Positions 1-32,555 of a stretch of DNA of 32,555 nucleotides are shown here, in pieces. The notes beneath the pieces are model-generated. The model saw only the letters and a program-made list of their open reading frames with translations. It did not search any database and was not told the DNA's origin. Positions within the stretch are counted from its first letter, which is position 1. Every line of letters begins with the position of its first letter. Both the position numbers and the translations under genes were made by a program. The DNA comes from an uncultured Bacteroidota bacterium (GTDB taxonomy: Bacteria > Bacteroidota > Bacteroidia > Flavobacteriales > Flavobacteriaceae): positions 1-32,555 of the forward strand of contig CACDPE010000013.1 of NCBI GenBank assembly GCA_902554655.1, written 5' to 3'.

Positions 1-1
1 T

Positions 2-1144
2 TGGCTTGTTAGAGATGTTTTACATGTTGATGAAAAAACAAGGGAAATTTTTTTTACAGGTGGAGGTAAAGAAAAAGGTAATCCATATCATATTTACTTA
101 TATAAAGTCAATTTTGATGGATCAGGTTTAGTTTGTTTAACACCAGAAAAAGGAACTCATACTATTTTCGCAGCAAATGATTGGAAACATTTTGTTACAA
201 CATTTTCTTCTACAGAAAATGCGCCAATCACATTATTAAAAAATATTGAGGGAATCACGTTGAAGGAAATTAACAGAGTTAATATCTCAGATCTTGTAAA
301 CAATAATTGGCAAAAGCCAATTGAGTTTACCGTAAAAGCTAGAGATAACGTAACTGATTTATATGGAATAATGCATTTACCAAGTTTTTACAATGAAAAA
401 GAAAAATACCCGGTTTTAAATTATATATATCCCGGTCCACAAGCTGGTAGTATTCGAGATTACTCATTTAAAACAACTACTCGTGATTTTCAATCACTAG
501 CTGAATTAGGTTTTGTTGTTGTTGCTGTAAATGCAATGGGGACACCTGGAAGGTCTAAATCTTTTCATGATGTATATTATGGTAATATGGGTGATAATGG
601 TTTAGCTGATAATATTAAAACGATTACAGATCTTTCAAAAAAATATAAGGGAATGGATATAGAAAGAGTTGGTATTTGGGGACATTCTGGTGGTGGATTT
701 GCATCAACTAGAGCAATTTTAGAGTATCCTGATTTTTATGATGTAGCTGTTTCAAGTGGAGGAAATCATGATAATAGAAACTATGCTGCTGATTGGGGAG
801 AAAAATGGCAAGGACTACTAAAAATTTTAGATGATAAAAGATCAGATGATAATAATTTAAAAAAAACAAATTACGACAATCAAGCAAATCAACTTTTAGT
901 GAAAAATTTAAAGGGAAAATTATTATTGGCGCACGGAAATATGGATAATAATGTTCCTCCTAATAGTACTTTACTAGTTGTTGATGAATTGATTAAAGCT
1001 AATAAAGACTTTGATCTAATTATTTTTCCTAATAAAAGACATGGATTTGGAGATCAAAACAATTATTTCACTAGAAGAAAATGGGATTATTTTGTGGAAC
1101 ATTTACTAGGACTAACTCCACCAGATGAGTTTAATTTAGATTAA
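2..1144 (+). CDS. S9 family peptidase (DPP-IV / prolyl oligopeptidase type), 5' end outside window
   Basis: The reading frame is open from base 2, so only the C-terminal 380 residues are present and the gene begins left of the window. A TTG at 260 is not a credible start because the upstream frame reads as normal protein, with the end of a beta-propeller-like segment (about residues 1-90). The rest is an alpha/beta-hydrolase domain. The nucleophile elbow GHSGGG lies at 679-696, the acid is probably in GNMDNNVPP and the histidine in RHGFGD near the C-terminus, which is the Ser-Asp-His triad of peptidase family S9. Such enzymes are usually periplasmic or secreted and release dipeptides or cut short proline-containing peptides. 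The last 14 bases overlap the convergent PepSY gene. Family assignment is firm; the substrate is unknown. Confidence 0.9.
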   Translation, partial: WLVRDVLHVDEKTREIFFTGGGKEKGNPYHIYLYKVNFDGSGLVCLTPEKGTHTIFAANDWKHFVTTFSSTENAPITLLKNIEGITLKEINRVNISDLVNNNWQKPIEFTVKARDNVTDLYGIMHLPSFYNEKEKYPVLNYIYPGPQAGSIRDYSFKTTTRDFQSLAELGFVVVAVNAMGTPGRSKSFHDVYYGNMGDNGLADNIKTITDLSKKYKGMDIERVGIWGHSGGGFASTRAILEYPDFYDVAVSSGGNHDNRNYAADWGEKWQGLLKILDDKRSDDNNLKKTNYDNQANQLLVKNLKGKLLLAHGNMDNNVPPNSTLLVVDELIKANKDFDLIIFPNKRHGFGDQNNYFTRRKWDYFVEHLLGLTPPDEFNLD

Positions 1145-1850
1145 ATTTATTTTTAAAAATTTTTCTAATTGTTTTAGAAGTTACAAGCCAAAGTAAAAAA
1201 CCACTCATTACAGTTATTAACCCCAAAATAGAAAAAGCTCTAATTAATTTATTGTTGAAATCATCTCTAGTTTCATAATCCATTGTATGGGTCATCCATA
1301 AAAAATCAAACCATCTCCAACTTCTGTGCCTTATAGTTTGGAATTGACCATCCTTGATAGATATGTAAGATTTTAATTTGTCACTACCTTCATAAGATAT
1401 TACATAAGCAGGTAATGGTCTTCCTCTGTATTCATGATGATTTCCTACCTCATTAATAATTTTCACATCCAGTATTTTATATTCATCAAGAATATTATTA
1501 TTTGAAATTATTATAGCCTCTTCTTTTGTAATTGAATCTTTTACAAATCCATCGTATGCATTTATCAATTTATTTTCATTAATCCAATAGTAAGGGGTGT
1601 CTGCAATTTCTCTTAGTTCTAATGATTTAATTCCATTACTAAAATTGATCTTAGATGGACTTAATAAGTTTTCATATTCCTTTTTAATATAAGATTTCCT
1701 AAAGTGGTCTCCATGAATTTCATCTAAATCAGTCCATGAGAAATAGAGACCACTAATTGTCCAGAAAAGAAATTGAATGCCCAGGAATAAACCTAGGTAA
1801 CGATGAGCAGTTCTAATTTTTTTTGATGTTTTACTTTTTACAAAAACCAA
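1131..1850 (-). CDS. PepSY domain membrane protein
   Basis: 239 residues. A hydrophobic segment near residues 18-38 follows a basic start with the motif RTAHRYLGLFLG, typical of PepSY-associated membrane proteins. A second segment lies near residues 205-225, with about 165 extracytoplasmic residues between them. No ATG is available; the best start is TTG, five bases after the stop of the HMA gene, which suggests translational coupling. It is the last gene of the TonB receptor-HMA-PepSY group. PepSY proteins in such groups are often linked to reduction or transfer of metals or siderophores across the inner membrane, but no haem or flavin motif is evident here, so the exact role is open. Confidence 0.8.
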   Translation of the reverse strand: MVFVKSKTSKKIRTAHRYLGLFLGIQFLFWTISGLYFSWTDLDEIHGDHFRKSYIKKEYENLLSPSKINFSNGIKSLELREIADTPYYWINENKLINAYDGFVKDSITKEEAIIISNNNILDEYKILDVKIINEVGNHHEYRGRPLPAYVISYEGSDKLKSYISIKDGQFQTIRHRSWRWFDFLWMTHTMDYETRDDFNNKLIRAFSILGLITVMSGFLLWLVTSKTIRKIFKNKFNLN

Positions 1851-1855
1851 TTGAT

Positions 1856-2197
1856 TTAATGTTTTTCTGAGTCTCTGTATTTACAACATTTGGGTAATTT
1901 ATCATATACCTCAATTGCAGAAATGTATTCACCATTATCGTGTCCTGATTGCGCAATTTTAGTTCTAATTTCTTCAATGTCAACCTTGTTGTTATTGTAA
2001 ATAATTGATAAATCATCAGTCCTCTTATTCCAGTTGACATATTTTACACCATCAAGAGATAGTGTAGCCTTTTCAATTCTTTTTTTACACATAGAACAAT
2101 TTCCATCTACCTTGAAAGTCTCTTTCTTACTTTTATCATTACTTTGGCTAAATGAAAAAAAAGGGACAATCAAAAATAATAATATATACTTTTTCAT
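1856..2197 (-). CDS. secreted heavy-metal-associated (HMA) domain protein
   Basis: 113 residues with a clear signal peptide (MKKYILLFLIVPFFSFSQ) and a ferredoxin-like HMA domain of about residues 25-95. The usual MxCxxC site appears as GNCSMCKKRIE (CxxC), a soft-metal site expected to bind Cu(I) or a similar ion. A further Cys pair (LPKCCKYR) near the C-terminus is unusual for the fold and may add ligands. The gene lies 4 bases after the TonB-dependent receptor and 5 bases before the PepSY gene, so it is almost surely co-transcribed. Being exported, it probably acts as a periplasmic metal carrier between the outer-membrane receptor and the inner membrane. Copper is inferred, not shown. Confidence 0.85.
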   Translation of the reverse strand: MKKYILLFLIVPFFSFSQSNDKSKKETFKVDGNCSMCKKRIEKATLSLDGVKYVNWNKRTDDLSIIYNNNKVDIEEIRTKIAQSGHDNGEYISAIEVYDKLPKCCKYRDSEKH

Positions 2198-2201
2198 AAT
2201 T

Positions 2202-4424
2202 CTAATTTAATATTTTAAATCTTAAACCCAAGTAATATATAGAACCAAAAATTGGACCATGTATAATCGATGCATCAAACATAGGATCAAAAGGATTATT
2301 TGCCATAATAATTGGACTATCTTGTTTAAAATTATTTATATTTTCTCCTCCAAGATAAACTTCAAATTTTGAACTAAAAACTCTTGTAATTTGAGAATTA
2401 ATAGAAAAATGAGGATCTACAAGTTCAAAATTGTCTCTTGGATTTCTAACAAGTCTTTGTTTACCAAGTCTATTGTATGTTACATCAAATTTCCAGTTTT
2501 TATCATTGATTTTATTGGATTCAATACCATAATTAAAAAATATAATGTTTCTAGGTTGTATTGGTTTTTCTTTTAACCCAGAATTATAATAAGATTTTAC
2601 ATCGTATTTTTTATATGCCGCTGTTATGTTCCAATTATTTTTTGAAAATAAAAACTCAGCCTGAAAACTATTCGATTTTGATTTTCCTAACGTCGAATTG
2701 TAAAAATTAAATTCTCCTGGTGTTTCGAAATCAATAATAACTCTATTATCAAAAGCTGTATTATAATAATCAAAAATTATATTTCCTTGACCTCCAAATA
2801 AAAACACTTTATGATCTAAGCTAAATCCTAAGTTAGTAGCTTTTTCTGGGCTAACACCATATAACTGTTCGGTAAAAGTCTTATTTAAATTTTTTCTGTT
2901 ACTTAAGAATATAACTTGATTTTCAGCAAAAATATTCGCTATTTTTCTTCCTGTACCTGCAGAACCTTTAATTGAAAAATTATCATTAAATAAATATCTA
3001 AAGTGAAGTCTTGGAGTAAAAAATGAACCAAGGTTATTATGATTGTCATACCTCAGACCAAATACTAAATTAAAGTTGTTAAGGTTGTCGAAACTATATT
3101 CAAAAAAACCTCCAAATGATTTATCCGTTCTTTGAATATTAGATTTAAATACGAACTCATCATACGAATCACTAGAAAAATTCAACCCAACTTTAATTTT
3201 ATTCTTGGTATTAGAAATAATAGAATTGTATATCAAATTGGCAAATAAACTTTTTTGATTAATATTATAATCATTTAAGCCATAATAGGATTCTTGTTCA
3301 TGAAAATTATATGCTAATTGAAAACCTAGACTTTGATATGGAATATTTGGATTTACATAACCAAGCTTGAGTGAAGAATCAAATCTATTTGTAAATATTT
3401 CACCTCCCCAAAATCTAGATAAATCAGATTTTTCATTAAAATCAACACTCCCAACTCTTTTATTATCATCTAAATACCTAATATTTAAAAAACTAACAAT
3501 ACCATTAGCTACATCTGTATACTGCCACTTGCTTAATAAATTTAACTGATCTTGGATAGGTTTATCTAGAAACTTATCTCCATTTTTATCATTAGCTCTT
3601 TTTCTATCATTATAATGGATAAAAGAAGTAGTTTGAATTTTATCACTTATTGATGATTTTAGATGGGCATTAGCTTCAACTCTTCCATCAACACTATTGA
3701 ATAGATTGAAAAAAAATGGGATATCACTGTAAGGTTTTTTAATCTCAGTATTAATTTGTCCAACAATACTTTCGTAACCATTAGTCACACTCCCCATCCC
3801 TTTTGTAACTTGTATACTTTCTATCCATGTTCCAGGTGTAAATCCTAATCCATATGTTTGAGAAGCGCCTCTGACCATGGGAATATTTTCTTCAGTTATA
3901 AGAATGTAGGGGCTTTTTAAACCTAACATTTCAATTTGCTTAGTTCCAGTTATTGCATCATTATGATTTACATCAACAGACGGATTAGTTTCAAAACTTT
4001 CAGAAAGGTTGCAACATGCTGCTTTTAATAACTCCTCTTCAGAAATTTTGACAATATTTTGAGGCATTAAATATGTTCTTTGAATTGTTTTTCTTTTTTT
4101 AGATACAGTTACTTCATCTAATTCATTATCAACAGAAAAAGTTAAATAATGATTTATAAATTTTTTGTCTTCAACATCAACTGTATCTGTTTTAAAACCT
4201 ATGTAACTAATTACTAAACTTTTTACATCTTTAATTTTTTGGATATTGAACTCCCCTCCAGCTTTTGTTATAGTTCCTTGGTTAGTATTTAGCCAAAAAA
4301 CATTAGCTCCTTCAATTGGAAAATCAACTCCGTTATCCTTAAAAAGAACTTTCCCTGAAATAGTTTGGGAAAAAGAATAATTTATTATAAAAAAAAGAAC
4401 AAAAAAAGAAATTCTTTTAATCAT
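2202..4424 (-). CDS. TonB-dependent outer-membrane receptor, probably for a metal
   Basis: 740 residues from the ATG at 4424. An ATG 13 codons upstream is possible, but the 4424 start gives a clean signal peptide (MIKRISFFVLFFIINYSFSQ). A carboxypeptidase-regulatory-like beta domain follows (about residues 20-100), then a plug domain with AACCNLSESFETNPSVDVN and a GYESIVGQINTEIKKP end, then a 22-strand-type barrel. The Cys-Cys pair at the plug start is seen in TonB receptors that accompany HMA proteins and would fit a soft-metal substrate. No SusD partner is present, which argues against a glycan receptor. It heads the metal group with HMA and PepSY genes, and the AraC-type regulator lies directly upstream on the same strand. 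Confidence 0.9.
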   Translation of the reverse strand: MIKRISFFVLFFIINYSFSQTISGKVLFKDNGVDFPIEGANVFWLNTNQGTITKAGGEFNIQKIKDVKSLVISYIGFKTDTVDVEDKKFINHYLTFSVDNELDEVTVSKKRKTIQRTYLMPQNIVKISEEELLKAACCNLSESFETNPSVDVNHNDAITGTKQIEMLGLKSPYILITEENIPMVRGASQTYGLGFTPGTWIESIQVTKGMGSVTNGYESIVGQINTEIKKPYSDIPFFFNLFNSVDGRVEANAHLKSSISDKIQTTSFIHYNDRKRANDKNGDKFLDKPIQDQLNLLSKWQYTDVANGIVSFLNIRYLDDNKRVGSVDFNEKSDLSRFWGGEIFTNRFDSSLKLGYVNPNIPYQSLGFQLAYNFHEQESYYGLNDYNINQKSLFANLIYNSIISNTKNKIKVGLNFSSDSYDEFVFKSNIQRTDKSFGGFFEYSFDNLNNFNLVFGLRYDNHNNLGSFFTPRLHFRYLFNDNFSIKGSAGTGRKIANIFAENQVIFLSNRKNLNKTFTEQLYGVSPEKATNLGFSLDHKVFLFGGQGNIIFDYYNTAFDNRVIIDFETPGEFNFYNSTLGKSKSNSFQAEFLFSKNNWNITAAYKKYDVKSYYNSGLKEKPIQPRNIIFFNYGIESNKINDKNWKFDVTYNRLGKQRLVRNPRDNFELVDPHFSINSQITRVFSSKFEVYLGGENINNFKQDSPIIMANNPFDPMFDASIIHGPIFGSIYYLGLRFKILN

Positions 4425-4460
4425 TAAGCAAATTAACTTATTATGAGATAAAATAACTTT

Positions 4461-4481
4461 CAACTTTTATGAAAAAAGTTG
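4461..4481. promoter_or_regulatory. inverted repeat between regulator and TonB receptor genes
   Basis: Perfect 8-bp arms CAACTTTT and AAAAGTTG are separated by 5 bases, directly followed by the 10-bp palindrome CAAAATTTTG (4482-4491). It lies in the 73-bp gap between the AraC-type regulator (stop at 4498) and the receptor start (4424). No T-run follows on the minus strand, so a terminator is unlikely. It is a candidate operator for the receptor operon. Confidence 0.4.
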
Positions 4482-4497
4482 CAAAATTTTGACATTT

Positions 4498-5040
4498 TTA
4501 GATGAACATGTTTTTTTTGAACTGAGATGGAGTCATACCAGTCTCTTTTTTAAAATGATTTGACATGTGAGAAGGTGAATTATAATTTAATGAAAAGGAA
4601 ATTTGCTTAAGACTTTCATTCTCATAGCGAATTAATTCTTTGATTTTTTGAATTTTACAATTCATCAAAAATCTTTCAATTGATTTTCCCTCAACTGCAG
4701 AAAAAATTCTACTTAAATAGCTATAATTATATCCCAAAGTTCTCGAAATTTCAACAGACAACTTCGAATTATCAAAACTCATAGTTGAAACTTTAGACAC
4801 AATTAATTGCTTTATCCTTTCAACAATTACGGTTTTCTCGTTCTCTAGAATTTCAAATCCTTTTGACTTTAATTTCGAGTTAATAAGCTTTAGATCACCT
4901 GCACTAACATCTTGATTAAGTTTAATTAAACCAATTTCAACATTTTCGTAATTGATCTTTAAATCATCAAAGATTTGACTTACTGAATCAATACACCTAG
5001 GACAAACCATGTTTTTAATGACTATTCTATTATTAATCAT
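4498..5040 (-). CDS. AraC-family regulator with N-terminal HMA-like metal-binding domain
   Basis: 180 residues. Residues 1-75 look like a short HMA fold with the site NMVCPRCIDS (Cys13 and Cys16). Residues about 80-180 form an AraC-type double helix-turn-helix ending in the signature SFSLNYNSPSHMSNHFKKETGMTPSQFKK. The protein has no signal peptide and should be cytosolic. The fused CxxC domain suggests direct sensing of a soft metal, most likely copper, and control of the receptor-HMA-PepSY genes 73 bp downstream. Similar regulators are common in Bacteroidota next to metal genes. The domain assignment is well supported; the metal is inferred. Confidence 0.85.
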   Translation of the reverse strand: MINNRIVIKNMVCPRCIDSVSQIFDDLKINYENVEIGLIKLNQDVSAGDLKLINSKLKSKGFEILENEKTVIVERIKQLIVSKVSTMSFDNSKLSVEISRTLGYNYSYLSRIFSAVEGKSIERFLMNCKIQKIKELIRYENESLKQISFSLNYNSPSHMSNHFKKETGMTPSQFKKNMFI

Positions 5041-5065
5041 ACTTTTGTGAATATAATATCTTTTA

Positions 5066-5293
5066 ATGGATTATTTAGAATTAATAGGTTGGATAGGAAA
5101 TGTTTTTGTAGTTATTTCATTTCTAAATAACGATACTTTAAAACTAAGATCTTACAACCTGGTTGGTGCATCACTTTGGTTAGTTTATGGAATTGTTGCT
5201 GGATCTTTTTCTATTATTTTTTTAAATATTGTGGTAATATCAATTCAGACTGTTAAAATATCTCAAATTATTAAGGAGAGGAAAAAGTCATAG
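5066..5293 (+). CDS. small membrane protein, SemiSWEET/YgjV-like
   Basis: 75 residues with three hydrophobic segments (about 5-20, 32-48 and 49-68) and the start LIGWIGNVFVVISFLNNDTL. This resembles the triple-helix PQ-loop-like units of small SemiSWEET and YgjV-type inner-membrane proteins. It sits alone on the plus strand between two minus-strand blocks. Its last 6 bases overlap the 3' end of the sulfatase gene. A -7-like box TACTTTTG at 5040-5047 could serve it. The family match is by eye; transport of a sugar or other small solute is only a possibility. Confidence 0.6.
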   Translation: MDYLELIGWIGNVFVVISFLNNDTLKLRSYNLVGASLWLVYGIVAGSFSIIFLNIVVISIQTVKISQIIKERKKS

Positions 5294-7009
5294 TTTATTT
5301 ATTTCTACCCAAAAGGGCAAAATATTTTTTCTATCAATTCTAAAAAAAGGAGTTATATCAAATTCTCCTTCATTCAAATGAATATTTTCCATTAAAACAT
5401 ATCCACTATCATCGGTTTCAACTTTTTTACTGAATACTTGACTCCCAACTTCAATAACCATTTGACCTGAAGTTAAATTCAAATTATTAAACTTAAATCT
5501 AAAATTATATTTTCCCTCATATACTTTAGTTCTCCAAAACCCAAAAATTTCGTTCTGTACCCAAATACCTCTTTGTCCAGAAGCATCATTTCTGTTTAGA
5601 AAACTAGGGTTTTCAAACTCACTTCCAATAATTATCCTTGGCTTATTAATAATGTTTTTTGAATTAATTAATTCATTATAAATATTATCCATTTCAATTT
5701 TCATTTCATTAGCAAGTTCCTTTTTATTTTCAATTAAATTTTCAATTTCATATGGATCCCTATCAATATCAAAAAGTTCAAAATCTTCAATAGGTGAATC
5801 ATAATCAGTGTTTCCAACTAATTTATATTTTCCTTTATTTAAAGACATATTTTGATATAATTCAGGGGATTTTCGAGTCCAATAAGAAAAAAATGATCTT
5901 TCTTCTAAAGACTTATTTAGAAAATTTTTTCCATCAATTTTTATGTCTTTTGGAATCTCAATATCACATAAATTCAACAAAGAAGGTAAAACATCAATAT
6001 GAGCTGATAGGCTATTAATATCCTTACCATTATTTCCATGAATTTTAGGAAATTTTAAATAAAAGGGTACTTTTATTCCTCCTTCATAAACTTTTCCTTT
6101 CAAACCTCTTAAATTAGATGCATACCTTTTTTGTTGAGCCCCATTATCTGTCATAAAAATTAGTATAGTATTTTTATCGATTTTAAGCTCCTTTAATTTT
6201 TCAATTAACTTTCCTACATTATGATCAATATTAGTAATCATACCATATATTTTTTTTGCATCGTTAATGTCTTTTTTTGACATTTTAATTTTTTCATCTT
6301 CATAAATCAAAGATGGATCTAAATCTTTATATAAATCATAATATTTTTCAGGTAGTTGTAATGGTGTGTGAGGAGCATTAAAAGATAAATAGCAAAAAAA
6401 TTGATTAGACTTGTTGCTTTCAATAAATTTTAAGGCCTCATCAGTGAAAATATCAGAGCAGTATCCATCATATTTTTTTTGCTCATTATTGTGCCAAAGT
6501 ATAGGATCAAAGTAACTGCGGTTGCCTGAATAGTAGTTGGTAAAATCTCCTACTTGACCTATACCTCCAGACAAATGAATTAATGATTCATTAAATCCTT
6601 GGTCTGTAGGTCTAAATGGATAACTATCTCCTAAATGCCATTTCCCAAAAATACCTGTGTTGTAATTATTTTCTCTTAATATCTCAGATAAAGTTAGTTC
6701 ATCCGTTGACATCATTGCTCCACCATTATAAGTGTCGGTAACTCCTGTTCTCAAAGAATACCTACCTGTAAGTAAACTTGATCTAGTAGGAGCACAAACT
6801 GGAGAAACATAAAAATTATTAAATCTCATACTTTGACTAGCTAGTAAATCCAGATTTGAAGTTATAATCTGACTATTATTATTAATTCCAATATCTCCAT
6901 AACCCTGATCATCAGTCATAATAATAATAATATTTGGCTTTTGTTTAACCTTATTGCTACATCCTAAATGGAGAGTAAAAACTATTAAAATGAATAAACC
7001 AATTCTCAT
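5288..7009 (-). CDS. sulfatase (S1 family, formylglycine type)
   Basis: 573 residues with an N-terminal export signal ending in LHLGC, probably a lipoprotein although His at -3 makes the lipobox imperfect. The S1 sulfatase core is complete: metal-binding MTDDQGYGD (Asp33, Asp34), the sulfatase motif CAPTR at 72-76 whose Cys72 would be converted to formylglycine, GKWHLGD (Lys123, His125), NAPHTP (His214) and MTDNG (Asp288, Asn289). About 100 extra residues at the C-terminus (from about 470) look like a beta-sandwich and are not part of the minimal enzyme. It would remove sulfate esters from a glycan. The gene is last in an eight-gene run and overlaps the preceding glycosidase-like gene by 4 bases. 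The substrate is unknown; no maturase gene is in the window. Confidence 0.92.
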   Translation of the reverse strand: MRIGLFILIVFTLHLGCSNKVKQKPNIIIIMTDDQGYGDIGINNNSQIITSNLDLLASQSMRFNNFYVSPVCAPTRSSLLTGRYSLRTGVTDTYNGGAMMSTDELTLSEILRENNYNTGIFGKWHLGDSYPFRPTDQGFNESLIHLSGGIGQVGDFTNYYSGNRSYFDPILWHNNEQKKYDGYCSDIFTDEALKFIESNKSNQFFCYLSFNAPHTPLQLPEKYYDLYKDLDPSLIYEDEKIKMSKKDINDAKKIYGMITNIDHNVGKLIEKLKELKIDKNTILIFMTDNGAQQKRYASNLRGLKGKVYEGGIKVPFYLKFPKIHGNNGKDINSLSAHIDVLPSLLNLCDIEIPKDIKIDGKNFLNKSLEERSFFSYWTRKSPELYQNMSLNKGKYKLVGNTDYDSPIEDFELFDIDRDPYEIENLIENKKELANEMKIEMDNIYNELINSKNIINKPRIIIGSEFENPSFLNRNDASGQRGIWVQNEIFGFWRTKVYEGKYNFRFKFNNLNLTSGQMVIEVGSQVFSKKVETDDSGYVLMENIHLNEGEFDITPFFRIDRKNILPFWVEINKL

Positions 7010-8064
7010 TTATTATATTTTTTTGAAAGCTCTATTAATATTTTTTGTTGATCTTTATTTAAACCATCAGCCGTAAAAATTGAAACTCCTGATGCACCAT
7101 TTTCTTTTGATATAACTATAGCTTTTTTTAAATCTTCAGGGTTTCTCAAAGCAGGAGCGTATAAACCAGAAATTACAGGAATATCAACATCCATAGTTCC
7201 CTGCTTAGTTGCAAAACCTATCCAATTAATATTTTCTCTATAAAAATTTTGATAAAGCATTGGATATACTTGATCCAGATTCCAATCATTCCAAGCTTGC
7301 CTTACCATTTGTCTAGACATTTCTGGAAATGGGAAAACTGCAGCTGTTACCTTTTTATTTTTTGAGTGTGATATTGCAATTATTTCATTTACCAATGAAG
7401 AAACAGCATTTAATCTAAATTGCCTCCACTCTGTTGATAATTCAGGGTTTTTAAAATCTATAGGGTCTTTATCAAAAATTTTCTCAAACTCTTTTCTAGC
7501 TATAGGATGATATCCAAAATCATACTCAGGTAATTCTTTGTCTTGAACTATGTTATATTTAGGCTGCAAATCAGCGCCTAAAATTACATCTGGAAATCTA
7601 ACATAATCTAAATGTACAGATTCAAGATCATCAACCTGCATAAGTCTTTTAGCATTGTTTATAATATGATTTCTAGCATCGGGATGAAAAGGTGAGAGCC
7701 ATTGATAATAATCTACATAAGCTCTATAGTCTAAGGAATTCTGACCATTTCTGTTAACAGCATACCAATCTGGATTTTTATTAGCTATAGTATCCCCAGG
7801 GCGATTTAATGTCCACATCCATCCATGGACCTTGATGTTTTTTTTCTTAGCTAATGGGATAATTTTTCTTAAAACATCAGGCGAAGCACTAACTAATATT
7901 TCAGAGATACCTAATGAATCATAATAATTTAATTTTTTTACCCATTTATCATTTTCAAATGAGTTCCCAGCTCCTGTCCATGTACTAAAGGTGAAATTCT
8001 TTTCATTGGAATTACATGATATTATTATTGAAAAAATAATTAAAACTAAATTGATTTTTTTCAT
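7006..8064 (-). CDS. GHL10-like glycosyl-hydrolase family lipoprotein
   Basis: 352 residues with a lipoprotein signal (IIISC, Cys17). The body looks like a TIM barrel of the glycosyl hydrolase-like 10 (YngK-like) family, with the characteristic HLDYVRFP at 151-158, an early HGWMWTLNRPGD strand-loop and the YPMLY segment near residue 270. Acidic residues in these motifs are the probable active-site groups. The start and stop each overlap neighbours by 4 bases (ATGA type), so it is co-translated with the CBM9-like gene before it and the sulfatase after it. Together these three lipoproteins look like a surface or periplasmic unit for a sulfated glycan. Activity is inferred from fold only. Confidence 0.8.
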   Translation of the reverse strand: MKKINLVLIIFSIIISCNSNEKNFTFSTWTGAGNSFENDKWVKKLNYYDSLGISEILVSASPDVLRKIIPLAKKKNIKVHGWMWTLNRPGDTIANKNPDWYAVNRNGQNSLDYRAYVDYYQWLSPFHPDARNHIINNAKRLMQVDDLESVHLDYVRFPDVILGADLQPKYNIVQDKELPEYDFGYHPIARKEFEKIFDKDPIDFKNPELSTEWRQFRLNAVSSLVNEIIAISHSKNKKVTAAVFPFPEMSRQMVRQAWNDWNLDQVYPMLYQNFYRENINWIGFATKQGTMDVDIPVISGLYAPALRNPEDLKKAIVISKENGASGVSIFTADGLNKDQQKILIELSKKYNK

Positions 8065-9140
8065 AGTTGATTTCTACTAATAAGACCATTTTGATCAATA
8101 GAATAATTTAAAATTCCAATTTCAAAATGTGTATTAATATTAAAGCCTTGATTAGTTTTTGTAAAATAACTAAAAATTGTTTTTTTATTTATTTTTTCAG
8201 GATTAAAATTAATAATTGTTCCTTCTTTACTATCCATTAGATATTTGTAATCACCAAATTTGATTTTCCTAAAAATCGCATATAATGTTTGTTCCAGCTC
8301 AAGATCGGTTTTTAATGATAACTCTGAGTTTTCTTGATCATCATTAAAGACTAAAAATCCCCAGTTTTCAGGGATATGCATATTTATTTCTCCTTGACTT
8401 GTCCATACCCAATTATACTCAGGTAAAAATTTTCCATCAATTTTTTTTCTATAATATTTATTATTTTTTAAATCAAAATCCCAATTAACTCTAGAAAAAT
8501 TTATTCTCCAAATATCACCAGACTGAACCTTTTTGTTAGATTTAGGTTTCTTTAGTAGGTTAATTTGATTTAAAGGAATTGCTAATTCAACCGTCCAATA
8601 TTTATCTATATCATTTGGATTATTTAATGTTCCATTCACTGAAATTGCTGATTTTAATCCTTGAATATTCCAACTTGAATCAGCTTTACCTCCAAGTCTA
8701 TATGGTTTATCCAAAAACAAATCCCATTCTGTTCCCAATGCATTAATTTCAATTTCTCCATAGCTAAAGACATGATCATTAGGGTTAATAAATACTTCAA
8801 AGTCATTATTGTAGTAAATAACTTCATCTCTAATTTTAATGTCAGCCCAAATATGTTTTTCATATAATCGAGCAAAAACATACAAATTTTTATCATCCCA
8901 TAGCATTTTGACATTGGTTTGCTGACTAGGAATTTTAGAGCCTTCAATATCAATAAAATTTGATGTGAATAATGAATTATTCCATTCATTATCATTTCCA
9001 TCAATAATAATTTTATTTTTTGATTTATTAACAATATAAGTTTTAGGGATAATTACTTCGTCTGAAAGCTTTAGATTAACATAGGATTTATTTGAACATG
9101 ATGTTATAAAGGCTATAAATAAAACCAAAAAAAATTTCAT
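8061..9140 (-). CDS. CBM9-like (carbohydrate-binding) lipoprotein
   Basis: 359 residues with a lipoprotein signal (FITSC, Cys15). Residues about 38-240 carry features of the CBM9/DOMON-like beta-sandwich: IIIDGNDNEWNNS at the start, MLWDDKNLYVFARLYE, a DFEVFINP strand, and WTVELAIPL before WRINFSRVNWD. Such domains bind sugars, or haem in DOMON proteins, and often stand alone as lipoproteins beside DUF1080 and glycosidase genes in Bacteroidota. The C-terminal 100 residues are of unknown function. It overlaps the next gene by 4 bases. It probably binds glycan at the cell surface or in the periplasm for the neighbouring enzymes. Confidence 0.75.
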   Translation of the reverse strand: MKFFLVLFIAFITSCSNKSYVNLKLSDEVIIPKTYIVNKSKNKIIIDGNDNEWNNSLFTSNFIDIEGSKIPSQQTNVKMLWDDKNLYVFARLYEKHIWADIKIRDEVIYYNNDFEVFINPNDHVFSYGEIEINALGTEWDLFLDKPYRLGGKADSSWNIQGLKSAISVNGTLNNPNDIDKYWTVELAIPLNQINLLKKPKSNKKVQSGDIWRINFSRVNWDFDLKNNKYYRKKIDGKFLPEYNWVWTSQGEINMHIPENWGFLVFNDDQENSELSLKTDLELEQTLYAIFRKIKFGDYKYLMDSKEGTIINFNPEKINKKTIFSYFTKTNQGFNINTHFEIGILNYSIDQNGLISRNQL

Positions 9141-9143
9141 ATT

Positions 9144-9506
9144 TCAGACAAATATATATGGGTAATAAATAAAAAATAATATTATTAGAGAAGGAATTAC
9201 TGCAAAGGATACAGCACCAGCTCCAAAATCTTTAATTAGACCTATTTTTTTACTGTATTCGGGATTAATAAAATCACATAATTTTTCAATTGAAGTATTC
9301 AAGGCTTCAATTGAAAGTATAAATCCGGAAAGAAAAATCTGGATTATCCATTCATTTAAAGAAATTTCAAAGTAAAAACCAGCAAAGACGAAAAATAAAA
9401 TAAAAACAAATTGCACTTGAATTGAAGCCTCTGTAATTAATAATAAACTCATTCCTTTAAGTGCAGTAAATATTCTTTTAATTCTGATTTTAAAGAACTT
9501 AAACAT
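9144..9506 (-). CDS. dgkA: DgkA-type diacylglycerol / undecaprenol kinase
   Basis: 120 residues with three membrane helices and the full DgkA signature: Glu26, Glu67, Asn70, Glu74 within SIEALNTSIEKLCDF, and Lys92-Asp93 in KDFGAGAV. Spacing and length match the bacterial enzyme closely. It phosphorylates diacylglycerol or undecaprenol at the inner membrane, recycling lipid carriers for envelope glycans. The gene overlaps the DUF1080 gene by one base and ends 3 bases before the CBM9-like gene, so it is embedded in the sulfatase operon, an unusual place for this housekeeping enzyme. Lipid substrate cannot be told from sequence. Confidence 0.9.
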   Translation of the reverse strand: MFKFFKIRIKRIFTALKGMSLLLITEASIQVQFVFILFFVFAGFYFEISLNEWIIQIFLSGFILSIEALNTSIEKLCDFINPEYSKKIGLIKDFGAGAVSFAVIPSLIILFFIYYPYIFV

Positions 9507-10258
9507 TAAAGTTTTTTAATCTTGATGTTTCTAAATGATACTGGGTGACCTTCAGACTGCAAGGAAATATAACCCTCTTTTAATGGCATACCAATTTTAT
9601 CAATAAAATTTAGTGGAACTTTGTTGCCTCCAACTTTTAGATTAGTATAAGTCAAGACTTTCTCGCCTTCAACTATATGATGAATTAATGAGTCTGAATA
9701 AACAATTACTTCGACGTTAACCCAATTATCTTTGTGATAGGTCTTTGAGTTTGAATTAATACAGTGTTTTTTAGCTAATGAGTCATCAATATCAACATCA
9801 GTACCTGGTGTACAAATATTAGCAGTTGACCTATCATCTTTACCCAAACCACCTAACAGTTGAGTTTCAGCACTAACTGGAAATTCTTGGTCAATAAGCA
9901 TAGAACTTGGGTGCTGACAATGTAACATTATACCACTATTTTTTACTGACCAACCTGGAGCACCTTTTAAATGTTCTCCACTAAACTTATAATCAAGACT
10001 TAAGTGATAGTTTTTAAATTTTTCCTTGGTGTAAAATATATGTCCAAATTTCTCTTCAAATTCATCATACCGCTCATAAGAAACATTTATCTGTCCATCA
10101 CTCGCTTTAAAAGTGTCATTATAATTATCCCCAAAGTCATGATATCTAATCTTGACTTCCCAGCCATCTAAGGATTTACCATTAAAAATTGCTTTCCATT
10201 CATTTTCTTTACTACAAGAATAAAAGACAATTATTATTAATAAAAATATTTTTTTCAT
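9506..10258 (-). CDS. DUF1080 (3-keto-disaccharide hydrolase-like) lipoprotein
   Basis: 250 residues with a lipoprotein signal (VFYSC, Cys15). The single domain starts with AIFNGKSLDGWEVK and ends with GYISLQSEGHPVSFRNIKIKKL, both hallmarks of the DUF1080 concanavalin-like fold. Proteins of this family are assigned to 3-keto-disaccharide hydrolysis or to sugar binding. In this context it may act on glycans together with the sulfatase and glycosidase-like protein downstream. It begins 35 bases after the short-chain dehydrogenase. No GMC or Gfo/Idh/MocA oxidoreductase that would make a 3-keto sugar is next to it, so the enzymatic reading is tentative. Confidence 0.85.
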   Translation of the reverse strand: MKKIFLLIIIVFYSCSKENEWKAIFNGKSLDGWEVKIRYHDFGDNYNDTFKASDGQINVSYERYDEFEEKFGHIFYTKEKFKNYHLSLDYKFSGEHLKGAPGWSVKNSGIMLHCQHPSSMLIDQEFPVSAETQLLGGLGKDDRSTANICTPGTDVDIDDSLAKKHCINSNSKTYHKDNWVNVEVIVYSDSLIHHIVEGEKVLTYTNLKVGGNKVPLNFIDKIGMPLKEGYISLQSEGHPVSFRNIKIKKL

Positions 10259-10293
10259 AATATAAAGTTGTTAAATAAAGTTAGTAAAAACAT

Positions 10294-11118
10294 TTAACCC
10301 TTCAGACCAGCTGCTTTTAAAAATAATTCGAAAATTCTGTCGCCAAAAAAACTTCTAACAAATAACATTGACCTAGCACCATAACCAACTAAATATCTCT
10401 TTTTTGGATTTTTTGACAAAATTATTTTTTCAACACATTTTGCAACAACAATTGGGTGAGAACCAATTGGGTTCTGAATATTTTTTTTCAGTCCTCTGAT
10501 CATAGCTTGATTTAATTTATTATAGGGTGATTTTTTTGAATTCTTTTCTAAATTTTCCAACATAATATTTCCAAATTCTGATACAATCATGCCAGGTTGT
10601 AATAATGAAATATTAATTCCGAATTTTTTAACCTCAAATCCTAAACAATCAGACCAACCCTCTATGGCATGTTTTGTTGAGTGATACCATGACCCTAGTG
10701 GAGTGTAAATTTTACCTCCTACTGACGAAGTATTAATAATTAATCCACTGTTTTTTTTTCTCATGTGAGGAAGCACTTCTTTTGTCATTCTTGCAAGCCC
10801 AAATAAATTAACATCAAATTGATATTTAGCTCTATCTATTGATATATCCTCGACGGCTCCCCACAAACCAAAACCAGCATTATTCCATAATACATCAATT
10901 TTATTCTCAATTTTAATTACATGTTCAACAACATCTACAATGTCATTTTCACTAGTTATATCAAGTTTTAAAGCAAATCCACCAGCACTTATAATAGGTT
11001 GCATTCTATCTAATCTTCTTGAGCATCCATAAACTACAAATTTCTTTTTTGCAAGATATACTGCTGTTTCTAAACCAATTCCTGACGATGCTCCTGTAAT
11101 TAAGATGACTTTTGACAT
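10294..11118 (-). CDS. short-chain dehydrogenase/reductase (SDR)
   Basis: 274 residues, classical SDR. The nucleotide-binding loop is TGASSGIG (8-15), NNAG is at 79-82, and the catalytic Ser132, Tyr145 and Lys149 are in NTSSVGG and WYHSTKH. An Arg at 34-35 (GCSRR) favours NADP(H). It is cytosolic with no signal. The C-terminal extension (ARSMLFVRSFFGDRIFELFLKAAG) is common in SDRs acting on lipid-like or steroid-like substrates. It lies 14 bases after the large PH-domain gene and 35 bases before the DUF1080 gene. The substrate is not predictable; the sugar-gene context could be accidental. Confidence 0.9.
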   Translation of the reverse strand: MSKVILITGASSGIGLETAVYLAKKKFVVYGCSRRLDRMQPIISAGGFALKLDITSENDIVDVVEHVIKIENKIDVLWNNAGFGLWGAVEDISIDRAKYQFDVNLFGLARMTKEVLPHMRKKNSGLIINTSSVGGKIYTPLGSWYHSTKHAIEGWSDCLGFEVKKFGINISLLQPGMIVSEFGNIMLENLEKNSKKSPYNKLNQAMIRGLKKNIQNPIGSHPIVVAKCVEKIILSKNPKKRYLVGYGARSMLFVRSFFGDRIFELFLKAAGLKG

Positions 11119-11132
11119 TCTGATTTAAAAAT

Positions 11133-12641
11133 TTACATCCAACTTTTATTGGATATTTCTACTTTGTAAATAAGGTTATCAGTAATTACCTTTAATTTCT
11201 TAAAATCAATAAAGCTAAATCTTATCATACCTCCTGCAGTACAAATAATTAAATCTGCTAAATTTAATCTTTTATACCAAATGTCCTGGTCAATAACAAT
11301 AGATTGAATTTTGTGGATTTCAATAATTTTAGTTTTGATATCCCAAAATCCAGATTGAACTTTTATAAAATTTTCTGAAACACTTAAGAAACTATTTTTA
11401 TAAAGCCTGTAGGAAATTAAAAATGAAAACATTATAAAAATTAACTGAATTACCAAATAATTTATTGTTTCAAAAAAATTAAAAAAATAATTTAAAGTGA
11501 AAAATATAGCTGATGGTAAAATTCCTATCAAGAAAAAATTAACAAAAAACTTTCTGATATTTGGTTTAATTAAAATCTCATTATTATCATTTGATTTATA
11601 TATAAATTGGAATATTTTTTTTCTATCAAAGGAATTTGCACCAGGAATGTAAACCTTTGAGCCATCATTTAATTTTTCACTTGAAGTGCTAATACTACTT
11701 GATGCTTGATAAATAACTATATTACACAAATCTATTTTATTTTGAATCCAATTTTGGGTATAAGAAAAAACTTGAACTTTGTTGGGTGACATCAGTATGG
11801 TTTTTGAAGAAATTAAACCATAACTTACCGTCAAATTATTATTTAACTTTTTAGCTGAAAATCTATAAAATTTAATTACAGTAGAAATTAAGTTTGATGA
11901 AAAAACAGCAAAAATAATGATCACCGTATAAATTAAAATTGCAACAAATCCGAAATTTCCACTTTTAATGAATGAGGAAAAACTTGGAATTATATTGATA
12001 TTTAAAGCATTTAAATATTCAAGCGCTCCAAAAAACAGGGCTATAATAAATCCTAAAGTCTGAAAATATCTCGATGTCAAACCAATTTTGATTAAAGTAA
12101 AAAAATCTATCTCTAGTTCGTCAACGTTAATTGTTTTTTTAATTTCAATTTTTGAATTATTATTCTTTAAAAAATCGGTAAATTTTTTAATATCTAATGC
12201 TATATTTTTATCAACAGCTTTAATACTTACTTCTTTGGAGTCGGACCCAGCTGTATCCATTTGAATTTCATATAATTTGAGTATTTTATGAATAAAGTTT
12301 TGATTTAGATTAATTTGCTGAATCTTACTTAATGGAACGCTTAATTTAGTTTTCTTAAAAAACCCTTTTTTTATAATAAAGTCATTTTTATCAAAATCAA
12401 ATTGGAACGTAAAATATTTAAAATCAATGAATGTAATAAATGCGGTAATTAATGCAGTAATAAAAATGGTTATTATAAAAAAAACTATGTCAAAATCATT
12501 GATCATTGGAATAATTAAAAAAATCAAAAAGTTTTTAACTATTTTAATGAATTTATCAAAGAAAATAACCAACATTCCTGTTTTCGATTGTCTTTGTTCA
12601 ATAGAAAATTTTTTAATTAATAAATTATCAAGCTTAGACAA
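11133..12641 (-). CDS. bacterial PH-domain membrane protein (YdbT-like)
   Basis: 502 residues with repeated modules of paired transmembrane helices followed by bPH2 domains. PH-like segments are near residues 80-140 (IIKKGFFKKTKLSVPLSKIQ), 270-340 (TVSYGLISSKTILMSPNKVQ) and 420-495 (KVQSGFWDIKTKIIEIHKIQ). This matches the larger partner of the YdbS/YdbT pair of Bacillus and other bacteria, whose role is poorly known and has been linked to envelope stress or resistance to membrane-active peptides. The smaller partner is immediately upstream, 3 bases away. It probably starts the transcript that continues into the SDR and sulfatase genes. Confidence 0.82.
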   Translation of the reverse strand: MSKLDNLLIKKFSIEQRQSKTGMLVIFFDKFIKIVKNFLIFLIIPMINDFDIVFFIITIFITALITAFITFIDFKYFTFQFDFDKNDFIIKKGFFKKTKLSVPLSKIQQINLNQNFIHKILKLYEIQMDTAGSDSKEVSIKAVDKNIALDIKKFTDFLKNNNSKIEIKKTINVDELEIDFFTLIKIGLTSRYFQTLGFIIALFFGALEYLNALNINIIPSFSSFIKSGNFGFVAILIYTVIIIFAVFSSNLISTVIKFYRFSAKKLNNNLTVSYGLISSKTILMSPNKVQVFSYTQNWIQNKIDLCNIVIYQASSSISTSSEKLNDGSKVYIPGANSFDRKKIFQFIYKSNDNNEILIKPNIRKFFVNFFLIGILPSAIFFTLNYFFNFFETINYLVIQLIFIMFSFLISYRLYKNSFLSVSENFIKVQSGFWDIKTKIIEIHKIQSIVIDQDIWYKRLNLADLIICTAGGMIRFSFIDFKKLKVITDNLIYKVEISNKSWM

Positions 12642-12644
12642 AAT

Positions 12645-13211
12645 TTATTTTTTTAATTTTTCAATTTTTGCAGAAACGAATTCTTTCCATTTTTCTGCAT
12701 CTTCTTTAGATAAACCTTTTATGCTAATGTCAGTATACGAACCACCTGCAGTATAAAATTGAATAGATGATAAATCAAATATTCGTGAGATAAAACTTTG
12801 GTGAATGGCTAAATGCTGAATTCTATTATAAGGAATTATAGTGGTTGATGTAAAAATTACACCCGATGAATATATCAAATCATGATCACGGAAAGCATAT
12901 TTTTTTTTTTGAAAGCTAATTCTAGTAAAAGAAAATATGAATATGAAAAGAACAATAAATGAACTATAAATAGCAATTGTATAATTATCAAGTATTTCAA
13001 TATTTGATATTATAACACAGCCAATAAAAGAAATTATAAACCATATCGTTCTATTGATCAACATAATGAATAGGTATTTATCTTCGATTTTCGATAATTC
13101 AACTTGCTCGACTTGAGGAATATTTTCCTTTAGTATTTTATTATTTGTAAAAGAGTTTTTCAAATGAATATTTTTTAGCAAAGATAAATAAGAGCAATTA
13201 ATTATATCCAT
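12645..13211 (-). CDS. bacterial PH-domain membrane protein (YdbS-like)
   Basis: 188 residues with two membrane helices near 50-70 and 75-95, then one bPH2 domain (about 100-175) with HDLIYSSGVIFTSTTIIPYNRIQHLAIHQSFISRIF and a YTAGGS turn that also appears as DTAGSDS in the larger neighbour. The pair therefore looks like the usual YdbS/YdbT couple. Its start is the first gene of the long minus-strand run 13211-5288. The 150 bases upstream are very AT-rich and hold no gene. Function in the envelope is inferred from the family. Confidence 0.8.
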   Translation of the reverse strand: MDIINCSYLSLLKNIHLKNSFTNNKILKENIPQVEQVELSKIEDKYLFIMLINRTIWFIISFIGCVIISNIEILDNYTIAIYSSFIVLFIFIFSFTRISFQKKKYAFRDHDLIYSSGVIFTSTTIIPYNRIQHLAIHQSFISRIFDLSSIQFYTAGGSYTDISIKGLSKEDAEKWKEFVSAKIEKLKK

Positions 13212-13313
13212 AATTAAAAAATCTAAAACATACTAATTAAAATCATTACTAATAATAATGCATTAAAAAGGGATTAATCTTAAAATACAATTGATTTTTT
13301 TTGGATTCAAAAA

Positions 13314-13338
13314 ATAAAAAAACCCCCATATAAGGGGG
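13314..13338 (-). terminator. Rho-independent terminator after the cold-shock gene
   Basis: On the minus strand a CCCCC/GGGGG stem (13323-13327 with 13334-13338) with a 6-base loop is followed by a run of seven T residues. It lies 28 bases after the stop of the cold-shock gene and would end its short transcript before the PH-domain genes. Confidence 0.85.
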
Positions 13339-13365
13339 CTGTTCTTCTAGTTATTTTGTTATAAA

Positions 13366-13560
13366 TTAACTAACAACTTTAACGTTAAAAGCATTCATGC
13401 CTTTTTTTCCTTCTTTTAGCTCATATTCAACTTCATCATCTTCATTGATCCTATCAATTAGACCTGTTGAATGAACAAAATACTCTTCACCTGACTCATT
13501 GTCTTTAATAAAACCGAAACCTTTGGTGACGTTAAAAAATTTTACTTTTCCTGTGTTCAT
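13366..13560 (-). CDS. cold-shock domain protein (CspA family)
   Basis: 64 residues, a single OB-fold cold-shock domain. RNP1 is KGFGFI (13-18) and RNP2 is FVH (28-30); the start MNTGKVKFFN is typical of the family. It binds single-stranded RNA or DNA and acts as an RNA chaperone. It forms its own unit: a strong terminator follows, and about 90 bp upstream separate it from a divergent small ORF. A 5-bp inverted repeat (TAGAT/ATCTA, 13573-13587) lies in its 5' leader, a possible RNA structure. Whether it is cold-induced cannot be seen. Confidence 0.95.
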   Translation of the reverse strand: MNTGKVKFFNVTKGFGFIKDNESGEEYFVHSTGLIDRINEDDEVEYELKEGKKGMNAFNVKVVS

Positions 13561-13588
13561 AAATAATAATATTAGATCGCGAATCTAG

Positions 13589-13620
13589 TTTAAATAATTG
13601 ATTAATAGCATATAAATTTG
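13589..13620 (+). promoter_or_regulatory. Bacteroidota-type promoter for the small basic ORF
   Basis: A -7 box TAAATTTG (13613-13620) fits TAnnTTTG exactly. A weaker -33 element TTTA lies 20 bases upstream (13589-13592). Transcription would start near 13627, some 25 bases before the ATG of the 43-residue ORF. Confidence 0.45.
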
Positions 13621-13652
13621 AATATTTAACTTTATAGTCTAATATTTATACT

Positions 13653-13784
13653 ATGTCTAGCAAATTTTTTAGTAATAGAATACAAAAAAAATCTCCCAAG
13701 AATAAGGGGGTCAAACAAAATTTTAATAACAAAAATAATAAATCAAAATCATCTGGTGTTAGAAAGGTTGGAAGAGGGGGATAA
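13653..13784 (+). CDS. 43-residue basic protein, function unknown
   Basis: The ATG at 13653 opens 43 codons to TAA. The product is rich in Lys, Asn, Ser and Arg (MSSKFFSNRIQKKSPKN at the start) and ends in SSGVRKVGRGG. It has no hydrophobic segment and should be strongly basic. A matching promoter lies upstream, and it stops 2 bases before the stop of the convergent HupE/UreJ gene, so it fills the gap neatly. It is divergent from the cold-shock gene. A nucleic-acid or ribosome-binding role would fit the composition, but this is a guess. It could also be a chance ORF. Confidence 0.5.
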   Translation: MSSKFFSNRIQKKSPKNKGVKQNFNNKNNKSKSSGVRKVGRGG

Positions 13785-13786
13785 AA

Positions 13787-14533
13787 CTAAATTAAACTCT
13801 CTATAAACCAATAAAGACCAAAGATCCCTATTAAAATTGATGCAGGAATTTTAAGTTGATTATTACTTTTATATTTTCTAAAAATTAATCTAATTAAAAT
13901 AAAAGCTACTAATAAAACTGTAAGTTGACCAATCTCAACACCAACATTGAAAGCTAGTAATAAAGAAATAAAATTATCTTTTGGTAAGCCATACTGTGAA
14001 AGTAAAGCTGCAAATCCAAGACCATGAAGTAATCCAAAAATAAAAACAATTAATGGTCTCCATTTTGTAGTTTGCTTAAATAAACAATTTTCAAAGGCAA
14101 CCCAAACGACAGATAGAAAAATTAATGGCTCAACAACAGATAATTGTAGCTTAACAAATCCTAAAGCAGCAAGAGCTAATGTAATACTGTGAGCCAAAGT
14201 AAATGCTGAAACCTGTAATATTAATGATCTAAATTTTAGAGTTGAAAAAAATAAACCAAGGACAAAAAGAATGTGATCAATACCCTGAGGAATAATATGC
14301 TCAAACCCTGCTTTAATAAAAATATAAACCTTTTTTATCCAAGTCATTGCATTAAGCCTTCGAATTCTTTGTCTTTTTAATGCAGCATTATATTCAGCAG
14401 CAATTTGATCATTTTCAAATGTTAGTTGACCACGTTCAATCTCAGATATAACAAGTCTTTCAGGATTATGAGAATTTGCTGTAAGACTTATGAATAATAA
14501 AATTAAAGTAAAACTTACTCTGTTTAATCTCAT
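13787..14533 (-). CDS. HupE/UreJ-family membrane protein
   Basis: 248 residues. A signal peptide (about 1-21, cut after ANS) is followed by a soluble stretch and then six or so membrane helices. The HupE/UreJ signature is clear: GIDHILFVLGLFF, FTLAHSITLALAALG, HGLGFAALL and FNVGVEIGQ, with several membrane His and Asp residues that could carry Ni2+ or a similar ion. No hydrogenase or urease genes are present, so nickel transport is only the family label. It lies 15 bases after the M3 peptidase stop and is probably co-transcribed with it. Confidence 0.85.
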   Translation of the reverse strand: MRLNRVSFTLILLFISLTANSHNPERLVISEIERGQLTFENDQIAAEYNAALKRQRIRRLNAMTWIKKVYIFIKAGFEHIIPQGIDHILFVLGLFFSTLKFRSLILQVSAFTLAHSITLALAALGFVKLQLSVVEPLIFLSVVWVAFENCLFKQTTKWRPLIVFIFGLLHGLGFAALLSQYGLPKDNFISLLLAFNVGVEIGQLTVLLVAFILIRLIFRKYKSNNQLKIPASILIGIFGLYWFIESLI

Positions 14534-14548
14534 TTAGTGAGGATAAAT

Positions 14549-16699
14549 TTAATCCGAATATCCGTCCAATCCTCTTACTTTTAAAAGTGGTTCAATAATT
14601 GGTTTACGACCTCTAAAGTTTATATATAGATCCATTGCTTCCTCAGTAGAACCTTTTTCATAAATCTCTTTTCTTAATCTTGATGAAAGATTTGAATCAA
14701 AAACATTTCCAATTTCCTTAAAAGCTTCAAAAGCATCAGAGTCTAGTACTGCTGCATGAATATAACTGTAATAACCCGAAGAGTATCCACCTGAAAAAAT
14801 ATGAGCAAAGTATGTACTTCGATATCGTGGCGCTATTTCATCAATCAAACCAATTTTATTCAAAGATTTTTTTTCAAAATCATTAGAGTTGCTTAAGATA
14901 TCTTCTTTTGTTAATGTATGCCAATCCATATCCAATAATGAAGCTGCTAAGTACTCAGTATTGATGAAACCTTGATTAAATTTTGCAGCTTTCAATAGCT
15001 TTTCCACTAATTCATCAGGAATTGATTCTCCAGTCTGGTAATGTACCGCAAAAGATTTTAAAACTTCAGGCTCACTAACCCAATGCTCAAGTAATTGTGA
15101 TGGTAACTCAATAAAATCTCTTGGGCCAGAAGTTCCTGCCATACTTCCATAAGTTACATTTGTTAAAATACCATGCATAGCATGACCAAACTCATGAAAT
15201 AAAGTAACAGCATTTTCAAAACTCAATAACGATGGATTATCACCAACAGGGGCAGGAAAGTTACATACATTTACAACTATTGGTCTTTCTCTCCCATCTA
15301 AATTTGATTGACCTTTAAAACTGCTCATCCAAGCTCCGCCTCTTTTATTTGATCTGGTAAAATAGTCACCAATGAACATAGCTAAATGACTTCCATCTTT
15401 ATCAGTAACTTCCCAAATACGTGCATCTGGATGATACAGATCAATATCAAAAATTTCTCTAAAATTTAATCCCCACAACTTATTAGTAGTGTTAAAAACA
15501 CCTTGGATTACATTATCTAAAGATAAGTATGGTCTAATTGCTGATTCATCTAAATCATATTTTTGTTTTCTGACTTTTTCTGAGTAATGCCACCAATCCC
15601 ATGCAGCTATTTTAAAATCTTTACCCTCAGCATCTGCAACTGCTTGCATATCATCAACTTCTGCCTTAGCTCTTTTAAGTGCAGGTTTCCAAAGCTGAAT
15701 TAATAAATCATATACTTCATCAGGACTCTTTAACATATTTTCTTCAAGTACATAATGTGCATGAGTTTGATAACCCATTATGTTTGCTCTTTCAACTCTA
15801 AGTTTTGCTATTTGAACAGCAATTTTTTTATTATCAGTTTCATTATTATTATCACCTCTCATAACATATGAATTATATAACTTTTCCCTAAGATCTCTTC
15901 TTGTTGACTCTGTCAAAAAGGGATACATGCTAGTTCGGTGAGGGGTAAAAAGATATTTATCTTTATATTTTTCTCTATCATTATCAGACTCACCATTATC
16001 CATTTTTTGAGTTGCTGATTCGTAAGCCGCTGAGATTACACTCTCTGATAAACCATCTAGATCTGAATTATCTAAAATCAACTCAAATCCATTTGTTTCT
16101 GCAAGTAAATTTTGACCAAAAGCAGTTGTAAGTTCAGAAATTTTAGAATTTATTTCTACAATTTGTTTTTTTTCAGAGTCACTTAATAATGCTCCACTTC
16201 TTACAAACCTTTTTCTAGTATCACTTAATAATTTTAGTTGTTCTTTTGATAGATTTAAATTTTCTCTATCATTCCAAATTAATTCAACACGATTAAACAG
16301 ATCTTCGTTTAGCCTAATCTTATCGTAGTGAGCAGAAAGCATAGGACTTAAATCTCGTTGTAATTCTTGTAATTGAGAATTGGTATTAGAACTAGCTAAG
16401 TTTGAAAAAACACGTTGTACCTTACCTAAAAGCTTCCCGCTTCTTTCAAGCTCTTCAATTGTATTTTCAAACGTGGGTTCTTGAGTGTTATCAACAATAA
16501 TATCAATTTCTTTTAAATTTTCTTCCATTCCTTTTTTAAAAGCAGGCATATAATGCTCATCTTTTATATCCAAAAATGGGGGAACTTCAAACTGTGTATT
16601 CCATTCTTGGAAGAATGGATTAATATTTGGGTCTAATTTAAATTTTTGTTCGCAAGATACAATTAGAATTAAGCCTAAAATCAATAAAATATCTTTCAT
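14549..16699 (-). CDS. dcp: M3-family metallopeptidase (dipeptidyl carboxypeptidase-like) lipoprotein
   Basis: 716 residues with a lipoprotein signal (LILIVSC, Cys16). The thermolysin-like zinc site is HEFGH at 502-506 with the third ligand Glu531 in GPRDFIELPSQLLEHW. The C-terminal signature FSGGYSSGYYSY, involved in substrate binding, is also present. Length and motif spacing match Dcp/oligopeptidase A. It would cut short peptides, removing C-terminal dipeptides or internal bonds, in the periplasm. Dcp rather than oligopeptidase A is favoured by the exported form common in Bacteroidota. The gene starts 57 bases from the terminator of the scarred tRNA-flank region upstream. Confidence 0.93.
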   Translation of the reverse strand: MKDILLILGLILIVSCEQKFKLDPNINPFFQEWNTQFEVPPFLDIKDEHYMPAFKKGMEENLKEIDIIVDNTQEPTFENTIEELERSGKLLGKVQRVFSNLASSNTNSQLQELQRDLSPMLSAHYDKIRLNEDLFNRVELIWNDRENLNLSKEQLKLLSDTRKRFVRSGALLSDSEKKQIVEINSKISELTTAFGQNLLAETNGFELILDNSDLDGLSESVISAAYESATQKMDNGESDNDREKYKDKYLFTPHRTSMYPFLTESTRRDLREKLYNSYVMRGDNNNETDNKKIAVQIAKLRVERANIMGYQTHAHYVLEENMLKSPDEVYDLLIQLWKPALKRAKAEVDDMQAVADAEGKDFKIAAWDWWHYSEKVRKQKYDLDESAIRPYLSLDNVIQGVFNTTNKLWGLNFREIFDIDLYHPDARIWEVTDKDGSHLAMFIGDYFTRSNKRGGAWMSSFKGQSNLDGRERPIVVNVCNFPAPVGDNPSLLSFENAVTLFHEFGHAMHGILTNVTYGSMAGTSGPRDFIELPSQLLEHWVSEPEVLKSFAVHYQTGESIPDELVEKLLKAAKFNQGFINTEYLAASLLDMDWHTLTKEDILSNSNDFEKKSLNKIGLIDEIAPRYRSTYFAHIFSGGYSSGYYSYIHAAVLDSDAFEAFKEIGNVFDSNLSSRLRKEIYEKGSTEEAMDLYINFRGRKPIIEPLLKVRGLDGYSD

Positions 16700-16756
16700 A
16701 AAAGTGGATTTTGATAGTTGACAAATATAATATTTTTGATCAACTGGTTTTACAAT

Positions 16757-16788
16757 AAAAAAACAAAAACCCTACTAATTGCAGGGTT
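16757..16788 (-). terminator. terminator A, resembling a tRNA-Asn terminator
   Basis: On the minus strand arms AACCCTGC and GTAGGGTT (16781-16788 with 16768-16775, one G-U pair, 5-base loop) precede a T-rich tract. It resembles terminator B at 18685-18710 in both stem sequence and distance to the tRNA-flank repeat, so it is probably the former terminator of a tRNA-Asn gene copy. Confidence 0.75.
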
Positions 16789-16790
16789 GT

Positions 16791-16826
16791 AAGAATATGT
16801 CATGTAGCGGTAAACTTGCTCCCCCT
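16791..16826 (-). repeat. third copy of the tRNA-Asn 3' flank (old att scar, copy A)
   Basis: 36 bases match 18714-18749 with two differences. The match covers the tRNA downstream flank and only the last 8 bases of the tRNA (AGGGGGAG on the minus strand); then the sequence diverges. It has the same orientation as copies B and C. It marks an older event at the same site or a decayed tandem tRNA gene. Confidence 0.8.
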
Positions 16827-16886
16827 ATTATTCAAAGTTGCAGTACAACTCAATCTTCCAGTGAATTATGTTGATTTTGATTAATC

Positions 16887-16967
16887 AACTCTAGTTTAAA
16901 AGTATCTGTAACCTATTTAAGAGGATTTGAGTTAGGAGAGCTAAATAAAGAAGAGATGCCTATGGTT
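16887..16967 (+). pseudogene. relic of a tyrosine-recombinase C-terminus
   Basis: Reading the plus strand in the frame of the ATG at 16956 gives 27 residues that align without gaps to residues 320-346 of the island recombinase, 18 identical. Matched parts are SSL.VS.TYLRG, including the nucleophile Tyr, and the end E.MPMV. The original stop is lost (the codon after the final Val is TAC), and upstream the frame runs into TGA codons within 20 bases, so only the tail remains. It lies 60 bases from copy A of the tRNA flank and points rightward, opposite to the intact recombinase gene. Confidence 0.75.
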
Positions 16968-17179
16968 TACCACTCATTAATTTCTTTAAATAGATAGTCA
17001 ACTGAAAGGGAATACGCCTCTCTGAAATCATCCATTTCAACATCCTTGTCATTATAGGATATATTTTTTCTATGACAATAGTCCTCAAAAGATTCTTTAA
17101 TTAAATTATCTATTTTTTTCTGAAGTGAATAATTGTTTATCAAACAAATTTTGTAATGCTCTTTATCTAATCTTTTCAT
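16967..17179 (-). CDS. 70-residue protein, function unknown
   Basis: The ATG at 17179 gives 70 residues; a start 15 codons upstream is possible but less likely. The product is charged, with many Lys, Glu and Asp (MKRLDKEHYKICLINNYS at the start), predicted helical, with no signal or membrane segment. I do not recognise it. Its stop touches the recombinase relic tail-to-tail, the same arrangement as hsdS and the DUF91 gene with the intact recombinase. Two 14-bp tandem repeats lie upstream of its start. It may be a cargo gene of an older island. Confidence 0.5.
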   Translation of the reverse strand: MKRLDKEHYKICLINNYSLQKKIDNLIKESFEDYCHRKNISYNDKDVEMDDFREAYSLSVDYLFKEINEW

Positions 17180-17256
17180 TTTTTTAAAATTACATAATAA
17201 TATTAATGATGTAATATTATGCAATTGATAAAAAAATGTTAAGAAAATTTTCGTTA

Positions 17257-17284
17257 TTAACAGTTTATTGTTAACAGTTTATTT
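17257..17284. repeat. two tandem 14-bp repeats
   Basis: The unit TTAACAGTTTATTG is followed directly by TTAACAGTTTATTT, 13 of 14 bases alike. They sit about 80 bases upstream of the 70-residue gene and just after the 3' end of the glycerophosphodiesterase gene. A binding site for a regulator is possible. Confidence 0.4.
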
Positions 17285-17307
17285 GTTAGATAAATTGTAA
17301 AACATAC

Positions 17308-18060
17308 CTATGGTTTAATGACATATTCAGGATAATCAGTAATAATCCCATCAACTCCCCATGATATAAGTTTACGTATGCGATTAGTATCATTAACTGT
17401 CCAAGTAAAAACTTTAAAACCATCAAGCTGGATTTTCTTGATAATATCATATGTCAACTTTTGATGACTTGGGCTAATAGCAAAAGCATTAAGTTCCTTA
17501 GCAATTGGAATCGCATCAATTGGTTTGTCATCTGTTAATACAGCAATTCTAAATTGATTTGTTAATTTTTTAAATTCTCTTAACTCATCCCAATCAAAAC
17601 TTGAAACATATAATTGATGGTTTTTCCAATTTCCATTTAATACTGATTTCTGCATGATATCTAAAACACCTTTTGCAGTATTTTTTCCTTTGAGTTCAAT
17701 ATTAAGACTAACCTTTCCATTAATTACACTTATTACTTCCTCAAGAGTTGGGATGGAATCAGTTTCCATTACTTTTAATTTTCTTAGTTCAGTTAGTGTT
17801 TTATTTTCGATATTCCCTTTTCCGTTAGTCAGTTTACTTAATTTTTTATCATGAAATACAACTATCTCACCTGTTAGACATCTAAACACATCAATTTCAA
17901 TAGCATCTACATCAAACATAAGTGCTTTTTTAATAGAGGTAATGGTATTTTCAGGGGCATGTCCCATAGCTCCTCTATGACCAATTACTTGTATATCTTG
18001 CGCATTTGCTAGGGATGATGTAGTTAAAATTATAAGAATTAAAAATCTTAGAGGTAACAT
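17308..18060 (-). CDS. glycerophosphodiester phosphodiesterase, exported
   Basis: 250 residues from the ATG at 18060. A TTG 7 codons upstream is possible, but the ATG gives a clean signal peptide (LRFLILIILTTSSLANA, then Q). The GDPD TIM-barrel motifs are complete: GHRGAMGHAPENT, the metal-binding pair in AIEIDVF, VVFHD, LNIELKG, and the C-terminal FTWTVND and GVDGIITDYP. It hydrolyses glycerophosphodiesters to glycerol 3-phosphate and an alcohol in the periplasm. Its last bases are AAACCATAG, as in hsdS. It lies between two copies of the tRNA flank, so it could be old island cargo, but it is also a common chromosomal gene. Confidence 0.92.
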   Translation of the reverse strand: MLPLRFLILIILTTSSLANAQDIQVIGHRGAMGHAPENTITSIKKALMFDVDAIEIDVFRCLTGEIVVFHDKKLSKLTNGKGNIENKTLTELRKLKVMETDSIPTLEEVISVINGKVSLNIELKGKNTAKGVLDIMQKSVLNGNWKNHQLYVSSFDWDELREFKKLTNQFRIAVLTDDKPIDAIPIAKELNAFAISPSHQKLTYDIIKKIQLDGFKVFTWTVNDTNRIRKLISWGVDGIITDYPEYVIKP

Positions 18061-18077
18061 GTTTAAATTTACTATAA

Positions 18078-18209
18078 TCAAATAAACATATGTTCTTCAT
18101 CATCCATTTTCTTCTCATCTCTTTCTTCATGAGTAACTGCTTGGTAACCAAGACTGGATAATAAAGCCATAGGTAAAACGATTAAGTATTTCTTAATTAT
18201 TTTTATCAT
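18078..18209 (-). CDS. 43-residue small protein with hydrophobic N-terminus
   Basis: The ATG at 18209 opens 43 codons to TGA at 18078. The first 23 residues are basic then hydrophobic (MIKIIKKYLIVLPMALLSSL), like a signal or membrane anchor, and the tail is very acidic and charged (THEERDEKKMDDEEHMF). It fits exactly between the 113-residue gene and the glycerophosphodiesterase gene, on the same strand and 17 bases from each boundary. I do not recognise it, and it may be a chance ORF. Confidence 0.4.
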   Translation of the reverse strand: MIKIIKKYLIVLPMALLSSLGYQAVTHEERDEKKMDDEEHMFI

Positions 18210-18225
18210 ATTTCTAAGTTTATCT

Positions 18226-18567
18226 TTAACGTATTTTATACAATAACCAAGCTTCAGTAGAATTAGGTTTCATCACAGACAAAATCTGTTGGTCAGGTGA
18301 AAAAGCATACTCAAGTTTGTATTTCGAGTCAATATCTGACCTTGTAACTTGAATTTCTAATTCTCCAGCATCCACTTTACCAGAAGCTACTAATACATTG
18401 TCTAAAAAACGCTCAAATAAAATATCTTCATTTTCACCTCGAAAAACTTGAATGGCTTCACCTGAATGGGATTCAGACCAGATTCCTATAAAAGGTTCAT
18501 TATAATTTTCAGTTGGTGCATTGCTTAATGAAAGAAACGAGATTATTAAAAGTGATTTTATTAACAT
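18226..18567 (-). CDS. secreted protein of unknown function, 113 residues
   Basis: The N-terminus (MLIKSLLIISFLSLSNA) looks like a signal peptide. The mature part is about 95 residues, probably a small beta-barrel (FIGIWSESHSGEAIQVFRG, later LEYAFSPDQQILSVMKP and a terminal WLLYKIR), reminiscent of small lipocalin-like domains, but no family motif is clear. It heads a minus-strand run with the 43-residue ORF and the glycerophosphodiesterase. A long AT-rich inverted repeat lies about 40 bases upstream. Confidence 0.65.
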   Translation of the reverse strand: MLIKSLLIISFLSLSNAPTENYNEPFIGIWSESHSGEAIQVFRGENEDILFERFLDNVLVASGKVDAGELEIQVTRSDIDSKYKLEYAFSPDQQILSVMKPNSTEAWLLYKIR

Positions 18568-18608
18568 AATTAAATTTTATGCTGCAAATCTAATTAGTGA
18601 GTTTTACC

Positions 18609-18638
18609 TAATATTTAATAACAAATTATTAAATATTA
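18609..18638. repeat. 12-bp perfect inverted repeat, AT-only
   Basis: Arms TAATATTTAATA and TATTAAATATTA with a 6-base loop. It lies upstream of the 113-residue gene and within the gap 18568-18903, which otherwise holds only terminator B and the left copy of the att repeat. It could be an operator or a weak hairpin. Confidence 0.4.
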
Positions 18639-18684
18639 AATTTTAGGTTAAATTAAGATTGAGGACTTCTGCAAGTTAGAGCAA

Positions 18685-18710
18685 AGAAAAAACCCTGCTA
18701 TTTGCAGGGC
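18685..18710 (-). terminator. terminator B, original chromosomal tRNA-Asn terminator
   Basis: On the minus strand a perfect 6-bp stem (18704-18709 with 18693-18698) and 5-base loop are followed by TTTTTT. It belongs to the displaced 3' side of the tRNA-Asn locus at the left end of the island and would now end transcripts leaving the island leftward. Confidence 0.85.
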
Positions 18711-18715
18711 TTTAA

Positions 18716-18791
18716 GAATATGTGATGTAGCGGTAAGCTTGCTCCCCCTCTTGGGCTCGAACCAAGGACCCTCTGATTAACAGTCAGATGC
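18716..18791 (-). repeat. left att copy (copy B) with 3' part of tRNA-Asn
   Basis: 76 bases identical to 27475-27550. Bases 18742-18791 equal the 3' two-thirds of tRNA-Asn (end of D stem, anticodon arm, T arm, acceptor 3' strand); 18716-18741 is the downstream flank. The D arm and 5' acceptor strand are absent, so it cannot form a tRNA. It is the displaced chromosomal end. Confidence 0.93.
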
Positions 18792-18903
18792 ATCTTCGAT
18801 TCGCTACGCTTACTAACAACTTCGCCTTCTTAAATTCGTAAACTATTATACCGCTAATATAAAAATAATCGGCACAGAAATTATTCCGGATTAGTGATGT
18901 TTA

Positions 18904-19179
18904 TTAGGTATTATTAGAGTCGTCTATTATTCTAACGTTAAATCGCTTCTGTGAATTCGAATTTTGCTCATCTTCAAACTTATATTTTGCTAAAATGTAA
19001 GGTAACGTAGATTTAACGAAATCGATTTTTTCACGATTGGTTAATTCGGCTACATTAATAGACTCTAAAGAATCGTCTAACAAGACATTTAACTTGTTTC
19101 TAAGCATATTACTTAATCGGTTTTTTCCTCTTCTAGAGGCCTTACCAGCTAATCGGCCGGTTACACTATTAAAAGGCAT
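18904..19179 (-). CDS. 91-residue protein of mobile-element type
   Basis: A small basic-then-acidic protein: the start MPFNSVTGRLAGKASRRGKN is rich in Gly, Arg and Lys, then helical segments (LRNKLNVLLDDSLESINVAELTN and REKIDFVKSTLPYILAKYK). The layout resembles small proteins common on flavobacterial integrative elements and prophages (basic Gly-Arg head, then a helical part with a REKIDF-like motif). I know no function; DNA binding, as in a terminase small subunit or excisionase, is possible. It is transcribed leftward, divergent from hsdR, across a 282-bp regulatory region. Confidence 0.65.
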   Translation of the reverse strand: MPFNSVTGRLAGKASRRGKNRLSNMLRNKLNVLLDDSLESINVAELTNREKIDFVKSTLPYILAKYKFEDEQNSNSQKRFNVRIIDDSNNT

Positions 19180-19180
19180 A

Positions 19181-19202
19181 CGTTATTTTAACTATTATAA
19201 CG
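19181..19202. promoter_or_regulatory. inverted repeat at the 91-residue gene start
   Basis: Arms CGTTAT and ATAACG with 10 bases between, placed directly before the start codon at 19179. It is a candidate operator in the divergent region 19180-19461. Confidence 0.3.
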
Positions 19203-19285
19203 TATAAAAAATAAATTTTGCACTAGTTGATAAACGGGCATAATATGGGCGTATACGGCATATTACTGATTTTTGTTTTGCTTTG

Positions 19286-19307
19286 GTAAACGTTTTAAAG
19301 CGTTTAC
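19286..19307. promoter_or_regulatory. near-perfect 22-bp palindrome upstream of hsdR
   Basis: Outer arms GTAAACG and CGTTTAC flank TTTTAAAG, so almost the whole 22 bases pair. A T-run follows on the plus strand. A further copy of GTAAACG starts near 19332. It lies mid-way between the divergent genes and could be an operator controlling restriction genes, or a weak terminator. Confidence 0.4.
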
Positions 19308-19461
19308 TTTTTATCTCCGGAACTAGAAGTAAACGTACTAGCGAACAATGCAAAAAGCTACGGATTTTCTTTTACAAAATCAAGTTTAAACAGAGGAAGT
19401 TATTGCCAAATGTTAGTAACTCGAATATTTTATTATATTTTTATTAATTAGAGAGTTTATT

Positions 19462-22400
19462 GTGAAATTTAACGAAGATTCAAGAGTAAAAATTCCTGCC
19501 ATAATTCACCTTACAAGATTAGGTTACGATTATATTTCGCTAAAGAATAATAACTGGGATCCTTCTACTAATATTTTTACAGATATTTTCAAATCAAGTA
19601 TTGGTAGAATCAATCCTGAATTATCCAACTTAGACTTAGATCGTTTAATAGATAAAATATCTTTAACGCTTGAAAATGAAGATTTGGGTAAAGCATTCTA
19701 TGATATGCTAACTTCAAAGACTGGTGTACAGCTAGTTGACTTTGAAAATATAGATAATAACGATTTTAAAGTTGTCACCGAATTGCCTTGCATTAAAGAC
19801 GATGAAGAGTTTAGACCTGATATTACGTTACTGATTAATGGAATGCCATTGGTTTTTATCGAAGTTAAAAAGCCGAATAATCTTGACGGAATTCAAGCTG
19901 AGCATAAACGTATAGCAAAACGATTTGAAAATAATAAATTCCGAAAGTTTATAAATATTACTCAATTAATGGTCTTCACCAACAATATGGAATATGATGA
20001 CGGATCTCTAGTGCCTTTACAAGGCGCTTTCTACTCTTCAACATCTTACAGTAAGCCTGTATTTAATTATTTCCGAGAGGAGGAAGATCTAAACATAGAC
20101 GATATTTTAAAGCCAGTAAATAAAGATGACGAAATTGAAATTCTAAAAGATACAAACCTTGTTTCGATTCTAAATCAGCCAGAATTTATTACAAATAAAC
20201 AGCCTACTAATCCAACAAACCGAATCAGTACTTCTCTGTTTAGTCGTGATCGTATTTCCTTTATTCTCCAATATGCTATTGCCTATGTCAAAGGATCAAA
20301 CGGCGTTCAAAAACACGTAATGCGCTACCCTCAAATATTTGCAACCAAAGCCATCGAAAGAAAAATTAACGATGGATTAAAAAGTGGTATAATATGGCAT
20401 ACACAAGGAAGTGGTAAAACAGCCTTGGCATATTATAATGTTAAATATTTAACAGATTATTTTCAAAGAAAAAATACAGTTCCAAAATTCTATTTTATAG
20501 TTGACCGTCTTGACCTCTTAGTCCAAGCAAGTAAAGAATTTACCTCTCGTGGGCTAATCGTTCACAAAATAAATTCAAGGGAAGAGTTTGCCAACGAAAT
20601 CAAATCTACAAATGTAATTCATAATGATTCCGGAGATCCAGAAATCACCGTTGTAAATATTCAGAAGTTTAAAGACGATCCTGATGTTGTAAAAAACACA
20701 GATTATAATTTAAATATCCAGAGAATATATTTTATGGATGAAGTTCATAGAAGCTATAATCCAAAAGGAAGTTTTCTTGCAAATTTGAAAGAGTCAGACG
20801 AAAGCGCAATAAAAATAGGTTTGACTGGAACCCCTCTTTTAGGAACGAACTATAATTCAAGATCTCTATTTGGAGACTATATTCATAAGTACTATTATAA
20901 TTCATCTATTGCTGATGGATACACACTAAGACTAATTAGAGAAGAAATTGAAACTTCATATAAACTCACTTTACAGGAGGCATTAAAAGAAATAAAAATT
21001 CTAGAAGGTAATACAGAGAAGAAAACTGTTTACTCACACGAAAAATTTGTTGAGCCAATGCTAAAATATATTGTCGACGATTTTGAACGTAGTCGAATTT
21101 CGATGAATGAAAATTCAATTGGTGGAATGGTAGTTTGCGACTCTGCTGATCAAGCTAAAAAAATGTACGAAATTTTTCAATCTACATATGCAAACCAAGC
21201 CGATTCGAATAATAAAGAATCGTACTCAGCAATCAAAGCAAATGAACGTAAAGTAAAGCGTGCTGCTGTAATTCTGTATGACGTCGGTACCAAAGAAGAA
21301 CGAAAAAAATGGGTTGAAGAATTTAAAGATGGTAAAATAGACCTGCTATTTGTTTACAATATGTTGCTTACCGGATTTGACTCGCCGAGGCTAAAAAAAC
21401 TATATATAGGAAGAGTTATTAAAGCACACAACTTATTACAAACTTTGACAAGAGTAAACAGAACCTTTAAAGATTTTCGTTACGGCTACGTAGTTGACTT
21501 TGCTGGAATTGAAGCTCAGTTCAAAAAAACCAGCCAAGACTATTTTAATGAACTTCAAAACGAACTTGGAGACGAGATTGAGTCTTATTCGAATTTATTT
21601 TTAACGGAGACAGAAATCGAAAAACAGATTAATGAAATAAAAGACGTGCTTTTCCATTTCGATACAAATAATGCAGAGAACTTTTCAAGACAAATCTCCG
21701 ACATTTCAGATCGTTCGAAAATGCTAGTTGTCACGAAAGCACTAAATGATGCGAAAAGTTTATATAACCTAATCCGGTTGTCTGGTAATTATGAAATGCT
21801 AGACAAACTAGATTTTCAAAAGTTATCAATACTTGCTCGAGAAGCTAACAATCATTTATCGTTAATCAACACTAAAGAAGCATTGGAAAGTAATATTGAT
21901 ACAACAAACCTATTAAATGTTGCGCTTGAAGATGTACTTTTCACTTTTACCAAAGTTGGCGAGGAAGAAATGATATTAGCTGATAAGTTAAGAAGTACTT
22001 TACAAAGAACTCGAGAGATGTTAGCTGGAAACTTTGACAAGAAGGACCCTATATTCATCTCCTTAAAAGAAGAATTGGAGCGATTGTTTAGAAAGAAAAA
22101 TCTCGCTGAAATCGATCCTGATGAAATGAAAGAAAATATTAAAGCTCTAGATGGGATATACAAAAAGGGAAAAGAGTTAGAGCGTAAGAACCAACTATTA
22201 AAAGCTAAGTATGAGAATGACGAAAAGTATTCAAGGTTGCATAAGCGCTTAATGGAAAAGGATCCATTAACAGACAGTGAGTCAAAACTATTCGAAGTAT
22301 TAACTGATCTAAAAAAAGCAATTGATGAGCAAGTTTTGAAAAATACAAGCCTGTTAAACAATGAGAAATATGCAGAAAAAATGATGATCAAAATAGTATT

Positions 22401-22512
22401 TGATGAACTACATAAAAAACACGAACTTGGATTAGATGCCGAGCGAACAAAACACATAAATGGTTTAATTGTAAAAGAATATTTAAACGAATACAACGGA
22501 ATAGCTGCATAA
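19462..22512 (+). CDS. hsdR: type I restriction enzyme, R subunit
   Basis: 1016 residues starting with GTG-type initiation at 19462 (an ATG is absent at the N-terminus; the next residues KFNEDSRVKIPAIIHLTRLGYDY are typical). The nuclease domain is N-terminal with Asp120 in RPDITLL and Glu134-x-Lys136 in IEVKK. The SF2 motor follows: Walker A GSGKT (316-320), DEVH (426-429), GLTGTP, and TRVNRTFKDFRYGYVVDF. A helical C-terminal part would contact the methylase. It translocates DNA and cuts unmodified DNA far from the site. About half of its Arg codons are CGN, unlike hsdS and the DUF91 gene. hsdM begins 1 base after its stop. Confidence 0.95.
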   Translation: MKFNEDSRVKIPAIIHLTRLGYDYISLKNNNWDPSTNIFTDIFKSSIGRINPELSNLDLDRLIDKISLTLENEDLGKAFYDMLTSKTGVQLVDFENIDNNDFKVVTELPCIKDDEEFRPDITLLINGMPLVFIEVKKPNNLDGIQAEHKRIAKRFENNKFRKFINITQLMVFTNNMEYDDGSLVPLQGAFYSSTSYSKPVFNYFREEEDLNIDDILKPVNKDDEIEILKDTNLVSILNQPEFITNKQPTNPTNRISTSLFSRDRISFILQYAIAYVKGSNGVQKHVMRYPQIFATKAIERKINDGLKSGIIWHTQGSGKTALAYYNVKYLTDYFQRKNTVPKFYFIVDRLDLLVQASKEFTSRGLIVHKINSREEFANEIKSTNVIHNDSGDPEITVVNIQKFKDDPDVVKNTDYNLNIQRIYFMDEVHRSYNPKGSFLANLKESDESAIKIGLTGTPLLGTNYNSRSLFGDYIHKYYYNSSIADGYTLRLIREEIETSYKLTLQEALKEIKILEGNTEKKTVYSHEKFVEPMLKYIVDDFERSRISMNENSIGGMVVCDSADQAKKMYEIFQSTYANQADSNNKESYSAIKANERKVKRAAVILYDVGTKEERKKWVEEFKDGKIDLLFVYNMLLTGFDSPRLKKLYIGRVIKAHNLLQTLTRVNRTFKDFRYGYVVDFAGIEAQFKKTSQDYFNELQNELGDEIESYSNLFLTETEIEKQINEIKDVLFHFDTNNAENFSRQISDISDRSKMLVVTKALNDAKSLYNLIRLSGNYEMLDKLDFQKLSILAREANNHLSLINTKEALESNIDTTNLLNVALEDVLFTFTKVGEEEMILADKLRSTLQRTREMLAGNFDKKDPIFISLKEELERLFRKKNLAEIDPDEMKENIKALDGIYKKGKELERKNQLLKAKYENDEKYSRLHKRLMEKDPLTDSESKLFEVLTDLKKAIDEQVLKNTSLLNNEKYAEKMMIKIVFDELHKKHELGLDAERTKHINGLIVKEYLNEYNGIAA

Positions 22513-22513
22513 T

Positions 22514-24136
22514 ATGAACACAACAATAGAATTTGAAAATAAAACTAAAAATCTTATCGATGACTTAAAAAGCGTCTGTGCGAATTATGGCCTTGGCAAT
22601 GACGGAAACGAATTTAAAATCATAACACAAGTATTCCTTTACAAGTTTATGAATGACAAGTTTGTGTACGAAATTAAACAGCTCGACTCCAATTTGATGA
22701 CAACCGATGACATAGAAGGTGCAATAGCATCTATGAACTCAAATGAATACGATTTATTAAACTTACAAATAGACGAAAACACCGCGGTTATTAAGCCTGA
22801 GTATTTTATCTCATCATTATTTCAAAGGCAAAATGAGGCAAATTTTGATCAAATATTTGATAACGCATTATTGGGAATCGCAAAAGACAACAGCGATATA
22901 TTTTCAGTTATAACTGATGGAGGTGAAAAGATCGTCTTGTTTGAAAATATTAGTAAGTATGTTACTGATAACCGTGATGCTTTCTGTAAGGCTCTTGTAA
23001 ATAAAATAGTGAACTTTAGTTTCGAAAAAATATTTAATGAAAAGTTTGACTTCTTTTCAACGATTTTCGAATATTTAATTAAAGACTATAACACAAATAG
23101 TGGAGGTAAATACGCCGAATATTTTACACCTCACGCTGTATCAAAAATTATGGCCCGATGTTTAGTAAAGGGCGAGGTTCAAAATGTAAGTTGTTACGAT
23201 CCATCTGCAGGTTCTGGAACACTATTAATGAATTTAGCGCATCAAATTGGAGAAGATAAGTGTACGATCTATTCGCAAGATATCTCTCAAAAGTCATCTA
23301 ACCTATTGCGACTAAATCTTATCCTAAACAATTTGGTTCATTCGATCCCAAATATCGTAAAAGGAAATACGATTAAGGATCCGTATCACAAAGAAAATGG
23401 ACAGCTCCGAAAGTTTGACTTTATCGTGAGTAACCCACCCTTTAAGCTTGATTTTTCGGATTATAGAGACGACTTAGATTCAAAGGAAAATAATGAAAGA
23501 TTCTTTGCTGGTATTCCGAAAATCCCAAATAAGAAAAAAGAATCAATGGCAATATATTTTATGTTTATTCAGCATATTATGTTCACTCTAAAACCTAAAG
23601 GAAAAGCAGCCATTGTTGTACCTACAGGATTCATAACCGCTCAGTCTGGAATTGGAAAAAAAATCAGACAGAAATTGGTGGAAGAAAAAATGTTAGCTGG
23701 AGTTGTTACAATGCCGAGCAATATCTTCGCAACAACGGGGACGAATGTTTCTGTTTTGTTTATCGATAAAGAAAATAACGAAGACGTCGTATTAATTGAT
23801 GCCTCTAATCTTGGAGAAACTATCAAAGAGGATGGAAATCAAAAAACAGTTTTAACGCACGAGGAAGAGGAGCATATCATTAAAACATTTACTGCGAAAG
23901 AAGTAGTTGAAGATTTTTCAGTCGTGGTTTCATTTGACGAACTTAAAGCTAAAAATTATTCAATGAGTGCTGGTCAATACTTTGAGATAAAAATTGTATA
24001 TACTGACATAACCGAAGATCAATTCCAAAAAAAATTAGAATCCTATGAAAATAATTTGAATGAATTGTTTGAAAATTCAAAAAAATTAAACAATGAAATC
24101 AGAAATAATTTAAAAAATATTAAGAGTGGATTTTAA
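22514..24136 (+). CDS. hsdM: type I restriction-modification, M subunit (N6-adenine methylase)
   Basis: 540 residues. An N-terminal HsdM_N helical region (about 1-160) is followed by the methylase domain with SAM-binding DPSAGSGT (229-236) and catalytic NPPF (307-310). The C-terminus (about 500-540) is a helical, Asn- and Lys-rich segment that would pack against HsdS. With HsdS it methylates adenine in the recognition site; with HsdR it restricts. It starts 1 base after hsdR and its last 11 bases overlap hsdS, so the three are co-translated. All catalytic motifs are intact. Confidence 0.95.
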   Translation: MNTTIEFENKTKNLIDDLKSVCANYGLGNDGNEFKIITQVFLYKFMNDKFVYEIKQLDSNLMTTDDIEGAIASMNSNEYDLLNLQIDENTAVIKPEYFISSLFQRQNEANFDQIFDNALLGIAKDNSDIFSVITDGGEKIVLFENISKYVTDNRDAFCKALVNKIVNFSFEKIFNEKFDFFSTIFEYLIKDYNTNSGGKYAEYFTPHAVSKIMARCLVKGEVQNVSCYDPSAGSGTLLMNLAHQIGEDKCTIYSQDISQKSSNLLRLNLILNNLVHSIPNIVKGNTIKDPYHKENGQLRKFDFIVSNPPFKLDFSDYRDDLDSKENNERFFAGIPKIPNKKKESMAIYFMFIQHIMFTLKPKGKAAIVVPTGFITAQSGIGKKIRQKLVEEKMLAGVVTMPSNIFATTGTNVSVLFIDKENNEDVVLIDASNLGETIKEDGNQKTVLTHEEEEHIIKTFTAKEVVEDFSVVVSFDELKAKNYSMSAGQYFEIKIVYTDITEDQFQKKLESYENNLNELFENSKKLNNEIRNNLKNIKSGF

Positions 24137-25367
24137 TAGGAGAAAAATAAGAGATTTGGCAAAAAATGTTACTGACGGAGAGCACGGGTCAGTCATAGAT
24201 GACCCTATTGGTGAATATTTTCTTTTAAGCAATAAAAATATCAGAAATGGTAAAATAATATTTGATGAAAATGACAGAAAAATTTCAAAAACATCATTTG
24301 AAAAAATAAATAAAAGAACAAAATTAGAATCTGAAGATTTAGTTATTTCAACGGTTGGAAGTATTGGCAGAACAGCTATTATCAAAGAGGAAGAAATCAA
24401 ATTCGATTTTCAAAGAAGCGTTGGAATTATTAAAGCTGATAAGAATGAAGTATTACCAAAATATTTACATTATTACCTTCAGCTTAGTTATGTGCAAAAA
24501 CGACTTAAATCATTATCAAAAGGTGCCGTTCAAAAGTGCCTCTTTATCTCTGATCTAAACGATATTGACGTTGACCTTCCTTGTGATTTTAATTATCAAA
24601 AAAGTATAGTTAAAATCCTTTCTGATTTAGATAAAAAAATAGATCTAAATAACAAGATTAATTCTGAGCTAGAATCGATGGCAAAATTAATTTATGACTA
24701 TTGGTTTGTTCAGTTTGATTTTCCTGACGAAAATGGGATGCCGTATAAATCCTCGGGAGGGAAAATGGTATATAATGAAGAGCTAAAAAGAGAAATCCCT
24801 GAAGGATGGGAGGTAAAACCACTAACCGATGAAATGGATTTACAATATGGTTATCCGTTTAGCACTAAATTATTTAATAATGAAGGTAAAGGTATTCCTG
24901 TTATAAGAATAAGAGATATCTTAGAATGTACTATTTCAAATTATTCTACTGAATTTGTTGACAATAAATATCTTTTAAATAAAGGAGATGTTGTTATTGG
25001 AATGGACGGAAATTTCCATATTAATTACTGGAAAAGGAAGGGCTGTTATTTAAATCAAAGAAGTTTAAGAATACGTTCCAATGAAAATTCTATCTCAGAG
25101 ATTCAATCGAGATATTCTATAGAGCCTTACATTAAGGCAAGAGAAAAAAATGTATCAAGAACGACTGTGGCTCATTTGAGCGCAAGAGATATAAACGATT
25201 TGAAGTTGTTAAAAGCAAATAATAGTGTTCAAAAAAAGGTAAATAAATTATTCAGATCAATACTGAAAAAAATAGTGGCTAACGATGAACAGAATCAACA
25301 ACTTTCAGAATTTAGAGACTGGCTATTACCAATGCTAATGAATGGACAGGTTACAGTAAAACCATAG
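24126..25367 (+). CDS. hsdS: type I restriction-modification, S (specificity) subunit
   Basis: 413 residues from a GTG inside the hsdM end. Two target-recognition domains are present: TRD1 about 1-155 and TRD2 about 205-365, each followed by a conserved helix (IVKILSDLDKKIDLNNKINSELE and VNKLFRSILKKIVANDEQNQQLSEF). It has the bipartite form of normal type I S subunits and defines the DNA site. Nearly all Arg codons are AGA/AGG (only about two CGN), in contrast to hsdR and hsdM, so it may have a different source. Its stop is inside the 34-bp repeat shared with the recombinase 3' end. Confidence 0.93.
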   Translation: MDFNRRKIRDLAKNVTDGEHGSVIDDPIGEYFLLSNKNIRNGKIIFDENDRKISKTSFEKINKRTKLESEDLVISTVGSIGRTAIIKEEEIKFDFQRSVGIIKADKNEVLPKYLHYYLQLSYVQKRLKSLSKGAVQKCLFISDLNDIDVDLPCDFNYQKSIVKILSDLDKKIDLNNKINSELESMAKLIYDYWFVQFDFPDENGMPYKSSGGKMVYNEELKREIPEGWEVKPLTDEMDLQYGYPFSTKLFNNEGKGIPVIRIRDILECTISNYSTEFVDNKYLLNKGDVVIGMDGNFHINYWKRKGCYLNQRSLRIRSNENSISEIQSRYSIEPYIKAREKNVSRTTVAHLSARDINDLKLLKANNSVQKKVNKLFRSILKKIVANDEQNQQLSEFRDWLLPMLMNGQVTVKP

Positions 25368-25392
25368 GCATATCATCTTCTTTTAATTCTGT
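25359..25392. repeat. 34-bp direct repeat, first copy (recombinase 3'-end relic)
   Basis: 33 of 34 bases match 26342-26375, the last codons of the recombinase gene. On the minus strand this copy still reads TELKEDDMPMV, so it is a leftover of a recombinase C-terminus. It contains the last two codons and stop of hsdS. Confidence 0.88.
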
Positions 25393-25417
25393 TAGATAAT
25401 TTCTTTAACTTTAAAAT

Positions 25418-26338
25418 ATGAAGTATAACAGAATTATGCCCGGCGCTAAAAGCGTTTATTTTGAAGATTGTATAAAGGGAGAGTTTATTGGAGTTGATTT
25501 TGGAATTAATGAGGATATATCAGCATATTTATCAGATAATCCAGCTCCTTTCAAGGAAAAGTATAGACCTGTTTTCTTAAAAAACAGACCTGATAAATCA
25601 TTGGTTGCTGCAGGGCTTGCTTGTGGTGCAATATGGACTGTTTGTCATAGCCTAAAAAAAGGGGATATTGTTTTATGTCCAGATGGTAGTGGAGATTATT
25701 ATATAGGTGAAATCGATTCAAATTATTATTATGTAGCAGGAGAAATTCTTCCTCACAGAAGAAAAGTAAAATGGAAGAAAAGACCTATAAGAAGAAGTGA
25801 TATGTCTGAATCTCTGAGCAATTCAAGTGGCTCAATATTAACGACCTGTGACTTAACAAAATATAATGATGAAATTCAAAATCTTATTCTTGGAGACAAC
25901 GCTTTGCCGATAATATCAAATGATTCAACCATTGAAAATGCTTCAGAATTTGCTTTAGAAAGACATCTTGAAGATTTTTTAGTTAAAAATTGGACTAAAA
26001 CTGTTCTTGGTAAGAACTATGACATTTATGAAATAGATGGGGAAATGGTTGGTCAGCAATTTCCATCTGATACGGGTCCAATTGATATTTTAGCTTTAAG
26101 TAAGGATAAAAAAACTTTTTTAGTTGTTGAGCTGAAAAAAGGACGAGTGAGTGATAGTGTAGTTGGTCAAATACAAAGATATATGGGCTTTGTAAAACAG
26201 GACTTAGCGGAAGAGCATCAAAATGTAAAGGGAGTTATAATTGGTTTTGAGGATGATATTAAAATTCATAGAGCCCTTTCTGTTACAACTAACATTGATT
26301 TTTATAAGTATAAAGTTGATTTTAACTTGTATAAATAA
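25418..26338 (+). CDS. PD-(D/E)XK nuclease with NucS/DUF91-like C-terminal domain
   Basis: 306 residues. The C-terminal domain (about 185-300) holds a PD-(D/E)XK site, Asp223 in GPIDILALS and Glu238-x-Lys240 in VVELKKGR, followed by GQIQRYMGF, as in NucS-like endonucleases (DUF91). The N-terminal 150 residues (GEFIGVDFGINEDISAY, AAGLACGAIWTVCHSLKKGD, VLCPDGSGDYYIGEI) form a different domain that may read DNA or a modified base, similar to PUA-like N-termini of some modification-dependent enzymes. It is likely a second defence nuclease. It lies between two 34-bp repeats, 50 bases after hsdS, and its Arg codons are AGA-type like hsdS. Function is inferred. Confidence 0.8.
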   Translation: MKYNRIMPGAKSVYFEDCIKGEFIGVDFGINEDISAYLSDNPAPFKEKYRPVFLKNRPDKSLVAAGLACGAIWTVCHSLKKGDIVLCPDGSGDYYIGEIDSNYYYVAGEILPHRRKVKWKKRPIRRSDMSESLSNSSGSILTTCDLTKYNDEIQNLILGDNALPIISNDSTIENASEFALERHLEDFLVKNWTKTVLGKNYDIYEIDGEMVGQQFPSDTGPIDILALSKDKKTFLVVELKKGRVSDSVVGQIQRYMGFVKQDLAEEHQNVKGVIIGFEDDIKIHRALSVTTNIDFYKYKVDFNLYK

Positions 26339-26339
26339 C

Positions 26340-27380
26340 CTAAACCATAGGCATATCTTCTTCTTTTAATTCTGTGACTTCCAATCCACGTAAGTAGGTT
26401 AAACTCACTTGTAAACTAGAGTGTCCCATAGCTCTTTGAAGCTTTGTTAATGAGCCTGTTCGCTTAAAGATTTCTATCGCTCCAGAGTGTCTAAAAGAGT
26501 ATAGGGTTATATGTTTATCAATGTTATACTTTATTTTAAAACGTCTAAATAGAGTCTTGAAATAGTCGTCATTTCTAGATTTAATTCCTCCAAACAAATA
26601 ATGATTATCTGGGCCTTTAATTAACTTATCTCTTATATAATTAGGAACAGGAACTATTCTATTACGCTTAGATTTGACTCTAAAACCTGACAAACGAATT
26701 AAACTAAGATCTTCATTGAAATCTTGCCAAGTTAAAAGTCGAATTTCTTTATGAGGTCTCAATAAGCAACCATAGGTAAACAAGCAACACAAATAAAGAT
26801 CTAAATTATAGTTTCTTACTTTTTCTAATAATTCTCTGATATTTTTAATTGGTTTATGAAGAATTTCATTTTGTCTTCTTGCTCTCAATGAGCAATGACC
26901 AGTTTTAAAATTATTTTCTCTCAGAGTATTAGTTAAGACATTTAAGTGTCTTCTAACAGTATTGAAGCTTGTATTATTTTGATATTTTAGAATTATTGAA
27001 TTAACAAACTCTGTTGTGATTTCACCATTTGTTTCTAATTGTTTTCGTAAAAAATCAGAAAATTTTTTGAGCGATTCGACATATTTTTTTGATAACGGTT
27101 CACTCAATTTGATATCTATTATTTTATCAAATAATTCAAGTTTATTAAGACAGGGATCGAACGAATAATTGTTACTAATTAAATACCTATATATAATATC
27201 CGCTAGTTCCTCCGCTTTTTTTCTCCTAATATTTTTCGGGTATTTGTTAGGGTAAAAATTTAAACGTATTAATCTTGCATTAGTTAGCCTGATTCGTTTT
27301 TGATTTAGCGTAAAATCAATATAATACTTTGAATCCTTACGTTTAGAAACCTTCGGGTACGTTAGTGTTTTATTTGGCAT
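26340..27380 (-). CDS. tyrosine recombinase (integrase) of the island
   Basis: 346 residues. The N-terminal part is a SAM-like core-binding region (about 75-165). The catalytic domain holds Arg208 in LLRPHKEIRL, the box II motif YSFRHSGA (Tyr in place of the usual first His, common in Bacteroidota), MGHSS and the nucleophile Tyr329 in TYLRG. It should catalyse insertion and excision at tRNA-Asn, whose end lies 120 bases from its start. It is transcribed leftward, away from the tRNA, and its stop is 2 bases from that of the DUF91 gene. Its 3' end is the source of the 34-bp repeat. Confidence 0.92.
   Translation of the reverse strand: MPNKTLTYPKVSKRKDSKYYIDFTLNQKRIRLTNARLIRLNFYPNKYPKNIRRKKAEELADIIYRYLISNNYSFDPCLNKLELFDKIIDIKLSEPLSKKYVESLKKFSDFLRKQLETNGEITTEFVNSIILKYQNNTSFNTVRRHLNVLTNTLRENNFKTGHCSLRARRQNEILHKPIKNIRELLEKVRNYNLDLYLCCLFTYGCLLRPHKEIRLLTWQDFNEDLSLIRLSGFRVKSKRNRIVPVPNYIRDKLIKGPDNHYLFGGIKSRNDDYFKTLFRRFKIKYNIDKHITLYSFRHSGAIEIFKRTGSLTKLQRAMGHSSLQVSLTYLRGLEVTELKEEDMPMV
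26342..26375. repeat. 34-bp direct repeat, second copy (in recombinase gene)
   Basis: Partner of 25359-25392 with one mismatch, 983 bp apart. It encodes TELKEEDMPMV at the end of the recombinase on the minus strand and begins next to the stop of the DUF91 nuclease gene. Confidence 0.88.
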
Positions 27381-27438
27381 ATATATGGCACGTTATATTA
27401 AACTAGTTTTATAGTAGCCTAGAATTTATTAAAGGTTT

Positions 27439-27471
27439 TAAAAAAAGAAACCTCCGATTTCTCGAAGGTTT
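27439..27471 (-). terminator. terminator C, now serving tRNA-Asn, supplied by the island
   Basis: On the minus strand arms AAACCTTCGA and TCGGAGGTTT (27462-27471 with 27448-27457, one G-U pair) with a GAAA loop, then a T-run. It differs in sequence from terminators A and B, as expected if the island brought its own terminator when it rebuilt the tRNA 3' end. Confidence 0.85.
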
Positions 27472-27474
27472 AGT

Positions 27475-27550
27475 GAATATGTGATGTAGCGGTAAGCTTG
27501 CTCCCCCTCTTGGGCTCGAACCAAGGACCCTCTGATTAACAGTCAGATGC
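27475..27550 (-). repeat. right att copy (copy C) inside tRNA-Asn
   Basis: Identical over 76 bases to 18716-18791. It covers the tRNA from the end of the D stem to its 3' end and 26 bases beyond. The crossover probably lies in or near the anticodon arm, whose stem is symmetric (TCTGA/TCAGA). Confidence 0.93.
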
Positions 27551-27574
27551 TCTAACCAACTGAGCTAAGGAGGA
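27501..27574 (-). tRNA. tRNA-Asn (GTT)
   Basis: 74 nucleotides form a full cloverleaf on the minus strand: acceptor TCCTCCT/AGGGGGA (one T-G pair), D stem GCTC/GAGC, anticodon stem TCTGA/TCAGA with loop CTGTTAA, T stem CTTGG/CCAAG with loop TTCGAGC, discriminator G. The anticodon GTT reads Asn. CCA is not encoded. It is the island's insertion site and its 3' part is supplied by the island repeat. Confidence 0.97.
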
Positions 27575-27587
27575 ATTTAAGTGACGG

Positions 27588-27595
27588 CAAATATA
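27588..27595 (-). promoter_or_regulatory. -7 box for tRNA-Asn
   Basis: TATATTTG on the minus strand fits TAnnTTTG and lies 13 bases before the mature tRNA 5' end. No good -33 TTG is present at the usual distance, so the promoter is only partly matched. Confidence 0.4.
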
Positions 27596-27633
27596 AATAT
27601 ATTTTGAATTAATTTTAAGGTATAAATTATTTT

Positions 27634-28944
27634 TTAAGAAAATGCTCTAAAAATGTCCATACCATTAGCGTACAATACTAGACCAAGTAATAGAAATACA
27701 CCTATCATTGTTGCATATTCCATGAACTTGTCATTTGGTTTTCTACCAGTTATCATTTCATAAAGTAAAAACATTGTGTGACCTCCATCAAGAGCTGGTA
27801 TTGGAAGAACATTCATGAATCCTAAAATTATTGAAAGAAAAGCTGTCATTTCCCAAAATCTTTTCCAATCCCATTTAGCTGGAAAAATATTACCAATTGT
27901 ACCAAAACCACCAAGTTGAGAGGCACCTTCAGCACTTGCTAAATATTTCATCTGATTTACATAATCAGTTAAAGTATAATAAGCAGTCTCTGCACCTTTT
28001 GAAATACTTTCAAAAAAACCATAATTAAGCGTAGTTCCCTCCAAGCTATACCTTGGATATATACCAATTTTTTTGTCTTCACTTGAAAATGGAATAACCG
28101 TTGTTAAAATATTTCCATCTCTGATTAACTCTAATTCAACATAATCGACATTAATTTTTTTTGCTTCTTCAAGATCTTCAAATGTGTAAATCTTAGACCC
28201 ATTAGCTCTATTAATTATATCTCCTACCATTATATTACTCGAGGAAGATGGGGATAAGCTTACAATAGAATCAACTTGAAAGTTAGGAATTGGAGTAAAA
28301 GGAGATTCACTTGATGCAATAATTTTAAGTCCAATATCTTCAGGGATATCAATAAGATCTCTTGATCCATCATCATGAATAACCTCAACATTTGAAACAT
28401 TTCTAGAAACCATCATCATTGGAATTTCTAATTGGTTTTCAACTTCAGAACCATCAATTTTCAAAATTTTATCTCCATCTTGAAAACCAATTTCTTTCAT
28501 TGTTTCTGAAACTTTGAATCCAGAGTTTAGGTCGTCGTATGTGACAATGGTTTTCCCCCAAACAAATGTAATCATCATATAAATCAAAAATCCAAGGATA
28601 AAATTTACAATAACACCTCCTAACATTATGATTAATCTCTGCCATGTTGGCTTTGATCTGAACTCCCAACCTTGAGGTTCATTTTTAAGTTGTTCAGTAT
28701 CAAAACTTTCATCAACCATTCCAGCAATCTTAACATAACCTCCTAGTGGAAGTAAGCCAACTCCATACTCAGTGTCACCTATTTTCTTTTTAAAAAGTGA
28801 AAAAGGCCAATCAAAAAACAAATAGAATTTTTCAACTCTAGTTCCAAAAAGCTTAGCAGGGATAAAATGCCCAAGCTCATGCAACACTACTAAAATTGAT
28901 AGGCTGAGAATTAATTGAAATGCTTTGATTAAAAAAACTTCCAT
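27634..28944 (-). CDS. rseP: RseP-type site-2 metalloprotease (M50)
   Basis: 436 residues. The zinc motif HELGH is at 22-26 in the first helix, and the second zinc motif LDGGH at 385-389. At least four membrane helices and a PDZ-like region between (about 130-310, e.g. VDSIVSLSPSSSSNIMVGDIINRANGS). It cuts membrane-spanning anti-sigma factors and signal-peptide remnants. The gene is single, divergent from SCO1 across 95 bp, and the tRNA-Asn follows it on the same strand at 60 bases. Length and motif order match the family. It is chromosomal, outside the island. Confidence 0.93.
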   Translation of the reverse strand: MEVFLIKAFQLILSLSILVVLHELGHFIPAKLFGTRVEKFYLFFDWPFSLFKKKIGDTEYGVGLLPLGGYVKIAGMVDESFDTEQLKNEPQGWEFRSKPTWQRLIIMLGGVIVNFILGFLIYMMITFVWGKTIVTYDDLNSGFKVSETMKEIGFQDGDKILKIDGSEVENQLEIPMMMVSRNVSNVEVIHDDGSRDLIDIPEDIGLKIIASSESPFTPIPNFQVDSIVSLSPSSSSNIMVGDIINRANGSKIYTFEDLEEAKKINVDYVELELIRDGNILTTVIPFSSEDKKIGIYPRYSLEGTTLNYGFFESISKGAETAYYTLTDYVNQMKYLASAEGASQLGGFGTIGNIFPAKWDWKRFWEMTAFLSIILGFMNVLPIPALDGGHTMFLLYEMITGRKPNDKFMEYATMIGVFLLLGLVLYANGMDIFRAFS

Positions 28945-29004
28945 AAATAAATTTTGGTTTCCAAAAATAACCTTTTTTAATCTTTCAAAAAAATGGTGTG
29001 ATAA

Positions 29005-29034
29005 TTGATCTGTTGTTTTTTTAAATTAATTTTG
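29005..29034 (+). promoter_or_regulatory. Bacteroidota-type promoter before the SCO1 gene
   Basis: TTG (29005-29007), 19 bases, then TAATTTTG (29027-29034) fit the -33/-7 consensus. The ATG follows after 5 bases, so the transcript would start at or next to the start codon (leaderless). Confidence 0.45.
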
Positions 29035-29039
29035 TATTA

Positions 29040-29720
29040 ATGAAAAAAGGTGAATTTTGGAATAGGTATAAATACCTTATTTTTTTTATTATAATTTTTA
29101 CAGTTTCAGGGGTTTCAATATTTAATTATACTCTAACACCTGAAAAAAAACTTCCTGTATTTAGTCCTTCAATGGTAAGCTCTGAATTAGTTGATGAAGA
29201 GCTTTCTCACGTTAAAAAATATCACAAGATTTCTGATTTTAATTTGCAAAATCAGAATGGTGATAATATAACTCATGAAAATTATGATAATAAAATTTAT
29301 GTTGCAGACTTTTTCTTTACTACCTGTCCTAGTATTTGTCCTATTATGACGGGAAACATGATTTATTTACAAAACGAATTAGAAAAAGAAAATGTAATGT
29401 TTGCTTCATTTACCGTCACGCCTGAAATTGACACAGTTGAGGTGTTAAAAAAATATGCTTTAGATAAAGGCGTTAATGATGAAAAATGGAATCTGATGAC
29501 AGGTGATAAAAAAGAAATATATGACCTAGCAAGAAAATCTTACCTAGTTGTAAAAAATAATCCTGAAAGTGGATCTCATGATATGATTCATACTGAAAAT
29601 TTTGTTTTAGTTGATAAGGAACGAAGAATCAGAGGTTTTTACGATGGTACTAATTTTGAAGATATGAGTAAAATTATTTCAGATATTAAAATACTACAAG
29701 AAACTTATAATAAATCTTAA
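29040..29720 (+). CDS. SCO1/SenC-family copper chaperone / redox protein
   Basis: 226 residues with an N-terminal membrane anchor (about 11-30). The thioredoxin-like fold carries the copper site CPSIC (Cys96 and Cys100 in TTCPSICPIM) and the distant His184 in IHTENFVLVD, the three classical ligands. It acts in assembly of the CuA site of cytochrome c oxidase or in copper redox handling at the periplasmic face. The following P19-like gene starts 2 bases after its stop, so both are one transcript. Assignment is firm. Confidence 0.92.
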   Translation: MKKGEFWNRYKYLIFFIIIFTVSGVSIFNYTLTPEKKLPVFSPSMVSSELVDEELSHVKKYHKISDFNLQNQNGDNITHENYDNKIYVADFFFTTCPSICPIMTGNMIYLQNELEKENVMFASFTVTPEIDTVEVLKKYALDKGVNDEKWNLMTGDKKEIYDLARKSYLVVKNNPESGSHDMIHTENFVLVDKERRIRGFYDGTNFEDMSKIISDIKILQETYNKS

Positions 29721-29722
29721 AA

Positions 29723-30265
29723 ATGAATTTTTTAAAAATAATTTTCTCTATAATTTTTATATCAAATATTTCATTTTCACAAGAACTTATAATTGGACAA
29801 GAGAGAATTAATCCTGGAATTATTTTAATTTTTGAGGGTGCGATAAAGGATGAAGTTTTCCCAAGATTTAATAATCTAAACGTCAATGAAACCAATATCC
29901 ATATTGAAGCAAGAGTTAATTGGGATACTAAAAATACACCCCCCGGAACTCCTGCAGGTGGATTTATTCCCTACATGAAAATTAATTCTAGAATAGTAAA
30001 TACATCCTCTGGTTTAAGTACATTTATAGATTTATTGCCTCACATTAATCTGATTGATAATTTTCACTACGCTAGAAATATCTCACTGCCTGGAAAAATA
30101 TCCGATAAATATGATGTAATTTTTAATGTACTTCCTCCATCTAATTACGACTTAAACCTACATAAAGATTGGAATGAAGCTTATGGGGATATTTTTTTTA
30201 ATGGTCAAATATTCCATTATTCAAATATTGATTTTGAAGAAATAGCCAAAGCCAACAGAGACTAA
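29723..30265 (+). CDS. Tp34/P19-like periplasmic metal-binding protein
   Basis: 180 residues with a signal peptide (LKIIFSIIFISNISFSQ). The immunoglobulin-like core matches the Tp34/P19 family (iron or copper binding, pfam Iron_transport): NIHIEARVNW, GGFIPYMKINSRIVN, the FHYARNISLPGKISDKYDV block and VLPPS followed by a late His. Three His positions match the family's metal ligands; the Met ligand is not obvious. In other bacteria P19 works with the FTR1 permease, which is not in the window. The coupling with SCO1 favours a copper-linked or iron-linked role in the periplasm. The match is by eye. Confidence 0.7.
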   Translation: MNFLKIIFSIIFISNISFSQELIIGQERINPGIILIFEGAIKDEVFPRFNNLNVNETNIHIEARVNWDTKNTPPGTPAGGFIPYMKINSRIVNTSSGLSTFIDLLPHINLIDNFHYARNISLPGKISDKYDVIFNVLPPSNYDLNLHKDWNEAYGDIFFNGQIFHYSNIDFEEIAKANRD

Positions 30266-30298
30266 TTTTTTTACTAATTTTATATAAAATCAATTGTT

Positions 30299-31144
30299 AT
30301 GAAAAAACTAATACTGGTATTAAGTATAATCTTCATTGGTTGTGAAACTAATCAAAACAGAGAAAATGCCAATTGGGATTTTGACTCTTCAACTGGTGAT
30401 TACATACAATGGCAAAGTGATAATGACTTTGCTAATGAAATGACCAATGCAGGTATGGAATATCTATATAATTTTGAATATGATAAATCTATGGTGTTTT
30501 TTGAGAAAGCACTTGAATATGATCCTAATCTTTTTGGTCCTCATGTTGTTTTAGCGGGTTTTGCTGTTAATGGCTCTGACAAACAGAAAATGCATATTGA
30601 AAAAGCAAAAGAAAATGTTGAAGATAATAACGAAACATCAAAACTTTTTGTAAAACTATTGGACAATCCAAGAGAACCTTTTTGGCCACTTGGTAATAAA
30701 GGAAGTCATGAGCTTTGGAAAAAAATGAGAGAAATTGAACCTAAGGGTAAGCTTATCCATTATTATTTTGCCTTTACAAAACCTACAAATGAAGAAGTAA
30801 TTGATGAATTAAATATTTTATTGAAAGAAATTGTTGAGAAAGAAGGAGATAATGAATCTCTTGCTGTTAGTGGAGATCACTCTTTTATGGAGGCTCCTAT
30901 ATATAACAGTCTCGGATATCTGCACTATTGGATTGGAGAAAAAGAAAAATCAAAAGAATATTTTGAAAAATATATTGATGCTTATCCTAATGGCTATAAT
31001 TCTTATGATTCAATGGGAGAATGGTATTTTAATGAAAAAGATTATGAGTCGGCACTAACTTATTATAAAAAGGCAAGAGAGATAAACCCAAGAGCTATGT
31101 CTGCAAATAATAAAATTAGGAACATAAATCAAATGAATAAATAA
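30299..31144 (+). CDS. TPR-repeat lipoprotein
   Basis: 281 residues with a lipoprotein signal ending in FIGC (Cys15). TPR-like helices include AGMEYLYNFEYDKSMVFFEKALEYDPNLFGPHVVLAG and, near the C-terminus, GYLHYWIGEKEKSKEYFEKYIDAYPNG and SMGEWYFNEKDYESALTYYKKAREINPRA. It is probably a protein-protein interaction module on the outer face of the inner or outer membrane. It begins 33 bases after the P19-like gene and may belong to the same transcript. Its stop is 2 bases from that of the convergent barrel gene. No enzymatic motif is visible. Confidence 0.85.
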   Translation: MKKLILVLSIIFIGCETNQNRENANWDFDSSTGDYIQWQSDNDFANEMTNAGMEYLYNFEYDKSMVFFEKALEYDPNLFGPHVVLAGFAVNGSDKQKMHIEKAKENVEDNNETSKLFVKLLDNPREPFWPLGNKGSHELWKKMREIEPKGKLIHYYFAFTKPTNEEVIDELNILLKEIVEKEGDNESLAVSGDHSFMEAPIYNSLGYLHYWIGEKEKSKEYFEKYIDAYPNGYNSYDSMGEWYFNEKDYESALTYYKKAREINPRAMSANNKIRNINQMNK

Positions 31145-31146
31145 TT

Positions 31147-31830
31147 TTATTTAGAAAAAATTCTAAAATTCCAAGCGGCACCAATGGATAGGTAACTTAA
31201 TTCGTTATTTATCCCTTGGCCGTAGGAAATATCTGCTTGCAAATTTTCCTTAATTAAATAAGTTATTCCTAGATCCCAGTTTGAATACGAATCTCCAAAT
31301 ATTTCAACAAAAGCACCTAAATTTCCAAAGCTTTTTGCAATAACTAATGAGTAAACTAAAAATCCATTATCTTGCTCAAAATATTTAGTATATCCTAAAT
31401 TATACGCAAGTTCAAATGATTCTGAAAGTTCATGAGAAACTAAAATTCTATTTAACAAACCACCCGAATTATCTGAGTAATCAGTTGATACTGATAAATG
31501 CGATAAAAATGAAATCTTAGTTAATGTTTCTTTTTTATCTAAGATTTTAAATTTAGCTCCAAATTCTAAATTATCTGGTGAGGGAAACAGTCCAGTCATG
31601 TCCTCATGAGCACTAATTAAATTTGTTGAAAATCTTAATTCAATTCCTTTAAATATTCCAATTCTAAAAAGATTATTAAGAGAACCTCCATCAGAATTAA
31701 AAGTCCAATTGGATTCAATTTGAGTATTTACTTTATCAATAATATCAGTTCCTTCTGTTACAATCGATATTTGGGAAAAATTATTTATTGATGTTAAACA
31801 AAGAATTAAAATAAAAAAATAATTCTTCAT
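31147..31830 (-). CDS. outer-membrane beta-barrel protein (MetA-like transporter family)
   Basis: 227 residues with a signal peptide (MKNYFFILILCLTSINNFSQ) and then alternating amphipathic strands ending in an aromatic C-terminus (AAWNFRIFSK), as in small outer-membrane barrels. Layout and the motifs TEGTDIIDKVNTQIESNW and GIFKGIELRFSTN fit the MetA/phenol-degradation-type transporter family often found in Bacteroidota. The gene starts 6 bases before the stop of the ZIP gene in the same direction, so they are likely co-transcribed. The substrate is unknown. Confidence 0.7.
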   Translation of the reverse strand: MKNYFFILILCLTSINNFSQISIVTEGTDIIDKVNTQIESNWTFNSDGGSLNNLFRIGIFKGIELRFSTNLISAHEDMTGLFPSPDNLEFGAKFKILDKKETLTKISFLSHLSVSTDYSDNSGGLLNRILVSHELSESFELAYNLGYTKYFEQDNGFLVYSLVIAKSFGNLGAFVEIFGDSYSNWDLGITYLIKENLQADISYGQGINNELSYLSIGAAWNFRIFSK

Positions 31831-31836
31831 AAAAAA

Positions 31837-32555
31837 TTATCCTAATGCAACATCTAAACTCATCATTACAATGAATCCAGCAATAAGACCCATTGTTGCT
31901 AAATCAGTATTTCCTCCCCTTTGACTTTCAGGAACAACTTCTTCTACAACGATAAAAATCATTGCCCCTGCTGCAAACGAAAGAGCGTAAGGTAAAATAG
32001 GCCAAACTAAAATAACAAGAGCGGCTCCAATCACCGCAAAAATAGGCTCCACAATTGCTGACAATTGTCCCCAATACCATGATTTTCTTCTGCTGAACCC
32101 AGCTCTTCTAAGTGGCATTGACACAGCAAATCCTTCAGGAAAATTTTGAATTCCAATTCCAATTCCAAGTGCAACTGCAGCTCCAAGTGAATATACATTT
32201 GCAAACTCTGGTATGACTAAAGCTCCAAAGGCTACCCCTACAGCTAGACCTTCAGGTATATTATGTATTGCGATAGCCAAAACTAATAGAGAAGTTTTCT
32301 TAAGATCAGTTTTAGGTCCCTCAGCTTCTTTCATTTTACCAAAAATATGTAAATGAGGAATTGACTTATCTAAAATAAACATGAAAATTGCTCCAAGAAA
32401 AAAACCAATGGCAGGAGGTAAAAATGATGGTAAACTTGATTGACCTAATTCATTTTGAACCTCCACTGCATGTATGGCTGGGGCAATTAAAGACCAAAAG
32501 CTTGCAGCTATCATAACACCTCCAGTGAATCCAAGAGCAGCATCCAGAAATTTTC
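31837..32555 (-). CDS. ZIP-family metal transporter (GufA-like), 5' end outside window
   Basis: 239 residues are visible. The frame stays open to the window edge and the first residues (LDAALGFTGGVMIAASFWSL) are the second helix of a ZIP protein, so the ATG at 32514 is not the start. Metal-site helices are HNIPEGLAVG and the GufA-type QNFPEGFAVS. A mid-loop of about 20 residues (GKMKEAEGPKTDL) follows helix three. It imports Zn2+, Fe2+ or similar ions through the inner membrane. Together with the HMA, SCO1 and P19-like genes it adds to the metal theme, though the distance is large. Confidence 0.93.
   Translation of the reverse strand, partial: KFLDAALGFTGGVMIAASFWSLIAPAIHAVEVQNELGQSSLPSFLPPAIGFFLGAIFMFILDKSIPHLHIFGKMKEAEGPKTDLKKTSLLVLAIAIHNIPEGLAVGVAFGALVIPEFANVYSLGAAVALGIGIGIQNFPEGFAVSMPLRRAGFSRRKSWYWGQLSAIVEPIFAVIGAALVILVWPILPYALSFAAGAMIFIVVEEVVPESQRGGNTDLATMGLIAGFIVMMSLDVALG

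Follow-up and report, generated by a model that had tools for sequence, protein, structure and literature searches.

A putative integron-like cassette system in Flavobacteriales that would use the 3' end of its own recombinase gene as docking site

Analysis of a genomic island in an uncultured member of the Flavobacteriaceae, together with related loci in other flavobacterial genomes, points to an integron-like cassette system in which the 3' end of the recombinase gene itself would serve as the docking site. Based on the sequence comparisons described below, we consider this reading probable; the nuclease gene adjacent to the recombinase in the window (the whole stretch of DNA that was analyzed, 32,555 nucleotides of contig CACDPE010000013.1) would then be one 983-bp cassette.

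Results

A recombinase-derived repeat brackets a nuclease gene

The window contains a 34-nucleotide repeat at positions 25359–25392 and 26342–26375, the copies of which are identical at 33 of 34 bases (97%) and spaced by 983 bp; re-computation gave the same values as those reported in an earlier note on this DNA. Both copies translate as a recombinase C terminus. The earlier note took the second copy as the true end of the recombinase gene and the first as a sequence that still reads as its tail, and both statements hold: copy 2 is the genuine 3' end of the recombinase ORF, with a coding left arm that extends to approximately position 26405, and copy 1 gives ACAGAATTAAAAGAAGATGATATGCCTATGGTTTTACTGTAA when read on the minus strand (i.e. 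TELKEDDMPMVLL followed by a stop codon) and contains the TAG stop codon of hsdS at 25365–25367 (Table 1). A site profile, built from members of the site family that it scores, recognized both copies, and its best scores in reversed sequence were -8.4 bits for the window and 0.9 bits for all loci. The profile also detected a third, weaker copy at 16938 on the plus strand (29.2 bits), overlooked in the earlier note, within an isolated recombinase fragment that adjoins another tRNA remnant and is left over from an older island at this tRNA. A candidate fourth site, CCTATGGTTTA at 17308, scored under the profile threshold and is kept as a lead only. Residues R208, K236, R297, H320, and Y329, which we take to be the catalytic residues of the recombinase, are invariant in P0001 and L008; an AlphaFold model of the recombinase was discarded at a mean pLDDT of 43.9.

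The best match of the nuclease was the PADLOC model PDC-S02 (4e-143), and its match to Pfam NucS_C was weaker (2e-7) and above that model's cutoff. The DUF91 label given to this protein previously is thus fair in the form "DUF91-like" but loose, because the NucS_C match is weaker than the one to PDC-S02. Homologues of the nuclease are present in 3 of 397 genomes of the family, its own genome included. A relative with 63% identity in genome G321, with one stop codon within the match, lies ∼4.6 kb away from the closest array site; near its 3' end a left-arm-like stretch, unscored by the profile, was judged present by eye.

The island also carries a type I restriction system (19462–25367). A 109-bp repeat of the tRNA-Asn 3' end is found at both ends of the island and the recombinase lies next to the tRNA, as in islands that target tRNA genes; a similar tRNA-bracketed arrangement is present at locus L111, but with the recombinase at the opposite end. 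No tRNA was found within the stretch covered at several recombinase loci (e.g. L114, L118, and L120).

Table 1
Positions of the features discussed, in coordinates of the window
Feature	Position	Strand	Evidence or remark
Tyrosine recombinase, 346 aa	26340..27380	-	Phage_integrase 3e-12; 3' end is the proposed docking (attI-like) site
Site copy 2 (GAATTAAAAGAAGAAGATATGCCTATGGTTTAG), last codons and stop of the recombinase	26340..26372	-	Profile 55.6 bits
Site copy 1	25357..25389	-	Profile 47.6 bits; provides the hsdS stop codon
Isolated recombinase C-terminal fragment (residues 318–346, 62%)	16881..16967	+	Holds the third site
NucS-like / PDC-S02 nuclease, 306 aa, cargo	25418..26338	+	Convergent with the recombinase
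Predicted nuclease cassette, 983 bp, exchange point to exchange point	25364..26346	+	Pooled site pairs and repeat spacing; per-pair model favors spread breakpoints
hsdS	24126..25367	+	Stop inside site copy 1
hsdM	22514..24136	+	ORF and profile matches
hsdR	19462..22512	+	ORF and profile matches
Intact tRNA-Asn(GTT)	27500..27574	-	Apparent target of island integration
tRNA-3' direct repeat, right copy	27442..27550	-	One end of the 8.8-kb island
tRNA-3' direct repeat, left copy	18683..18791	-	Other end of the island; 86% between copies

Recombinase tails are found without recombinase bodies in other genomes

Taken alone, the window would fit a single local duplication in this island with no wider system, but we consider that explanation extremely improbable because arrays and solo sites are found across many genomes. 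When 23 genomes of the genus (its own included) were searched with the recombinase at an E value of 0.001, five matched, two with the whole protein (its own genome and G016) and three with short pieces. Five loci matched in the named genome collection, one as a whole gene (L008) and four as pieces that cover the final 17 to 37 residues. The isolated pieces end at the last residue of the recombinase and differ in where they start, with the exception of one internal piece (G008:C11, residues 288–311), and longer partial recombinases also exist. Other flavobacterial genomes likewise contain tail copies that lack a recombinase body, many of them in tandem arrays on the same strand.

A degenerate ELKEEDMPM pattern with at most one mismatch was found in 32 of 397 genomes of the family, with one match in the reversed control. 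Many of these matches cluster on one strand, as in a 4.7-kb contig of G411 that has four, and matches are present in 18 of 22 genomes of one genus and 12 of 19 of another. At the level of the order, with up to two mismatches, 10 of 395 genomes had matches (one in the reversed control), including members of other families with several sites (G483 and G722). These counts retain matches that resemble chance ones in G398, G180, G146, G437, G751, and G802, and single ones in G419, G426, G435, and G439. Carriage by phages or plasmids was not observed: the viral_contigs set had no exact match to the pattern, phage records had no match at 1e-5, and 1 of 72,556 plasmid records had a remote protein match (26.5% identity over 58%). 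In 685,986 bases of fetched loci, the site profile yielded 185 copies with a score of at least 17 bits, of which 182 are distinct, and no copy reached 8 bits in the reversed sequence of those loci; loci duplicated in larger fetched stretches were removed by hand, and 3 of the 185 sites remain double.

Intervals between sites have a regular convergent architecture

Consecutive sites on the same strand lie within 5 kb of each other in 88 of 90 pairs, with a median distance of 934 bp, in a count that omits loci shorter than 4,500 bases (except L043) and pairs with an intervening site. In 73 of 87 intervals, the longest ORF runs antisense to the recombinase. ORFs of at least 50 aa number one in 44 intervals, two in 25, three to seven in 18, and none in 1 (n = 88), and the nearest antisense ORF terminates inside the site in 36 of the 83 intervals that have such an ORF. 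Solo sites (n = 66) end sharply on the right, at the stop codon of the recombinase, and have a graded left edge.

The cargo comprises 94 Pfam families, some of them overlapping, across 127 ORFs. Since this cargo is diverse and matches to defense models are few (the nuclease of the window and one PD-T4-2_B), the window nuclease is one example of varied cargo. Folded hairpins of the attC type were rejected for these sites: among 40 solo sites above 45 bits, mean z-scores on the two strands were +0.49 and +0.52 relative to dinucleotide shuffles, and no folding was seen.

The same genes are docked in different genomes, neighborhoods, and orders

Among the pairs listed, a cassette with a 100-aa gene is 94% identical between G428 and G422 over the whole length between the site edges and is flanked by different neighbors, and the same cassette is found at 95–97% in G345, a genome of a different genus. 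Two cassettes have their site-proximal genes in swapped order between G026 and G428, and the remainder of the intervals differs (again among the pairs listed). A cassette with a left arm of ∼20 nucleotides is identical in G422 and G345 up to the site, and its right neighbors differ (L066 and L055). In a gene-cluster analysis that excluded short search loci and from which duplicate loci were dropped by hand, 12 clusters were docked convergently beside a site in at least two genomes; 10 further clusters were present in at least two genomes, with docked members in one genome only.

The same rseP/tRNA-Asn locus was compared within the genus of the window. In G016, it holds a 57%-identical recombinase and, between two copies of the tail, a gene of 687 aa; a single tail copy with one or two small genes is present in G008 and G009, and in these two neither a recombinase body nor the nuclease was found at that locus. 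The flanks of G009 and the window are 97% identical. As a clean difference of one cassette this pair was rejected, as the two sequences begin to diverge near the tRNA remnant, ∼140 bp ahead of the site; because the island as a whole differs, the pair does not isolate one insertion.

These comparisons support in part what the earlier note had proposed for this joint. Variation at the joint, which it had offered as a check, is found in all three genomes. Its view that cargo can be added at the recombinase end is supported: the nuclease has the appearance of an insertion at the recombinase 3' end, and elsewhere many other genes lie between tail copies. An ancestral state with hsdS tail-to-tail with a recombinase is plausible, although no genome with such an arrangement was seen. 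Finally, what it described for this island belongs to a recurrent array system in Flavobacteriales and is not a single event.

Pooled site pairs suggest a probable exchange point near the recombinase stop codon

The position of the exchange was examined in 30 informative site pairs (17 sharing the right flank only, 13 the left flank only) in comparison with unrelated pairs; these pairs are few and not mutually independent. Relative to a same-lineage background, mismatches in right-sharing pairs occur at the background rate up to +25 (1.19 at +24/25) and fall to 0.18 at +26/27, and left-sharing pairs are under background to +25 and at background from +26. With a background matched for left-arm length, right-sharing pairs had 6 mismatches compared with 7.0 expected at +24/25 and 2 compared with 11.7 at +26/27, with a partial drop (0.63–0.88) between -3 and +25. 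In a common-breakpoint model, both sets together give GCCTAT^GG as the best position, the left-sharing pairs by themselves do not pin it down, and a fixed point gains nothing over a spread one; a per-pair breakpoint model of the 30 pairs favored breakpoints scattered across the site rather than a single fixed one. On the pooled comparisons, most exchange likely falls at GCCTAT^GG, between +25 and +26.

The C termini of 18 recombinases vary after DMP (one reads DML), continuing as MV, MI, MM, ILL, TIL, NIL, IV, VV, LL, MIL, or a longer run, in a comparison that required a motif and missed recombinases that do not have it. This variation agrees with exchange at the position above. At the level of sequence, comparison of the loci demonstrates arrays, a prevailing orientation, gene ends within the site, the same gene families docked in different genomes and orders, and variable recombinase ends.

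With exchange at GCCTAT^GG, the recombinase of the window would have kept its C terminus up to ...EDMP, so that only the last codons and the stop codon came with the cassette. The earlier proposal that the nuclease arrived together with a new recombinase 3' end would therefore apply to these last codons and the stop codon and not to the whole end, a refinement that draws on the pooled pairs and is less secure under the per-pair model. Copy 1 would, with the same lower security, be the nuclease cassette's own left arm.

Sites resemble the recombinase of their own genome

Solo sites are closer to the recombinase of their own genome than to others (0.837 compared with 0.760; 0 of 5000 shuffles reached this value) in 13 genomes with 51 sites, assigned by a hand-made locus-to-genome map; the genome of the window is not one of the 13. 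This likeness could also come from shared ancestry. A recombinase match at 1e-10 was obtained in 24 of 47 genomes examined, some of these matches being fragments, and incomplete assemblies may explain part of the absences. No scored site was found at the 3' end of two recombinase loci, G042 and G451:C2:865355 (the latter has an internal stop codon), and several other recombinase loci have a single site nearby.

An alternative source of the shuffled genes is RecA-type homologous recombination between dispersed tail repeats, with the recombinase having no part in the arrays. Such a process is compatible with the fit of spread breakpoints, which is at least as good as that of a fixed point, with the partial loss of mismatches in right-sharing pairs that is already evident ahead of the proposed exchange point, and with the failure to detect a recombinase in about half of the genomes. 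We nevertheless regard it as quite unlikely, as mismatches in right-sharing pairs stay near background to +25 and drop to ∼0.17 of it at +26, with left-sharing pairs as their mirror image; in addition, the shared repeat is often just ∼20–35 bp, the sites match the recombinase lineage of their own genome, and a regular convergent architecture would not be expected.

Variation in the left arms lies mainly at third codon positions (entropy 0.31/0.18/0.67). Outside GAT-ATG-CC, the synonymous sites of the tail are no more conserved than those of other parts of the gene; DNA-level constraint across the whole tail was therefore rejected except at GATATGCC, and the data do not mark most of the left arm as a DNA signal. 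Both features, as well as the graded left and sharp right edges of the tails and the existence of longer partial recombinases, would also follow if units brought their own full recombinase and stacked at the recombinase end, after which the old bodies were deleted and their tails were trapped by the stop codon of the overlapping convergent gene. The cassette with the ∼20-nucleotide arm that has different right neighbors in G422 and G345 argues against such accretion and decay, as it suggests that recombinase-less cassettes still recombine, as does the presence of only one or two ORFs in 69 of 88 intervals. We find this account unlikely as the whole explanation; as the origin of the left arms it is likely, and by itself it does not account for the shuffled order. 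Within the proposed cassette system, we read the left arms as apparent descendants of genuine recombinase ends that have lost their bodies, and constraint on the DNA itself as confined to the exchange core.

Discussion

In the mechanism that we propose, a dedicated tyrosine recombinase would dock cassettes at the 3' end of its own gene, which encodes ...ELKEEDMPM followed by a stop codon and has the DNA sequence ...GAAGAAGATATGCCTAT^GGTTTAG. A cassette would often consist of one or two genes directed toward the recombinase. The 3' end of the cassette gene would carry the site's short right part, which often would provide the stop codon, and at the 5' end would lie a left arm that stems from a recombinase tail. 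The cassette would come to lie behind the recombinase through exchange at GATATGCCTAT^GG, so that the enzyme would retain a functional C terminus altered in its last residues only and the previous cassette would shift one place outward. Repeated insertion would yield arrays, and whole islands (recombinase plus array) could also sit at tRNA genes. We infer that the recombinase catalyzes the exchange, that cassettes circularize, and that new left arms come from lost recombinase bodies.

Integrons are the textbook case of a platform by which bacteria collect single genes, and their attI site is placed outside the integrase coding region. As defined in one account, they comprise IntI, attI, attC cassettes, and CALIN arrays, with tandem, small, generally single-ORF cassettes (PMC8618304). 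The present system resembles them in having a tyrosine recombinase, tandem small cassettes (44 of 88 intervals with a single ORF and 25 of 88 with two), a site at the 3' end of the gene, diverse cargo, and recombinase-less arrays. It differs in that four of its recombinases score 28.4, 24.7, 23.8, and 20.7 bits against TIGR02249, far below the IntI cutoff of 265; that its docking site is made of the last codons of the recombinase, unlike attI; that its cassette genes are directed toward the recombinase; and that its site is a conserved sequence without the folding of attC.

Other known systems share single features with this one. The pdif modules of Acinetobacter are likewise described as gene modules between short tyrosine-recombinase sites, but those are XerC/XerD sites on plasmids, whereas here the recombinase is a separate one, the location is chromosomal, and the site lies within the recombinase's own gene. 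By profile cutoffs this is not a Xer system and its recombinase not a host Xer recombinase: P0001 scores 39.0, 24.3, and 53.9 bits against XerC, XerD, and XerA, for which the cutoffs are 335.15, 329.6, and 220. Islands targeted to tRNA genes are akin to the window in its tRNA-Asn 3' repeat and differ from it in that the tail arrays form a second, internal level of gene addition. In archaeal SSV-type integrases, attP lies inside int and integration splits the gene; the present system likewise has a recombination site in the integrase gene, but exchange here would fall at the very end and spare the enzyme. In the accessible parts of the literature searched, which took in few subscription papers and no preprints, no description of such a tail-docked cassette system was found, and it looks like an integron-like way of gene addition that has not been described.

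On balance, we lean toward the broader view that marine Flavobacteriales possess a widespread cassette-capture platform unrelated to integrons, in which the 3' end of the recombinase coding sequence would be the universal docking site, insertions would rewrite the last residues of the enzyme but never break it, and each lost recombinase body would leave a new working cassette site behind. If this is true, it would be a second gene-collecting platform, built from a different recombinase that uses the end of its own gene as landing pad. Its site might be adapted as a tool for recombination at short sequences, and tails of the ELKEEDMP type would provide a searchable signature for many unannotated mobile genes. 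Such a platform would also explain in part the gain and loss of accessory genes in ocean flavobacteria with small genomes.

Sequence likeness around cassette boundaries

The inferred nuclease cassette of the window and the cassette of G016, a compared flavobacterial genome in which a 687-aa gene lies between two tail copies, share 92% identity over 51 bp covering the left arm (the recombinase-tail part of the site) and the leader. Despite this likeness, the genes of the two cassettes look different. The common stretch could possibly be a promoter that both cassettes share, or mark a second boundary of exchange. In the tandem array of L047, one of the compared flavobacterial stretches, sites 9908 and 8991 are ∼90% alike over ∼120 nt across and after the site, and the genes differ beyond this stretch.

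A relative of the window nuclease (63%) is present in G321, with one stop interrupting the match, and a left-arm-like stretch lies close to its 3' end. The array on the same stretch of G321 has five scored sites, the nearest ∼4.6 kb from this gene.

Positions of the compared features
Feature	Stretch	Positions
Left arm and leader, nuclease cassette	Window	25364-25414
Left arm and leader, 687-aa-gene cassette	L111 (G016)	12534-12584
Array sites	L047	7577, 8991, 9908
Nuclease relative	L048 (G321)	1259-2206
CCTATGGTTTA	Window	17308-17318
Segment of lower similarity to G009	Window	16830-16969
91-aa ORF near the far end of the island	Window	18904-19179

Possible site traces and solo tails

In the window, a glycerophosphodiester phosphodiesterase gene has its stop codon within or partly within CCTATGGTTTA; this sequence scores under the site profile threshold and is perhaps a decayed site. 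One window segment is visibly less similar to G009 (L006) than the flank to its left, which is 97% identical; the equivalent place in that genome may therefore be occupied by a different recombinase remnant. Searches of Pfam, PADLOC, and PHROGs with the thresholds applied returned no match for the 91-aa ORF.

In L123, L124, L125, and L128, a tRNA gene lies ∼0.6-1.4 kb away from the solo tail sites, which are oriented toward its 3' end; this arrangement suggests that they are remnants of tRNA-targeted islands.
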